From NCBI RefSeq assembly GCF_018135625.1, contig NZ_CP073078.1:1600001-1664000 (forward strand): a stretch of 64,000 nucleotides of DNA, written 5' to 3'. This stretch comes from Phenylobacterium montanum (GTDB lineage: Bacteria > Pseudomonadota > Alphaproteobacteria > Caulobacterales > Caulobacteraceae). This document shows positions 1 through 64,000 of this stretch, piece after piece (within the stretch, counting starts at the first letter, position 1; each line of letters begins with the position of its first letter). The translations under genes and the position numbers were made by a program. The notes beneath the pieces were generated by a model that saw only the letters and a list, made by a program, of their open reading frames with translations, did not search any database and was not told the DNA's origin.

Positions 1-448
1 CGGCGAGGCGGCGTAACTACTCGCCACCCCGGATCGTGTCAACCAACTGTCTTCAAAATCTTCAGGGGCCGAAACCCCCAGCTTTCAAAGCGCAAAAACC
101 TCCCAAGAGCCAAGCCTAGGCCGGCCCACGGTCGGTCAACGAGTCAGTTGAGGCTGGGGAGCCTAGTCGCATGTTCCGGAAAAAGCAAGGCCTTTTGAAG
201 CGCCTCGCCGCCCGGATCAGGTCGGCCCCGCCAGCGGGACGCGCTCTCTAGGCCCCTGCCCTTTCAGGCGCAAGCCCCAAAACGCCGCACGTGACCCTTT
301 TGCGTCGGTTGCTGTGGAGGAATCGGTGGAGGGGCGACCACCAACGGCGGCGCAAAGCCTGGAAGGCGGCGGGACTCGCCCCTAAATGCTAGGCGCGCGG
401 CCCCTTCACGCTTCGCTCTACCTCACCCGAGCCTTCCAAGGAGCGCGC
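1..448. other. Non-coding left flank
   Basis: I find no convincing gene here. The first 16 bases could be the last codons of a rightward gene (Gly-Glu-Ala-Ala-TAA), but that is too little to call. The stretch holds a leftward promoter candidate (14-42), short G/C hairpins around 74-90, and at 438-443 the AAGGAG ribosome binding site of the ABC gene starting at 449. Confidence 0.5.
14..42 (-). promoter_or_regulatory. Candidate leftward sigma-70 promoter
   Basis: On the minus strand there is a perfect TTGACA -35 box (37-42), then a 17-bp spacer, then TAGTTA (14-19) as a partial -10 box. It would drive a transcript leaving the left edge of the window. A perfect -35 with ideal spacing is uncommon in this GC-rich DNA, but the -10 match is only fair. 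Confidence 0.4.
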
Positions 449-1375
449 GTGGCGCCGATCATCACCGTCAGCGGCCTGAACAAGACCTACGCCACCGGCT
501 TCACCGCCCTGAAAAATGTGGACCTGGAGATTCGGGCTGGCGAGATCTTCGCCCTTCTGGGCCCCAACGGCGCGGGCAAGACCACCCTGATCGGGATCAT
601 CTGCGGCCTGGTCAACGCCAGCCGCGGCCAGGTGATCGCCGACGGTCACGACATCAAAAAGGAGTTCCGCGCCGCCCGGGCCAAGATCGGCCTGGTGCCG
701 CAGGAGCTGAACACCGACGCCTTCGAGACCGTCTGGGCCACTGTCAACTTCAGCCGCGGCCTGTTCGGCAAGGCGCCGGACAAGGCCTACCTCGAACAGG
801 TGCTGAAGGACCTGTCGCTGTGGGACAAGCGCAACGAGAAGATCATGGCCCTGTCCGGCGGCATGAAGCGTCGGGTGATGATCGCAAAGGCCTTGAGCCA
901 CGAGCCGCGCATCCTGTTCCTGGACGAGCCCACCGCCGGGGTCGATGTCGAGCTGAGACGCAGCATGTGGGAGATGGTGCGGCGCCTGCGCGAGAACGGC
1001 GTCACCATCGTCCTGACCACCCACTATATCGAGGAGGCCGAGCTGATGGCCGACCGCATCGGGGTGATCAACAAGGGCGAGATCATCCTGGTGGAGGATA
1101 AGGCGGCCCTGATGGAGAAGCTCGGCAAGAAGCAGCTGAGCGTGCGCCTGCAGGCGCCGATCGACTCGGTGCCCGAGGCCCTGGCCCCCTATCGGCTGGA
1201 GCTGTCGGACGATCGCTCCGAGCTGGTCTACAGCTTCGACGCCCAGCACGAGAACACCGGCATAGCCGGGTTGATGCGCCAACTGGCCGCCAGCGGCGTG
1301 GACTTCAAGGACCTGCAGACGCGGGAAAGTTCGCTGGAAGACATCTTCGTCAGCCTGGTGAGGGAACCGTCATGA
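449..1375 (+). CDS. ABC transporter ATP-binding protein (YadG-like)
   Basis: ATPase subunit of an ABC-2 type transporter that probably exports a small molecule across the inner membrane. Walker A (GPNGAGKTT) is at residues 38-46, followed by a Q-loop, the LSGGMKRR signature, Walker B ([10 protein letters not shown]) and an H-loop in TTHYIEE; this order is complete for the family. An in-frame ATG lies at 386, but I chose GTG at 449 because AAGGAG ends 5 bases before it and the encoded protein then begins just ahead of the nucleotide domain, as in relatives. The stop overlaps the permease start by 4 bases (ATGA), so the two are translationally coupled. Substrate unknown. Confidence 0.9.
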
Positions 1376-2133
1376 ACCTCTATGCCGTGCGGGCCATCTA
1401 CTGGTTCGAGCTCTCGCGCTGGTTCCGCACCCTGACCCAGTCGATCCTGGCGCCGGTGATCTCGACCTCGCTCTATTTCGTGGTGTTCGGCTCGGCGATC
1501 GGCTCGCGCATGCACGCGATCGGCGGGGTCTCTTACGGCGCCTTCATCGTGCCGGGGCTGATGATGCTGTCGGTGCTGACCGAGAGCATCTCCAACGCCT
1601 CGTTCGGCATTCACATGCCGAAATGGGCGGGGACCATCTATGAGCTGCTCTCGGCGCCGGTGTCGTGGGTCGAGGCGGTGCTGGGCTATGTGGGCGCGGC
1701 GGCCACCAAGTCGGTGCTGCTGGGCGTCCTGATCCTGGCCACCGCGCGGCTGTTCGTGCCGTTCCAGATCGCCCATCCGTTCTGGATGTTGGGCTTTCTG
1801 GTGCTGACCGCCCTCACCTTCAGCCTGTTCGGCTTCATCATAGGGGTCTGGGCCGAGGGCTGGGAGAAGCTGCAGATCGTGCCGATCCTGGTGGTGACGC
1901 CGCTGACCTTCTTAGGGGGCAGCTTCTATTCCATCTCCATGTTGCCGCCGCTCTGGCGGCAGATCACCCTGTTCAACCCGGTCGTCTATCTGATCAGCGG
2001 CTTTCGCTGGAGCTTCTATGGCCTGTCGGACGTGGGGGTGGTCTTGAGCCTCTCCATGACCCTGGGCTTCATGGCCGTCTGCCTGCTCCTGATCTGGCGG
2101 ATATTCCAGACCGGTTATCACCTCAGGACCTAG
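1372..2133 (+). CDS. ABC-2 type transporter permease (YadH-like)
   Basis: Integral membrane partner of the preceding ATPase. The 253-residue protein has about six hydrophobic segments and the ABC-2 family pattern: an N-terminal amphipathic stretch, a loop with the sequence VPGLMML, and a late GGSFYS/LPPLW region before the last helices. Its ATG overlaps the ATPase stop. Its TAG stop (2131-2133) overlaps the stop of the convergent hydrolase gene, leaving no intergenic space. Family membership is clear; cargo cannot be inferred. Confidence 0.88.
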
Positions 2134-3020
2134 GGCTTCGGCGGGATCGGATAGACGATGAAATCGTCATGCTTTTCGACCCTGGCCTTGTCGCCCATGG
2201 CGTGGACGGCGGCCTGCAGCGCCAGGAGGTCGCTGTAGGGCAGTTCGAGCGCGCGTTCGTTCGGATGGGTGGGCGCCTCCATGGCGAAGTCCTTGCCAGG
2301 CGTGGTGGTCATCTCGATGTGGGCGCCCAGGATGTGGCTGACCTTGCGGTCCTTGGTGAAGGCGACGACGCGGTCGATGCTGTCGCGATAGGCGGCCAGC
2401 TGATCGAACGGGAAATAGAGCCGGCCGGGATAGAGAGCGTCACCGGACAGGAGCAGGCGGGTGTTCTCGTCGAACACCATGATGTGCGCCGGCTGGTGGC
2501 CTGGGGTCGGGATGATGTCGATCACCCGCCCGCCCAGGTCGTAGCGGGCGACGTCAGTCGGCCAAGCCTTGACGCCGAAGAAGCTGGCGACCTCCTCCGC
2601 CTTCAGGCCGACGACTGTGGTGTCCTTGCGATCGGCGAACTCGGCGTCGCCCTGGTGGTGATCGCCGTGGCCGTGGCTGTGGGCGACGATCAGGGGCGGG
2701 GCGGCATGCAGGCCGTGCACCACGCGCCAGTCCTCGATCAGCCGGTCGATGGTCGGGCGCACCTCCAGGCCGCCTGCGCCGGTGTCCAGGAGCAAGACAT
2801 GATCCTTGCCGAACAGCAGGTAGAGGAACGGCCCCTCGAAATTGGTGCGGATCGACTGGCGGACGACGTAGGTGTCGTCATCATAGCGCTGGACCTGCAT
2901 CTGCGGCTCGCTGGCCGAGACGCCGTTGATCCAGGGATCGAACAGGGGCGCGGCGCGAGCGGCCGGCGCGGCCAGGCAAAGAGCGGCGGTGATGGCGGCG
3001 GCGATACGGGCCAGGCTCAT
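2130..3020 (-). CDS. Secreted metallo-beta-lactamase-fold hydrolase
   Basis: Probable periplasmic zinc hydrolase of the MBL superfamily. The start at 3020 gives a textbook signal peptide (MSLARIAAA... to AARA) of about 24 residues; an in-frame start 36 bases upstream would spoil it. The metal-binding motif HSHGHGDH is followed by an isolated His in TPGHQPAH, an Asp in [10 protein letters not shown] and a His in LGAHIEM, the full set of zinc ligands. The relaxed layout resembles glyoxalase-II-like or alkylsulfatase-like secreted MBL proteins rather than class B beta-lactamases with known activity. It converges on the ABC permease with overlapping stop codons. Confidence 0.85.
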
Positions 3021-3108
3021 GCGCAGCGTTCCTTGCTGTGGCGTTCCTGCAGCCAAGTTAGGCGATCCGCTGGCGCGGGGAAGTGGGCGGATGAGAATTC
3101 CGCGTCGG

Positions 3109-3786
3109 TCAGGCCGGCTGCAGGATGGTGACCGTCAGAGTCGCACGCAGGCGAAAGCCGAGGTCCTCGTAGAGGCGGATGGCGCCGGCGTTGGTCTCGT
3201 AGGCGTGCAGGAAGGGAATCTCGCCGCGGGCCAGGATGCGGCGTCCGACGATGCTGGAGAGAATCTTGGCGTAGCCGCGCCCGCGATGATCGGGGTGGGT
3301 GCAGACCCCGCTGACCTCGCAAAAGCCGTCGGGCTGCATGCGCTCGCCCGCCATGGCCACGAGCCGGCCGCCTTCGCGCACGCCGATGAAGCGCCCGAGC
3401 CGGTGGGTCGCGGTGGAAAACGGGCCGGGTCTGGTCATCAGGGCCAGTTCCAGCATCTCGGGCGCGTCGGCGTCGCCGAGGGTCAGAACCTCGAAGTCCG
3501 GCTCATGCGCAGCCACATCATCGGCGAGGAACTGGCAGCACTGAGCCTGGAAGCCGACCGCCATCCCGGGTGGAACAGGCCGCTCTTCGGCCTCGACCAG
3601 GAACAGGCCGGCGGCGTCGCGCGGCAGGTCGGCCAGGGCCGCGAGGCATTCGGGCGAAACGTCCGCCGCGGCGGCGAAGGAACCGTATTCGGCGGAGAAC
3701 CGCCGGGCGCGATCGTCGCCCTGGGAAAGGGGTTTCTGGCGGGTGGTCAGCGAGGCCCAGACGGGCCGATCGAGGGGATGGCTCAT
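3109..3786 (-). CDS. GNAT-family N-acetyltransferase
   Basis: A 225-residue acyl-CoA transferase. The GNAT core lies in the C-terminal half: the beta-4/alpha-3 acetyl-CoA loop reads VCTHPDHRGRGYA, followed by a helix and the ETNAGAIRLYEDLGF motif typical of FR47-like GNATs. The N-terminal 100 residues are less conserved and probably form the acceptor side. The frame stays open upstream, but ATG at 3786 follows a G-rich ribosome site (GGGTGGGG) and starts at MSHPLD, so I chose it. Acceptor substrate unknown. Confidence 0.85.
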   Translation of the reverse strand: MSHPLDRPVWASLTTRQKPLSQGDDRARRFSAEYGSFAAAADVSPECLAALADLPRDAAGLFLVEAEERPVPPGMAVGFQAQCCQFLADDVAAHEPDFEVLTLGDADAPEMLELALMTRPGPFSTATHRLGRFIGVREGGRLVAMAGERMQPDGFCEVSGVCTHPDHRGRGYAKILSSIVGRRILARGEIPFLHAYETNAGAIRLYEDLGFRLRATLTVTILQPA

Positions 3787-3833
3787 CGCCCCACCCTGCC
3801 AAGGTTCGCAGGCGGCCGCATACCGGATTTTGC

Positions 3834-4127
3834 TCAGCAGCGGTTCATCAACGCCTCCAGCGCCAGGGCCTTGGCGGCGCTGTCCTGGCCGAGGCGGGCG
3901 GCCAGTTCGCGCACGCCGACCGGATAGGCCTCGCCGCCGGCGGCGATGTCCTCGGCCATGCGGCTGGTCTCGGCGAGTCGGGCTTTCAGGGCCTCGATCT
4001 GTTCTCGGGCCAGGCCGCGGGCTTCGGCCTGTAGCAGGCGGATGCGCTCGCCGAGATTGGCGGGCGCAGCGACCGGGGCGGCGTCGGCCCAGGCCTCGGG
4101 CGTGACGACCTTGAGCGGAGCGGACAT
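3834..4127 (-). CDS. Small hypothetical helical protein
   Basis: A 97-residue protein I do not recognise. It starts MSAPLKVVTPEAW, then has an Ala/Leu/Arg/Glu-rich stretch (about residues 25-60) that looks like one long helix or coiled coil, and ends at MNRC. It has no signal peptide or membrane segment. A longer start exists at 4175, but ATG at 4127 has AAGG about 5 bases upstream. It lies 47 bases upstream of the GNAT gene on the same strand and may share its transcript. The composition is typical of a real protein for this genome. Confidence 0.6.
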   Translation of the reverse strand: MSAPLKVVTPEAWADAAPVAAPANLGERIRLLQAEARGLAREQIEALKARLAETSRMAEDIAAGGEAYPVGVRELAARLGQDSAAKALALEALMNRC

Positions 4128-4355
4128 GACCTTGGCGATCCTTTCTGGCCGGGCGAAGGCGCGGCATGGGAGCAAGCTTCAGCGTTTGCGGCTGAACGCC
4201 GACTGAGGGGGCCGTTGTCGGTTGTTCATGTCCCGCAGTCTGCGTCTCGGGTCACTGAAGCGACACACCGTACCCGATATTCGAAAACGAGATTGCAGAA
4301 TTGGCGCGTAGAGTGTCAGAATATCCCGACCAAATAGAGGGAGACCGCAGCCGCC

Positions 4356-6170
4356 ATGACGGATCAAGCCGAAACGGCCGAGCGGCCGAAGCTGGACAAG
4401 GCGGCGCTGATCGCCAAGTACGCCGAGGAGCGGGCCAAGCGGCTGAGGGCCGACGGCAACCAGCAGTACCTGCAGATCACGGGCCGCCTGGCCCACTATC
4501 TGGACGACCCCTATACCCCCGTCACGCCGCGCGACCCCCTGAGCGATCACGTCACATTCGCCTTCATCGGCGGCGGCTTTGCCGGCCTGGTCACCGGGGC
4601 GCGGCTGAAGGAGGCGGGCGTGGCCGACGTGCGCCTGGTCGAGAAGGGTGGCGACTTCGGCGGCACCTGGTACTGGAACCGCTATCCTGGCGCCCAGTGC
4701 GACACTGCCTCGATGGTCTACATGCCCCTCCTGGAAGAGACCGGGCATCGGCCGAGCGAGAAATACGCCCACGCGCCCGAGATTCTGGCCCAGTGCCGGC
4801 GGATCGGCGAGCAGTACGGGCTCTACGAGCAGGCCCTGTTCCATACCGTGGTCACCGACCTGGAGTGGGACGACGCCCACAGCCGCTGGATCGTGCGCAC
4901 CGATCGGGGCGATGCGTTCACGGCCAGCTTCATCGGCCTCGGCACCGGACCGCTGCATGTGCCCAAGCTGCCGGGCATTCCGGGGATCGAGCGGTTCAAG
5001 GGCCACTCGTTCCACACCAGCCGCTGGGACTATGACTATACCGGCGGCGATCCCAACGGCGGGCTGATGGAGAAGCTCGCCGACAAGCGGGTGGCGATCA
5101 TCGGCACCGGCGCGACCTCGGTCCAGGCCGTGCCGCACCTGGCCCGGGCGGCGGGGCGGCTCTATGTGTTCCAGCGCACCCCCTCCTCGGTCGACGTGCG
5201 GGCCAACGCGCCGATCGATGCAGACTGGTTCGCCGGGATCGCCACGCCCGGCTGGCAACAGCGTTGGCTGGAGAACTTCACCCAGAACCAGGCCGGCGGC
5301 GGGGCCGAGGAGGACCTGGTGCAGGACGGCTGGACCGACTTGTCGCGCCGTATCCGCGAGAAAATCATGCAGTTGCCGCCGGAGGAGCGCACCCCGCGCA
5401 ACATGCTGGCGGCCTATGAGGACTCCGACTTCGAGAAGATGGAGGAGATCCGCCGCCGAGCCGAAGCCATCGTCGCCGACAAGGCCACGGCGGACAGGCT
5501 GAAGGCTTGGTACCGCCAGCTCTGCAAGCGGCCCTGCTTCCACGATTCCTACCTGCAGGCGTTCAACAATCCGAACGTCACCCTGGTCGACACCGACGGC
5601 CAGGGGGTTCAGGAGATCACCGAGACCGGCCTGGTGGTCGATGGGGTCGAATATGCGGTCGACTGCATCATCTACGCCTCGGGCTTCGAGGTCGGCACCG
5701 AGTACAAGCGCCGGGCCGGGTTCGACATGACCGGGCGCGATGGGCTCAAGCTGTCAGAGGCCTGGGCCGAGGGCATGCGCACCCTGCACGGGGTGCACAG
5801 TCACGGCTTTCCCAACGCCTTCTTCGTGCAGCCGACCCAGGGCGCGAACCTGATCTCGAACGTGCCGCACAACCTGACCGAGGCCGGCCGGACCATCGGC
5901 ATGATCGTGCGCCACGCGTTGGACCAAGGCGCCCGCGAGGTCGAGGTGACCCGGGAGGCGCAGGACGCCTGGATCGAGCAGCTGCTGACCGGCCCCGGCC
6001 GCATGCTGGGCTCCCCGGACTGCACCCCTGGCTACTACAACAATGAGGGCCAGGACCCCGGGCCGGCGGCGGCGCTGAACGTGGGTTATCCTGCGGGCGC
6101 AGCCGCCTATTTCCGCTACCTGGACGCCTGGCGCAGCAAGGGCGACTTTGCAGGGCTGGCGTTCCGGTAG
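4356..6170 (+). CDS. Baeyer-Villiger-type flavin monooxygenase
   Basis: FAD/NADPH monooxygenase expected to insert oxygen into cyclic or linear ketones (class B flavoprotein monooxygenase). Visible motifs: first Rossmann GGGFAG (residues 72-77); the family [11 protein letters not shown] block (about 102-112); the Baeyer-Villiger fingerprint F-x-G-x3-H-x3-W-D at 214-225, with Asp in place of Pro; second Rossmann GTGATS (about 250-255). The N-terminal 60-residue extension and the total of 604 residues fit the longer phenylacetone/cyclohexanone-type enzymes. It converges on the permease-monooxygenase fusion with only 4 bases between them, so the locus carries two different class B monooxygenases end to end. 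Confidence 0.9.
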
Positions 6171-6174
6171 GGCG

Positions 6175-9030
6175 TCAGGCGGCCTCGACCTTAGCCTTGG
6201 CCGAGCTGCGAACCCTGAGGCCGTCATAGGTGTGCGGGCCGGGATCGAACCAGCCGAACTGGGCGCGGATCTCGCCCAGGACCCGGCGGTAGGTCGCCAC
6301 CTCGACATAGTTGGCGTGCCGCGGGGAGTCGACGTAGCTCATGGCGCCGCGCAGGTTCGGCCGGTGCTCGGCCTTCATGCGGGTCCAGGCCTCCAGCCCC
6401 TGACCGGTCTGGCGGATATTGGCGTCCATCACCAGCATCTGCGCCATCTCGTCGAAGCGCTGATAGGCGGCCGAGGCGAACTCGACGAAGCCCAGCACCG
6501 AGAGCCCGGCCAGCTTGCGGTGGAACAGGTTCAGATAGAGTTCGGGATGGCCGGCGTTCCAGGTGAACAGGCGCTCGTCCAGATAGGGGATGCGGTACTC
6601 GTAGCCGGTGGCGAAGAGGACGAGGTCGAACGCCTCCTCCGTGCCGTCCTTGAACACCGCACCGGTGCGGGTGAACTCGGCGATGTCGGGCTTGGCCAGG
6701 ATGTCGCCATGGGCCAGGTGGTGCAGGATCTGGCTGTTCATGATCGGATGAGATTCGAGCGCCTTGTGGTCGGGCGCCGGCAGGCCGTAGCGGGTCAAAT
6801 CGCCGGTGAGGACGTCGAGCATCTTCGATGGATCATCGGGCAGCATCACGCCCTTGGGCGGATGCACCTGGCCGGACAGGAAGACGTCGGTCGGGATACC
6901 GAAGATGTGCTTGGGGACGAAGCGATAGCCCCGGCGCACCGACAGGAAGGCGGCGTTGGCGCTGCGGGCGGCGTCGCAGGCGATGTCGACGCCGGAATTT
7001 CCGGCCCCCACCACCAGCACGCGCCGGCCTTTCAGCGCCTCCGACGAACGGTGCTCGACCGTGTGGCGCACGTCGCCAGCGAAACGGTCCAGGCCCGGAT
7101 AGGCGGGTAGGTTCGGGTGCCAGGTGACGCCATTGGCGCACACCAGGGTCTGGTAGCGGCGGGCCTGGCCGCTCTGCAAGGTCACGTCCCAGCCGCCCTC
7201 GGCGCCGTCGCCGATGGGCGTCGCCCGGGCCACGCCGCTGCCGAAGTTGACGCCGCGCCTGAGGTCGAAGGCGTCGGCGAAGCTCTTCACATAGTCCAGG
7301 ATCTGCCGGTGGTCGGGATAGTCCGGATAGCTGTCCGGCATGGGCAGGCCGAAGAAGCCGGAAGTGTATCTGGACGAGATGAAGTGGGCTGACTCGTACA
7401 TGGACGAGCCGGGGTTATCGATGTCCCAGATACCGCCGACATCGGTATGACGCTCGAACTGGTCGTAGGGAACGCCTTCCAGCTTGAAGGCGCGGGCGGC
7501 CACCAGGCCCGCCGGGCCGGCGCCGACGATGCAGACGCGGCCGTCATAGGATCGGGGCCGGGGGGCGGTGCGCTCGCCCTGGGCGCGCAGGTCGCTGACC
7601 GCGAGGCCGGCGTAGACCTTGGGCCGGCGCGCCTTGAGCCACAGGCAGAACCCGATGCCGAGGGCGAAGACCACGCCATAGAGGGCCGGCAGGGCGTCGA
7701 CCCAGGCGATGTCGAGCTGGGTCAGCAGGCGGAAATTGGTCGCGACCAGGGCTACAGCGAGGATCAGCCCGCCGGCTCCGACGCCTGGCAGGACCAGGGT
7801 GGTCCACGGGTTCGCGCCCTTGGTGCGGCGGAAATAGGCGATGATGGCCAGGGCTGCGAAGGCCTGCAGGCAGATCACGCCCAGGGTCGCCATGCCGATC
7901 AGGGCCGGAAACACCAGGCGATAGGGATCGGCGCCGGAGAGGGCGAAGGCGGCGAGGCAGGCCACCGTCAGGCCGCTGACCGCCAGACTGGCGTTGGACG
8001 GGGCGTAGCGCACCGGATTGAACCGCCCAAGCACCGGCGGCAGCAGCTTCTCCCGCGCCAGGGCGAACAGGTAGCGGGTGGCTGCGTTGTGGATCGCCAG
8101 GTACGAGGCCAGCAGCGACGTGCAGAGCAGCGCACCGGCCACATCGGCGGCGGCCTTGCCGCAATACTGACCGATCAGGGCGAACAGCATCTGGCCGCCC
8201 TGCCCGGCGGCGAAGGCCTTGGCGTGGCCTACGCCGATGGCGCCGACCGTGATCCAGCCGGTCAGGAGGTAGAACACCCCGATCAGGGCCACCGAAGCGT
8301 AGGTGGCTGCGGGAATGCTGCGGGCCGGCTCGCGCGCCTCCTCGCCATAGAGGGCGGCGGATTCGAAGCCGATGAACGAGGTATAGGCGAACATCAGGGC
8401 GACGGCGAAGCCGGGGGCGAACACGGTCTGGGGCGCGAACGAGGCCGCCGGCAGGGCCGCCAGCCCCTGATGGGCCACGACGGCGAGGTCGAACACGGCC
8501 AGCACCCCGATCTCGGCGATCATCAAGGCGCCCAGCACCTTGGACGACAGGTCGATCGAGCGGTAGCCCAGGACGCCGGTGATCAAGGCGCCAAGGGCGG
8601 CGAAGGGTATCCACGAGACCGGCGTTCCCAAGGACTGGCTGATCAGGGAGACGAAATAGCCGAATGCTCCGGCCATGCCGATGGTCATGGAGACATAGGC
8701 CACCACGGCGATGAAGGCCGCGCCCACCCCGGCCGGCTTGCCAAGCCCCATGGCCACATAGGTGTAGAAGGCGCCGGTATTGACCACCCGCCGGCTCATC
8801 TGGGCGTAGCCGACGGCGAAACAGGCCAGGGTCAGGGCCGCCAACAGGAAGGCGCCCGGCATTCCCGCGCCGTTTCCGCGCGACAGGGCCAGAGGCAGGT
8901 TGCCGACCATGGCCGCCAGGGGCGCGGCGGCGGCCACCACCAGGAACACGATGCGGGGCGTGGAAAGGACGCGGCGGCGCTTCTTGTCCTGTTCGAAGCT
9001 GCGGGCGGCGTCGCGGAGAGTCTCGTCCAT
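6175..9030 (-). CDS. Fusion: APC-superfamily permease + flavin monooxygenase
   Basis: One uninterrupted 951-residue frame with two complete domains. Residues 1-470 are an APC-superfamily amino acid/polyamine-type permease: about 12-14 hydrophobic segments, an N-terminal cytoplasmic tail, and conserved GFESAALYGEEAREPARSIP near 221-240. A charged linker (about 470-497) leads to an FMO: FAD Rossmann GAGPAG at 503-508, an FxGxxxH motif at 650-656, NADPH Rossmann GAGNSG at 675-680, and FATGY at 806-810. Both halves are near full family length. An even number of helices would put the enzyme on the cytoplasmic side, coupling uptake to oxidation; that is inference. It lies just downstream of the SDR on the same strand. 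A strain-specific loss of a stop between two adjacent genes is the alternative. Confidence 0.88.
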   Translation of the reverse strand: MDETLRDAARSFEQDKKRRRVLSTPRIVFLVVAAAAPLAAMVGNLPLALSRGNGAGMPGAFLLAALTLACFAVGYAQMSRRVVNTGAFYTYVAMGLGKPAGVGAAFIAVVAYVSMTIGMAGAFGYFVSLISQSLGTPVSWIPFAALGALITGVLGYRSIDLSSKVLGALMIAEIGVLAVFDLAVVAHQGLAALPAASFAPQTVFAPGFAVALMFAYTSFIGFESAALYGEEAREPARSIPAATYASVALIGVFYLLTGWITVGAIGVGHAKAFAAGQGGQMLFALIGQYCGKAAADVAGALLCTSLLASYLAIHNAATRYLFALAREKLLPPVLGRFNPVRYAPSNASLAVSGLTVACLAAFALSGADPYRLVFPALIGMATLGVICLQAFAALAIIAYFRRTKGANPWTTLVLPGVGAGGLILAVALVATNFRLLTQLDIAWVDALPALYGVVFALGIGFCLWLKARRPKVYAGLAVSDLRAQGERTAPRPRSYDGRVCIVGAGPAGLVAARAFKLEGVPYDQFERHTDVGGIWDIDNPGSSMYESAHFISSRYTSGFFGLPMPDSYPDYPDHRQILDYVKSFADAFDLRRGVNFGSGVARATPIGDGAEGGWDVTLQSGQARRYQTLVCANGVTWHPNLPAYPGLDRFAGDVRHTVEHRSSEALKGRRVLVVGAGNSGVDIACDAARSANAAFLSVRRGYRFVPKHIFGIPTDVFLSGQVHPPKGVMLPDDPSKMLDVLTGDLTRYGLPAPDHKALESHPIMNSQILHHLAHGDILAKPDIAEFTRTGAVFKDGTEEAFDLVLFATGYEYRIPYLDERLFTWNAGHPELYLNLFHRKLAGLSVLGFVEFASAAYQRFDEMAQMLVMDANIRQTGQGLEAWTRMKAEHRPNLRGAMSYVDSPRHANYVEVATYRRVLGEIRAQFGWFDPGPHTYDGLRVRSSAKAKVEAA

Positions 9031-9051
9031 GGTCGTCCTTGCAGCTTCAGG

Positions 9052-9867
9052 TTAGAGGGAGAGGCCGCGTTCGGCCAGGAAGCGGGCCTGGCCCTTGCGG
9101 CCCTCGGCCTCGAGCAGGGGCAGGATGCGCGGCTGCAGCCAGGGCAACGCCCCCGCCAACCGACCGATCACCCCGTCGCCATAGGGCACGTAGACCTCGG
9201 CCTTGTCGCCATCAAGGGCGCGAAGGGCCGCCTCGGCCACCTGATCCGTGGTCAGCACGGTCTTGTTGAGGAAGTTCAGCGGCGAGCCGCCGTGGGTGGC
9301 CTCATAGCGCAGCATCGGCGTATCGACCGCGCCCGGCAGCACCGCGTTCACCTGCACGCCCAAGGGCGCCATCTCCAGCCGAACCGAGGCCAGAAAGCCG
9401 CGCAGGCCGAACTTGGAGGCGCTGTAGGCGGCGCTGCCCGGCAGGGCGATGAGGCCGGCGGCGGAGACGATCGAGAGGATCGCACCCGAGCCTCGCGACC
9501 CCATCACCCTCGCCGCGGCCCGGGTCAGGCACATGGGCGCGATCAGGTTCACCTGGACATGGCGGATCATGTCCTCGTCGCCGATCTCGGTCACAGGGCC
9601 GGGCAGGATCAGGCCGGCGTTGTTGACCAGGAGGTCTATGGCCGGCGTGCGCGCCTGGATCAGCCGGCAGAGCTCAGCCACGCCGGCGGGGTCTGCGAGG
9701 TCGGCCACGGCCTGCTGCACCACTCGGCCGAGCCGCCCCGCCGCCTCGGCCATGCGGGCCGCGTCGCGGTCGGCCAGGATCAAGTCGAAGCCGCGGGCCT
9801 CCAGCTTCTGCGCTAGGGCCATGGCGATGGCCCCGCCCCCGCCCGTGATCAGCGCCGTCTTGCTCAA
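9052..9867 (-). CDS. SDR-family oxidoreductase
   Basis: Classical short-chain dehydrogenase of about 271 residues. Present are the NNAG motif, the catalytic Ser (in LSIVSAAG) and the YSASK Tyr-Lys pair, plus PGAVDTPM after beta-6. Odd: the cofactor loop reads TGGGGAIA, so both later glycines of TGxxxGxG are alanines; the acidic residue in LILADRD suggests NAD(H). I chose TTG at 9867 because GGGAGG sits 5 bases upstream and the protein then begins MSKTALITGG; ATG at 9888 and TTG at 9897 are in frame but have weaker context. It lies 21 bases upstream of the permease-monooxygenase gene, so the two are probably one operon under the divergent TetR. Confidence 0.87.
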   Translation of the reverse strand: MSKTALITGGGGAIAMALAQKLEARGFDLILADRDAARMAEAAGRLGRVVQQAVADLADPAGVAELCRLIQARTPAIDLLVNNAGLILPGPVTEIGDEDMIRHVQVNLIAPMCLTRAAARVMGSRGSGAILSIVSAAGLIALPGSAAYSASKFGLRGFLASVRLEMAPLGVQVNAVLPGAVDTPMLRYEATHGGSPLNFLNKTVLTTDQVAEAALRALDGDKAEVYVPYGDGVIGRLAGALPWLQPRILPLLEAEGRKGQARFLAERGLSL

Positions 9868-9896
9868 TGCCGCCTCCCAGCCAAACATGACAATCA

Positions 9897-9917
9897 ATCA
9901 CATTTGCTAAATGTGAT
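9897..9917. promoter_or_regulatory. Palindromic operator, probably for the adjacent TetR
   Basis: Perfect inverted repeat with 9-bp arms ATCACATTT / AAATGTGAT around a 3-bp centre. It lies between the divergent SDR and TetR genes, 47 bases before the TetR start, so the regulator could repress both itself and the SDR/fusion operon. Size and symmetry fit TetR-family operators. Confidence 0.75.
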
Positions 9918-9963
9918 AGTCCATCATATTTGAGCCCGCAAGCGGAAACCTCGAAGGATCGCC

Positions 9964-10629
9964 ATGACCACCCAGCCCCCCCGCCGCCGCGCGGTGCAGG
10001 CCCGCTCGCGCGAGACGGTGGAGCGCATCCTGAACGCCGCCTCTGAACTGATCGCCGAGCGCGGGGCCGACGGGGCGACCATGACCGAAATCGCCCAGCG
10101 GGCCGGCGTGGCCATGGGCTCGCTCTATCAATACTTTCCAGACAAGGCCGGGGTGATGGCCGCGCTGTTCGAGCGCCACGCCGCCCTGGTGCGCGAGATG
10201 CTGGCCGCCGCGACCGCCGGGGCCAAGCGGCTGGATGACCTGATCGCCCGGATCGGCGCCGTGGCCCAGGCCTATTTCGACCTGCACCGCGACGATCCGG
10301 TGGTGCGCAGCCTGTGGGCCGCGGTGCAGACCGACCCGGACCTGCAGGCGCTGGACGTGGCCGACAGCCTGGCCAACGCTCGGATGCTGTTCGACGTCGC
10401 CCGCCCGCTCTACGCCCGCGTCGACGAGACCCGGCTGATGGCCGCCTGCACCATCTGCATGCATCTGGCGGCGACCGCGGCCCGCCTGGCCCTGGCCATC
10501 CCCGCCCCGCTGGGCGCGGCGACGCCCGAAGTTTTTTCCGGCATGGTCAGCGGCTATTTCCTGGCCCTGGCCGAACGCGAAGCTGGGGGCGAAAAAAAAG
10601 CCGCGCCCGAAAGCGCGGCCAGTTCATAG
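9964..10629 (+). CDS. TetR/AcrR-family transcriptional regulator
   Basis: A 221-residue repressor. The N-terminal HTH is canonical: RETVERILNAASELIAERG, then MTEIAQRAGVAMGSLYQYF (residues about 38-57) with the recognition helix. The C-terminal ligand domain has the TetR_C Ala-rich helices. It is transcribed away from the SDR and permease-monooxygenase genes across a perfect 21-bp palindrome, so it probably senses a substrate or product of that oxygenase locus. The last 12 codons contain an A8 run and a G/C hairpin that look like a minus-strand terminator (10592-10619). Confidence 0.9.
   Translation: MTTQPPRRRAVQARSRETVERILNAASELIAERGADGATMTEIAQRAGVAMGSLYQYFPDKAGVMAALFERHAALVREMLAAATAGAKRLDDLIARIGAVAQAYFDLHRDDPVVRSLWAAVQTDPDLQALDVADSLANARMLFDVARPLYARVDETRLMAACTICMHLAATAARLALAIPAPLGAATPEVFSGMVSGYFLALAEREAGGEKKAAPESAASS
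10592..10619 (-). terminator. Leftward intrinsic terminator inside the tetR 3' end
   Basis: Seven-base stem GCCGCGC/GCGCGGC with a 6-base loop (10600-10619), flanked on the left by eight As (10592-10599). On the minus strand this is a hairpin followed by U8, a strong rho-independent terminator for a transcript arriving from the right. Rightward there is no U-run. Confidence 0.6.
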
Positions 10630-10704
10630 GGAGGAAACGCCCAGGAATGGGCAGGAACGTCAGGGACGTTCCGTGACGCTATTTGTGCTGCGCCGCAGTG
10701 AAGT

Positions 10705-10854
10705 TCAAGGGCCGGCGCGCAGAATTCGTATGCGCTCTTCAGCACGCGCACCGCGCTGCCCAGCTTCCGCCAGCTGAGGCGACCGGGCCATCGCAGCGGC
10801 TAGTTCGCGAGCGCCGGCGCCGCTTGCATAGTAAGCCTTGACCGCGGCTATCAC
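10705..10854 (-). CDS. Possible small protein (49 aa)
   Basis: Tentative. Minus-strand GTG at 10854 opens 49 codons (MIAAVKAYYASGAGARELAA..., ending ILRAGP) that are Ala/Arg-rich and helical-looking. AAAGGAGG abuts the GTG directly, which is too close for normal initiation, so the start is uncertain. In favour is the strong leftward terminator about 85 bases downstream, which needs a minus-strand transcript to make sense. The sequence could instead be a gene remnant or the source of a small RNA. Confidence 0.22.
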   Translation of the reverse strand: MIAAVKAYYASGAGARELAAAMARSPQLAEAGQRGARAEERIRILRAGP

Positions 10855-10872
10855 CTCCTTTGATCTGAGCCC

Positions 10873-12168
10873 ATGCAGACCTCATCGATCGACCGCCGGA
10901 GACTGATCGCCGGCGTTGCGGCCGGGGCCGCCTTCGCCGCAAAGGCCGCCGCCGCGCCTCGCCCCGACTTCCTCTGGGGCACGGCAGGCGCCGCCTACCA
11001 GATCGAGGGCGGCAATTTCGCCAGCGATGTCTGGGTGCTGGAGCACCTCAAGCCCAGCCTGTTCAAGGATCCCTCAGGCGACGCCGACGACGTCTACAAC
11101 CGCATCGAGTCCGACCTGGCCATGGCCGCCGGCTTCGGCTTCAACGCCCATCGTCTCTCGATCGAGTGGTCGCGCATCGAGCCTGAGCAGGGCCAGATCT
11201 CCTATGCCGGCCTGGCCTACTATCGCCGGGTGCTGGAGACCTGCCGCAAGTTGGGCATGGCCCCGGTGGTGACCTACAACCACAATACCGTGCCCCGCTG
11301 GTTCGCCGCGGCCGGCGGTTTCGAGACCCGCGACGGCATCGAGCCCTTTGTGCGCTTTTGCGAGCTGGTCACCCGGCACATGGGCGACCTGATCGCCGTG
11401 GCCGCCACCTTCAACGAACCCAATATCGGCGCCCTGCTCAGCTGGATCCCCGGACTGCAGAAGGCCGCGCCCATGCTGCAGCACATGCGCCAGTCTCTGG
11501 GCGCCGCGACAGGGTTTCCGAAGTGGTCCAGCCCGCTGCTCGGCGACTTTCGGATCCAGCAGCCGATCATGATCGAGGCCCACGCCCGGGCCTACGACGC
11601 GATCAAGGCGGCCTCGGGCGACCGCTATCCGGTCGGCGTGACCCTGGCCTTGAACGACGACCAGGACGGCGGCCCGGGCAGCGGGCTGATGACCAAGCGC
11701 GCCCAGGTCCTCACACCCTGGCTAGCGGCGCCGGGCGACATGGTCGGGGTGCAGAACTACACCAGTTCGCGCATCGGCCCCGATGTGGACCTGCCGCCAG
11801 CGCCGGGGGTCGAGTTGACCCAGATGGGCTATCCCTTCGCCCCCGAGGCGCTGGAGGCGGTGATCCGCACCGTGGCCGGCCTGACCAGGCGGCCGATCTA
11901 TGTCACCGAAAACGGCGTCGCCACCGAGGATGACACCCGTCGCGTCGCCTTCATCCGGACGGCGGTGAGCGGGGTGCAGCGCTGCATCGCCGACGGCCTG
12001 GACGTGCGCAGCTATCTGCACTGGTCGCTGCTGGACAACTGGGAATGGACCAACGGCTACGGGCCCAAGTTCGGCTTGGTGGCGGTGGACCGCACCACCT
12101 TCGAGCGCCGCCCCAAGCCCAGCGCCGCCTATCTGGGCCGTATCGCCCGAACGGGCAAGGTCGCGTAG
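10873..12168 (+). CDS. GH1 family glycosidase (beta-glucosidase-like), exported
   Basis: Family 1 glycoside hydrolase of 431 residues. The N-terminus has a twin-arginine-like leader (DRRRLIAG followed by an Ala-rich segment to about residue 28), suggesting Tat export, unusual for the mostly cytoplasmic GH1 family. FLWGTAGAAYQIEGG opens the barrel; the acid/base Glu is E182 in TFNEPN and the nucleophile is E346 in VTENG; LLDNWEWTNGY near the C-terminus is the usual aglycone-site motif. The acid after the first strand is replaced by YNHNTVPRW (canonical His-Trp is changed). A truncated POT transporter follows directly, suggesting the original neighbour imported oligomers. Confidence 0.9.
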   Translation: MQTSSIDRRRLIAGVAAGAAFAAKAAAAPRPDFLWGTAGAAYQIEGGNFASDVWVLEHLKPSLFKDPSGDADDVYNRIESDLAMAAGFGFNAHRLSIEWSRIEPEQGQISYAGLAYYRRVLETCRKLGMAPVVTYNHNTVPRWFAAAGGFETRDGIEPFVRFCELVTRHMGDLIAVAATFNEPNIGALLSWIPGLQKAAPMLQHMRQSLGAATGFPKWSSPLLGDFRIQQPIMIEAHARAYDAIKAASGDRYPVGVTLALNDDQDGGPGSGLMTKRAQVLTPWLAAPGDMVGVQNYTSSRIGPDVDLPPAPGVELTQMGYPFAPEALEAVIRTVAGLTRRPIYVTENGVATEDDTRRVAFIRTAVSGVQRCIADGLDVRSYLHWSLLDNWEWTNGYGPKFGLVAVDRTTFERRPKPSAAYLGRIARTGKVA

Positions 12169-12225
12169 AGTGGCGAGCGATGGCGAATTCGTCCTGCCGG
12201 CCGTTGGCGCAAGGGCGCAGGGCCG

Positions 12226-12561
12226 GGCGCCGTCAGCCCGATCTGGCAGCTCGCCGCCTTCGCCGGCATGGGGATCGCCTTCCTCTACTATTGGCCAACA
12301 TTGATGGCCCTGGTCTCGCGCCGTTCGCCGCCCCAGGTCTCCGAGGCCATGCTCGGGGTGATCTTCCTCAGCCTGTTCGTCGCCAAGACCACCATGGGCT
12401 GGGTCGGGAGCCTCTACGAGAAGATGACTCCCGCCGCCTTCTGGAGCCTGGACGCCGCGATCGCCATGGCCGGCGCGCTGTCGGTTTTCGCCCTCTGGCG
12501 ACTGCTGACGCCAGAGGGCCCGCTCTGGGCCGCGACGCGCTCGGCCGCGGCTAGCGCTTAA
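12226..12561 (+). pseudogene. C-terminal remnant of a POT/PTR-family peptide transporter
   Basis: About 110 codons resembling the last two or three helices of proton-dependent oligopeptide transporters: PIWQLAAFAGMGIAF, then VSEAMLGVIFLSLFVAK and GWVGSLYEKMTPAAFW. The frame reads back without a start into the GH1 stop codon at 12166-12168, and the other roughly 400 residues of a POT protein are absent. ATG at 12268 could start a 97-residue peptide, but the homology begins upstream of it. I read this as the 3' scar of a deletion that removed the transporter body. Confidence 0.7.
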
Positions 12562-12638
12562 GGTCGATGTCCCCGCGCGGGAAACTGGTCCAGGCTGAGC
12601 CAAAGAGGGGGATCAAGGGCCATTTTCGCGCGCGCCAG

Positions 12639-15023
12639 ATGACTGTCCCCAGGAAGTCCAGATTCAAGCCGGCGTACAGCCGATGCGCGTGCTCTCTCCT
12701 GGCCCTGCTGGCCTTGCCGGCCGAAGCCGCCGCAGGCGAGGGCGCGTCGAGTAGCGATGCGGCCCTGACCGAGGTGGTGGTGGTGGCGCCCACCGCCCAG
12801 CGCGGCGCCGGCGTCAGCCTGGACCTGGTTCCTTCCGCCGCCAGCGTGGTCAACGGCGAGGCGCTGAGCGGATCGGGTCCGGCCAGCGTGCTCGGCGGGC
12901 TGAACGACCGGCTCGCAGGGGTGGTGCTGGACGAGGCGCAGGGCGACGACCTGCAGCCCAACCTGCTCTATCGCGGCTTCGAGGCCTCACCCCTGGCCGG
13001 CGATGGCCAGGGCCTGGCGGTCTATCTCGGCGGCGTGCGTTTCAACCAGCCTTTCGGCGACACGGTCAACTGGGACCTCATCCCGGACCTGGCGGTCGAT
13101 CGCATGGAGCTGATGGGCTCGAACCCGGCCTTCGGGCTCAACGCCCTCGGCGGCAGCCTGTCGATCCGGCTGAAGGACGGCTTCGGCTATTCCGGCGCCG
13201 CCGCCGAACTGGGCGGCGGCTCGCACGGCAAGGTCCAGGGCGGGTTCGAGTTTGGCCGGACCGTGGGCTCGACCGCGCTCTATGTGGCTGGCCAGGGCCT
13301 GAACGACGCTGGCTGGCGCCAACATTCGCCGTCCCGCGCCGGGCAGGTCTATGCCGACCTCGGCTGGAAGCGCGGCGGCTCGGAGCTGCACCTGAACCTG
13401 ATGGCCGCCCACACCGACCTGACCGGCAATGGGGTGTCTCCGGTGGAGTTGCTGGCGGTCGACCGGACGGCGGTCTTCACCTATCCCGACACCACCCGCA
13501 ATCGCTTCGAGCGCGTCGCCGCCACCGGCTCGACGGCGCTGGGCGGGGGCTGGTCGCTGCAGGGAACGGCCTATTACGACCACTTCCATCAGATTACCCT
13601 GAACGGCGACGCCGCCGACGCGGCGCCCTGCCCCGGCGATGCGACGGTGCTATGCGACTCGAGCGGCGCAGCCCTGACCGGCCCGGGCGGCGCGCCGGTG
13701 TCGAACTTCGTCACCGCCAGCCCCTATGCAGCCCAGTTCCCGGCCTATGCGGCGGGCGGGCCCTATTCGGTCCTGAACACGACCGTGACCGTGACCGACG
13801 GCTATGGCGCCGCGCTGCAGGCCGAACGCGCCGCTCCGGTCTTCGGCCGGCTCAATCACCTGCTGGTCGGCGCCGGCTATGATGGCGCCAGCACAAGCTT
13901 CTCCGCCTCGACGCGGCTGGGCGCGCTGACCCTGGCGCGGGGCTTTGCCGGCCCCGGCGTGCTGCTCGACCTGGCCGACGGCTCCGTCGCCCCCGTCGGG
14001 GTGACCAGCGCCAGCGACAGCTACGGCGTCTATGTCAGCGACACCCTGGAGGCGACCCGCCGGCTCTCCCTGACCCTCTCCGGCCGCTACGGCGCGGCCC
14101 GGACGGCCCTGCACGACCAGTTGGGGACCAGCCTCAATGGCGCGCACCTGTTCCAGCGCTTCAATCCGGCGGCAGGCGCCACCTTGCGCCTGGGCCGGGG
14201 CATGACCGCCTATGCCGGCTACGCCGAGGCCAGCCGCGCGCCGACCCCCGCCGAGCTGTCCTGCGCCAGCCCCCAGGCGCCCTGCACCCTGACCAACTTC
14301 TTCGTGGCCGACCCGGCGCTGAAGCAGGTCGTGGCCCGCACCGTCGAGGCCGGGCTGCGCGGCCATCGCGCGTACGGCGACGTCAAGCTGGACTGGAGCG
14401 CCGGCGTCTATCGCACCGATCTCGCCGACGACATCCAGTTCGTCGCCAGCCCGGTCCTGGGCCGGGACTACTTCACCAATATCGGCCGCACCCGCCGCCA
14501 GGGCGTCGAGGCCGGGTTGAGCGTCGCGACAGGCCCCTGGAGTCTGTTCGCCAGCTACGCCTATGTCGATGCGACCTACCGCACGGCCCTGACGCTGGAC
14601 GGCGGCCAGAACCCGGCGGCCGACGCCCAGGGCCTGATTCACGTTCGCCCTGGCGATCACATCACCAGCATTCCGGACCACAGCTTGAAGTTCGGCGGGG
14701 AATACCGCAGCGCTTCCGGCTGGAGCCTCGGGGTCAACGGGCGCTACGCCGGCCGGCAATATCTGTCGGGCGACCCGGCCAACCAGGCCCCGCCGACCAA
14801 GCCCTACTGGCTGCTCAATCTGGAAGGGCGCTACCCCATCACCCGCCGCATCGCGCTGCGCGGCTGGCTGCAGAACCTGGCCGACGCCCGCTACGCCAGC
14901 TTCGGCGCGTTTTCACCGACTTCGAGCGTGCCGATCCTCCAGGCGCCCACGGCCAGCAACCCGCGCAGCCTCAGCCCCGGCCAGCCGATCGCGGGCTTCG
15001 CCGGCTTGAGGATCAGCTTCTGA
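12639..15023 (+). CDS. TonB-dependent outer membrane receptor
   Basis: Outer-membrane transporter of about 794 residues. A signal peptide ends near LPAEAAAG; a plug domain follows (TEVVVVAPT as TonB box region, then a plug with [23 protein letters not shown] and [20 protein letters not shown]), and a long beta-barrel ends in the C-terminal aromatic LRISF. There is no STN signalling domain, so it is not a FecA-type transducer. The frame is open from 12567; ATG at 12639 gives the more compact leader, but no strong ribosome site discriminates. The barrel resembles uncharacterised receptors rather than known siderophore receptors; substrate unknown. Confidence 0.85.
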
Positions 15024-15086
15024 GAGAGCGGCCTGCCTGCGACGATCTCGTCCGCCACCGCGGGACCGGCCAGGGTCGAGACGTCG

Positions 15087-15194
15087 GGAGCCCTGGTTCT
15101 TCAGCAGGATTTGATGATCGGCCGCCTGGGCGGCAAACGGCGCAGCGGCGAGCAGGGTCAAAGCCAGCGCCAGCCCCGGGGGCGCAATTCGAAT
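15087..15194 (-). pseudogene. Possible cupredoxin-like gene start, decayed
   Basis: The minus strand encodes an isolated signal peptide and first strand: [23 protein letters not shown], then [12 protein letters not shown], which resembles the beginning of small periplasmic blue-copper proteins (pseudoazurin type). The codon where the ATG should be is ATT, and the similarity ends after about 36 codons without a Cu-binding domain. It lies between the TonB receptor stop and the aldehyde dehydrogenase. Low certainty; signal peptides are easy to imitate. Confidence 0.3.
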
Positions 15195-15328
15195 TTCGCG
15201 CCGCCGCTCGTCCGAGGCATGTGGCGACCCTAGGCCGAAAGTCGAATTCCAACTACAGTCCGCCGAGCCCACTCTTCACTCGAAATCATACGCCCTATCG
15301 GGGCGGCAAAGCTTGGACGGAGGCGGCC

Positions 15329-16849
<1,521 letters not shown>

Positions 16850-16878
16850 GCGTTCTCCTCCGAGCGCATCCATGGCTG

Positions 16879-16916
16879 GGGCTGCGGGGCCACTGTCCCC
16901 TTCCCCGGCCCTTTTT
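16879..16916 (+). terminator. Hairpin with T-run between aldehyde dehydrogenase and DUF779 gene
   Basis: Nine paired bases in two blocks (GGGC/GCCC and CGGGG/CCCCG with a 2-base bulge), 13-base loop, then TTTTT. It looks like an intrinsic terminator or attenuator placed after the dehydrogenase stop and 18 bases before the DUF779 start, so DUF779 may depend on read-through. Confidence 0.5.
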
Positions 16917-16933
16917 CCGGATCTAGCAGCGCC

Positions 16934-17323
16934 ATGGTCGCCCGTATTCTGTCCACCCCCGCCGCCGACGCCCTGATCGCCCGGCTGGAGAGCGTCCATG
17001 GCCCACTGATGTTCCATCAATCGGGCGGCTGCTGCGACGGCTCCTCCCCGATGTGTTATCCGGAGGGCGAGTTCAAGGTCGGGGCCCAGGATGTGCTTTT
17101 GGGCCGCATCGCTGGCGCCTGCCCGGTCTATATCGGCGCCGCCCAGTTCGAATACTGGCGGCACACCCAGCTGATCATCGACGCCGTCCCCGGACGCGGT
17201 GCGGGCTTCTCGCTGGAGGCGCCCGAGGGCATGCGCTTCCTGACCCGCTCGCGCGTGTTCACCGACGATGAGGCCGCCGCCCTCGACGCCGAAGGGCCGC
17301 CTCGGCGCGGAGCCGGCCAGTGA
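16934..17323 (+). CDS. DUF779 domain protein
   Basis: A 129-residue protein of the DUF779 family, typically encoded next to acetaldehyde dehydrogenases; its biochemical role is unknown. The family signature HQSGGCCDGSSPMCYP is at about residues 28-43, with three cysteines that could bind metal or act in redox chemistry; YWRHTQLIIDAV and a C-terminal GFSLEAPEGMRFLTRSR segment complete the domain. The position just after the dehydrogenase supports an accessory role, with a possible attenuator in between. Confidence 0.88.
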   Translation: MVARILSTPAADALIARLESVHGPLMFHQSGGCCDGSSPMCYPEGEFKVGAQDVLLGRIAGACPVYIGAAQFEYWRHTQLIIDAVPGRGAGFSLEAPEGMRFLTRSRVFTDDEAAALDAEGPPRRGAGQ

Positions 17324-17556
17324 CCTGCTCGACCTGGCGCGGGACTGGCCTGCAACGCGGCCGCGGGTTAGCGTGCACGCGCTCGTCGTCAGGGGACGGA
17401 GCTCCCGCCTGTCTTTGCGCGGCCTGCGGCTGATGGGCGCTCGCTGCAAATGTTCGGGTCGATCTGGGCGCCGGTTTCGCCCGCAAGGCCGCTATTTCGG
17501 GAAGACCCGAGCGGGTTGCGAGACGGCTCGTGACCGCAGCCCTCCCGCGGCGGGCT

Positions 17557-18534
17557 TCAATAACCGGCGTCTCGCAGCTGGCGGACCAGCAGGCGGACAT
17601 TAGCCGCATTGCGCACGGTCGCGGCCACGATGTGCGGCTGGCGCAGCACCGCCTGGGGCACGACCAGGCCGCCTTCGACCGTTTCGCAGGCTCCTTTCTG
17701 CTCCAGCTTGCGCACATGGCGGCGCACCGTCTCACGCGGCAAGCCCAAACGGGTGGACAGCGCGAGGGCCGAGATCGGACGCCGCAAATCGTCCGGCACA
17801 TGATCTTCCAGCGCGGCGTAACGGGCGCCCGCGGCCCCGATCAGGTGGGCCGTGTTGGCGTCGATGACAGCGCAGAAGATCAGCCCGGTCAGGATGTCGC
17901 CGTCGAACAGTTGGCGCACCTCGTCCATGCACCGCAGCACATAGCCAAGCGACAGTCGGATGATCGCCCGATAGGGCGGGGCCCGCACCGCCTCCGGTTC
18001 CGGCCGCGCAGCGAGGCCGACGGAGGCCAGCTCTCCGATCAATTCGTCCACCAGCATCTTGTTGCGCAGAATGGCTCCCAGGAGCTTCTCGCTCGCCGCG
18101 GCCCTTGGCGAGGCCGCAAATCCGCGCCCGGTCTCGACCAGCCATCCCTCGGCCGCGAGTTCCGCCGACTTTCGCCGCACCGTCTCGCGCGCCAGGCCCA
18201 GCGACAGCGCCAGCTTGTGCGGCCTCAGCGGCCGGGCCTCGGCCTGGGTGGGCACGTGGTCCAGCGAATCGAACCGCCCGCGGTCGGCGGGATTGTGGTC
18301 CAGATGGCCGACATTGCCGTGGACATAGCCGATGAACACCAGCCCCTTGGCGACGTCCTGGTCGAACAGGTCACGCGCGAGCGCCATGAAGGCGAGCAGG
18401 TAGGCGGTCGACAGCCTGATCACCAGGCGATCCAGGTTTCCCGCCCGTTCCGCCGCTCCGGAAGCCGCGACGCCGGCTTTAGACGACTCGATCCCGTCCA
18501 ATCGTCCAGATCCCCAAAACCGCGTGGCGAACAC
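17557..18534 (-). CDS. Transcriptional regulator with two tandem HTH modules
   Basis: A 325-residue protein built from an internal duplication. Residues about 36-175 and 188-325 each hold a helical segment (RLVIRLSTAYLL / RAIIRLSLGYVL, then GLVFIGYVHGNVGHL / GLIFCAVIDANTAHL), a winged HTH (LGLARETVRRKSAELAAEGWL / LGLPRETVRRHVRKLEQKGAC) and a closing helix (LVDELIGELASVGL / VRLLVRQLRDAGY). The HTHs are of GntR/MarR-like winged type. The GTG start at 18534 is the only good one near the first module. It lies downstream of DUF779 in opposite orientation and divergent from a UspA gene; targets are unknown. I do not recognise a named family for the tandem form. Confidence 0.72.
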   Translation of the reverse strand: MFATRFWGSGRLDGIESSKAGVAASGAAERAGNLDRLVIRLSTAYLLAFMALARDLFDQDVAKGLVFIGYVHGNVGHLDHNPADRGRFDSLDHVPTQAEARPLRPHKLALSLGLARETVRRKSAELAAEGWLVETGRGFAASPRAAASEKLLGAILRNKMLVDELIGELASVGLAARPEPEAVRAPPYRAIIRLSLGYVLRCMDEVRQLFDGDILTGLIFCAVIDANTAHLIGAAGARYAALEDHVPDDLRRPISALALSTRLGLPRETVRRHVRKLEQKGACETVEGGLVVPQAVLRQPHIVAATVRNAANVRLLVRQLRDAGY

Positions 18535-18746
18535 CCTACGCCGCGATCACTCCAATTTATTTCCGAATAGCAACACGATTCGCTGCCTTGAAGTCGTTTC
18601 CGCACAGTGTTCGCCATTTGGCTGCGCCCCGCCCGCCCGACAACATCTTTCACCTTCGCTCGGCGCAGATCGGGGCGACGACAGTTGCGAACCTGCGTCA
18701 GCTGGGTGAACCTGCGTCCCCGGTATGGCTCCGGGGGAGAGGCGCC

Positions 18747-19205
18747 ATGTATGAACGCATCCTGCTCGCCACCGACGAGACGCGGGAAAGCCTTACCGCG
18801 CTCAGGGAAGGCGCCCTTCTGGCCCATCGCTTTCAGTCCAGCGTGTTCCTGCTGGTGGTGATCACGCACAGCACCGGCGCCCTGATGGCCGACAGCGTCT
18901 ATCCGGCGCCCCGCCCGACCCAGGGCAAATCTTTGCTGGAAGCTGGCCTGGACCGGCTGCACCGGCTGGGCCTGGAGGCGTCGGGCGCGGTGGTCACCGG
19001 CGAACCGGCGGTGCAGATCGGGGCGGCGGCGACCAAGTTCAAAGCAGACCTGATCGTGGTCGGCCATCGCCGCCAAAGCCTCCTCGACCGCTGGTGGTCG
19101 GGCGCCTCGGGTGGCTACATCGTCGACCAGGTCGGCTGCAGCGTGCTGATCGCGCGCAACTGCGTCAGCGACGAGGAATTCGAGCGCCTGCTGGCGCCGC
19201 GCTGA
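18747..19205 (+). CDS. Universal stress protein (UspA family)
   Basis: Single-domain UspA of 152 residues. MYERILLATDETRES opens the alpha/beta fold; the nucleotide-binding end reads VVGHRRQSLLDRWWSG, then ASGGYIVDQVGCSVLIAR, a variant of the G-2x-G-9x-G-(S/T) ATP motif. ATG at 18747 has GGGGGAGAG upstream, while the longer open frame from 18588 has no family sequence. It is divergent from the tandem-HTH regulator, with 212 bases between them. Confidence 0.87.
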   Translation: MYERILLATDETRESLTALREGALLAHRFQSSVFLLVVITHSTGALMADSVYPAPRPTQGKSLLEAGLDRLHRLGLEASGAVVTGEPAVQIGAAATKFKADLIVVGHRRQSLLDRWWSGASGGYIVDQVGCSVLIARNCVSDEEFERLLAPR

Positions 19206-19380
19206 AGCCTTCAGAAGATCCCGGGCGTCCCACCCTGGGCCAGATAGCGTCCACCGCCTCCAGCTTGTCCTTGGGCAGCAATGGCCGCGCGCCCGGGTGG
19301 TCGCCCAGGGGCATGATCTGCGGGTCCTTGGCCTTCAGCTGCGGCCAGGCCGCCAGCCCCTTCCCCCTGGCCCTATCCTC
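19206..19380 (-). pseudogene. C-terminal fragment of a type-B carboxylesterase
   Basis: About 58 minus-strand codons without a start resemble the last residues of type-B carboxylesterases: KGLAAWPQLKAKDPQIM, then LGDHPGARPLL, then KDKLEAVDAIWPRV. The intact esterase at 21667-23271 ends with a comparable [16 protein letters not shown] block but is clearly different, so this is the stump of a second gene, not a local duplication. It begins within the GH3 stop codon and runs up to the convergent UspA stop; everything upstream is missing. Confidence 0.6.
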
Positions 19381-21580
19381 AGGGCTTGATCGACTGCGCC
19401 GCCAGCTTGGCCTCGCCGGTCAGCTTCAGGTCGGCCGAAGAGGCGCCGACGGCCACGTGATAGGTCCCGCCGCCCAGCTTCCACCTGTGGCCCGCCTCGT
19501 CGAAGTCGGCCAGCAGGCGCGGATCAGCGGTCAGGGTGACGTGCCTGCTCTCGCCCGGCTGCAAGGCCACGCGCTGGAAGCCGATCAGGCGTAGCCTGGC
19601 CTTGCCGGCGACGTCGGTCAGATAGACCTGCGGGCTGTCCGAGCCGGCCCGCGCGCCCGTGTTCTTGACGTCGAAGCTGACCTTCAGCGCCTTGCCGCCT
19701 TCGACCTTCAAACCGTCATAGGCGAAGCTAGTATAGGAGAGGCCATAGCCGAACGGGAACAGGGGCTTTTCGCCCTTGGCCGCGAACCAGCGGTAGCCGA
19801 CGTTCGAGCCCTCGGGGAAGCTCATGTCGAAGGCTTCCGTCTCCGGCAGGCCCCAGCCGGGGATCTCCGGCCGAGGCAGTTGCGCCTCGCTGGCCGGGAA
19901 CGTCACTGGCAGCCGCCCGGAGGCGTCGGCCTCGCCGAACAGGACATCGGCGATCGCCTCGCCGCCCTTGGCCCCGGAATACCAGGCCTCGACCACGGCG
20001 CCCGCCTGGTCCAGCCAGGGCATGGCCACAGGCCCGCCCGTCTCCAGCACCACGATGGTGTGCGGATTGGCCTTGGTCACGGCGGCGATCAGCTCGTCCT
20101 GGCCGCTCGGCAGGGACAGGTCGGCGGCGTCGACGCCCTCGGTCATCCATTGGGTGGCGAAGACGACGGCCAGGTCGGCCTTTTTCGCCGCCTCGGCCGC
20201 CGCCTTCGGATAGCGGCCGTCCTCGAAGCTCACCTGCGCGCCGGCGGCCTTGGTCCGGATCGCCTTCAGCGGCGAGGAGGGGTCGTAGACGGCGTTGCCG
20301 ACAAAGCTCATGAAGCCCTCGCCGCCGACCGGCACGATCCGCGTCGGCCCGCCGGCCGGGACCACCTGCGAGGAGCCGGCGCCCGAGAGCACCCCGGCGT
20401 CGGCATGGCCGCCGATGACCACGATCGACTTTGCGGTCTTGGCCAGCGGCAGGAGGTTGTCGCGATTGGCCAGCAGCACGATGCCCTCCTCGGCCGCGCG
20501 CTTGGCCACGGCGGCGTCGGCGGCGTAGTCGATCGGGGCCTTGGTCGCCGGCTGGTCGAACAGGCCGGCGGCGAACATCGAGCGCAGGATACGCCGACTC
20601 ATGTCCGAGACCCGGGCGGCGGGGATTTCGCCGCTGGCCACCGCGGCCTTCAGGGGTTCTCCGAAGAAGACCTGCTTGTCCAGCTGCTCGCCGGATTCCT
20701 GGTCGAGGCCGCCGCTGGCCGCCCCCACCCCATGCACCGCCCCCCAGTCGGACATGACGAAGCCCGGATAGGCCCAGTCGCCCTTCAGGGTCTTGTTCAG
20801 CAGCTGGTCGTTTTCGCAGGCATAGACGCCGTTCACGCGGTTGTACGAGCACATCACCGAGCCCGGATGGCCGCGTTCGATGGCGATCTCGAAGGCCAGA
20901 AGGTCGCTTTCCCGCGCCGCGGCCTCGCCGATGTTGGCGCTGACGATGTTGCGGCCGGTCTCCTGGTCATTGAGGGCGAAGTGCTTGGTGGTGGAGACCA
21001 CGTGCTGGCCCTCGGTCCCGCGGATCGCCTCGCCGGCCATCACCCCCGAGAGCAAGGGATCTTCGCTGTAGTATTCGAAATTGCGCCCGTTGCGCGGGTC
21101 GCGGATCAGGTCGACCCCGCCGCCCAGCAGCACGTTCAGCCCCTTGCTCCAGGCCTCGTGGCCGATCATGGCGCCGGCCGCATAGGCCGCCTCGGGGTCG
21201 AAGGTCGAGGCCATGGCCAGGCCCGACGGCAAGGGCGTCGCCACATCGCCCACACGCACATTGCCCGGATTGGCCACGCCCAGGCTGGCGTCGCTCTCCT
21301 GCAGCGCCGGCACGCCCAGGCGCGGGACGCCCGGGATGTAGCCGGCCGAGCCGACCGCGCCGGCGGGCAGCTTGCCGCCGAAGAAGAACGGCATGGCCAT
21401 CGGCCCGTGCAGCAGGCCGTAGCGCTCGTCCGGCGTCAGCTGCTGGTCCAGGAGCTTGGCCCGTTCGTCGGGCGACAGCTTGGTGTTCATCCAGGGATGG
21501 GCCGGCGTCGCGGTCTGGGCCAGGGCGGGGGTCGCCGCCAAAAGGACGGCGCCGGCGAGGAGCAGGGAACGCAGGGTCAT
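19379..21580 (-). CDS. GH3 family beta-glucosidase, exported
   Basis: Glycoside hydrolase family 3 enzyme of 733 residues that releases terminal beta-linked sugars, probably in the periplasm. A signal peptide (MTLRSLLLAGAVLLAATPALAQ) precedes the TIM-like domain; KHFALND (K199-H200) is the substrate-binding pair and D278 in VMSDWGA is the nucleophile. An alpha/beta sandwich domain and a C-terminal fibronectin-III-like domain (about 640-733) follow. ATG at 21580 is preferred because it starts the signal peptide. It is the last gene of the leftward receptor-esterase-glucosidase run and ends where an esterase stump begins. Confidence 0.92.
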   Translation of the reverse strand: MTLRSLLLAGAVLLAATPALAQTATPAHPWMNTKLSPDERAKLLDQQLTPDERYGLLHGPMAMPFFFGGKLPAGAVGSAGYIPGVPRLGVPALQESDASLGVANPGNVRVGDVATPLPSGLAMASTFDPEAAYAAGAMIGHEAWSKGLNVLLGGGVDLIRDPRNGRNFEYYSEDPLLSGVMAGEAIRGTEGQHVVSTTKHFALNDQETGRNIVSANIGEAAARESDLLAFEIAIERGHPGSVMCSYNRVNGVYACENDQLLNKTLKGDWAYPGFVMSDWGAVHGVGAASGGLDQESGEQLDKQVFFGEPLKAAVASGEIPAARVSDMSRRILRSMFAAGLFDQPATKAPIDYAADAAVAKRAAEEGIVLLANRDNLLPLAKTAKSIVVIGGHADAGVLSGAGSSQVVPAGGPTRIVPVGGEGFMSFVGNAVYDPSSPLKAIRTKAAGAQVSFEDGRYPKAAAEAAKKADLAVVFATQWMTEGVDAADLSLPSGQDELIAAVTKANPHTIVVLETGGPVAMPWLDQAGAVVEAWYSGAKGGEAIADVLFGEADASGRLPVTFPASEAQLPRPEIPGWGLPETEAFDMSFPEGSNVGYRWFAAKGEKPLFPFGYGLSYTSFAYDGLKVEGGKALKVSFDVKNTGARAGSDSPQVYLTDVAGKARLRLIGFQRVALQPGESRHVTLTADPRLLADFDEAGHRWKLGGGTYHVAVGASSADLKLTGEAKLAAQSIKP

Positions 21581-21666
21581 CGGGTTTGGTCTTTCATCGG
21601 CGCAAAATGGCGCCGCGGACGTCCGAAGCGCCCGCGGCCTTGGGTGAAGGGACTTGTGCGGGCGGC

Positions 21667-23271
21667 CTAGTGGCCGCCCCTGGGGTCGGCGGCCGCCGCC
21701 ACGAGGTCGAGGCGCGCTTTCCAAGGATCGGGCTGGGCGACGACTGTCCCGTCGGGCCTGAAGTCGAGGATTTTGTCCTTGCCGGGGTCATAGCGCGGCC
21801 ATTCCGGCAGGCCCGGGCCGTTGGGATCGCCGGTCTTGGCGAAATTGGCCCAGTAGGTGTTGGCCGCCCTGGCCACCGCCTCGTCGCCCGCCGTCAGCTT
21901 GTCGCCGTACTTGGCCGAAACCGTGTCGAACACATAGGGGATCTCGGTGGCGTGCGGCGCGCCGGCCTTCCACTCCGCCCTCATGGAGTCGGCGACGTAG
22001 GAGAAGCGGAACTCCCAGGTCGGCAGGCCCTGCGCGCCGATGGCACCGGCGACGAAGCGGGCCGGCTCGACCATCATCTGGTCCATGGCCACCTTGCTGG
22101 CCACCGCGCGGACATTGCCGCCGCCCTCCGGATCATAGACGGCCAGGGCCTTGGCCTTGTCGCCGCCCAGGGGAGCCACGGCCTGGTCCAGGGTCTGGGC
22201 GAAGGAGAAGCCGATGTCGTCGCTGTTGGCCCCGATGATCACCGGAACCTTGGCCTGGGCGCCGGCGCGATAGGCGTCGTCAGGCGACTGGGTGACGATC
22301 CTGCCGTCGAACATCGGCCCGCCATAGGTCGGCGCGCCGCCCGGCTGCATCATCGACACCAGGTTCAGGTTGTCGACCACCGCCTCGGCCGGCAGCGCGC
22401 GCAGCTTGGCCAGGGCCGCCGCGTCGGTTCCCTCGACGCCGTGCTTCTTGGCGAAATTGACGCCGATGGTCTCGGCCGAAGGCATGTTAGGCAGGTCTTC
22501 GCTCAGCTTGCGCGGCCCCATCAGCGAGCCCCGGCCGCCGCCGGATTCGATGATCGCCTTCTGGAACAGCCCCTTGGCCAGGGGTGAGGTCAAGAGCATG
22601 TGCACCGAGCCGCCGCCGGCGGATTCGCCGAATACGGTAACGTTGTCCGGATCGCCGCCAAAAGAGGCGATGTTGCGCCTGACCCATTTCAGAGCGGCTA
22701 TCTGGTCCATGTAGCCATAGTCGCCCTTCAACTCGGCCGGATGCTCCTTGGTCAGGGCCGGGAAGCCGAAGAAGCCGAAGCGGCCCAGGCGATAGTTGAA
22801 GCTGACGAACACCACCCCCTGCTTGGCGAAGGGCGCGCCGGAATAGACCGCCGGCGAGGAGCCGCCGTTGACGAAGCCGCCGCCATAGATCCAGACCATC
22901 ACCGGCAGGTTCTTCGGCGACGCCTCGGCCGGCCGCCAGACGTTCATCACCAGGCAGTCCTCCGCCGGCGTGGTCCCCAGCGGCGCCGCATCGCTGGCGA
23001 ACGGCTTTTGCATGCAGTCATGGCCGTACTCGGTCGCCTCGCGCACCCCGCTCCAGCGCGCCGCCGGCTGCGGCGGGCGCCAGCGCAGGTCGCCCACCGG
23101 CGGCGCGGCGAAGGGAAAGCCCTTGAACGCCAGCACCCCGTCCTGGACCGAGCCCTTGAGCGCGCCGCTTTCGGTCTTGACCTGCACCGGGGCCGGCGCG
23201 GCCGCCGCCGCGCCCGCGAGGGCCGCTGCGGCCAGGACGGTCGCCGACGATACCAGGCGCTTGAAACTCAT
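21667..23271 (-). CDS. Type-B carboxylesterase, exported
   Basis: Alpha/beta hydrolase of 534 residues with a signal peptide (to about residue 25). The oxyanion motif [10 protein letters not shown], the nucleophile S217 in GESAGGG and a probable catalytic His in [13 protein letters not shown] are visible; an acidic residue would complete the triad. It would cleave ester substituents from its substrate. Between a TonB receptor and a GH3 glucosidase, 86 bases upstream of the latter, a likely role is removal of acyl or aryl-ester groups from glycosides before glucosidase action (inference). Confidence 0.9.
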
Positions 23272-23289
23272 GAAGTCCTCCTTGGGTCC

Positions 23290-23406
23290 CGCCCAGCGCG
23301 GACCTTAGCATTGGTCAAAGGCGCCGGGGCCAGGCCGGCGTCGACAATCAGCACTGTCCCCGAAACGAACGACTTCATCAAATCCGCCTCGTCAAAGGAG
23401 GTGGGA
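23290..23406 (-). pseudogene. C-terminal stump of an SDR gene
   Basis: In the 183-base gap between TonB receptor and esterase the minus strand encodes TSFDEADLMKSFVSGTVLI followed by VDAGLAPAP, matching the conserved C-terminal strand of short-chain dehydrogenases (normally F-x-T-G-x3-x-V-D-G-G). There is no start and no Rossmann domain. It suggests that an SDR gene was deleted from the operon; the remnant still lies in operon orientation. Confidence 0.45.
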
Positions 23407-23454
23407 CCGCTCCGGCCTGGAGAGCGGCCCCCGATCGGGGAGGACGCCGCGAGA

Positions 23455-25731
23455 TCAGAACTTGGCGCCGAAGCGAACGCCCCAGGTGCGCGGATCGCCG
23501 AAATTGACTGTGCCGTTGGTGAAGGCGTTCACGTTGGTCGTGACCGCGACGTTGGTCACGTTGATGCTGTCCTCGAGGTTCCGGACGAAACCCTGCAGGT
23601 ACCAGACATCGCCCGGGGCGCTGTAGGTCAGGCTGAGGTCGGTCTTGGTGAAGCCCGGCTGCCAGAACTGGGCCCGCAGCGCGGTCGAGATCATGGCGTA
23701 GCGGTCGGAATAGCGCGTGCGGACATTGGCGATCAGGCTCGCCCCGTTGGACAGCGGCTGGGTGTAGGTATAGCCGGCCGTAAGGGTGACGTCGGGCGAG
23801 TGGTCGAGCTTCAATCCGGCGAAATTGACGCCTGACACGATCTCCCAGTCGGCATAGCGCGCGTCGAGCCAGGTCGCCGAGAAATCGAAGCGGTTGCGCG
23901 CATCGAAGGCGTAGAGCCCTTCCAGCTCCAGCCCGTCCACCTCGGCCGAAGCCGCATTGGTCGTCACCTGGCAGGGTCCGCCGCAGATGTTGGACACCTG
24001 GCTGAGCTGCAGATTGTTGTAGTCGTAGTGGAAATAGTCTGCGGTCAGGCGCAGCGTGTTGTGCAGCAGCTTCGACTTCACCCCAGCCTCGTAGGCCGTC
24101 AGCGTTTCCGGCTGATAATACAGAGCCTTGGTCGGCAACGGGTTGTTGCAGTTCGGCATGCCGGCGGCGCAGCCGTCGTTGAAGCCGCCCGCGCGATAGC
24201 CGGTCGAGGCGGTGAAGTAGAGCATGGTCGCCGGCGTCAGGTCGAAGTCGGTCCCGGCCTTCCAGGTGACCTTCTGCGTCTTCAGGTGCGCATCGTTCAG
24301 GCTGTCGGTGGCTGGGTTGAAGGGCTCTCCGACCGCGCCGTGGAAGATGGTCGCCCCGTGGCGGAACTTGTCGTCGTCGGTGGCTCGGACGCCGGCCGTG
24401 ATCCGCCAGCGGTCAGTGAGCGAATAGGTCGCCTGTCCGAACTCGCCGACGGACTGCGAGCCTCCCGGGGTCTGCGGGAAGCCGAAGAAGTAGCCGGGCG
24501 CGCCCGGGGTCTGGCTGATCAGGCCATAGAGCAGGAAGTCGATGCCGTAGTGCTCGCGGAAGTAATAGAGCCCGGCCTGCGCCTTCAGCCGGTCGCCCGA
24601 ATAGGCCACCCGCACTTCCTGCGACTGTTCATTGTAGTTGCCGGTGAAGGAGTTCGGCACGACGATGTTGGGCTGCAGGGTCGGCGATAGGTAGACCGCG
24701 CCGATCCAGCTGCTGCCGGCGTCGTCGCGGCTGTACCCGCGATAGCCGCCGAGCCAGGTGAAGGTCCAGTGGCCGGCGACGCTCCAGTTCAGCTCGCCCA
24801 TCACGCCCCAAGTGACGTCGTGATTGTAGGCGCTCCGGACGTCGGCATAGGTCTTCTTCAGCTCATCGGAGGCGTCGCGGCTGACATAGGCGGGATCGAC
24901 GCCGCGCTCGCCTGCGACCGGGGCCTGAAACGGCAGCTGGAAGAAGTTCGAGGCCAGGACGTTGCTCTGCACGCCGCGGATGCTGGAGACGTCGCCGCGG
25001 ACCAGCAGGTTCAGCCGGTCGTTCGGCTTGTAGAGCAGGCTGACGCGGGCAGAGGCGTTGTCCTTGTCCTTCGGCAGCTTCCAGCTCTGCGAAGCCGCCT
25101 GGGTCACATAGCTGTCGCGGGCGTCGTAGTTGCCGGCGACACGCAGGGCCAGGACGTCGTTCAGCGGCAGGTTGACCATGGCCGTGGCCTCAGTCGTCGA
25201 ATAGTCGCCCAGGGTGACGTCGGCGCTGGCCGCGTAGGCGAACTTCGGCTTGGCCGAGATCACGTTGACCACGCCGGCGGTGGTGTTGCGACCGTACAGC
25301 GTTCCCTGCGGCCCCCGCAGAACCTCGACCCGATCGATGTCGAAGAACGAAACCTCCTGCGCCTGCGGCCGGGCGATGTAGATCCCGTCCAAGAGGAAGG
25401 AGGCGGACGGGTCGCCCTTCTCGGTGCCATCGGTCGAGGTCACGCCGCGGATGGTGATCTGCAGGCCGTTCGCCCGGTCGATGCTGAGGTTCGGGACCGT
25501 TTCGGCCAGCAGGGTCGGGTTGGTCACCCCTTCGGTCTTCAGGCTCTGGCCGGTCACCGCGGTCAGGGCGATCGGCGTCTTGGAGGCCAGCGATTCGGTG
25601 CGGTTGGCGGTGACCACCACCTCCTGGATCGGCGAGGCCGGCTGATCGGCGGCCCAGGCCGGCTGCACGGCTGCAGCCAGCGCCAGGGCCGGGACGCCCG
25701 CCGAAAGCATGAAAAGGCTTTTGATGCGCAT
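23455..25731 (-). CDS. TonB-dependent receptor of the carbohydrate locus
   Basis: Outer-membrane receptor of 758 residues. Signal peptide to AWA/AD; TonB box region IQEVVVTANR; plug with LQITIRGVTSTDG, FLLDGIYIARP and the hallmark VEVLRGPQGTLYGRNTTAGVVNVI; the barrel ends in WGVRFGAKF. It resembles receptors of the iron-complex/polyphenol-glycoside type widespread in Caulobacterales and sphingomonads. First gene of the run with esterase and GH3 glucosidase, divergent from LacI across three operator copies, so a glycoside or oligosaccharide is the likely cargo. Confidence 0.92.
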   Translation of the reverse strand: MRIKSLFMLSAGVPALALAAAVQPAWAADQPASPIQEVVVTANRTESLASKTPIALTAVTGQSLKTEGVTNPTLLAETVPNLSIDRANGLQITIRGVTSTDGTEKGDPSASFLLDGIYIARPQAQEVSFFDIDRVEVLRGPQGTLYGRNTTAGVVNVISAKPKFAYAASADVTLGDYSTTEATAMVNLPLNDVLALRVAGNYDARDSYVTQAASQSWKLPKDKDNASARVSLLYKPNDRLNLLVRGDVSSIRGVQSNVLASNFFQLPFQAPVAGERGVDPAYVSRDASDELKKTYADVRSAYNHDVTWGVMGELNWSVAGHWTFTWLGGYRGYSRDDAGSSWIGAVYLSPTLQPNIVVPNSFTGNYNEQSQEVRVAYSGDRLKAQAGLYYFREHYGIDFLLYGLISQTPGAPGYFFGFPQTPGGSQSVGEFGQATYSLTDRWRITAGVRATDDDKFRHGATIFHGAVGEPFNPATDSLNDAHLKTQKVTWKAGTDFDLTPATMLYFTASTGYRAGGFNDGCAAGMPNCNNPLPTKALYYQPETLTAYEAGVKSKLLHNTLRLTADYFHYDYNNLQLSQVSNICGGPCQVTTNAASAEVDGLELEGLYAFDARNRFDFSATWLDARYADWEIVSGVNFAGLKLDHSPDVTLTAGYTYTQPLSNGASLIANVRTRYSDRYAMISTALRAQFWQPGFTKTDLSLTYSAPGDVWYLQGFVRNLEDSINVTNVAVTTNVNAFTNGTVNFGDPRTWGVRFGAKF

Positions 25732-25827
25732 GGCCGCGCCCCTCCCCTCAGATGCCGGTCCTTGGACGGCCGGTCGCCGGCTTGGCGCCGGCCATTGATG
25801 TTGGCTCGGAGCTAAGAGGTCAGGGCG

Positions 25828-25877
25828 AACGTTGTCAATCAGATTTTGACAACGTTACCCCCGATTTTGACAACGTT
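25828..25877. promoter_or_regulatory. Three copies of a LacI-type operator element
   Basis: The 11-mer TTGACAACGTT occurs at 25846-25856 and 25867-25877 (21 bp apart, two helical turns) and inverted at 25828-25838. Each copy contains the AACGTT dyad typical of LacI-family sites. Position between the divergent receptor and LacI genes indicates repression of both. Confidence 0.75.
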
Positions 25878-25941
25878 AGCCCGATGCCGTTGCAGCGGGG
25901 CTGCGAGAACCAGTCTGGGGAATGGGAAGGCTCGACGGCTG

Positions 25942-27015
25942 ATGGCGAATGGGCGGAAGATGAACAAACTCAAGGCTGAGAATCGGACCTGCATGGCCGC
26001 GCGCCAGACCAGCATCAAGGACGTGGCCGAGGCCGCCGGCGTCTCGTTCAAGACCGTCGCCCGGGTGCTGAACAACGAGCCGCACGTGCGGCCGGAGCTG
26101 CGCGAGCGGGTGCGGGCGGCGGCCGAACAGCTGGGCTACGCCCCTAACGGCGCCGCGCGGGAGCTGGCCGGGGGGCGGACCTTCCTGATCGGGCTGATGT
26201 TCGACAATCCCAGCGAGAGCTACATCAGCAAGTGCCAGACCGGGGCCATCACCCGTTGCCAGGAGACCGGCCATCATCTGGTCGTCGAACCGCTGGAACC
26301 CGGCGACGATGTCCCACGCACCCTGGACCTGATCCTGTCTCGCCTGCGGGTCGACGGGCTGATCCTCACCCCGCCGATCTGCGACGACCCGTTCGTGCTC
26401 GACGCCATCGAGCGGGCCGGCGTCCGCTATGTGCGCATCGCGCCGATGAACGAGGTCGAGCGCACCCCGTTCGTGGCCATAGACGACTCCCAGGCCGCCT
26501 ATGACATGACCCGCCACCTGCTGGCCCAGGGCCACCGCGACATCGGCTTTGTCGCCGGCCCGGCGGGGCACGCCGCGTCGCCTCGCCGCCTGAGCGGCTT
26601 TTTGCGGGCGATGGGCGAAGCGCGCTTGGCGGTCTCGCCCAAACGCATCGGCCAGGGCGACTTCTCCTTCGAGTCGGGCATGATCGCCTCTGCGCCGCTG
26701 CTGGCCGGCGAACGCCGCCCCACGGCCATTTTCGCTGCCAATGACGACATGGCCCTCGGCGTCATGTCGGCCGCCTCGCGCGCCGGCCTGGCCGTTCCGA
26801 AGGAACTTTCCGTGGCAGGGTTCGACGATTCCGAACCGGCCCTGATGGCCTGGCCGGAGCTGACCACCATCCGCCAGCCGATCGCGGCCATGAGCGCGGC
26901 GGCGGCCGACATGCTGATCGAGGCCTCGGGCAAAGGCCAAGCCTGGCCGGTCCCAAGCCGCCAGCTGGACTACAAGCTGATCGTCCGCGGCTCCACCGCC
27001 CCGCCGGGCTGCTGA
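25942..27015 (+). CDS. LacI-family regulator of the receptor-esterase-glucosidase locus
   Basis: LacI/GalR repressor. N-terminal HTH TSIKDVAEAAGVSFKTVARVLNNEPHV with hinge, then a periplasmic-binding-like sugar domain containing the FAANDDMALGVMSAASRAGL and VAGFDDSE motifs. Several in-frame starts exist (25942, 25960, 25993); I chose 25942 but cannot exclude the others. Divergent from the receptor with three operator copies in between. Its 3' end overlaps the convergent second LacI gene by 46 bases, and both proteins end around VRGSTA. Confidence 0.88.
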   Translation: MANGRKMNKLKAENRTCMAARQTSIKDVAEAAGVSFKTVARVLNNEPHVRPELRERVRAAAEQLGYAPNGAARELAGGRTFLIGLMFDNPSESYISKCQTGAITRCQETGHHLVVEPLEPGDDVPRTLDLILSRLRVDGLILTPPICDDPFVLDAIERAGVRYVRIAPMNEVERTPFVAIDDSQAAYDMTRHLLAQGHRDIGFVAGPAGHAASPRRLSGFLRAMGEARLAVSPKRIGQGDFSFESGMIASAPLLAGERRPTAIFAANDDMALGVMSAASRAGLAVPKELSVAGFDDSEPALMAWPELTTIRQPIAAMSAAAADMLIEASGKGQAWPVPSRQLDYKLIVRGSTAPPGC

Positions 27016-28025
27016 ACCGCCGCCGTCGAGCCGCGCACCACCAGCTCGAACCCGAACGAGCGTGTCTCCGGCTGCAGGTTCGCGCCGTCGCGGCCGCTGC
27101 GTTCGATCAGGAACTGCGCCGCCGCCTGGCCCATGTCGGCCATGGGCTGGCGGATGGTGGTCAGCATCGGCCAGGATTGCCGCGCGCCCTCGCTGTCGTC
27201 GAAGCCGGCCACGGCCAGCTCATCCGGCGTCGAGAGCCCTGCCCGTGAAGCGGCCGACATCACCCCCAGGGCCATGTCGTCATTGGCGGCGAAGATGGCC
27301 GTGGGCCGGTTCGGCAGGGACAGCAGCCGGCTCGCCGCCCGCAGCCCGCCGAGGAAGGTGAAATCGCCAGGCGCGATCAGCGCGGAATTCACCACGACCC
27401 CACGGCGCTCAAGCGCCCGGATGTATCCGGTCTGCCGGCGCAGGGCGTCCCCGTGGTTCGCCGGCCCCTGGATGAAGCCGATCCGCCGATGACCGAGATC
27501 CAGGAGGTGGTCCGTGATCGCCTCCCCGGCCGCCACGTCGTCGATGCCGACCGAGGGCGCGCGGCCCGGCTGGTCGTCCGGGGCGATGCGCACATAGGGA
27601 AGGCCGCGCTGATCGAGCCAATCCAGCACGGCGGGGTTGTTGCCCAGCGGCGGCAGCAGGATCACCCCGTCCACCCGAAGCGAAGAGAGCGCCTTGCGCA
27701 GGCCGGTCACCGGATCGTCGCCGCGAAAAGTCGGCAGAACCACGACCAAATGGTAGTCGCTGCGTCGGCACTGGCGGATCGCCCCGCGCTCGATCTCGGC
27801 CACATAGTGCGGGATCTGGCCGGCGATCAGGGCCAGGACATAGGTGCGCGCCTCGGGCAGGCCCCGCGCCGACGGATTGCGGCGGAAGCGCAGCTCGGCG
27901 ATCGCCGCCAGCACCCGCTCCCGCTTGTCCTCGCTGACGAACTTCCGCCCACTGAGCACGCGAGAGACGGTCATCACCGAGACGTTCGCCCGCGCTGCGA
28001 CGTCCTTGATCGTGGCGGCCGCCAA
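26970..28025 (-). CDS. Second LacI-family regulator, convergent paralogue
   Basis: LacI/GalR regulator of 351 residues with HTH TIKDVAARANVSVMTVSRVL. The sensor domain is closely related to that of the neighbouring LacI: FAANDDMALGVMSAASRAGL is identical, and VRIAPDDQ, VAGFDDSE and VRGSTA recur. The HTH recognition residues differ (SVMTVSRV against SFKTVARV), so operators probably differ. The two genes face each other and share 46 bases at their ends, forming an imperfect inverted repeat (around 26989-27052) as expected for paralogues in opposite orientation. Targets not visible in this window. Confidence 0.88.
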   Translation of the reverse strand: MAAATIKDVAARANVSVMTVSRVLSGRKFVSEDKRERVLAAIAELRFRRNPSARGLPEARTYVLALIAGQIPHYVAEIERGAIRQCRRSDYHLVVVLPTFRGDDPVTGLRKALSSLRVDGVILLPPLGNNPAVLDWLDQRGLPYVRIAPDDQPGRAPSVGIDDVAAGEAITDHLLDLGHRRIGFIQGPANHGDALRRQTGYIRALERRGVVVNSALIAPGDFTFLGGLRAASRLLSLPNRPTAIFAANDDMALGVMSAASRAGLSTPDELAVAGFDDSEGARQSWPMLTTIRQPMADMGQAAAQFLIERSGRDGANLQPETRSFGFELVVRGSTAAVQQPGGAVEPRTISL

Positions 28026-28110
28026 TCCAGACTCCCGTTCGCCCCCGCCCGAAACTGCCCATGCGAGGGCTAGGCCGTCAAGGCGCGCGCACCATTCCAG
28101 GTCAGGCTGG

Positions 28111-28833
28111 CTATGGCGCCAGAAGCCGCCCGTCGCCGAGGCCGGCGCGAAACAGGGTGATGTTCTCGACCGCCAGGAAGCAGTGCTCGCGCATCAGGGC
28201 CTCGGCCCGCGCCCCCTCCCCGCGGACCAGGCAGGCGAGCACGGTCTCGTGGTGCCGCTGCGCCGCCAGGAGGATCGCATACTGCCGCCGCGTAGCCTCC
28301 GGATCGTCTCTATCCTCCAGGAAGGCGCCCGCGCTGGAAAATGGCGTCTGGTCGTTGATCTTCAGCGCATGGATCAGGGGCGCGTTGCCGCTGGCCTCGA
28401 TGATGGTGCGGTGGAAACGCTCGTTCTGCTCGGCCCACAGCCCGCCGTCGTCGGGGGTCAGGGCGTTCTTTTCGAAGATCGCCGCCGCGCAGGCGATGCA
28501 GTCCTCCAGCACGCCGCGATCCGCATCCGAAAGGCCAGCCTCCGCCACCTGACGCGCGGCCACCCCCTCCAGCACGCCGCGCAACTCGGTCGCGTCGAGG
28601 ATCTCCTTCAGCGTCACTTCGCGCACCACATAGCCGCGCTGGTTGGCGGTCGGCGTGACCAGCCCCTCGCGCGCCAGGATCTCCAGGGCTGAGCGGATCG
28701 GCGTACGCGAGACGCCCAGGGCCGCGGCCACCGGCTCCTCGGCCAGCCGCTCCCCGGGCTGGAAGCGGCCGGTCAGGATCATTTCGCGGAGCTTCAGCAC
28801 GAGTTGGGAGCGCTGGGACATGGACCGCTGCAT
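28111..28833 (-). CDS. GntR-family regulator (FCD/FadR subgroup)
   Basis: A 240-residue regulator. Winged HTH in residues about 10-75 (REMILTGRFQPGERLAEEP, then LGVSRTPIRSALEILAREGL), followed by an FCD all-helical ligand domain (ATELRGVLEGVAARQVAE, and the His-containing ERFHRTIIEASGN and RHHETVLACL segments that form the metal/acid site). ATG at 28833 is preceded by GGGAGGGG. Divergent from the folate-linked demethylation operon; two TGTATACA boxes lie in the shared promoter region, fitting autorepression and control of that operon by an aromatic acid or similar ligand. Confidence 0.88.
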   Translation of the reverse strand: MQRSMSQRSQLVLKLREMILTGRFQPGERLAEEPVAAALGVSRTPIRSALEILAREGLVTPTANQRGYVVREVTLKEILDATELRGVLEGVAARQVAEAGLSDADRGVLEDCIACAAAIFEKNALTPDDGGLWAEQNERFHRTIIEASGNAPLIHALKINDQTPFSSAGAFLEDRDDPEATRRQYAILLAAQRHHETVLACLVRGEGARAEALMREHCFLAVENITLFRAGLGDGRLLAP

Positions 28834-28879
28834 ATCGCACCCCTCCCGGCTTGCAAACGGTCGGCGATCGACTGTTTTT

Positions 28880-28887
28880 TGTATACA
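28880..28887. promoter_or_regulatory. GntR/FCD box 1 (TGTATACA)
   Basis: Eight-base palindrome TGTATACA in an AT-rich patch 47 bases upstream of the GntR start. It matches the core of the site near the demethylation operon, and FCD-type GntR proteins commonly bind TNGTATACNA-like dyads. Confidence 0.55.
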
Positions 28888-29014
28888 TATCGTGCGCGCC
28901 GCGCAAACCCACCCGTGGATCGCGAACCAAAACATCACAATATAGGTCGTTTTTCCGGATATTTGGTCTGGATGTCTCACCCCGCCCCACACCCCTTGCC
29001 GACCACGCCTTCAT

Positions 29015-29028
29015 AAATGTATACATTT
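29015..29028. promoter_or_regulatory. GntR/FCD box 2 (AAATGTATACATTT)
   Basis: Perfect 14-bp palindrome 70 bases upstream of the methylene-THF reductase-family start, sharing ATGTATACAT with box 1 135 bp away. Such AT-rich dyads stand out in this GC-rich DNA. Confidence 0.65.
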
Positions 29029-29097
29029 TAGCGGATCAACCGATCGATCCACCCATCAATGACGCGGCCGCGCCGAACGGCCCAGGCGAGGAAGCCC

Positions 29098-30021
29098 ATG
29101 ACCGCACAGGCCCAGCTGGCGACAGCCCGCCACGCAGCACCCGAAAGCTCGCCAGCGCCCTTCCAGTCAGCCGGTCGCCTGCTGCACGGCTATTCGATCG
29201 AAGTCACCGGCGCCGACCGCACCGTGGCCGAGGCCTGCGACAGCGACCTTCCGATCGGAACCGAGGTCTTCATCGCCTTCACACCCGGCGAGCGCCCCGA
29301 GCGCGTAGTCCAGGCGGCCCGCCGCCTCTCGGCCGCCGGCCTGACGCCGACGCCCCACATCATCGCCCGCGCCATGACCAGCCAGGCCATGCTGGAGCGC
29401 CTGCTCGGCCGCCTGGCCGACGAAGGCGGCGCGCGCCAGGCCCTGGTGCTGGCGGGCGATCGCGCCGAGCCCGCCGGCCCCTATCACTGCAGCCTCGAGT
29501 TGGTGGAAACCGGCCTGTTCGAACGGCGCGGCTTTCGCCGCCTTGCCTTCGCCTTGCACCCCGAGGGCCACCCGGCCGTCGGGGCCGCCGAGATGCGTCA
29601 GGCGCTGCAGGCCAAGCTGGCCGCTGCCCGCTTCCGCGGCCTGGAGGCGCGTCTGGTCAGCCAGTTCACCGTCGACGCCGCGCCGATCCTGCCCCGCCTG
29701 CTGGCCCTGCACGGCGAGGCGCCCGGCGCGACGGCGCGGATCGGCCTAGCCGGCCCCACCGATCCAGGAATGCTGCTCAAATACGCCCTCTACTGTGGAG
29801 TCGGCGCGTCGCTCAAAGGCTTGCGCAACCACGGCGAGGCCCTGGCGCAGCTGAACCGCAATGGCAGGGCCGACCAGATCCTGGCCGACCTCGCCCTGGC
29901 CCTTGACGCGGACACCCTGCCGTTGCCCCGCATCGAAGGGATCCACCTCTTCACCTTCGGCGGGGTGGCCAAGTCGGTCGCCTGGGCCAACCGGCTGATC
30001 GCCGAAGCCGGCTGCGCCTGA
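29098..30021 (+). CDS. metF: Methylenetetrahydrofolate reductase family protein
   Basis: A 307-residue TIM-barrel flavoprotein-type enzyme that would reduce 5,10-methylene-THF to 5-methyl-THF or run in reverse. Motifs: SIEVTGADRTVAE, VFIAFTPGERPERVV, TPTPHIIARAM (the His-containing folate strand), LVLAGDRAEPAGPY and VSQFTVDAAPI, matching the MetF-like paralogues found with LigM rather than housekeeping MetF. ATG at 29098 follows GAGGAAG. First gene of an operon with purU and ligM, so its likely task is recycling methyl-THF produced by O-demethylation. Confidence 0.8.
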   Translation: MTAQAQLATARHAAPESSPAPFQSAGRLLHGYSIEVTGADRTVAEACDSDLPIGTEVFIAFTPGERPERVVQAARRLSAAGLTPTPHIIARAMTSQAMLERLLGRLADEGGARQALVLAGDRAEPAGPYHCSLELVETGLFERRGFRRLAFALHPEGHPAVGAAEMRQALQAKLAAARFRGLEARLVSQFTVDAAPILPRLLALHGEAPGATARIGLAGPTDPGMLLKYALYCGVGASLKGLRNHGEALAQLNRNGRADQILADLALALDADTLPLPRIEGIHLFTFGGVAKSVAWANRLIAEAGCA

Positions 30022-30035
30022 AAGCCCCGCCCGCC

Positions 30036-32729
<2,694 letters not shown>

Positions 32730-32788
32730 TTACGCCGCCGGAGCGACGCATCGAGCGAAAATCGGCGTCCCCGTCGGCCAGGACAGCG

Positions 32789-32802
32789 TTGACCTCGATC
32801 AA
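32789..32802. promoter_or_regulatory. FNR/FixK-type box (TTGACCTCGATCAA)
   Basis: Exact match to TTGA-N6-TCAA and to the FixK-style TTGAY-C-N2-GATCAA pattern, 93 bases before the TTG start of the MgtC/DUF4010 gene. Suggests low-oxygen activation of that gene and the P-type ATPase behind it. Confidence 0.7.
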
Positions 32803-32894
32803 GGCCGAACTCCACGGTTGGACCAAACAATCGCGCAACCTGAGATGCCGATCCTTGGGAGCGGCGATCTGAAAGGCCAACCGGAGGCCGCCTC

Positions 32895-34145
32895 TTGGTC
32901 AGCGCTGATTTCGTGGACATCGGCGCGGCCCTTGGGGTCGGCCTGCTCATCGGGGCCGAGCGCGAGCGCCGCAAGGGCGAAGCGGCCAACCGGGCGTCCG
33001 CCGGCCTGCGCACCTTCACGGCGGCGTCCCTGGCCGGCGCGGTCGCCATACTGGCCGGCGGCGCGCCGCTGCTGGCCGTGACGACGGTCGCGGTCTCCGC
33101 GCTCGCCGCACTCGCCTATTGGCGCAATCGCGATGACGACCCGGGGCTGACCACGGAAATCAGCCTGGTGCTCACCGTGCTGCTGGGGGGCCTTTGCATG
33201 CGCGACCCGCGCCTGGCGGCTGGGGTCGCGGTCGTGGTCGCCGTAGTCCTGGCCGCGCGCACGCCGCTGCACCATTTCGTCCGCCGCGTCCTCAATCAGA
33301 GCGAGGTCGCCGACGCCCTGGTCTTCGCCAGCGCGACGCTGGTGGTGCTGCCCCTGGTTCCCGACCGATCGATGGGCCCCTATGCGGCGCTGAACCCGCA
33401 TGCGATCTGGATCGTCGTGGTCCTGGTCCTGGCGATCGGCGGGATCGGCCATATCGCCGTGCGCTGGCTGGGAAACCGGTTCGGGCTTCCGGTCGCAGGC
33501 CTGGCTTCCGGCTTCGTCTCCAGCCTTGCGACCATCGGCGCCATGGGGGCCGAAGCGCGCAAGACGCCAGGCAATCTGGGGCCCGCCGCCGCCGGGGCCG
33601 TGCTTTCGACGCTAGCGACCACCATCCAGATGGCCGTCGTCATCGGCGTGGTCGACATCGCCACCCTGAGGGCCTTGGCGGCGCCGCTCCTCGGCGCCGG
33701 AGCGGGCGCGATGCTCTACGCCGCCTTCGTCACGCTCGGCGCCCTGAGGCGCGCCGACGCCCAGCAGGCGACGGCGGGACGGGCGTTCAGCATTCGCACC
33801 GCGCTGACCTTTGCGGCGTTGTTGTCGGGCGTGATGCTGGCCACGGCTGCGCTCAGGGAATGGTTCGGGGAAGCCGGCCTGATCGCCGGCGCCGGCCTGG
33901 CCGGCCTCGTCGACGCCCATGCCGCCGCGATCTCGACCGCCACGCTGGTCGCCTCCGGACGGCTCACGCCGGACGACGCCGTCCTGCCGATCCTGGTCGG
34001 GCTCTCGGCCAATTCCGCCAATAAGATCTTGTTCGCAACCGCCGGCGGCCGCGCATTCGCTGTGCGCGTCGTGCCGGGCCTGGTCCTGGTGGTCGCGGCG
34101 GCTTGGCTGGGCGCGCTGGCTCCTGGCCTGTTCGGCCAGCGCTGA
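32895..34145 (+). CDS. MgtC/SapB-DUF4010 membrane protein
   Basis: A 416-residue polytopic membrane protein. The N-terminal part (about 1-135) is MgtC-like: DIGAALGVGLLIGAERERRKG and AGLRTFTAASLAGA; the remainder is the DUF4010 domain, with GLASGFVSSLATIGAMGAEARK and VLPILVGLSANSANK. About 11-12 hydrophobic segments. Starts at TTG 32895 behind CCGGAGG (7-8 bases), with no in-frame ATG nearby. Family role unclear, perhaps magnesium homeostasis or stress adaptation. Followed 83 bases later by a P-type ATPase; an FNR/FixK-type box lies upstream. Confidence 0.85.
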   Translation: MVSADFVDIGAALGVGLLIGAERERRKGEAANRASAGLRTFTAASLAGAVAILAGGAPLLAVTTVAVSALAALAYWRNRDDDPGLTTEISLVLTVLLGGLCMRDPRLAAGVAVVVAVVLAARTPLHHFVRRVLNQSEVADALVFASATLVVLPLVPDRSMGPYAALNPHAIWIVVVLVLAIGGIGHIAVRWLGNRFGLPVAGLASGFVSSLATIGAMGAEARKTPGNLGPAAAGAVLSTLATTIQMAVVIGVVDIATLRALAAPLLGAGAGAMLYAAFVTLGALRRADAQQATAGRAFSIRTALTFAALLSGVMLATAALREWFGEAGLIAGAGLAGLVDAHAAAISTATLVASGRLTPDDAVLPILVGLSANSANKILFATAGGRAFAVRVVPGLVLVVAAAWLGALAPGLFGQR

Positions 34146-34228
34146 CCGTCGCATGATCTGGCTCAACGCCCGGCAGCCGGCGCCAGGGCCTGAGTAGGCC
34201 ATAATCGTCGAGGCGGAGGTCGGGGACG

Positions 34229-36751
34229 ATGATGGCTTTCGAGAGTCAGGGGCTTGGCGAGGACGAGGCGCTGGCGCGCCTCCAAACGGACGGCCCCAAC
34301 CAGCTGCCGGATCCGGATCGGCGGGGCGTCCTGCGCATCGTCGGCGGCGTATTGCGCGAACCGATGTTTCTGCTGCTGCTGGCCGGCGGCGGCGTCTATA
34401 TGGCGCTGGGCGACCTGCGCGAGGCCCTCGTGCTCGCGGCCTTCGCCCTATTCTCGGTCGGCATCGCCGTGATCCAGGAATATCGCAGCGAGCGGGTCCT
34501 GGACGCTTTGCGCGACCTGACGAACCCCTCGGCGACGGTCGTGCGGGATGGCGTGCGCCGGCGCATTTCCAGCCGGGACCTGGTGCGCGGCGATCTGATC
34601 TCGGTCTCCGAAGGCGAGCGCGCGCCGGCCGACGCCATCCTGCGTTCCGGCGCCGACGTGGAAATCGACGAAAGCCTGCTGACCGGAGAGTCCGTGCCGG
34701 TCGTCAAGCACCCGTCCGAAGGCCAGAGCGCGCTCGAGGCCCCTGGCGGGCCCGACAGCGCCGCATCGCTCTATTCTGGCACGATGCTGGTCCGGGGGCA
34801 GGGGCTGGCCGAGGTTGTCGCCACAGGGCCGCGGTCCGAGATCGGGCGCATCGGCAAGAGCCTGCGCGCGATCGAGACTGAGCCGACCCGGCTTTCCCGC
34901 GAGACCCGAAAGCTCGTCGCAGCGGCCGGCTTCGGCGCGTTCCTGGTCTGCGGCCTCGTCGTATCGATTCTGGGCTTCGTTCGGCGGGACTGGCTCCAGG
35001 CGATGCTGGGCGGGATCTCCGTCGGCATGTCGATGCTGCCGGAAGAATTTCCCCTGGTGCTCACCGTCTTCATGGTCATGGGGGCATGGCGGATCTCGAA
35101 GGCGAAGGTGCTCACGCGCCGCGCCACCGCGATCGAGACGCTCGGCTCGGCCAGCGTGCTCTGCACCGACAAGACCGGCACCCTGACCGAGAACCGCATG
35201 GCTGTGGCCAGCGTCTGGATCGGCGGCGAGGCGTCCCCCTGGCGCTCGGACGCGGCCTCGCAAGCCGAACGGCGCGTGGTCGATCTCGGGGCCTTGGCCA
35301 GCGCGCCCCACCCGTTCGACCCCATGGAATTGGCCTTCCACGCCGAAGCAGGCCCAGCGCTGCAAGCGGAGCGCTCCCTTGTGCGCACCTATGGCGTCAG
35401 CGCCGGCTGCCCTGCGATGGGCCAGGTCTGGCGCAGCCCCGAGGGCGAGCGGATCGCGGTCAAGGGCGCGCCGGAGGCCGTAGCCGGCCTGTGCCGCTTT
35501 GGTGACGCCGAGCGCGAGCGGGTCCTGCAAGCGGTCGAACAGATGGCGACGAAGGGGGCCAGGGTGCTCGCCGTCGCGGAGGCCAAGGTCGAACCCGGGC
35601 CGCCGCAGGGCGACCTGGCCGGGTTCACCCTCCGCTTCGTCGGCCTGGTCGGGCTGGCGGATCCCTTACGCCCGGGGGTCGCCGCCGCCGTCGCCGAATG
35701 CCAGGGCGCCGGGGTCCGCGTCGTCATGATCACCGGCGACCATCCCTCCACCGCCCGGGCGATCGCGACCGAGGCCGGCATTGCGGGCGGGGGCCTGCTG
35801 ACAGGCTCCGATCTGACCCTGATGTCGGATGCGGCGCTGGCGGAGCAGGCGCGAGGCGTGAGCGTCTATGCCCGGATCCTGCCGGAGCAGAAGCTGCGGA
35901 TCGTGCGCGCGCTCAAGGCCGCCGGAGAGGTCGTCGCCATGACCGGCGACGGGGTCAACGACGCGCCGGCGCTCAAGGCTGCGGATATCGGCGTCGCCAT
36001 GGGCTCGCGCGGTACGGATGTCGCCAGGGCGGCGGCCGATCTCGTCCTGCTCGACGACCAGTTCGCCTCCATCGTCGCGGCGATGCGCCACGGGCGGCGG
36101 ATCTATGACAACCTGCAGAAGGCGATGGGCTTCGTCATCGCCGTGCATGTCCCGGTCGCCGGCCTGGCCATCCTGCCGCTCATGCTGGGCATGCCGATGT
36201 TTCTCGCCCCGGCGCACATCGCCTTTCTCGAAATGATCATCGACCCGGTCTGCTCGCTCGTCTTCGAGGCCGAACCCGAAGAACAGGGACTGATGCGGCG
36301 CCCGCCGCGCGATCCGGCGCAGCCGCTTCTCAGCCGCCGCGCGCTCGCGGCCCGGGGGGCGGAGGGCGTGTGCGCCCTGGTCGTGGTCGCGGGGGTCTAC
36401 GCCGCAGGCGTCTCGCTGGGGCTGGATGACGGTTCGGTCCGGGCCTCGGCCTTTCTCACCCTGGTGTTCTCGGTCTTCAGCCTGGTGATCGCCAACAGGA
36501 CGTTCGGCTCGGTCGGCCAAGCCGCCCTGCGCATGAATCGCCTGCTGGGGAGCGTCGGCGCCGTCGTCCTCGCGGCGGTCGTCGCCGTCATGACCGCGCC
36601 GGCGCTTCGAGAGCTGTTCAGATTTGGACCGCTGAACTGGCAGGGCCTGGCGGTGGCCATCGCCGGCGGCTTGGTCAGCCTTGGGCTTCTGGATCTGCTC
36701 AGGCGAGCCACACGTTTCCGGGGCGCACGGACATCCGGCGTCGCCGCCTGA
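34229..36751 (+). CDS. P-type cation-transporting ATPase
   Basis: Membrane cation pump of 840 residues with the P2-type plan. N-terminal cation-ATPase domain (GLGEDEALARLQTDGPNQLP), actuator loop with TGES, the phosphorylated D314 in DKTGTLTEN, KGAPEAV in the nucleotide domain, TGDGVNDAPALKAADIG, and a C-terminal six-helix region. The M4 motif reads PEEFP rather than the PEGLP of calcium pumps or CPC of heavy-metal pumps, so ion specificity is open. There is no N-terminal metal-binding domain. GGAGGTCGGGGACG precedes ATG-ATG. In the same direction as the MgtC-like gene; ATGATCTGGCTCAA at 34153-34166 is one base off an FNR box. Confidence 0.92.
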   Translation: MMAFESQGLGEDEALARLQTDGPNQLPDPDRRGVLRIVGGVLREPMFLLLLAGGGVYMALGDLREALVLAAFALFSVGIAVIQEYRSERVLDALRDLTNPSATVVRDGVRRRISSRDLVRGDLISVSEGERAPADAILRSGADVEIDESLLTGESVPVVKHPSEGQSALEAPGGPDSAASLYSGTMLVRGQGLAEVVATGPRSEIGRIGKSLRAIETEPTRLSRETRKLVAAAGFGAFLVCGLVVSILGFVRRDWLQAMLGGISVGMSMLPEEFPLVLTVFMVMGAWRISKAKVLTRRATAIETLGSASVLCTDKTGTLTENRMAVASVWIGGEASPWRSDAASQAERRVVDLGALASAPHPFDPMELAFHAEAGPALQAERSLVRTYGVSAGCPAMGQVWRSPEGERIAVKGAPEAVAGLCRFGDAERERVLQAVEQMATKGARVLAVAEAKVEPGPPQGDLAGFTLRFVGLVGLADPLRPGVAAAVAECQGAGVRVVMITGDHPSTARAIATEAGIAGGGLLTGSDLTLMSDAALAEQARGVSVYARILPEQKLRIVRALKAAGEVVAMTGDGVNDAPALKAADIGVAMGSRGTDVARAAADLVLLDDQFASIVAAMRHGRRIYDNLQKAMGFVIAVHVPVAGLAILPLMLGMPMFLAPAHIAFLEMIIDPVCSLVFEAEPEEQGLMRRPPRDPAQPLLSRRALAARGAEGVCALVVVAGVYAAGVSLGLDDGSVRASAFLTLVFSVFSLVIANRTFGSVGQAALRMNRLLGSVGAVVLAAVVAVMTAPALRELFRFGPLNWQGLAVAIAGGLVSLGLLDLLRRATRFRGARTSGVAA

Positions 36752-36793
36752 TCCCGCCGCGCCCCGGGAAGGCCCTTGAGGCCTCGGACCGCG

Positions 36794-37048
36794 TCAGCCG
36801 CGTTCGCCCTTCGCCTTCTCGCCGGCCTCGCCCTTATGGTCCATATGACCCATATGGCCCCTGTGGCCCTTGTGGCGCATGTGCATCATTCCGCCGTGGC
36901 CAGCGGGCATGCATCGATCCTGGCCCTTGTGTTCGCACGGCGGGTACTGGGACGGAGCCGGCCCCTGGGCCGCATCATAGGCCGGCTGCGCGGCGGCCGA
37001 AGACGCCAAGGCCAAAACGGCCGAGGCCGCGATCAAAACTTGCTTCAT
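36794..37048 (-). CDS. Small secreted His/Met-rich peptide
   Basis: An 84-residue protein with a clear signal peptide (MKQVLIAASAVLALASSAAA/QP) and a mature part of about 64 residues. The second half is packed with His, Met, Gly and Lys (HGGMMHMRHKGHRGHMGHMDHKGE...), typical of periplasmic metal-binding or copper-buffering peptides; two Cys precede this block. ATG at 37048 follows a perfect AAAGGAGG. It lies 45 bases downstream of the AI-2E-type permease on the same strand and converges on the P-type ATPase. Metal binding is inferred from composition only. Confidence 0.8.
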   Translation of the reverse strand: MKQVLIAASAVLALASSAAAQPAYDAAQGPAPSQYPPCEHKGQDRCMPAGHGGMMHMRHKGHRGHMGHMDHKGEAGEKAKGERG

Positions 37049-37092
37049 GGCATTCCTCCTTTGAAGTCGGAAACAGACTACGCGGACAAAGC

Positions 37093-38202
37093 TCATTGCA
37101 GGCGCCTGAAAAGCATCAGTCGCCGCGCGCGGTGAGGTCGGGTGACGACGCGTTCGCCGAGAACGTCCTCGATGTAGAATTGGTTGATCAGCAGGATCAT
37201 GACAACCGTGATCGGCGCCGCCAGGAATACGCCGGCCGGCCCCAGCAACAGCGCGAAAACGAAGGTGGAGAAGATCGAGATCACCGGCGGCACGTCCACC
37301 GCCTCGTCCTGGACATACGGCGTGATGAAGGTGCCCTCGATGAAATGCACCGCCCAGAACAGGAGCACGACCACCACGGCCTTGATCGGCTCCTGCAGGA
37401 AGCCGATCACCATACCCGGCAGCGCGCCCATGATCGAGCCCACATAGGGAATGAAGGTCAGGACCGCGGCGGTGAGGCCGAGCGCGAGCGGGGCGTCTAT
37501 GCCCAGCGCCCACAGCCCCAGGCTGGCCAGCAGGCCGACCGCCAGCATGACGACCAGCCGGCCGAGCAGCCAGCGGCGAACGCCGTCGGCCAGCACGTCC
37601 AGCACCTGGGCCGTGCGCGCCCTTCGGGCCCCGGGGACCAGGGCCAGGAAATCGCGGCGATAGCGCGCCGGGTCGATGGCCAGGAACACCCCGCCGGCGA
37701 TCATGACCAGCGCATAGGTCAAGGCCTGGCCGACCCCGCCGACGACGCCCGCCAGAAGCCGCGGCCCCGGACCGACAGCTGCGTTCTTCAGGGCGTCGGT
37801 CGAACGAACCGCCAGGTCGTGGCCGAAAGCGCTGGAGTCGAGCGCGGCGCGCATCTTGGCCAGGCCCGCCGGCAGCTTCTGCGCCAGTTCGTCGTACTGG
37901 GCGGCCATCATCGCCCCGAACACTTCGATGGCGAGCCCCAGCACGGCCAGTGCGCCCACGACCGCCAGGGCCAGGGCGAGCGACTTTGAGAGCGGGGTGC
38001 GCCGGTCGATGGCGTCGGCCACGCCCCTGAAGCCGACCGCCAGGACGATCGACCCGAAAGCGATCGAGAGCACGTCGCGGAGCCGCCAGAAGGCCAGCGC
38101 GAGCGCCACGACGGATACGACCACCACCACGCGCGCGAAGAAATCCCAAAGCGAAGCCCTGGACACGCGCGCCTCGGCGAGAAGAGGGCCCTCGTCGGCC
38201 AT
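37093..38202 (-). CDS. AI-2E family permease (PerM/YdiK type)
   Basis: A 369-residue membrane protein of the AI-2E transporter family, whose members export diverse molecules or run ion antiport; true AI-2 export is not implied. Two N-terminal helices, a large loop, then the conserved LTFIPYVGSIMGALPGM and LLFWAVHFIEGTFITPYVQ segments and a last helix block GPAGVFLAAPITVVMILL. ATG at 38202 is preceded by CTGAGGA; an in-frame GTG at 38223 is possible. Begins 5 bases after the lipoprotein stop, so the two are co-transcribed. Confidence 0.88.
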   Translation of the reverse strand: MADEGPLLAEARVSRASLWDFFARVVVVVSVVALALAFWRLRDVLSIAFGSIVLAVGFRGVADAIDRRTPLSKSLALALAVVGALAVLGLAIEVFGAMMAAQYDELAQKLPAGLAKMRAALDSSAFGHDLAVRSTDALKNAAVGPGPRLLAGVVGGVGQALTYALVMIAGGVFLAIDPARYRRDFLALVPGARRARTAQVLDVLADGVRRWLLGRLVVMLAVGLLASLGLWALGIDAPLALGLTAAVLTFIPYVGSIMGALPGMVIGFLQEPIKAVVVVLLFWAVHFIEGTFITPYVQDEAVDVPPVISIFSTFVFALLLGPAGVFLAAPITVVMILLINQFYIEDVLGERVVTRPHRARRLMLFRRLQ

Positions 38203-38207
38203 GATCC

Positions 38208-39059
38208 TCAGGACTCGTCCCACGACGAGTTCAGGCGACAGGGTGCGCGGCTGGCGCCGGCCACGGCTGCGCCGTCCTTGGTCTGGGCCTTCGTCCAGCA
38301 GACCGGGCCCAGCGTCAGTTGCGAGGCCTGGGCGGAGCCGAGCGCATCCGCCGCCGCCGGCGCCTCGAGCCCGGCCGCCGCCAGCGCAGAGGCCCGCGAA
38401 GCGCGCAGGGCGACGCTCGCCGGCGCAGTCTTGACCGTCACCCGGTAGCTCAGGACGCCGCCGCCGAATGCGGGCGTGAAGCCTTCCAGGCAGACGGTCT
38501 CGCCACAGGTCGACCAGAAGATCGGCTCATCGCGCCCAGGCTTGCGCGGCGAGAATTTGGGAAGGCGCTGGCTGTCGCCCGCCTGCGCCAGTCCGGCATT
38601 GATCCGCTCGCGCACCTGCTCGATGGAAGGATAGAGCGCGGCCTTCGGGTCGGCCGCGGCGACCATCTGGTCGAGCCCGTCCAACCGGCGGCCATAGACC
38701 CGCAACGCGAGGTCGATCAGGCCGATCGAGGCGCGCTGGCGGAAATCTTCCTGCTGTTCCGCACAGGCCACCGTGAAGGCCTCGCTGTCCACCAGCTTCA
38801 AGTCCGGGCTCGCGGACGCCAGGCGCACGCCGCGCCAAGCGCAGGCCAGGGCAGGGTCGGCTTCTATTCCCGGGCACTGGTCCTTGGTCTCATAGCAGGC
38901 GGCGAGCACAGCCTGTTGCTCGATGTCGCCGCTCAGCGCCCCGTGCAGGTGCTCCGGGGCGCCCTTGACCGCCGCGCTCTGGTGTTCTTCGCAGGCCGCA
39001 AGGCCCATCGTGGCTGCGGCCATGGCGACCGCGGTCAGCACGGATATTCTTCTCGGCAT
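38208..39059 (-). CDS. Lipoprotein of unknown function
   Basis: A 283-residue secreted protein with a lipobox (TMGLAAC, Cys near residue 23). The mature part contains five or more Cys in pairs (CYETKDQC, ACAWRG, STCGETVCLEGF), suggesting disulfides, and an Ala-rich C-terminal half ending PCRLNSSWDES. I do not recognise the family. ATG at 39059 gives the signal peptide; the frame is open upstream but not signal-like. Operon with the AI-2E-type permease; an FNR/FixK-like site lies in the shared promoter region with the UspA gene. Confidence 0.75.
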   Translation of the reverse strand: MPRRISVLTAVAMAAATMGLAACEEHQSAAVKGAPEHLHGALSGDIEQQAVLAACYETKDQCPGIEADPALACAWRGVRLASASPDLKLVDSEAFTVACAEQQEDFRQRASIGLIDLALRVYGRRLDGLDQMVAAADPKAALYPSIEQVRERINAGLAQAGDSQRLPKFSPRKPGRDEPIFWSTCGETVCLEGFTPAFGGGVLSYRVTVKTAPASVALRASRASALAAAGLEAPAAADALGSAQASQLTLGPVCWTKAQTKDGAAVAGASRAPCRLNSSWDES

Positions 39060-39114
39060 GGCCGCATCCCTCTTCGACGCGGCGCAGGATTGCGCGTCGC
39101 CAAGGCAGCGGGCC

Positions 39115-39128
39115 TTGATTTTGCTCAA
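39115..39128. promoter_or_regulatory. FNR/FixK-like box (TTGATTTTGCTCAA)
   Basis: TTGA-N6-TCAA dyad between the divergent lipoprotein (start 39059) and tandem UspA (start 39307) genes. With the box at 32789 it brackets the stress island, hinting at one FNR/FixK-type regulon. Confidence 0.55.
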
Positions 39129-39306
39129 ATCGCCGACCGTTCCCCTGTCGTCGGCGCGTCCGCGGCCCGTCTTCGAAGGGTCAGTGAGGCTGGCCGGCGG
39201 GCGGAGACGGATTGACCCATCGCAAAGGACGGCCGGCCCTTCGCCGCTAGGCTCTCCTCCACCTGTTGCGGCGATGGCCGCCGGCAACGCGACGCAGGAG
39301 GCTGAA

Positions 39307-40179
39307 ATGCTCGCCGACACCTCGACCGACACGGATCGCTGGCAAGCCCTCCGGTCCAGCGTACGCACGATCCTGGTCCATGCGCAGCCGCAGAGCGCGG
39401 CGGAGCCGCGGCTCGCGGTCGCCGCGTCCCTGGCGCGCCAGATCGGCGCCACCCTGTTCGGCTTCGCCGCCGAATGTGTGCGCGAGGTGGGGTTTGGCGA
39501 TCCCGCCGGCATCGTCACCGACGAGTGGATGGCCGAACTTGAGCGCCGCATCGACCTGGACCTGAGCGCCGCCGAACAGGCCTTTCGCCGCGCGGCTTAC
39601 GATCTGAAGACCGAATGGATGGCCATCAGGGGTATGCCGGCCCAAGAGTTGGCCAAGGCCGCCAGAGGGGCGGAGCTGATCGTGGCCGGCGGATCTGCGC
39701 CCGACGACGATGACAGCTTTCGCTGGTGCGACCCGGCTGAACTCGTTGTGCTTTCGGGACGGCCGGTGCTTGTCGCCCCGCCGACCGGCGGCCGGCTCGC
39801 CGCCGAGGCGGTGGTCGTCGCCTGGAAGGACACACGCGAAGCCCGCCGCGCCATCGGAGACGCCTTGCCGTTCCTGAAGGGCGCGCAGGAGGTCGTGGTG
39901 CTCGAGGTCTGCGACAGCCTGGACTTCGGCAACGCCCAGGCCCGCACCTTCGGCGTGGTCGAAGGGCTGAAGCGCCATGGCGTCGAAGCCCGCGCCAAGG
40001 TCGCCATCGCTCCGCCGGACCAGGTGGCCCAGCAACTCGGCGCGACGGCGGGCGAGATCGGCGCCGACCTGATCGTGGCCGGCGGCTACGGGCATTCGCG
40101 GCTCGGCGAATGGATCTTCGGCGGCGTGACACGCGACCTGCTGACCCGGCCGGACAGGTTCCTGCTGCTGAGTCACTGA
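39307..40179 (+). CDS. Tandem-domain universal stress protein
   Basis: A 290-residue protein with two UspA-like domains (about 15-145 and 150-290). The first is degenerate: it lacks a clear ATP loop and reads VAGGSAPDDDDSFRW where the motif is expected. The second retains VAGGYGHSRLGEWIFGG followed by VTRDLL, close to the G-2x-G-9x-G pattern. ATG at 39307 has AGGAGG a few bases upstream. Two-domain Usp proteins of this type are often induced by oxygen limitation or metal stress, in keeping with the FNR-like site upstream. Confidence 0.88.
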   Translation: MLADTSTDTDRWQALRSSVRTILVHAQPQSAAEPRLAVAASLARQIGATLFGFAAECVREVGFGDPAGIVTDEWMAELERRIDLDLSAAEQAFRRAAYDLKTEWMAIRGMPAQELAKAARGAELIVAGGSAPDDDDSFRWCDPAELVVLSGRPVLVAPPTGGRLAAEAVVVAWKDTREARRAIGDALPFLKGAQEVVVLEVCDSLDFGNAQARTFGVVEGLKRHGVEARAKVAIAPPDQVAQQLGATAGEIGADLIVAGGYGHSRLGEWIFGGVTRDLLTRPDRFLLLSH

Positions 40180-40384
40180 AACCGACGCCCGGCGACGAAG
40201 ATCAACCTTAGATAGGCGAACAAAAGCGAGTAGCGCTTCCGAGAATATCGCCATTCATTAATCTTTGTTACACCCAAGCCGCCGGCCCAGATCCACCATG
40301 GCCCCCGTCTGAAACTCAGAACTTCGCCCGCTTCATCTCCGATCCGGGCGGATGAATGTCGCAATTCATTCTCGGGAGCGCGTC

Positions 40385-43300
40385 ATGGCGTCGGCGAACT
40401 GGATGAACGTCCTGGGCGGAGACTGGTCGACGGGCAGCGACTGGTCGACCGGCGCGGCGCCGGGCGCCTCGACCGATGCGGTCGTCGCCGCGAGCGGCTC
40501 GTACCAGGTGGCCATCAACAGCGCCGCCGTCGCCCTCTCGCTCACCTTGAACGACGCCGGGGCCACCGTGCTCGACAGCGCGAGCCTGACCCTGGGCGGA
40601 CCGCTGACCCTGACCGCCGGAACCTTCAATCTGGACACCGCCGGGTCCTTGGGCTGGAGCTCCGGCTCCGGCGCGATCTCGATCGGCGGCGGGGCCACCT
40701 TCAATGCGGCCGGGACCCACACGCTGGACAACCTCCAGATCAACATGGGCACGCCGGACCCCGCCCTCGGCCAGGCGAACCTGACCTTCGGCGACCTGAC
40801 CCTGGGCTCCAGCGCCGTCATCGGCTTCAACGGCGGCCCCACCTCCACCAGCAGCGCCTTCCAGTCGATCATGGGCGCCAGCCTGACCAACAACGGACTG
40901 ATCGAGGCGATCCAGAACTACGCCTCCGCCCTGATCTACGTCGGGACCCTGACCAACAACGGGACCCTGCTCAATTCCAGCGCCTCGGGCTACACGGTCG
41001 AGGCCACCGACATCTCGAACACCGGGACCATCACCGCCTCCGGCCCCGGCGGCATCGGCATCAGCGCCTTCGGGACCTTCACCAATTCGGGGGTGATCAA
41101 CGACAGCGCCGGGATCGCGGTCGCCTCGCCCGGGTTCGCCAACAACGGAACGATCAACCTGACCGGTTCCGGCGGCTATTTCGCCGTGGTGGCGCCGCTC
41201 TCCTCCACGCCGGTGGTCCCCGCCTGGACCATGACCGGAACCGGCTCGGTCAACCTGAAGGGCGTCGGCAATACGCTCGAGTTCATCGAGACCCAGACCT
41301 TCGGCCAGGGGACCATCAGCCTGACCGGCTCCAACGAACAGATCGTCGTGGTCAGCTCGGCGACGAACGCCCCGAGCGGATCGGTCTCGGCCTATCTGAC
41401 CATCGGATCCTCCGCGGTGATCACCCAGACCGCCGGGACGGCGCTCTTCACCTATTCGAATCCCGGCGGGCTCGCCGACGCCCTGATCAACGACGGGACC
41501 ATCGCCCTGTCGGCCAGCGGCGGCTCGACCACCATCGCCACCACCGCCTTCACCAACAACGGGACGGTCAGCGTCTCCAACGGCGATCACCTGCTCGTGC
41601 AGGCGGCGATGGACGGTTCGGGCGCGATCGACATCGCGACCGGCGGCGTCGCCGAGATCGCCGCTGCGGCCGCCGCCAGTGACAAGGTGGCGTTCCTGGA
41701 CGGCCAGAGCGATCTTCTGCGCCTGGACGCCGCGGCGAGCTTCGCCAGCGCCGTCAACGGCTTCGGCGTGGGCGACACCATCGACCTGAGAGGCCTTGTC
41801 GCCACCTCGGCCGGCTGGTCCGGCGGCGTCCTGACGGTGGGCCTCAGCGGCGGCGGGAGCCTGAAGCTGAACATCGCCGGCAACTATGCCGGAGCGAGCT
41901 TCATCAGAACCTCGGACGGCGCCGGCGGCACCAACATCACCCTCGGCCAAAGCGCCCTGGACAGCTGGGCGCAGCCGGTCAACGGCGACTGGTCCGACGC
42001 GACCAAGTGGTCGACCGGCAAGGTTCCGACCGCGACCGACGACGCCCTGATCGGCGGGGCGACGGGCTATGTGGTCGCGGTGACCACCGCAGCAGCGGCG
42101 CATTCCCTGACCCTGAACGACGCCTCCACCAGCGTGCGGCTGACCGGCTCGCTCAGCCTCGGCGCGGCGCTGGGCGTTACCGCCGGGACCATCGACATCG
42201 GCGGCGGCCCGGGCGGCGGGGCCATCACCGCGGCCAGCCTGACCAACAACGGAACCATCACCGGCGACACCGCCATCGACGGCGGCCTTTCGCCCGGCTC
42301 CTCGGGCCAGACCAACGTGCATTCGATCAATGTCAGCGGCGCCTTCATCAACAACGGCGTCCTCAGCAGCGACGCCTCGGGCGGCGTGATCTCCGAAGTG
42401 CTGGTGACCGCCGGAACGATCACGAACACCGGAACCGTGCGGTCGGCCGCCGCCGGCGATGGCTTCGTCGAGCTCAACTCCACCGCCAGCGTGACCAATT
42501 CAGGGACCTTCGCCACCACGGCGAACGGCGGAATCGGGGTCTCGGCCCCCTCGTTCGTCAACAACGGCCAGATCAACCTCGCCGGCGGCAATGACGATCT
42601 CGAGATCACCTCGGCCTATTCCGGCGGAGCCTTCAGCACCCCGACCACCACCACGGGGACCGGGACCATCACGCTGTCCGGCCTCGGCAGCCGGATCCGC
42701 TTCCTGGGCAGCCAGACCTTCGCCCAGGGGACCATCGCCCTGGCCGGCGCGGGCGCGACCCTGACCGACGCCAGCATCGGCCTGCCGGGCGGCCCGCCGG
42801 TCTCGCTGCTGACCTTCGGCGCCAATTCGGTGATCAACGCCACCGCGGCCAGCGCCGACATCACCAGCTGGTACAACTCTGGCAACCGGATCACCAACAA
42901 CGGCGCGATCAACGCCTCGGCGACCGGCGGGACCCTGACCATCGACCCGGCGCTGTTCACCAACAACGGCGCCATCGCGGTCACGGGCGGCGACCGCCTG
43001 GTGCTCAAGGCCGCGACCGACGGGACCGGGACCATCAGCCTGGCCAGCGGTTCGACCGCCGAGATCGTCCAAAGCCTGGCGAGCGGCGGCCAGGTCAGCT
43101 TCGCCGATGCGGCCGGCGACCTCTTGCGCCTCGACGCCCCGTCCGGCTTCGCCGCGACGGTCTCCGGCTTCGCCAAGGGCGACGTGATCGACCTGCGCGG
43201 CCTCGCCGGGACCAGCGCGGCGTGGAGCGGCGGGGTTCTCACCGTTCAGCTGTCGGGCGGCGGAACCTATGGGCTGAAGCTCGCCGGCGCCTATGCCGGG

Positions 43301-45304
43301 ACCAGCTTCCAGGTGGCGAGCGACGGGGCCGGTGGCAGCCTGGTCACGATCGGCAGCGCCGCGCCGCCGCCCGCCGGCCTCGCCGGCTCCATGAGCCTGA
43401 CGGCGGCGACCGAGGGATCGGCCACGGCGGCGCAGGTCGCCAGCTTCACCGACAGCAACCTGTCGGATACCGCCGCCGCCTTCTCCGCCCTGATCACCTG
43501 GGGCGACGGGACCACCAGCGCCGGAACGGTGGCGGGGTCGAGCGGGGCCTTCACGGTCTCGGCCGGCGGCGGCCACGTCTATGCCGGCGAGGGCAGCTAC
43601 GCCGCCAAGGTCGACGTCACCCGCACCGCCGACAGCGCCAGGCTTTCGCTGTCCGGCTCGATCGCGGTCGGGGAAGGCGACGTCCTGGCGGTGCAAACGG
43701 CGCCCCACCTGTCGGCGACTGAGCAGCAGGCCTTCTCGGCGACCCTGGCCACCTTCACGGACACCTATGCCGGCAATGTCGCGGGCGACTTCACCGCCAC
43801 CATCGACTGGGGCGACGGGACCACCAGCGCCGGCGTGGTGAGCTTCGCTAGCGGCCTGATCTCGGTGGCCGGGACCCACGCTTACGGCGCGGCCGGGACC
43901 AACCCCATCACCGTGACGCTGCAGGAGGTCGACGGCTCGGCGCACATCACCGCCAGCGGCTCGATCGACGTCGCGCCTTCGCCGGACGACACCTATGTCC
44001 TGACCCCGCACGCCGACAGCTTCACCGATACCGACGGCGACGACACCTACCTCGCCGCCAGCAACACCCTCACCAAGGGCGACGTCATCACCGGCGGCGG
44101 GGGAATGAACCGGATGATCCTCAGCGGCGGGGGGACCTTCGACCTGCGCGCGCCGACGACGCTGTCCGGCATACCGACCCTGAACGCCCAGGAGGGCCAG
44201 ACGGCCTATTCGAGCGGCGCGCTCAATTTCACCAACCATCGCCAGGTGATCTATCTGCGCGACGGCCTCGACCTGACCCTCAACGTCGGGGCCGACCCGG
44301 GCGCCAACAGCCAGAACCCCAACGCGTCCGGCATCGTGATCTTCGGCGCGAACAACCACGATGTGATCAACCTGAGCTCCGGCGCCGACCAGGTGTTCGT
44401 CGGCGGCGCGGGCGAGACCGTGCATGGCGGCGGCGGCAAGAACCAGATCGTGGTCAACGCCACGACGGTCGCGGCGACGCTGGACGGCGGCGGCGGCGCC
44501 AGCACGCTCTGCCTCACCGGCGGCGGGACCGTCGCCCTGGGCGCCAACATCACCAACTTCGCCACCGTCAATCTGGGCGCCGCGCCCGCCGGCTCGACCC
44601 AGCCGGCCTGGAACTTCACCGCCAACGGCATCCACGGCCTGAAGATCAGCGACATCACCGGCGGCGCCGACGTCATCACGGTCGGCGACGCCAGCCAGAT
44701 CGTGGCAACAGGCGGCGGGACCTATCGAGTGAAGGTCAACGCCCGGACCGCCGGCGCCTTGGTTTGGGCGTCGACCGGAGCGGACCTGATCGAGGTCGTC
44801 GGCGGCGGGAGCGTGGCCCTGAACCGGGGCGACCATGGCGTCTCGACCGTGATGCTCGACCAGGCGACCAGCATCGCCGTCGGGCCAGGCGTCGGGCAGA
44901 TCATCGGCAGCACGGCGGCCGACTCCATCACCGCGGGCGGCGCCAACGAAACCCTGATCGGCAATGGCGGCCTGGACACCCTGGTCGGGTATGCCGGCGG
45001 CGGCGACACCTTCAAGGACACCGCCGCTCATCTGAACGGCGATGTCGTCAAGAACTTCGCCGCGGCGGGCGACCGGATCGACGTGACCGATCTCGCCCCT
45101 TCCGCCATCGCGCCGAGCTTCGTGGAGGACAATAGCAACAGCTTCGGCGTGCTGAGCCTGACCGACGGGACCCATACGGCCAAGATCACCCTGTTCGGTC
45201 AGTTCTCCGCCGCCGGCTTCCATGTGGCCAGCGACGGCGGATCGGGCGAGATCGTCACCTACACACCGCCCCCGGCGCACGCCCTGGCGGCTCCGCTCGG
45301 ATAG
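40385..45304 (+). CDS. Giant repeat protein, probable type I secreted surface protein
   Basis: A 1,639-residue protein rich in Gly, Ala, Thr, Ser and Asn, nearly free of Cys, without N-terminal signal peptide. Two tandem units of about 500 residues (roughly 5-530 and 530-1010) each start with a GDWS...WSTG motif and SLTLNDA, continue with many (F)TNNGT/TNSGT beta-helix-type repeats, and end with DLLRLDA...VSGF.KGD.IDLRGL and WSGGVLTV. Two PKD-like repeats follow, each with ITWGDGTTSAG or IDWGDGTTSAG. The C-terminal 400 residues have glycine-rich RTX-like turns (GGAGETVHGGGGKNQI, GNGGLDTLVGYAGGGDTF) ending in a region typical of type I secretion signals. Start chosen at 40385 (GGGAG upstream). 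Probable adhesin or S-layer-like protein; no secretion genes nearby. Confidence 0.82.
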   Translation: MASANWMNVLGGDWSTGSDWSTGAAPGASTDAVVAASGSYQVAINSAAVALSLTLNDAGATVLDSASLTLGGPLTLTAGTFNLDTAGSLGWSSGSGAISIGGGATFNAAGTHTLDNLQINMGTPDPALGQANLTFGDLTLGSSAVIGFNGGPTSTSSAFQSIMGASLTNNGLIEAIQNYASALIYVGTLTNNGTLLNSSASGYTVEATDISNTGTITASGPGGIGISAFGTFTNSGVINDSAGIAVASPGFANNGTINLTGSGGYFAVVAPLSSTPVVPAWTMTGTGSVNLKGVGNTLEFIETQTFGQGTISLTGSNEQIVVVSSATNAPSGSVSAYLTIGSSAVITQTAGTALFTYSNPGGLADALINDGTIALSASGGSTTIATTAFTNNGTVSVSNGDHLLVQAAMDGSGAIDIATGGVAEIAAAAAASDKVAFLDGQSDLLRLDAAASFASAVNGFGVGDTIDLRGLVATSAGWSGGVLTVGLSGGGSLKLNIAGNYAGASFIRTSDGAGGTNITLGQSALDSWAQPVNGDWSDATKWSTGKVPTATDDALIGGATGYVVAVTTAAAAHSLTLNDASTSVRLTGSLSLGAALGVTAGTIDIGGGPGGGAITAASLTNNGTITGDTAIDGGLSPGSSGQTNVHSINVSGAFINNGVLSSDASGGVISEVLVTAGTITNTGTVRSAAAGDGFVELNSTASVTNSGTFATTANGGIGVSAPSFVNNGQINLAGGNDDLEITSAYSGGAFSTPTTTTGTGTITLSGLGSRIRFLGSQTFAQGTIALAGAGATLTDASIGLPGGPPVSLLTFGANSVINATAASADITSWYNSGNRITNNGAINASATGGTLTIDPALFTNNGAIAVTGGDRLVLKAATDGTGTISLASGSTAEIVQSLASGGQVSFADAAGDLLRLDAPSGFAATVSGFAKGDVIDLRGLAGTSAAWSGGVLTVQLSGGGTYGLKLAGAYAGTSFQVASDGAGGSLVTIGSAAPPPAGLAGSMSLTAATEGSATAAQVASFTDSNLSDTAAAFSALITWGDGTTSAGTVAGSSGAFTVSAGGGHVYAGEGSYAAKVDVTRTADSARLSLSGSIAVGEGDVLAVQTAPHLSATEQQAFSATLATFTDTYAGNVAGDFTATIDWGDGTTSAGVVSFASGLISVAGTHAYGAAGTNPITVTLQEVDGSAHITASGSIDVAPSPDDTYVLTPHADSFTDTDGDDTYLAASNTLTKGDVITGGGGMNRMILSGGGTFDLRAPTTLSGIPTLNAQEGQTAYSSGALNFTNHRQVIYLRDGLDLTLNVGADPGANSQNPNASGIVIFGANNHDVINLSSGADQVFVGGAGETVHGGGGKNQIVVNATTVAATLDGGGGASTLCLTGGGTVALGANITNFATVNLGAAPAGSTQPAWNFTANGIHGLKISDITGGADVITVGDASQIVATGGGTYRVKVNARTAGALVWASTGADLIEVVGGGSVALNRGDHGVSTVMLDQATSIAVGPGVGQIIGSTAADSITAGGANETLIGNGGLDTLVGYAGGGDTFKDTAAHLNGDVVKNFAAAGDRIDVTDLAPSAIAPSFVEDNSNSFGVLSLTDGTHTAKITLFGQFSAAGFHVASDGGSGEIVTYTPPPAHALAAPLG

Positions 45305-45316
45305 GACGTCGGCCCG

Positions 45317-46231
45317 CTATTTCCGCGCTGGGCCCAGATACTGCCTCGCCAGCGCCCTGACCTCGTCGTCTGAGAGGGCGCGGTTATAGATGCGCACGTC
45401 GCGGACATAGCCGTCGAACTCCCCTGAGGGATCGTCGGTGCGCGGCCCGTTGAGTTCGGCTCCGATCGCAAGCGGCCTGGTCAGGCTCTGCGGATCCAGC
45501 CGCATCTGCCCGACGTGCGTCTCCGTGCCGATGAGTTCGCCGTCGACATACATCGACATCTTCCCGGTATCGCCGTCATAGACGCCGGCCAGTTGCACCC
45601 ATTCCCCGGCGCGCGGCTTATCCTGCCCCTTCGGCAGGGCGTAGATGCTCGGCTCGCTGCCCTTCAGCCCGAGATGCCACTTGTAGCGAAGGCCGTCTTT
45701 CCTGGGTCCGTAGCCGAGAAAGAACAGGTCCGGGTGCATCGTCTCCCGCCATTGCCGCTGCACCACCGCAATGTACCCGGTCAGGTTGGGGACGCGCTGT
45801 CGCTTGTTGTAGGTGGTGTCGCCGAACCGATTTGCGACCCAGGTGACGCCTTCGTCCCATTTCCGCCGGACCTTGTCCGCCGGTGTCCATAGGGTTCTCG
45901 GATAGATCAGCGCGACGACCGTGATCCGCGTCTTCAGGCTGTTGATGGAGTCCGAAGCCGGAACCTGGACAAAGTGGTCGTTGTCGCCGCTGAACGAAGC
46001 CGACCTGGCGAACGGGCCTTTGCCCCAGGTCTGTTCCGGCGTCTTCGAGGGGACAATCCTCCCGTCATTCCGATTGCCGGAAGAATCCCTGACGGCGTCG
46101 CCCGCGGCTTCGTGAAATTCCCAATGCCCGATCAGGCCGCGGTCCGTCTCGCTTTGCGCAGCGCAGGGGCCCGCGGCCGCGAGAGAGACAACGATCAGCC
46201 CAAAGACGAAGCGGCGAAGTTTTTTGCTCAT
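45317..46231 (-). CDS. Secreted LamG-domain protein
   Basis: A 304-residue exported protein (signal peptide to about residue 25, CAAQ). The rest is one LamG/concanavalin-A-like lectin domain: GLIGHWEFHEAAGDAVRDSSG, GPFARSASFSGDNDHFVQVP, GEWVQLAGVYDGDTGKMSMYVDG and DVRIYNRALSDDEVRAL, the standard beginning, ligand strand and end of such domains. No catalytic domain, so it probably binds carbohydrate or protein at the cell surface. It converges on the giant repeat protein with 12 bases between stops. Codon use (TCG, AAG, GAC mixed with less GC-rich codons) is slightly less biased than its neighbours. Confidence 0.85.
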   Translation of the reverse strand: MSKKLRRFVFGLIVVSLAAAGPCAAQSETDRGLIGHWEFHEAAGDAVRDSSGNRNDGRIVPSKTPEQTWGKGPFARSASFSGDNDHFVQVPASDSINSLKTRITVVALIYPRTLWTPADKVRRKWDEGVTWVANRFGDTTYNKRQRVPNLTGYIAVVQRQWRETMHPDLFFLGYGPRKDGLRYKWHLGLKGSEPSIYALPKGQDKPRAGEWVQLAGVYDGDTGKMSMYVDGELIGTETHVGQMRLDPQSLTRPLAIGAELNGPRTDDPSGEFDGYVRDVRIYNRALSDDEVRALARQYLGPARK

Positions 46232-46258
46232 GGCGCGCTTCCGGAGGACATTGCTCAG

Positions 46259-46279
46259 ACGGTCGGGTCATCCGACCGT
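46259..46279 (-). other. Hairpin in the LamG 5' region
   Basis: Perfect 8-bp stem ACGGTCGG/CCGACCGT with a 5-base loop, 28 bases upstream of the LamG gene start on its template. It has no T-run; it could be a leader structure or protein-binding dyad. Confidence 0.35.
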
Positions 46280-46480
46280 GTGGAGCGGCAGCTTGGCAGA
46301 GACGCCCGCATTGTCCACAAAGTAGATCATGATTTCGAGGACAGTCCCCGTCCGCGAGGCCGCCCATTCATCAGAACGCTCAACGGCCGATATCTTATAG
46401 GGCAACTGCTCCGCGCCGATCCAGACCGCCGAGCTTCACCGCCTGGCGCCGGAACTGCGGAGCGGCGCCGGCTGGTCGCG

Positions 46481-47215
46481 CTATGGCTCGACCCGCAGGC
46501 GCACTCCATCGACCGTCGCCAGCCTCAAGGGAGCGCCCTCGCCATCGCGCTTCGAAGGCGTCGCCAGGAGGCGAAGGTCGGCGAACAGGCCGACGATGTT
46601 GCAGGCGACAGCGACCACGAACGGATAGCGCCAGCCCCAGGCCAGGAAATCGGCGCGCCCGAGGCAGAGGAACATCCCGCCCATCAGCAGAGCGGCCAGG
46701 GCCAAGCCGGCGACATCACCCGCGACGCCCTTCGGGGCCGCGCCCACTGGCTGCGGTTCGAGCGACAGGCCGGACCGGGCAAGCCCTTGCAACGCCGCGC
46801 ACCCGACCAGGAAGGCCGCCGCGACCCCGCCCGCCCCCCCGCTCGGCAGGAAGGCGACCGCCGCGGTCGCCCCGCCCAGCAGCACCCGGGCCACGGTCGA
46901 GCGCACGCCCCGGCCATGACGCCGTTCGAGCCATCGAAAACCGGCGCCGCCCAATGCGCCAAGCGAAAGAGGAAGCGCGCAGAGGACAAGGCCCGCAGCC
47001 AGCGCCAGGAAACGGCCGAGCCCGGAAAATATGACGTCCGGGAAGACCAGCATAGCCGCGCCGGAAAGGGCGGCCATGCCGAATGCCTGGGGGAAACGGC
47101 TCAAAGCTCCGCCCAGCCGCAGATCCTCCTGGGATTGACCAGCTGGCGTCGCATGTAGCCGCCGGGCCTCGACCTCGAGGCCTGAAGATGACGGCCATTG
47201 GTAGTCCAGGCTCAT
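46481..47215 (-). CDS. Integral membrane protein, unknown
   Basis: A 244-residue protein with about 6-7 hydrophobic segments. The last part, FLAWGWRYPFVVAVACNIVGLF followed by ADLRLLATP, resembles the end of a major-facilitator N-half, and related small MFS-like proteins are encoded near cyo clusters in alphaproteobacteria, but the characteristic MFS loop is not evident. Start at 47215 is favoured by AGGGGA five bases upstream; 47239 and 47293 are alternatives. Divergent from cyoA. Function unknown; membership of MFS is possible but not proven. Confidence 0.55.
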   Translation of the reverse strand: MSLDYQWPSSSGLEVEARRLHATPAGQSQEDLRLGGALSRFPQAFGMAALSGAAMLVFPDVIFSGLGRFLALAAGLVLCALPLSLGALGGAGFRWLERRHGRGVRSTVARVLLGGATAAVAFLPSGGAGGVAAAFLVGCAALQGLARSGLSLEPQPVGAAPKGVAGDVAGLALAALLMGGMFLCLGRADFLAWGWRYPFVVAVACNIVGLFADLRLLATPSKRDGEGAPLRLATVDGVRLRVEP

Positions 47216-47402
47216 CTCGTTCCCCTGGTGCGTTTCCATGTCCCAAGGCCTTTCGGCCGAGCCGCAGTTCTTGAGCGGTCTTGGGGCGAGCATGGCCCAT
47301 GCGTGGGACGGCGCCTAGGACAAACCGTCCAATGGCGGCCGGGCGCCGCTCGGCGATATTGCATCGCAACATGCGTCTAATTCGCAGTTGAGGCAAAATT
47401 TC

Positions 47403-48377
47403 GTGAAGCTTTTCAGGGCATGCCTGAGTGCGCTGGCGTTCGCCAGCCTGGCTGGTTGCAAGATGGTGGTGCTCCGCCCGGCCGGCGATATCGCAGCGCA
47501 GCAACGCGACCTGGTGCTGCTGGCGACCGGGCTGATGCTGCTGATCATCGTTCCGGTGATCGCGCTCACCCTGTTGTTCGCCTGGAAGTATCGCGCCTCG
47601 AATCTCCAGGCGACCTATGCGCCGGACTGGAGCCATTCGAACCGCATCGAAATGGCGGTCTGGGGCGCGCCCCTGGCCATCATCCTGGTCCTCGGCGCCG
47701 TGACCTGGACAACCAGCCACACCCTGGACCCATACCGCCCCTTAAGCCGCCTGGCGCCTCATCGGCCGATCCCCGCCGGCGTCAAGCCGCTGGAGGTCGA
47801 CGTCGTCGCCCTGGATTGGAAGTGGCTGTTCATCTACCCCGAGCAGGGCGTGGCCAGCGTCAACGAGCTTGCCGCCCCGGTCGACCGGCCGATCGCCTTC
47901 AAGATCACCGCCTCGTCGGTGATGAACGCCTTCTACGTGCCGGCCCTGGCCGGGCAGATCTACGCCATGCCCGGCATGCAGACCCAGCTGAACGCTGTGA
48001 TCAACCAGCCGGGCGTCTATGAGGGCTTCTCCTCCAACTACAGCGGCGCCGGCTTTTCCGGCATGAAGTTCAAGTTCAAGGGCCTGACCCCGGCCGAGTT
48101 CGACCACTGGGTGGCCCAGGCCAAGGCCGCCTCCCCGGCCCTGACCCGCGCCGACTATCTCGCCCTGGCCCGCCCCTCCACCGACGAGCCGGTGCGGCGC
48201 TTCGCCAGCGTCGACCCGACCCTGTTCCTCGCGGTGGTGAATCGCTGCGCCGCCCCGGGCCAGGTCTGCAAGGACCAGATGAAATCGCCGATGCCCTCCA
48301 GCCCGATGGCCGTCGCCATGGCCAACCGCATCCGCTGCGCCCCGACGCGCCGCGCCCCCGCCCAGCACGCCTCCTGA
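47403..48377 (+). CDS. cyoA: Cytochrome o ubiquinol oxidase subunit II
   Basis: Subunit II of the bo3-type quinol oxidase, with two N-terminal membrane helices and a periplasmic cupredoxin-fold domain. The N-terminus has a lipobox (SLAGC, Cys19), as in other CyoA proteins; ALDWKWLFIYPEQGVASVNE and PALAGQIYAMPGMQTQL are family blocks; CuA ligands are absent as expected for a quinol oxidase. GTG at 47403 chosen over TTG 47388 because it has GAGG upstream and begins right at the signal sequence. First of seven genes in a tight operon. Confidence 0.94.
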   Translation: MKLFRACLSALAFASLAGCKMVVLRPAGDIAAQQRDLVLLATGLMLLIIVPVIALTLLFAWKYRASNLQATYAPDWSHSNRIEMAVWGAPLAIILVLGAVTWTTSHTLDPYRPLSRLAPHRPIPAGVKPLEVDVVALDWKWLFIYPEQGVASVNELAAPVDRPIAFKITASSVMNAFYVPALAGQIYAMPGMQTQLNAVINQPGVYEGFSSNYSGAGFSGMKFKFKGLTPAEFDHWVAQAKAASPALTRADYLALARPSTDEPVRRFASVDPTLFLAVVNRCAAPGQVCKDQMKSPMPSSPMAVAMANRIRCAPTRRAPAQHAS

Positions 48378-48392
48378 AGCAAGGCCGCCGCC

Positions 48393-50396
48393 ATGCCCAC
48401 CACCGACCAGCTGAGCCACTTCATCTTCGGGCGCCTGACCTGGGACGCCATCCCACTGCACGAGCCGATCCTCTTGGCCACCTTCGCCGTGGTCGCGCTC
48501 GGCGGCCTGGCCGTGCTCGGCCTGATCACCCGCTACAAGCTCTGGGGCTATCTCTGGAGCGAGTGGTTCACCAGCGTGGACCACAAGAAGATCGGCGTGA
48601 TGTACGTGGTCCTGGCCATCGTCATGCTGCTGCGCGGCTTCGCCGACGCCATGATGATGCGGGGCCAGCAGGCCATGGCCTTCGGGACCAGCCACGGCTA
48701 CCTGCCGCCGCAGCACTACGACCAGATCTTCACCGCCCACGGCGTGATCATGATCTTCTTCGTGGCCATGCCGCTGGTCACCGGGCTGATGAACTTCGTC
48801 GTGCCGATGCAGATCGGCGCCCGCGACGTGGCCTTTCCGTTCCTGAACAATTTCAGCTTCTGGATGACGGTCGGGGGCGCGGCGACGGTGATGATCTCGC
48901 TGTTCGTCGGCGAGTTCGCCCGCACCGGCTGGCTGGCCTATCCGCCCCTGTCAGGGCTCGCCATGAGCCCCGACGTCGGCGTCGACTACTACATCTGGTC
49001 GCTGCAGATCGCCGGCGTCGGCACCCTGCTGTCCGGCGTCAACCTGGTGGCCACCATCATCAAGATGCGTGCGCCGGGCATGACGCTGATGAAGATGCCG
49101 GTCTTCACCTGGACCGCGCTCTGCACCAACGTCCTGATCGTGGCCACCTTCCCGGTGCTGACCGCGGTGCTCGCCCTGCTCTCCCTAGATCGCTACGTCG
49201 GCACCCAGTTCTTCACCAACGACCTCGGGGGCGACCCGATGCTGTACGTGAACCTGATCTGGATCTGGGGCCACCCGGAGGTCTACATCCTGATCCTGCC
49301 GGCCTTCGGCGTGTTCTCGGAGGTCGTCTCGACCTTCAGCGGCAAGCCCCTGTTCGGCTACACCTCGATGGTCTACGCCACCGTGGCCATCACGGTGCTG
49401 TCCTACCTCGTCTGGCTGCACCACTTCTTCACCATGGGCTCCGGCGGCGACGTCAACGGCTTCTTCGGCATCACCACCATGGTGATCTCGATCCCAACGG
49501 GCGCGAAGATCTTCAACTGGCTGTTCACCATGTACCGCGGCCGGGTGCGCTTCGAGCTGCCGATGCTTTGGACGGTCGGCTTCATGGTCACCTTCGTCAT
49601 CGGCGGCATGACCGGCGTGCTGCTGGCCGTCCCGCCCGCCGACTTCGTGCTGCACAACAGCCTGTTCCTGGTCGCCCACTTCCACAATGTGATCATCGGC
49701 GGGGTGGTGTTCGGCATGTTCGCCGGCATCGCCTACTGGTTCCCCAAGGCCTTCGGCTTCAGGCTGGATCCGTTCTGGGGCAAGGCCTCGTTCTGGCTGT
49801 GGCTGACCGGCTTCTACTTCGCCTTCATGCCGCTCTATGTCCTGGGCCTGATGGGCGTCACCCGCCGCCTCAGCCACTTTGACGACCCCTCCTTGCGCAT
49901 CTGGTTCGTCGTGGCCGCCTTCGGCGCCGGCCTGATCTTCCTCGGCATCGTCGCCTTCATCGTCCAGATCGCCGTCAGCGTGATCAACCGCGAGGCCCTG
50001 AGGGACCTCACCGGCGACCCCTGGGACGGCCGCACGCTGGAATGGTCCACCGCCTCGCCCCCGCCGGAATACAACTTCGCCTTCACGCCGGTGATCCACG
50101 CCCACGACGCGTGGTGGGACATGAAGGCGCGGGGCTATGCGCGCCCGCTGGCCGACTTCGAGGCCATCCACATGCCAAAGAACACCGGCGCCGGCGTGGT
50201 CCTGGCCGCCATCAGCACCGCCGTGGGCTTCGGCCTGGTCTGGCACATGTGGTGGCTGGCGGTCCTGGGCGGCCTGGCCATCGTGGCCGTCGCCATCGGC
50301 CACAGCTTCAACGAAGACCGTGACTTCCACATCCCCGCCGAGGCCGTGATCCGCGCCGAAGCCGCCCGCACCGAACAGTTGAGCAAGGCCGCATGA
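48393..50396 (+). CDS. cyoB: Cytochrome o ubiquinol oxidase subunit I
   Basis: Catalytic subunit carrying heme b, heme o3 and CuB. Length 667 is normal, with about 15 helices. Motifs: [17 protein letters not shown] with the CuB His and the cross-linked Tyr, LHHFFTMG with the CuB His pair, and [11 protein letters not shown] with the heme ligands; the K-channel region is that of A-type oxidases. It reduces oxygen with ubiquinol and pumps protons. Stop overlaps cyoC by 4 bases. Confidence 0.97.
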
Positions 50397-51025
50397 GCAC
50401 CTCCCCCTCCCTGCGCCTGGTCGCCGATCAGGGCCCGTCCGCCTTCCACCTGAGCCACGAGCCGCATGCTCAGAACGGGACCCTGCTGGGGTTCTGGATC
50501 TATCTGATGAGCGACTGCCTGATCTTCGCGGTGCTGTTCGCCACCTATGGCGTGCTCGGCCGCAACTATGCGGGTGGGCCGACGGGAGCGGACCTGTTCG
50601 AGCTGCCGACCGTGGCGGTGAACACGGCGCTCTTGCTGTTCTCGTCCATCACCTACGGCATGGCGATGATCGCCACCCAGTCCGGCCGAGTGACCGAGAC
50701 CCTGGTCTGGCTGGCCGCGACCGGGCTGTTCGGCTGCGGCTTCATCACGCTCGAGCTCACCGAATTCGCCCACCTGATCGCCGAGGGCGCAGGGCCGCAA
50801 CGCAGCGCCTTCCTGTCCAGCTTCTTCACCCTGGTCGGAACCCACGGCCTGCATGTCACCTGCGGGCTGATCTGGCTGGTGACGCTGATGGTCCAGGTCG
50901 GCCGCCGCGGCCTGACCGAGACCAACCGTCGCCGGCTGATGTGCCTCAGCCTGTTCTGGCACTTCCTCGACGTGGTCTGGATCGGGGTCTTTTCGTTCGT
51001 CTATCTCCTGGGAGTGATGGCATGA
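50393..51025 (+). CDS. cyoC: Cytochrome o ubiquinol oxidase subunit III
   Basis: Five-helix subunit of 210 residues. [20 protein letters not shown] and [16 protein letters not shown] are the diagnostic blocks; [17 protein letters not shown] closes the protein. ATGA overlaps on both sides (with cyoB and cyoD), so translation is coupled through the cluster. Confidence 0.96.
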
Positions 51026-51393
51026 GCGCCGCTGAACACGCCGCCCACGGCGAACACCTGGGTCCTGGACACCTGACCGCCAAGGGCTACCTGATCGGCT
51101 TCGTCCTCGCCGCCGCCCTGACCGCCATCCCCTTCTGGCTGGTGATGAACCATGTGGTCAGCCCCGCCGTCGCCGCGGTCGCCGTCATGGGCCTGGCCGC
51201 CGTGCAGGTGGTCGTCCACATGGTCTACTTCCTGCACATGGACGCCCGGTCCGAGGGCGGCTGGAACCTTTTGGCCCTGCTCTTCACCGCCCTCCTGGTC
51301 GGCATCGTGCTGACCGGCTCACTCTGGGTCATGCATCACCTGGACGTCAACATGATGCCGATGACGCCGCAGGAGATGCGGCAGGCCCCGTGA
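51022..51393 (+). CDS. cyoD: Cytochrome o ubiquinol oxidase subunit IV
   Basis: Small 123-residue three-helix subunit: [21 protein letters not shown], then [14 protein letters not shown], then a last helix. The frame is open upstream inside cyoC, but ATG at 51022 overlapping the cyoC stop is the natural start. No CyoE (heme o synthase) follows in this cluster, which is unusual; it must be encoded elsewhere. Confidence 0.95.
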
Positions 51394-52142
51394 TGGCCGG
51401 CCGGGCGCGTCGCGGCGTTGCGCTTGCCATGGGCGCCCTGCTGTTCGCGGGGTTCACCGCCCTCGGGGCGTGGCAGTTGCAGCGCCTGGCCTGGAAGCTC
51501 GACCTGATCGCCCGCGTGGCGGCCCGCACGGAGGCCGCACCCGCCCCGCCCCCCTCGCCGGAAACCTGGTCCGGCGTGACCGCGAAGCGCGACGAATACC
51601 GCCACGTGCGCATCGCCGGGACCTTCGACGATCGCCGCCAGACCCTGGTGCAGGCGGTGACAGCGCTGGGACCCGGCTATTGGGTGATGACCCCGCTGGC
51701 CACCGCGGACGGCTACACGGTGCTGGTCAATCGAGGCTTTGTCCCCGGCCCAGAGCAGGCGCCGGCGAGCGCGCAGCCCCACCCCGCCGCCGTCACCGGC
51801 CTCCTCCGCATCAGCGAGCCTCATGGAGGCTTCCTCAGGGCCAATGCGCCGGCGGCGGGCCGCTGGTATTCGCGGGACGTCGCCGCCATCGGCCAGGCGC
51901 GGGGCCTGCGCGGCCTGGCGCCCTATTTCATCGACGCCGACGCCACGCCCAACCCTGGCGGCTGGCCGCGGGGCGGCCTGACCGTGGTGCGTTTCCGCAA
52001 TCCTCACCTCGCCTACGCCATGACCTGGTTCTCGCTGGCGGCTATGGTGGCGCTGTGGGGCGCCTGGCCGGCCATCGAGGCCGCCCGCCGGCGCCGCGCT
52101 CCGAGAACGGACCTTTCCGCGCCCGATGGCCTTCGCACCTGA
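51390..52142 (+). CDS. SURF1-family oxidase assembly protein
   Basis: A 250-residue protein with one helix at each end (residues about 8-28 and 215-235) and a periplasmic domain, the SURF1 layout; it assists heme insertion into heme-copper oxidases. Motifs: GAWQLQRLAWKLDLI after helix 1, FDDRRQTLVQA, PLATADGYTVLVNRGFVPG, and NPHLAYAMTWFSLAAM in helix 2. ATGA overlap with cyoD and a 17-base overlap with the kinase gene place it in the operon, where it probably serves the bo3 oxidase. Confidence 0.92.
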   Translation: MMAGRARRGVALAMGALLFAGFTALGAWQLQRLAWKLDLIARVAARTEAAPAPPPSPETWSGVTAKRDEYRHVRIAGTFDDRRQTLVQAVTALGPGYWVMTPLATADGYTVLVNRGFVPGPEQAPASAQPHPAAVTGLLRISEPHGGFLRANAPAAGRWYSRDVAAIGQARGLRGLAPYFIDADATPNPGGWPRGGLTVVRFRNPHLAYAMTWFSLAAMVALWGAWPAIEAARRRRAPRTDLSAPDGLRT

Positions 52143-53439
52143 CAGACCCGCCCCGTCGCTCGACCCGTCGCCCGCCGCGGCCGGCGCGATTCGGCGCAAC
52201 CTGACCCTGCTGGTCCAGCTGCGCTGGATCGCCGTCGCCGGCCAGGTGACCACCATCGCCGTGGTCGAGTGGGGCCTGCGCGTCCGCCTGCCGCTGAGGG
52301 ACCTCGCCGTCGTACTGGCCGTCTTCGTCGCCGGCAATATCGTCAGCCTGGTGCGCCTGCGCCGTCCCGAGCCGGTCACCAACCGAGAGCTGTTCTTCAC
52401 CCTCAGCTTCGACGCCATGATCCTGACCGCCCTGCTCTATCTCAGCGGCGGGGCGACCAATCCCTTCACCTCGCTCTACCTTCTGCAGGTGATCCTGGGC
52501 GCAGTCCTGCTCGACGCCTGGTCCAGCTGGTCGATGGTCGGCGTGGCCAGCCTGTGCATGCTCGGCCTCAGCTGGCGTCACCGCCCGCTCGGCCTGCCCT
52601 CCGACGGTCCCGGCCTGTTCGACCTCTACCTGCGCGGCGCCTTCATCGGCCTGACGCTCGATGCAGTGCTGCTGGCGATCTTCATCAGCCGGATCAGCGC
52701 CAATCTGCGCCGCCGCGACGAGCGCCTGGCCGCTCTTCGGCAGAGAGCGGCGGAAGAGGATCATATCGTGCGCATGGGCCTTTTGGCCTCCGGCGCGGCC
52801 CACGAACTCGGCACGCCGCTGGCCACCCTGGACGTGATCCTCGGCGACTGGCGGCGGATGAAAAAGCTGAACCAGGACCCGGAAATCGTCGCCGAAATCG
52901 AGGAGATGCAGTCCGAGGTCGCGCGCTGCAAGGCGATCGTCACCGGCGTGCTGGTCTCGGCCGGCGAGGCGCGCCCGGAGGCCGCGGGCGTCTCGACGCT
53001 GAAGCGGTACCTGGCCGACCTGTTCGAGGACTGGCGCGCGCGGCGGGCGCCGCAGCACGCCGTCTATGAGGACGGCCTGGCCGCCGATCCGCGCATCGTC
53101 GCCGACTCCGCCTTCAAGCAGGCGCTGAACAACCTCTTGGACAACGCCTTCGAGGCCTCGCCCGAGGGGCTGTGGATGCGGGCGCGGCTCGACGACGACC
53201 TCCTGACCGTGTCCATCCAGGACGCCGGCCCCGGCTTCACCCCCGAGACCCTGGCCGAGGTCGGCAAGCCCTACAACTCGACCAAGGGTCGGCTTGGCGG
53301 CGGGCTCGGCCTGTTCCTGGTGGTCAATGTGGTCCGAAAGCTCGGCGGCCGCCTCGATGTCCGCAATCGCCGCGGCGGCGGCGCCGAAGCGGTGGTGCAA
53401 TTGCCCCTGAGCGCCCTTACCATAGAGGCCGCCCCATGA
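52126..53439 (+). CDS. regB: Redox sensor histidine kinase (RegB/PrrB/ActS)
   Basis: A 437-residue membrane kinase with six N-terminal helices. The quinone-sensing heptapeptide GGATNPF is at 108-114; the phosphorylated H226 lies in GAAHELGTPLATLD, the RegB-type H-box; C268 in EVARCKAIV sits where the redox cysteine of RegB is expected (by recollection, not alignment). N box NNLLDNAFEAS and G boxes GFTPETLAEVG and GGGLGLFL are intact. Starts inside SURF1. In this operon it probably tunes oxidase expression to redox state, with RegA as its partner. Confidence 0.93.
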   Translation: MAFAPDRPAPSLDPSPAAAGAIRRNLTLLVQLRWIAVAGQVTTIAVVEWGLRVRLPLRDLAVVLAVFVAGNIVSLVRLRRPEPVTNRELFFTLSFDAMILTALLYLSGGATNPFTSLYLLQVILGAVLLDAWSSWSMVGVASLCMLGLSWRHRPLGLPSDGPGLFDLYLRGAFIGLTLDAVLLAIFISRISANLRRRDERLAALRQRAAEEDHIVRMGLLASGAAHELGTPLATLDVILGDWRRMKKLNQDPEIVAEIEEMQSEVARCKAIVTGVLVSAGEARPEAAGVSTLKRYLADLFEDWRARRAPQHAVYEDGLAADPRIVADSAFKQALNNLLDNAFEASPEGLWMRARLDDDLLTVSIQDAGPGFTPETLAEVGKPYNSTKGRLGGGLGLFLVVNVVRKLGGRLDVRNRRGGGAEAVVQLPLSALTIEAAP

Positions 53440-53969
53440 CCGAACCCAGACGCCTCGTGATCGTCGAAGACGACGGCCGCTTCGCCGCCGCCCTGCAGCG
53501 CTCGTTCGAGCGCAAGGGCTACGAGGTCTCACGCGCGGAGAGCCTCGCCGAGCTGCGCGCCGGCCTGGACGAGGCGCGCCCCGGCTTCGCGGTGGTCGAC
53601 CTGAAGCTCAAGGGCGAGTCGGGCCTGGCCTGCGTCCAGGCGCTCAGCCAGTTCGATCCGTCCATGCGCATCGTGGTCCTGACCGGCTTCGCCAGCATCG
53701 CCACCGCCGTGGAGGCGATCAAGCTGGGCGCCTGCCACTACCTGGCCAAGCCGTCCAACAGCGATGACATCGAAGCCGCCTTCACCAAGAGCGGCGGCGA
53801 CGCCGAGACCCCGATCAGCCCCCGGCCGACCTCGATCAAGAACCTGGAGTGGGAGCGGATCCACGAGACCCTGGTGGAGACCAACTTCAACATCTCGGAG
53901 ACCGCGCGGCGGCTTGGCATGTATCGCCGGACCCTGGCCCGAAAACTCGAAAAGCGCCGCCTCGGCTGA
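53436..53969 (+). CDS. regA: Response regulator (RegA/PrrA/ActR)
   Basis: A 177-residue two-domain regulator: receiver domain with EDD (residues 11-13), phosphoacceptor D55 in VVDLKLKG, Thr in VLTGFASIATA and K in YLAKPSN; a short linker; and a Fis-type HTH (FNISETARRLGMYRRTLARKL). The frame is open upstream, but ATG at 53436 overlaps the kinase stop by 4 bases and starts the receiver. Last gene of the cyo operon; probably feeds back on cyo and redox genes. Confidence 0.94.
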   Translation: MTEPRRLVIVEDDGRFAAALQRSFERKGYEVSRAESLAELRAGLDEARPGFAVVDLKLKGESGLACVQALSQFDPSMRIVVLTGFASIATAVEAIKLGACHYLAKPSNSDDIEAAFTKSGGDAETPISPRPTSIKNLEWERIHETLVETNFNISETARRLGMYRRTLARKLEKRRLG

Positions 53970-54288
53970 ACGGCGGCCATCGGCGGCGCCAGGGGGACCG
54001 GCGAAGCCATACAGCGCGATGGTGTCCGACCTAGTTGAGCTCCTGGCGCTTCAAGTGCCGGTTGAGGTCTTGGAGGAAGAACCCATTGCTGGCGCTTACC
54101 AACCTCTCCGCCTTCGCTACGTCACCACACGACTAACAGAGCAGTTGAATTCAGGTCCCTGAAGCCGACAGCAGAAGTTCCGCGAGCGATCGTCGGTGAT
54201 CCGGCCGAGGTTCACCTCGCCTCTGTTCACGCCCCCCTCCGCATGCGCGGTACGAGCTTGAGTCCCAAGGCCTTTCACCCCCTCGGCG

Positions 54289-54483
54289 ATGTACGATTCC
54301 GTCTGTGACGAGCTGGCGCAGTTGGCCAAGGCCGCCATGGTCGATGACGGCTCCAAGCAGGGGACCCAAATCGGCCCCGGCGGAGAACCGCTGGACCGTC
54401 CGGGCTATTTCATCCCTCCAACCATCGTCCGCGACTGCCCGGAAGACGCCCGCCTGGTGCCCGAGGAGCAGTCCGGCCCGGGC
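54289..54483 (+). pseudogene. Aldehyde dehydrogenase fragment with internal deletion
   Basis: MYDSVCDELAQLAKAAM followed by VDDGSKQGTQIGP is the usual post-active-site ALDH sequence, but it jumps directly to GGEPLDRPGYFIPPTIV and DCPEDARLVPEEQSGP. The roughly 35 residues that normally separate these blocks (QNRMQYEKV-type region) are missing in frame, as are both ends of the enzyme including the catalytic Cys. The open frame continues to 54561 with unrelated sequence. It resembles long-chain or general AldA-type enzymes, distinct from the dehydrogenase at 15329. Confidence 0.75.
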
Positions 54484-54590
54484 GGTGAAATGGGCCAGGA
54501 TGGCCTGCACGATTTTACCCAGGCGCACATCGTCAATGTGGTGGCGCTCAAGGGCGCTTGAGCGCCGCAGCCGATTGTTCCGGAAACAAT

Positions 54591-54614
54591 AAGGCGGCGC
54601 AGCAGCGCCGCCTT
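54591..54614. terminator. Bidirectional intrinsic terminator
   Basis: Ten-base perfect stem AAGGCGGCGC/GCGCCGCCTT with AGCA loop and TTT on the right, AT-rich DNA on the left. It lies 25 bases downstream of the TonB receptor stop on the minus strand and would stop transcripts from both sides. Confidence 0.7.
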
Positions 54615-54638
54615 TAGTCTATTTGGCCTCGGCCAGGT

Positions 54639-57137
54639 TCAGCTGTCGAAGCGGTAGCGCACGCGCAGGTACCATTCGCCCGGATCGTTATAGGTCCCGC
54701 TGCAGCCGCCGCCCGTGGTGTTGCAGTTCCCGGTGACCAGGTAGCGCTGGTCGGTGATGTTGGTCCCGCCGACGGTGAATTCGTAGCGGCCGCCGGGCGC
54801 CACATAAGAGGCCTGGAGATTGATCACGTCGACCGTAGGCCGGCGCAGGATCGGCGAGTTCACTGAATTGTTGAAGATCGAGGAGGTGTGGTTCCAGTCC
54901 AAGCCAAGCCGCAGGCTGGCGTCATTAGCCAGGGGGTAGCTGTATTCGGGATTGAGCGAGAACTTCCACTTGGGTGTCTTGGGCAGTTTGCTGCCGGTGT
55001 CGATGCACGCCTCGATCGCACAGTTCAGCGTCCCGTTTATGCCGGCGGCCAGCTTGGTGTACTTGGCGTCCATGTAGCCGACCGAGCCGCCGATCGAGAA
55101 GCCATGGCCCAGGATCCAGCGGGTCTCGGCCTCGAAGCCCGGAATCTGGGCTTCGCCGGCGTTCTTCAGCGTCGGCGAGATACCCTGCTGGAAGTTCAGC
55201 TGGATGCCCGTGTAGTCCGTATAGAAGGCCGCCAGGTTCAAGAGCAGCCGCCGGTCCAGCCACTTGGACTTCAGGCCGATCTCGTAGGTCTCGGCGTTTT
55301 CGGGACCGAAGGCGGCCAGGCTGGCGTCGGGAATCGGGCTGCTGAGGCGGGTCGTCCAGCCACCAGACTTGAACCCCTTGGAGTAGGAGAAATAGGCCAT
55401 CCGGTCGCCGTCGAAGTGATACTGGATCCCAGCCGCCGGTGTGAAAATCCGGAAATCCTGATGATTGTCGGTATTCGGGAAATAGCGCAGGGGCTGGCCC
55501 GTCACGGGGAAGCCGAGCGCTTCTTGGCAAGTCAGATTGGCCGGCGCTCCGATCAGGGCGGCCGAGGCGCCCGGCGGGTAGCAGCCGCTGGCCTTGTAGG
55601 CGAGGCCATTCTCATCGGTCTGACCGCCGATGAATTCCTTCTCCTCCAGCGAGTAGCGGGCGCCCAGCGTCAAGCCGATCTTGTCGGTCAGCCTGTAGTC
55701 CATGTGCGTGTAGGCGGCGTAGGAGGAGCTGTCGAGCGTGTTCGGCCCGTTGATCTGCAGCAGGCCCTCGTCGAAGACCACGAAGTCATGGATGTAACCG
55801 TGCTCGTTGAAATAATAGAGCCCGCCGACATATTTCAGGCGCCCATCGAAGGCTTCGCCGGTCAGCTGCTCTTCCTGCGAGATCTGCCGTTGCCCCTCCT
55901 TGAACGACAGCTCGATGATCGACAGCGGCGAGCCGTCGTCGTCCAGGCCTGCCTTCCAGTTCAGGCCGCGATAGCCAGTGATCGATTTCAGGTTCAGGTT
56001 TTCGCCAAGCCGGTAGTCGATGGTCAGCGAGCCGCCATAGGCGTCCATCTTCGAGAAGCTGTTGCCGTTGGCGTAGGTCTTGTCGATCGGCAGACCGACC
56101 CCGGCGATAGTCGAGTTGTAAGCGGGGTGAGTGCCGTCGGAGAAGATCGAGCCTGAGTTGGCCACCGGCTCGTTGCACACGTGGCCGAGGCCGATGCCGG
56201 CCAGGAACGTCGATGGCAGGCTGACGCAGGTGTCATACAGGTTCGCCAGGGTGCCGGGAACGCCCTCGGTGGTGGACAGCGCGGTGTTCGGCGTCGCCGA
56301 CTGGTCGACGTGGGTCCAATCCGCCGTCAGCGTCACCGTCAGCCGGTCTGAGGCCAGCCAAAGAGCCTTGCCGCGGATGGACTGCTGGTTCTGGCCGCCG
56401 TTGGTGGCCGAGGTCTGGCTTCCGGCGGACTTGAACAGATTGCCGTCCGAGCGATAGCCGGAGAGGCCCGGATACGGGATCACGTGCTGCCAGCCGTCCC
56501 GCTGCTCCGACGAAAAGGTGAAGCTGGTCCGCAAGGAATCGTTGACGGGAATGTCGACGATCCCCTGGAAGTCGCGGCGATTGTAGCTGCCAAAGGTGGC
56601 CGAGCCATTGAAGGCGTAGTGGTCGGACGGTGCATGAGTGACGACGCTGATCGCGCCGCCGATGGTGTTGCGGCCGAACAGGGTCCCTTGCGGCCCCTTG
56701 GCGATCTCGATCCGCTCAACGTCCGGCAAGTCCAGATTAGCGCCGACGGTGCGGGCCAGGTAGACACCGTCCAGGTAGACGCCGACGCCCGGGTCCAGGT
56801 TCATGGCGAAGTCGTCCTGGCCAATCCCGCGGATCGAGGCCGACAACACTACGCTGGAGCCCGAGAAGGGTGAGCTGGCGTCCAGGTTCACGTTCGGCGT
56901 CAAGGCCGACAGGTCGTGCACGTTCTGTACGCCCTTTTCCTTCAGCGCCTGGGCTGTGAAGGCGGTGATGGCGATCGGTACGTTTTGGACGTTCTCCGAC
57001 CGCTTCTGGGCTGTCACCACCACCTCTTCGATGGTTTGTGCAGCGCTGGACGGAGGCGGCGTCTGCTGGGCGGCCGCCGACGAGCCGATGGCCGCGGCAA
57101 GAGCGACCAGGCTGACCATGGATAGTGTTTTGGGCAT
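54639..57137 (-). CDS. TonB-dependent receptor linked to alcohol dehydrogenase
   Basis: Outer-membrane receptor of about 832 residues. Signal peptide MPKTLSMVSLVALAAAIGSSAAAQ, TonB box TIEEVVVTAQKR, plug with ASIRGIGQDDFAMNLDPGVG, VYLDGVYLARTVG and IEIAKGPQGTLFGRNTIGG, and a barrel ending in YLRVRYRFDS, with the terminal aromatic one residue from the end. This is the FecA/IutA-like 'GPQGTLFGRNT' receptor class abundant in sphingomonads and Caulobacterales for aromatic or terpenoid uptake. Start moved to 57137 for the signal peptide. Shares a 42-bp upstream motif with the alcohol dehydrogenase gene. Confidence 0.92.
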   Translation of the reverse strand: MPKTLSMVSLVALAAAIGSSAAAQQTPPPSSAAQTIEEVVVTAQKRSENVQNVPIAITAFTAQALKEKGVQNVHDLSALTPNVNLDASSPFSGSSVVLSASIRGIGQDDFAMNLDPGVGVYLDGVYLARTVGANLDLPDVERIEIAKGPQGTLFGRNTIGGAISVVTHAPSDHYAFNGSATFGSYNRRDFQGIVDIPVNDSLRTSFTFSSEQRDGWQHVIPYPGLSGYRSDGNLFKSAGSQTSATNGGQNQQSIRGKALWLASDRLTVTLTADWTHVDQSATPNTALSTTEGVPGTLANLYDTCVSLPSTFLAGIGLGHVCNEPVANSGSIFSDGTHPAYNSTIAGVGLPIDKTYANGNSFSKMDAYGGSLTIDYRLGENLNLKSITGYRGLNWKAGLDDDGSPLSIIELSFKEGQRQISQEEQLTGEAFDGRLKYVGGLYYFNEHGYIHDFVVFDEGLLQINGPNTLDSSSYAAYTHMDYRLTDKIGLTLGARYSLEEKEFIGGQTDENGLAYKASGCYPPGASAALIGAPANLTCQEALGFPVTGQPLRYFPNTDNHQDFRIFTPAAGIQYHFDGDRMAYFSYSKGFKSGGWTTRLSSPIPDASLAAFGPENAETYEIGLKSKWLDRRLLLNLAAFYTDYTGIQLNFQQGISPTLKNAGEAQIPGFEAETRWILGHGFSIGGSVGYMDAKYTKLAAGINGTLNCAIEACIDTGSKLPKTPKWKFSLNPEYSYPLANDASLRLGLDWNHTSSIFNNSVNSPILRRPTVDVINLQASYVAPGGRYEFTVGGTNITDQRYLVTGNCNTTGGGCSGTYNDPGEWYLRVRYRFDS

Positions 57138-57227
57138 GATGTCCCCGCCTCCCCTGATGGCGTCGCGAGTTCGCTTCCAGGGCTCCCCGCTCATTTTCGC
57201 CGAGCATATAGAGAGCAGCCCGCCCGG

Positions 57228-57269
57228 GTCTTGGACGTGCGCGCACCGTCAATTCGGACGATTGCGCAG
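57228..57269. promoter_or_regulatory. Shared 42-bp motif, copy 1 (upstream of TonB receptor)
   Basis: Begins GTCTTGGAC and ends in GCGCAG; 30 of 42 bases match the copy at 58979 without gaps. Located 91 bases upstream of the receptor start. Likely an activator site, with the neighbouring AraC protein as candidate binder. Confidence 0.6.
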
Positions 57270-57329
57270 TCGCGAGGCTTCCAGCCCGTGGAGGACTACG
57301 GGGCTGTGCGCGCCCGCTGGGCGCGCGTC

Positions 57330-57782
57330 CTAAGTGGGTGAACTGCCGAGTCGGGCGAGCCGGGCAAGCGCTTCGAGAAGGGCTGCCCAGTCGGACGGGC
57401 CGACCGCTGCTCGGATGCGGGCCTCGTGAGCAGCCTGGGCGGCGTTGGCTTCCTCGAGCACAGCCGCGCCGGCGGGCGTGATTCTGAGCGCATGGGAGCG
57501 GCGATCGCGCCGGGCGACGCTTCGCCTGACAAGGCCGCGGCGCTCAAGGCCGTCGATGATAACGACAAGATTCGGCCGCTGGATCCGCAGCGCCTCGCCA
57601 ATGCTCTGCTGTTTCAGGCCGGGATTGGCCTCGATCACCAGGAGTACGGAATAGTCCGTCAGCCTGAGGCCGAAGGGCTCCAGCGCCGCCACCAGGTCTT
57701 TGAAGACCGCTACCTGGGCCAGGCGCAGGAAGAACCCGACCTGCCGGTCCAGATCGCCAATATCCACCCCCGCGCCGGTCAC
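57330..57782 (-). CDS. MarR-family transcriptional regulator
   Basis: A protein of about 150 residues with a winged HTH: LRLTDYSVLLVIEANPGLKQ, SIGEALRIQRPNLVVIIDGL, then the wing RRDRRSHALRITPAG. Start uncertain: GTG 57782, TTG 57785 and GTG 57767 are in frame, none with a good ribosome site; the frame is open into the dehydrogenase gene but without family sequence. It follows the alcohol dehydrogenase by 38 bases on the same strand and precedes the receptor gene; probably co-transcribed with the dehydrogenase. Ligand unknown, perhaps an aromatic acid or alcohol. Confidence 0.82.
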   Translation of the reverse strand: MTGAGVDIGDLDRQVGFFLRLAQVAVFKDLVAALEPFGLRLTDYSVLLVIEANPGLKQQSIGEALRIQRPNLVVIIDGLERRGLVRRSVARRDRRSHALRITPAGAAVLEEANAAQAAHEARIRAAVGPSDWAALLEALARLARLGSSPT

Positions 57783-57820
57783 CAACCTCGACGGAGCGCG
57801 AGAAGCGGGGCGCTGCTTTT

Positions 57821-58924
57821 TTATTGGAACACCAGCACCGGCTTGATCACCGCGCCAGTTTCGGAGGCTCGGACGGCCTCGTTGATCTGGTCGAAGGGGA
57901 AAAAGCGGACCAGCCGGTCCAGCGGCAGCTCGCCGCTCATGTAGTAGTCGACGAGACGGGGGATGAATTGCGCGGGCTCGACACCGCCTTCGACCACGCC
58001 GACGACGGAGCGTCCGGCGCTCATCAGGAAAGCCATGTCGAGGCAAAGGCGAGCGTCAGGCGAATAGGCGCCGACCAGGGCCAGCACGCCGCGTGGCGCC
58101 AGGGTCATGGCGGCCGCATTGACCACGTCGCCGACCCCGGTGGTGTCCACCATATAGTCGAAGCCGGCTAGGCGGTCCGGGCCGACCAGTTGATCGATCG
58201 ACTGCCCGGGCGCCGCCTCAACGGCGTGGGTGGCGCCGAGAGCCATCGCCGTCTCCAGCCGGCCCCTATGCAGGTCCGCCACAGCGATGGTCCCGGCCTT
58301 GGCGATCCTGGCGGCCATCACGGCGCTCAAGCCTACGGCGCCGGCGCCCAGGATCGCGACCGCGGCGCCCGGCCGGACCCTTAGCGCCTCCAGGATTGTC
58401 CCGGCCCCGGTCTGGATTCCGCAGCCCAGCGGGCCCAACAGCTTCAGCGGCGCATCCTTGCGCACCTTGACCACGTTGGCCCGATGGCAGAGCGCATAGG
58501 TGGCGAAGGAGGACTGGCCGAAGATCTCTCCATTGATCGCCTCACCGCCCTGCGAAAGGCCGCTCGTGCCATCGGGTCGCCGGCCGAGGAAGTTGCGCGG
58601 AAAGAAGTCGTGGCAATAGGCCGGCGCCCGGTCGGCGCAGCTGGGGCACCGGCCGCAGCTGTTGAAGCTCATCACGACGGGGTCCCCGGGGGCGCACTCG
58701 GCGACGTCGGCGCCAACCTTTTCCACGACCCCCGCGCCCTCGTGGCCCAGCACCGCCGGCAGGGGCACGGGCAGACCCTGGTCGCGCATGACCATGTCGG
58801 TGTGGCAGACGCCGGTGGCGACCAACCGCACCAGCACCTCGTCAGGGCGGGGATCCTCGATCTCCACCTCCTCGACGACGAACGGCTGGCCGGGTCGGCG
58901 GCAGATGGCGGCCTTGATCTTCAC
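57821..58924 (-). CDS. Zinc-dependent aryl-alcohol-type dehydrogenase
   Basis: Medium-chain zinc dehydrogenase of 367 residues, closest to the aryl/benzyl alcohol (XylB/AreB) group. Catalytic zinc ligands C40, H61 and C168 are present; structural zinc cysteines are C90, C93, C96 and C104; the Rossmann motif is GAGAVG (193-198) followed by an Asp in VADLHRG, favouring NAD. GHEGAGVV is intact. It oxidises alcohols to aldehydes, so with the TonB receptor, MarR and AraC it points to uptake and use of an aromatic or terpene alcohol. The 42-bp motif lies 54 bases upstream. Confidence 0.92.
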   Translation of the reverse strand: MKIKAAICRRPGQPFVVEEVEIEDPRPDEVLVRLVATGVCHTDMVMRDQGLPVPLPAVLGHEGAGVVEKVGADVAECAPGDPVVMSFNSCGRCPSCADRAPAYCHDFFPRNFLGRRPDGTSGLSQGGEAINGEIFGQSSFATYALCHRANVVKVRKDAPLKLLGPLGCGIQTGAGTILEALRVRPGAAVAILGAGAVGLSAVMAARIAKAGTIAVADLHRGRLETAMALGATHAVEAAPGQSIDQLVGPDRLAGFDYMVDTTGVGDVVNAAAMTLAPRGVLALVGAYSPDARLCLDMAFLMSAGRSVVGVVEGGVEPAQFIPRLVDYYMSGELPLDRLVRFFPFDQINEAVRASETGAVIKPVLVFQ

Positions 58925-58978
58925 GCTCTGGCTCCGCAGCGTTAGGGAGGGGTGAAGATGAGGCGCGGCGCGCGGGCC

Positions 58979-59020
58979 GTCTTGGACTGGCGCGCGCCCG
59001 GAAAACGCAAAATCGCGCAG
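58979..59020. promoter_or_regulatory. Shared 42-bp motif, copy 2 (upstream of alcohol dehydrogenase)
   Basis: GTCTTGGAC at its left end and CGCGCAG at its right; same orientation relative to the downstream gene as copy 1 at 57228. Squeezed between the AraC stop and the dehydrogenase start, so it probably contains the dehydrogenase promoter. Confidence 0.6.
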
Positions 59021-59026
59021 CTGCGG

Positions 59027-59977
59027 CTATGCCCCGGGCCGGCTCCGGTAGGCAGTCGGCGTCATCCCGTAGCGGCTCTTAAAGCAGCGGGCGAAATAGG
59101 CCGAGTCGTTGAAGCCCAGGTCGAAGGCTAGATCGGTGACACTGCCGAAATCCTGCCCAGCGCGCAGACATTCGGCCGCCACCGCCAGGCGTCGTCTCTG
59201 AATGTAAGCGGTGGGCGTAGTGGCCATCTCGGCCATCACATCCTGGACCGTGCGTGGTGAAAGCGACAGGGCGCGAGCGATCGTGCTGGTCCTGAGGTCG
59301 GGCTCGTGCAGTCGCTGATCTATGAAATCGATCACGCGCCGACGGGTCGCCTTGCCCGGCGCGGGCGCGGCCGCTGTTCCCGTCGCCTGCAGGCAAAGGC
59401 CGGCAAGACGCAGGATCATATCCCCGATCGCTTCTTCGCATTCGGCAGGATGCTGATGGTTCCAGGCTTGGCGCAGCACTGAGCCAACAAAATCCCGCAG
59501 CAGACTGACGGTAGGCGTAGAGCCGCTCAGTCCCAGGGCTGCGCGCTGGTCGATTTCCGGCCGCGAGAGCCCCAACCGGTCGATGGGGCAGTCCACGACG
59601 AACATATAGTTCCGATCGGAAAGGGTGATGTGATAGGGCCGGTCGGCGACCACGAAGGTCATGTCGCCGGGCCCGAGAACGGCCGAGCGGCCGTACTGCC
59701 CATTCACGCTGCTGCCGCGATGCTGCAGGTGGATCAGCAGCCGGTCGCTGGAAGCCAACACATCGCGCTCGCAGCGATTGATCCTAGCTCGTTGGGAGCG
59801 GGCGGACGCCAGGCCGATGTCGCCTGCACGGCACTGCAACCAGCTGGCGCTGAGATCCGGATCGGCCTCAATGACCATGCCGTGAAAGAGTCCGCCGATG
59901 AAACCGTTCCACGCGTCGAGCCGCTCGGCACGTGGCCGGTCCAGGGTCGTAAAGCGATCGATGGTGATCGCGTTCAT
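59027..59977 (-). CDS. AraC-family transcriptional activator
   Basis: A 316-residue regulator. The N-terminal half (about 20-190) is an AraC-binding-domain-like fold of the AraC_binding_2 type (GLFHGMVIEADPDLSASW, LQHRGSSVNGQYG, GPGDMTFVVADRPY); the C-terminal double HTH contains RTVQDVMAEMATTPTAY and VTDLAFDLGFNDSAYFARCFKSRYGMTPTAYR. ATG at 59977 follows AAGGGGAGGGG. Located upstream of the dehydrogenase on the same strand; the 42-bp motif repeated before dehydrogenase and receptor genes is the obvious candidate target. Confidence 0.9.
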   Translation of the reverse strand: MNAITIDRFTTLDRPRAERLDAWNGFIGGLFHGMVIEADPDLSASWLQCRAGDIGLASARSQRARINRCERDVLASSDRLLIHLQHRGSSVNGQYGRSAVLGPGDMTFVVADRPYHITLSDRNYMFVVDCPIDRLGLSRPEIDQRAALGLSGSTPTVSLLRDFVGSVLRQAWNHQHPAECEEAIGDMILRLAGLCLQATGTAAAPAPGKATRRRVIDFIDQRLHEPDLRTSTIARALSLSPRTVQDVMAEMATTPTAYIQRRRLAVAAECLRAGQDFGSVTDLAFDLGFNDSAYFARCFKSRYGMTPTAYRSRPGA

Positions 59978-60524
59978 CGCCCCTCCCCTTTTTCTGCGCG
60001 CGATCCCCCAGCTTGAACAGCCGAGTTCAGATTGCATCATAATTATTAGTTCAAATAACTACCCTAGGCCCCACGTTGCGGCAAGCTCACCCGTTGGGGG
60101 GTGCTATGGTCGGCCAATTGGGCCAGTCCGATTTAAGCTGAATGGAGACGAGGAGCGCTGCGATGAAAGCCAAGGTGGTCCGCCAGCCAGGCGGCCTCGA
60201 TCAGCTTGAGTTGGTTCAGACGGCCGACTGCGAGCGGTTCTGGAGGATGGAAGCCGGGCGTTAGCGTTCGAACCCGACCGGCAAGAGACATTCCAATGAA
60301 AGTCGGATTGGTCGTGGCGGCGGTTGGGCCTTTGGGCGGCTTTCGGCCGCATTTGGGGTCGCCGCGCGTTTCAACCGCTGACGGACCGCCGGAATTATCG
60401 CCCCATCGCCAGGGGTGCGGCGTCGCGCCCAACCCGACGGCCCAACATCAAAGGTTGAACGAAGAAGCGATCCGTCTTATCCCTCAGTAATGAGGCTCTA
60501 AACCATCTATCTGATGGCTGAAAC
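59978..60524. other. Regulatory and remnant region before the hyf genes
   Basis: Contains the araC promoter region with TTGAAC (60013-60018), GTTCA (60025-60029) and GTTCAA (60049-60054) half-sites in AT-rich DNA, a truncated quinone-oxidoreductase start (60163-60264), and about 230 bases without recognisable genes. No terminator or RNA gene seen. Confidence 0.5.
60163..60264 (+). pseudogene. N-terminal stub of an MDR quinone oxidoreductase
   Basis: ATG with GAGGAG upstream opens 33 codons beginning MKAKVVRQPGGLDQLELVQ, very like the first strand of NADPH:quinone reductase-type MDR proteins (MKAxVVRxPGGPexLel). The similarity stops after QTAD and a TAG follows within a dozen codons; no further MDR sequence is present downstream. 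A truncated gene that keeps a ribosome site. Confidence 0.55.
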
Positions 60525-60767
60525 ATGATAAGCGCCGCCCAGCTACGCTCTGCCCGCGCCCTGCTTGGGATGGATCAGAAGGCCCTCGCCGAGTTGGCCG
60601 GCCTGTCGGTCCCGACCATCCAGAGAATGGAGGCCAGCGATGGCGTGATCCGCGGCAACGTCGATTCTTTGATGAAGCTGATCGGCGCCTTGGAGGCTGC
60701 GGGCCTCGAACTGATCGGGGAAGGCGCCGCCAGCACTGGCGGCGGCCGTGGGGTCAGGTTGCGCTGA
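60525..60767 (+). CDS. Small XRE-family HTH protein
   Basis: An 80-residue protein that is almost entirely a Cro/C1-type HTH (AAQLRSARALLGMDQKALAELAGLSVPTIQRME, residues about 4-36) with a short helical tail and Gly/Arg-rich end. Such single-domain XRE proteins are common in alphaproteobacteria. Its TGA shares one base with the ATG of hyfB (TGATG), so the two are translationally coupled, an unusual partner for a hydrogenase-type complex. No strong ribosome site precedes it. Confidence 0.82.
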   Translation: MISAAQLRSARALLGMDQKALAELAGLSVPTIQRMEASDGVIRGNVDSLMKLIGALEAAGLELIGEGAASTGGGRGVRLR

Positions 60768-62785
60768 TGCCGCCGGCGGGAACCACCACTGTGCTGGCGT
60801 GCGTGGCCGCCCTGATCGCGCTTGGAGTCGGCTCCGCGCCTTTCGGCCGTCGCCAGGCCACGAGCCCCGTGGTCTATGGCGCCAGCGCCATTTTCTGTCT
60901 CGTCGCCGGCGCGGCCGCCCTGGGCGCGCTACTCGCCAGGGCCGCGCCGGACCAGGCTATCCTTCCGCTCGGCCTACCCTGGACCGGCGCCCGGTTCAGG
61001 CTGGATCCCTTGTCGGCCGCGTTCCTGATCGTGATCGACCTCGGCGGGGCGCTGGCCAGCCTCTACGCCGTCGGCTACGGCGCCCACGAGCGCGAGCCCC
61101 AGCGCATCCTGCCGTTCTTCCCTGTCTTTCTGGGGGCGATGAACCTGGTGGTGCTGGCCGCCGACGCCTTCAGCTTCCTGGTGGCGTGGGAGGTGATGTC
61201 GGTCACCTCCTGGGCCCTCGTCCTGGCGCACCACCAGGACGCGGAGAACCGGCGCGCGGCGCACCTCTATCTGGTGATGGCGAGTTTCGGCGCCTTTTGC
61301 CTGTTGCTGGGCTTTGGCCTCCTGGCGGGCCCCGGCGGCGGCTACGCCTTCGACACCATGCGCGCGCACCCGCCGGGGGCCCTGATCGCCGGCCTGGTGC
61401 TGGTCCTGGCGGTGCTGGGCGCAGGCTCCAAGGCGGGTCTTGTCCCGCTGCACGCATGGCTGCCCCTGGCTCATCCGGCCGCGCCCAGCCACGTCTCCGC
61501 ACTGATGAGCGGGGTGATGACCAAGGTCGCCATCTACGCCTTCGTCCGCATCGCTTTCGACCTTCTCGGCCCGCCCCAAGACTGGTGGAGCGTGCTGGTT
61601 CTGGTCCTGGGCGCAGCGACGGCGGTGATGGGCGTGCTCTACGCCCTGATGCAGACCGACATGAAGCGGCTCTTGGCCTACAGCACGGTCGAGAACGTCG
61701 GCATCATCTTCATCGGCCTCGGCCTCGCCTTGGCGTTCAAGGCTCAAGGCCTGGTCGTTCCCGCCGCGCTCGCAGCCACCGCGGCCCTGTTCCACGCCTT
61801 CAACCACTCGCTGTTCAAGAGCCTCTTGTTCATGGGCGCGGGCGCGGTGCTCGGCGCGACCGGCCAGCGCGACCTCGAGCGGCTGGGCGGACTGATCGGC
61901 CGCATGCCGCAGACGGCGCTGGTGTTCCTCACCGGGTCCGTGGCCATCTCGGCCCTGCCGCCGCTGAACGGCTTCGCCTCCGAATGGCTGATCTTCCAGG
62001 GCGTGCTGGTCAGCCCGCAACTGGCGGTCACGGCGCTGAAGTTCCTGGTGCCTGCGGCCGGCGCCATGCTGGCCCTGGCCGCCGCCCTCACCGCCGCGGC
62101 CATGGTCCGGTGCTTCGGGACCGCCTTCCTGGGACGCCCGCGCTCGCCGCAAGCCGCCGCCGCCCGCGAGACCGATCCCTGGTCTCTCGGGGCGATGTTC
62201 GCCCTGGCCGCCCTGTGCCTCGTGGTCGGCGTCCTGCCGGGCTTCGTCATCGACGCCCTGGCGCCCGCCGCCGCCCTGATCGTCGGCGGCCATATGCCGG
62301 ACCAGGTCAGCCAGCCCTGGCTCTCCATCGTGCCGATCGCCGAGAGCCGCAGCTCCTACAACGGCCTGCTGGTGCTGGTGTTCATCGCCGCCTCGGCCGG
62401 CCTGGCGGCTCTGGCCATCCACCGTTACGCCTCTGGCAAGGTGCGGCGCGCTCCGGCCTGGGATTGCGGCTTTCCCGACCCCAGTCCGCTCACCCAGTAC
62501 AGCGCCGGCAGCTTCGCCCAGCCGATCCGGCGTGTGTTCGGTCCCGCCGCCTTCGCCGCCCGCGAGATCGTCGAGATGCCGCCGCCAGGCGATATGCGGC
62601 CGGCGCGCTTCATCGCCGTTGTCCGCGACCGGATCTGGGAGACGCTCTACGCGCCCATCGACCTTGTGATCGGCAGGATCGCCGACCGTCTCAACCGCCT
62701 GCAGTTCCTGACCATCCGTCTCTATCTCGGCCTGGTGTTTCTCGCCCTCGTCGGTCTGCTCCTGGTGCTGGCCATATGGGTGTGA
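60767..62785 (+). CDS. hyfB: Hydrogenase-4 subunit B-like antiporter subunit
   Basis: A 672-residue membrane protein with about 14-16 helices, of the MrpA/NuoL proton-translocating family in its HyfB form. FRLDPLSAAFLIVIDLGG, FLVAWEVMSVTSWALVLAHH (with the conserved Glu), GSKAGLVPLHAWLPLAHPAAPSH (Lys and His), the LLAYSTVENVGIIFIG helix, and FHAFNHSLFKSLLFMGAGAV are hallmark segments. The C-terminal domain with FGPAAFAAREIVEM is HyfB/HycC-like. Start overlaps the XRE stop; stop overlaps hyfC. Confidence 0.92.
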   Translation: MPPAGTTTVLACVAALIALGVGSAPFGRRQATSPVVYGASAIFCLVAGAAALGALLARAAPDQAILPLGLPWTGARFRLDPLSAAFLIVIDLGGALASLYAVGYGAHEREPQRILPFFPVFLGAMNLVVLAADAFSFLVAWEVMSVTSWALVLAHHQDAENRRAAHLYLVMASFGAFCLLLGFGLLAGPGGGYAFDTMRAHPPGALIAGLVLVLAVLGAGSKAGLVPLHAWLPLAHPAAPSHVSALMSGVMTKVAIYAFVRIAFDLLGPPQDWWSVLVLVLGAATAVMGVLYALMQTDMKRLLAYSTVENVGIIFIGLGLALAFKAQGLVVPAALAATAALFHAFNHSLFKSLLFMGAGAVLGATGQRDLERLGGLIGRMPQTALVFLTGSVAISALPPLNGFASEWLIFQGVLVSPQLAVTALKFLVPAAGAMLALAAALTAAAMVRCFGTAFLGRPRSPQAAAARETDPWSLGAMFALAALCLVVGVLPGFVIDALAPAAALIVGGHMPDQVSQPWLSIVPIAESRSSYNGLLVLVFIAASAGLAALAIHRYASGKVRRAPAWDCGFPDPSPLTQYSAGSFAQPIRRVFGPAAFAAREIVEMPPPGDMRPARFIAVVRDRIWETLYAPIDLVIGRIADRLNRLQFLTIRLYLGLVFLALVGLLLVLAIWV

Positions 62786-63738
62786 TCCGCGATCTTTCGG
62801 TGCAGGGCCTGCAGATGATGCTGGTCCTGGCTCTGGCGCCGCTGCTCACCGGCTGGGTGCGGCGACTGAAGGCGCGTCTGCTGCGCCGGCGCGGACCGCC
62901 GCTCTTGCAGCCCTATCGCGACCTGTGGCGGTTGATGCGCAAGGAGGTGGTTCTGGCGCACAACGCTTCGTGGCTGTTCCGCGTCGCACCCTACCTGATC
63001 TTCGCCGCAACCTGGGTGGCGGCGGCCTTGATCCCGACCTTCGCTACCGGCCTTCTGTTCAGCTGGTCGGCGGACCTGATCGCCATCACCGCCCTTCTGG
63101 GCAGCGCGCGCTTCTTCCTGGCTCTGGCTGGCATGGACGTGGGCACGAGCTTCGGCGGCATCGGCTCAAGCCGCGAGGTGATGATCGCCAGTCTGGCCGA
63201 ACCGGCCATGATCATGATCGTGTTCAGCTTGGCCCTGCTGGCCCACTCGACCCAGCTGTCGACCGTCGCCGGGTTCATGCTGTCGTCGAATGTCGGCCTG
63301 AGGGTGACCCTGGCCATGGCCCTGGTCGCGCTCCTGATGGTGGCCGTGGCCGAGAACGGCCGCATTCCGATCGACAATCCGGCCACTCACCTTGAACTGA
63401 CCATGGTCCATGAGGCCATGGTCCTGGAATATTCCGGCCGCCACCTGGCCGTGCTGGAGTTGGCCAGCTTCCTCAAGCTCCTGCTCTACATCTCGCTGAT
63501 CGCCTGCGTGTTCGTTCCCTGGGGCCTGGCGCCGGTCGGGTCGGGCCTGGCGGCCGCCGGAATCGGTCTTGTCGCCTATCTCGGTAAGCTGGTCGTCGCC
63601 GGGGCCATGCTGGCCATCTTCGAGACCTCGATGGCCAAGATGCGGGTGTTCCGCGCCCCGCAATATCTGGGCGCGGCCCTGATGCTGGGCCTTCTGGGCG
63701 CCCTGTTGCTGTTCGTCTCGCGCGGGGGCCTCCGATGA
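62776..63738 (+). CDS. hyfC: Hydrogenase-4 subunit C-like membrane subunit
   Basis: A 320-residue NuoH/HycD-type protein with about eight helices that anchors the soluble hydrogenase-like module. Conserved: GPPLLQPYRDLWRLMRKE, DVGTSFGGIGSSRE, AENGRIPIDNPATHLELTMVHEAM with the acidic residues near the quinone-site equivalent, and KMRVFRAPQYL. ATG at 62776 overlaps hyfB by 10 bases; GTG 62782 is an alternative. Stop overlaps hyfE by 4 bases. Confidence 0.92.
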   Translation: MGVIRDLSVQGLQMMLVLALAPLLTGWVRRLKARLLRRRGPPLLQPYRDLWRLMRKEVVLAHNASWLFRVAPYLIFAATWVAAALIPTFATGLLFSWSADLIAITALLGSARFFLALAGMDVGTSFGGIGSSREVMIASLAEPAMIMIVFSLALLAHSTQLSTVAGFMLSSNVGLRVTLAMALVALLMVAVAENGRIPIDNPATHLELTMVHEAMVLEYSGRHLAVLELASFLKLLLYISLIACVFVPWGLAPVGSGLAAAGIGLVAYLGKLVVAGAMLAIFETSMAKMRVFRAPQYLGAALMLGLLGALLLFVSRGGLR

Positions 63739-64000
63739 CCGGCCTCAGCTTTGACGTCGCCCATCTTCTCGCCGGCGGCCTGGTGCTGATGAGCTTCACC
63801 CTGCTCTACCAGGACCGGCTCAGCGCCCTGATCAATGTCTACGCCGTCCACGCCCTGGTGCTGTCCATGGCCGTCGCCTGGCAGGCGTTCGTGCAGCAGG
63901 CGCCTCACCTATACGTCACCGCCGTGATCGCCCTGGCCTTCAAGGCCCTGATCATCCCCGTGTCGCTGCACCGGATCATCCGCCGGCTCGGCATCCACCG
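63735..64000 (+). CDS. hyfE: Hydrogenase-4 subunit E-like protein (partial)
   Basis: First 88 codons of a HyfE-like membrane subunit: MTGLSFDVAHLLAGGLVLMS opens a helix, followed by LYQDRLSALINVYAVHALVL and VTAVIALAFKALIIPVSLHR, as expected for HyfE. Truncated by the window edge; HyfF and the catalytic subunits should follow. Confidence 0.85.
   Translation, partial: MTGLSFDVAHLLAGGLVLMSFTLLYQDRLSALINVYAVHALVLSMAVAWQAFVQQAPHLYVTAVIALAFKALIIPVSLHRIIRRLGIH

What the first reader, a model, noticed from the sequence alone, without database searches (positions are those of the whole stretch)
6175..9030. Transporter-enzyme fusion: APC permease joined to a flavin monooxygenase
Both domains are complete (permease 1-470, FMO with both Rossmann motifs and FATGY to 951) in one frame of 951 codons. 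I know of no described permease-FMO fusion. The arrangement suggests a substrate that is oxidised as it enters the cell, perhaps an amine or amino-acid-like compound, or a membrane-anchored monooxygenase with a sensor-like permease. The SDR upstream, the divergent TetR with a palindromic operator and the convergent Baeyer-Villiger enzyme make it a coherent locus.
Basis: partly seen in the sequence, partly recalled or inferred. Interest (0 to 1): 0.78.

Follow-up and report, generated by a model that had tools for sequence, protein, structure and literature searches.

The report
Permease fused to a flavin monooxygenase
One bacterial gene joins a complete membrane importer of the amino-acid permease family to a complete flavin enzyme of the oxygen-adding kind, and the same joined gene occurs in distant bacteria, so it is a real, conserved two-in-one protein that may oxidise a compound as it enters the cell; its substrate is unknown.

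Summary
In detail: window 6175-9030, MINUS strand, is one 951-codon frame with a complete APC permease (about 1-484) and a complete class B flavin-monooxygenase-like domain (498-951). It is no artefact: 28 other loci carry both domains in one frame, 23 of them whole, in Caulobacteraceae, a Burkholderiales MAG, Rhizobiaceae, Methylobacterium, Streptomyces, other Actinomycetota MAGs and one MAG called Acidobacteria. One linker pattern fits 29 of 29 rows, trees favour one origin with modest support, and both halves are under purifying selection. An SDR gene lies beside 20 of 29 fusions and a related TetR near 10 of 29; the convergent Baeyer-Villiger gene found no counterpart. Unfused relatives of the enzyme often keep TetR and SDR without a permease; a Rhodococcus plasmid has all parts as separate genes. 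The enzyme has Ile where flavin monooxygenases have their key Asn, in 46 of 46 rows, so it may not be an ordinary N/S-oxygenase. Best reading (inferred): import-coupled oxidation of a small, perhaps amine-like compound. Five literature searches aimed at such a fusion gave no description.

The parts
6175..9030 (-). fusion gene, 951 codons plus stop: APC permease - linker - FMO-like domain
7579..9030 (-). permease domain, residues 1-484; 12 membrane helices by my reading of the model, with breaks in TM1 (near 36) and TM6 (near 218-223)
   Evidence: Pfam; model med1e63ed3e29 and Foldseek to AdiC, BasC, ApcT
7540..7623 (-). linker, residues 470-497; pattern [YF]-x(2)-[IL]-[AG]-x(3)-[LY]-R, then C-[IL]-[VI]-G-[AG]-G
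   Evidence: 29 of 29 fused rows
6178..7539 (-). FMO-like domain, residues 498-951
   Evidence: Pfam; Foldseek best match DiatB 8z17/8z12
7507..7524 (-). first dinucleotide motif GAGPAG (503-508), FAD by family
   Evidence: role as in passages of PMC10682829 and PMC7570161
7378..7380 (-). Ile551 codon at the place of the catalytic Asn of flavin monooxygenases (Asn57 of DiatB)
   Evidence: gap-free alignment at this place; 46 of 46 rows; N57A mutant entry
6991..7008 (-). second dinucleotide motif GAGNSG (675-680), NADPH by family
9052..9897 (-). SDR oxidoreductase gene, 21 bases upstream of the fusion, same strand (TTG start listed; an in-frame ATG lies at 9888)
   Evidence: related SDR beside 20 of 29 fusions
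9897..9932 (.). operator-like stretch: palindrome ATCACATTT-GCT-AAATGTGAT (9897-9917) and a second half-site; similar stretches in related loci, compared by eye
9964..10629 (+). divergent TetR-family regulator
   Evidence: Pfam TetR_N; related TetR near 10 of 29 fusions

Best explanation
The gene makes one inner-membrane protein in which an APC permease imports a small organic compound, probably nitrogen-containing, and the cytoplasmic FAD/NADPH monooxygenase domain tied to its C-terminus oxidises that compound, or its first breakdown product, at the inner face of the membrane. Oxidation would trap the compound inside and hand the product to the SDR, which oxidises or reduces it further; the divergent TetR would release the operon when the substrate is present. 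Shown here: one frame, both domains complete, a conserved fusion of probably single origin, recurrent SDR and TetR neighbours. Inferred: N-in/C-in topology (12 helices by my count, positively charged ends), import rather than export, the same substrate for both halves, an amine-like substrate, induction through TetR.
For: Single frame and domains. 28 other fused loci, 23 whole, across three phyla, including isolates Phenylobacterium aquaticum, Rhizobium wuzhouense, Rhizobium sp. C4, Methylobacterium hispanicum, Streptomyces sp. GESEQ-35 and Agrobacterium sp. T29. Both halves constrained: dN/dS 0.017-0.27 in the 6 of 7 pairs where it could be computed, permease and enzyme alike. Permease half folds like AdiC, BasC and ApcT with TM1 and TM6 breaks, and 71 columns are invariant in 25 fusions. 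Rhodococcus erythropolis pCRE138 holds permease, SDR, TetR and enzyme as separate neighbouring genes, its enzyme lying in the branch next to the fused ones. Stand-alone relatives of the permease lie beside amine-related genes (tyramine oxidase subunit and Rid hydrolase in Gemmobacter; VlmB-like and flavin reductase genes in Streptomyces).
Against: No substrate or activity is shown. Ile551 replaces the Asn said to stabilise the flavin intermediate in known flavin monooxygenases (passages of PMC10682829). Only 1 of 14 loci with a stand-alone relative of the enzyme has an APC permease in the stretch held, so the enzyme does not need this importer in general. 9 of 29 fused loci have no related SDR within 1.5 kb; 3 of these are cut by the contig end, 6 are not. 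The amine clue comes from permeases outside the fused branch, chosen as 5 of the 197 plasmid records with a match. No domain-interface score was available for the model.
Confidence: 0.55

Rival explanations
1. Export version: the enzyme domain oxidises a toxic or signalling compound in the cytoplasm and the attached permease exports the product.
For: APC permeases include exchangers (Foldseek best hit is the antiporter AdiC). Three stand-alone permease relatives sit in Streptomyces clusters that look biosynthetic. TetR control is common for export operons (recalled).
Against: Three rhizobial loci (L012, L033, L035) carry beyond the SDR a Phenol_MetA_deg outer-membrane gene (Pfam scan of the L012 copy; the other two by BLAST grouping), which suggests uptake for breakdown; the Rhodococcus locus looks catabolic: CoA ligase, enoyl-CoA hydratase, aldehyde dehydrogenase.
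Confidence: 0.15
2. Membrane-anchored monooxygenase: the permease half no longer transports but serves as a sensor or anchor, as the yeast amino acid receptor Ssy1 does.
For: A receptor that evolved from amino acid transporters is known (Ssy1, start of the abstract of PMC12958826). Fused permease halves are less alike than enzyme halves (38-65% against 52-73% identity to the window).
Against: 71 invariant columns in the permease half of 25 fusions, including the TM6 FxGFE stretch, and purifying selection similar to the enzyme half. A sensor would also be conserved, so this is not decisive.
Confidence: 0.15
3. Convenience fusion: two activities of one pathway joined only for co-expression; the permease imports the first compound and the enzyme acts several steps later.
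For: The enzyme often occurs with SDR and TetR but no permease: of 14 stand-alone loci, 9 have a clear SDR next to the enzyme (weaker SDR hits in 2 more), 8 a related TetR, 1 an APC permease.
Against: The linker pattern holds in 29 of 29 fused rows, and no separated descendant is seen inside the fused group; its one 'solo' row, L043, is cut by the contig end past the junction.
Confidence: 0.13
4. Artefact of sequencing or a missed stop at the junction.
For: None found at the junction.
Against: 28 other loci read through the same junction.
Confidence: 0.01

Closest known systems
APC-superfamily permeases (Pfam AA_permease_2; AdiC, BasC, ApcT by fold)
   Same: Complete permease half with TM1/TM6 breaks, Pfam score above cut-off
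   Different: Carries a C-terminal monooxygenase; far below the NCBIfam cut-offs of the 5 permease models it matched (best TIGR00909, 62.4 bits against 556.8)
Class B flavin monooxygenases (Pfam FMO-like; DiatB, ancestral animal FMOs, trimethylamine monooxygenase)
   Same: Two GxGxxG motifs, ATGY, best solved matches DiatB 8z17/8z12 (31-32% identity)
   Different: Ile in place of the catalytic Asn, His at the end of FxGxxxHxxx(Y/F) in the window, fused behind a permease
Stand-alone TetR-FMO-SDR modules (Parvibaculum and others)
   Same: Same enzyme subfamily (about 48-51% identity), SDR and TetR neighbours, similar operator stretch in Parvibaculum
   Different: No permease in the same gene or in the stretch held
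Rhodococcus erythropolis pCRE138 locus
   Same: Permease, SDR, TetR and FMO in one gene neighbourhood
   Different: Separate genes, with CoA ligase, enoyl-CoA hydratase, nitronate monooxygenase and aldehyde dehydrogenase genes
Transporter-enzyme fusions such as SulP transporters with carbonic anhydrase (Felce and Saier; seen only as a reference entry in PMC3924187)
   Same: Secondary transporter and enzyme in one chain
   Different: Other transporter family and other enzyme; no redox chemistry (recalled)

Membership tests
APC superfamily permease | Pfam AA_permease_2 above curated cut-off | tested here: met
   90.9 bits against 27, residues 23-433
APC superfamily permease | LeuT-type fold of 12 helices with broken TM1 and TM6 | tested here: met
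   Predicted model, mean pLDDT 84.4; Foldseek to AdiC, BasC, ApcT, TM-score on query 0.65-0.75
APC superfamily permease | Transport of an amino acid, amine or related compound | not testable with these tools
   Needs uptake assays
Class B flavin monooxygenase superfamily | FMO-like Pfam domain and two GxGxxG motifs | tested here: met
   192 bits against 22; GAGPAG and GAGNSG
Canonical FMO (N/S-oxygenating) | Motif FxGxxxHxxx(Y/F) | tested here: not met
   Window FAGDVRHTVEH ends in His; of 46 rows 38 have Tyr, 5 Phe, 3 His at that place. Definition from passages of PMC7570161 and PMC10682829
Canonical FMO (N/S-oxygenating) | Asn (or Gln) above the flavin ring | tested here: not met
   Ile551 in the window, Ile in 46 of 46 rows; aligned without gap to Asn57 of DiatB
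Canonical FMO (N/S-oxygenating) | NADPH- and O2-dependent oxygenation | not testable with these tools
   Needs enzyme assays
Type I Baeyer-Villiger monooxygenase | Motif FxGxxxHxxxW(P/D) | tested here: not met
   No Trp at that place in 46 of 46 rows
Type IIb FMO | FxGxxxHxxx(H/y/f)P with an N-terminal domain of about 160 residues | tested here: not met
   His present but followed by Arg, and the N-terminal part is a permease (definition)
ArsO or trimethylamine monooxygenase (NCBIfam equivalogs) | Score above curated cut-off | tested here: not met
   107.1 bits against 425 and 82.1 against 675
Conserved transporter-enzyme fusion | Both domains in one frame in several genera, homologous junction | tested here: met
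   29 fused rows including the window, one linker pattern; trees compatible with one origin

The most novel reading that the evidence does not exclude
A self-contained uptake machine in which transport is made one-way by chemistry: the permease releases its cargo directly into an attached monooxygenase that oxidises it with O2 and NADPH, a redox counterpart of group translocation, using a flavin enzyme subfamily that has abandoned the usual catalytic Asn and so oxygenates by a different route. It arose once and spread among distant bacteria, including small-genome Actinomycetota of fresh water (habitat recalled from their names).
Probability: 0.2. Interest if true: 0.8.

Novelty: new variant of a known kind. 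Interest (0 to 1): 0.55.

Why it matters
A conserved tie between a secondary transporter and an oxygenase would let one test directly whether tethering an enzyme to a permease gives channelling or trapping of the substrate. It also marks a flavin-monooxygenase subfamily with an altered catalytic position, and gives genes now labelled only 'amino acid permease' a testable second function.

Tried and rejected
Sequencing or frameshift artefact at the junction: rejected by relatives and by codon-position GC. Baeyer-Villiger gene 4356-6170 as part of the unit: rejected; its hits in the fused loci are the fused enzymes themselves at 23-28% identity (flanks of up to about 10 kb, shorter on short contigs, E up to 1e-5). 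Viral carriers: 71 pattern matches, none a relative. Plasmids: 197 records matched at 1e-40 or better, 1 holds most of the query, the fused Agrobacterium copy. Named families: no NCBIfam cut-off reached by the window protein or by the two other fusions scanned, in the best 25 rows or fewer shown. Substrate from neighbours: genes beyond SDR and TetR differ between lineages (penicillin-amidase-like, TonB receptor, esterase, S-methyltransferase), so no single substrate emerges. A shuffle test of the palindrome was spoiled because the stretch tested lacked its first base; I rest on recurrence in relatives, seen by eye. Mycobacterial MymA was considered as a relative by gene order (recalled) and not compared. 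The tests of one clade by likelihood (AU) were not run.

Literature: ten searches. Five aimed at the fusion (2, 8, 0, 9 and 2 papers listed), none of the listings pointing to a permease-FMO fusion. The others: SulP fusions, DiatB (none found), MymA (8 of 127 listed), FMO motifs (8 of 17 listed). The library lacks most subscription papers.

Full report
What is there. The minus strand of 6175-9030 holds one frame of 951 codons. Pfam finds AA_permease_2 at 23-433 and FMO-like at 498-855, both far above cut-off. Codon-position GC is steady along the frame, and no in-frame ATG, GTG or TTG lies between codon 453 and codon 510, so the enzyme half is not a separately started gene. AlphaFold2 on 21 fused sequences gave mean pLDDT 80.6 and pTM 0.71; the permease half alone gave 84.4 and 0.83. 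Foldseek put the enzyme half next to DiatB (8z17, 8z12) and ancestral animal FMOs and the permease half next to AdiC, BasC, ApcT and their kind.

It is conserved. A scan of one genome per species for 84,980 species, with two short peptide patterns and so a lower bound, gave 33 loci. Of these 27 carry both domains in one frame, 3 the enzyme alone (L041, L042, L044), 1 is cut by the contig end just past the junction (L043), 1 is a distant monooxygenase (L046) and 1 a fragment (L047). With the Agrobacterium sp. T29 plasmid that makes 28 fused loci besides the window, 23 of them whole. Of the other five, L036, L037 and L039 are cut by contig ends, L018 has a stop inside the enzyme half and L045 one inside the permease half. 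L036 and L037 are from one assembly, so these are not 28 independent genomes. Hosts by record title: Caulobacteraceae, Rhizobiaceae, Methylobacterium, a Burkholderiales MAG, Streptomyces and other Actinomycetota, and one MAG called Acidobacteria. The fusion is rare where sampled, the window's own genome counted each time: 5 of 199 genomes of its family (one with a stop), 2 of 5 of its genus, 2 of 385 of its class, 2 of 398 of its phylum; in these searches only the best few candidates of each genome were scored, except in the genus.

One origin is likely, not proven. One linker pattern fits 29 of 29 fused rows. In the permease tree, a quick one, all 29 fused rows and the contig-cut L043 form one group (SH-aLRT 94). 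In the careful enzyme tree of 52 rows the 27 fused rows long enough form one group with modest support (bootstrap 87, SH-aLRT 75; 89% of 200 bootstrap trees). The nearest unfused enzymes are those of Rhodococcus erythropolis pCRE138 and Streptoalloteichus. A Streptomycetales MAG (L019) groups with Caulobacteraceae in the enzyme tree but at the base of the fused group in the permease tree, so transfer, misbinning or tree error must be allowed for.

Both halves are kept. In 7 pairs of relatives, 6 gave a value: dN/dS 0.017-0.27, similar for permease and enzyme; the seventh was saturated.

The neighbourhood. A relative of the window's SDR lies beside 20 of 29 fusions; of the 9 without one within 1.5 kb, 3 are cut by the contig end. 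A TetR related to the window's (60 bits or more) lies within 1.5 kb of 10 of 29. Orders: TetR divergent, SDR, fusion in 4 of 6 Caulobacteraceae rows (window, L015, L030, L034; L018 has the TetR beside the fusion and no SDR, L016 neither); TetR divergent, fusion, SDR in 5 of 5 Rhizobiaceae rows; in nine Actinomycetota MAG loci (L020, L022-L029 where whole) the SDR is convergent and overlaps the fusion's end by 11-29 bases, stop codons counted. The palindrome at 9897-9917 belongs to a longer stretch that recurs, with changes and compared by eye, in four other Caulobacteraceae fusion loci and in stand-alone Parvibaculum loci. The Baeyer-Villiger gene at 4356-6170 found no counterpart in the other fusion loci as held. 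Of 14 loci with a stand-alone relative of the enzyme, 9 have a clear SDR next to it (weaker SDR hits in L013 and L041), 8 a related TetR, and 1 (pCRE138) an APC permease. So enzyme, SDR and regulator look like the older module, to which the permease was joined; this order of events is inferred.

The enzyme's odd position. In 46 of 46 rows, fused and not, the place of residue 551 is Ile, in the segment H-(F/L)-I-S-S-(K/R). It aligns without gaps to Asn57 of DiatB, the residue changed in entry 8z16 (N57A). Passages of PMC10682829 say that this place is mostly Asn, or Gln in one clade, that it is thought to stabilise the flavin intermediate, that its mutation in mFMO abolished activity, and that an enzyme with His there can do Baeyer-Villiger oxidation. 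This subfamily may therefore not be an ordinary N- or S-oxygenase. The Trp that marks type I Baeyer-Villiger enzymes is absent in 46 of 46 rows.

How it most likely works. APC permeases carry amino acids and amines and have their ends inside the cell (recalled). Both ends of the permease half are rich in Lys and Arg and I count 12 helices, so the enzyme should be cytoplasmic. The simplest reading is that the permease delivers a compound which the tethered enzyme oxidises, the SDR then acting on the product, under TetR control. Hints of an amine come from stand-alone permeases beside tyramine oxidase and Rid genes and beside VlmB-like and flavin reductase genes, all outside the fused branch; hints of catabolism come from the pCRE138 gene set and from Phenol_MetA_deg-type genes in three rhizobial loci. 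None of this fixes the substrate, and the missing Asn leaves the reaction open.

Known or new. Both domain families are known, and transporter-enzyme fusions are a known kind (for example SulP with carbonic anhydrase, seen here only as a reference entry). No NCBIfam cut-off was reached by the three fusions scanned, and five literature searches aimed at such a fusion listed none, within a library of open-licence papers. I call it a new variant of a known kind.

Noticed in passing
window 4356-6170 (+): Baeyer-Villiger-type gene convergent with the fusion, 4 bases apart; closest NCBIfam model is neopentalenolactone synthase PtlE at 719.9 bits, below its 1100 cut-off. No counterpart found beside related fusions.
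   Followed up: partly
L018 (= L011), 8001-10847: A Caulobacteraceae MAG has the fusion with a stop codon inside the enzyme half while the junction is intact: decayed copy or sequence error.
   Followed up: no
L020, L022-L029 (fusion with convergent SDR); L036, L037, L039 (cut): Actinomycetota MAGs, one called Nanopelagicaceae and mostly of 43-48% GC, carry the fusion; aldo/keto reductase (L020, L022) or GFO/IDH/MocA genes (L036, L037, L039) lie upstream in some. Freshwater origin is recalled from names.
   Followed up: partly
L083, L084, L085: Stand-alone relatives of the permease (46-49%) in Streptomyces plasmid clusters with VlmB-like and flavin reductase genes, and serS in two; they recall valanimycin-type pathways (recalled).
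   Followed up: no
L045 7995-10754: A record titled Streptomycetaceae has 37% GC, very low for that family, so it may be misclassified. Its fusion frame is broken by a stop in the permease half.
   Followed up: no
L014 9953-12631: Burkholderia ambifaria plasmid: AraC regulator, enzyme, SDR, then an Mpo1-like (2-hydroxy-palmitic acid dioxygenase) gene, which hints at lipid-type substrates for that unfused branch.
   Followed up: no
window 10873-12168 (+): Glycoside hydrolase family 1 gene beyond the TetR, with an export-leader-like N-terminus by eye.
   Followed up: no
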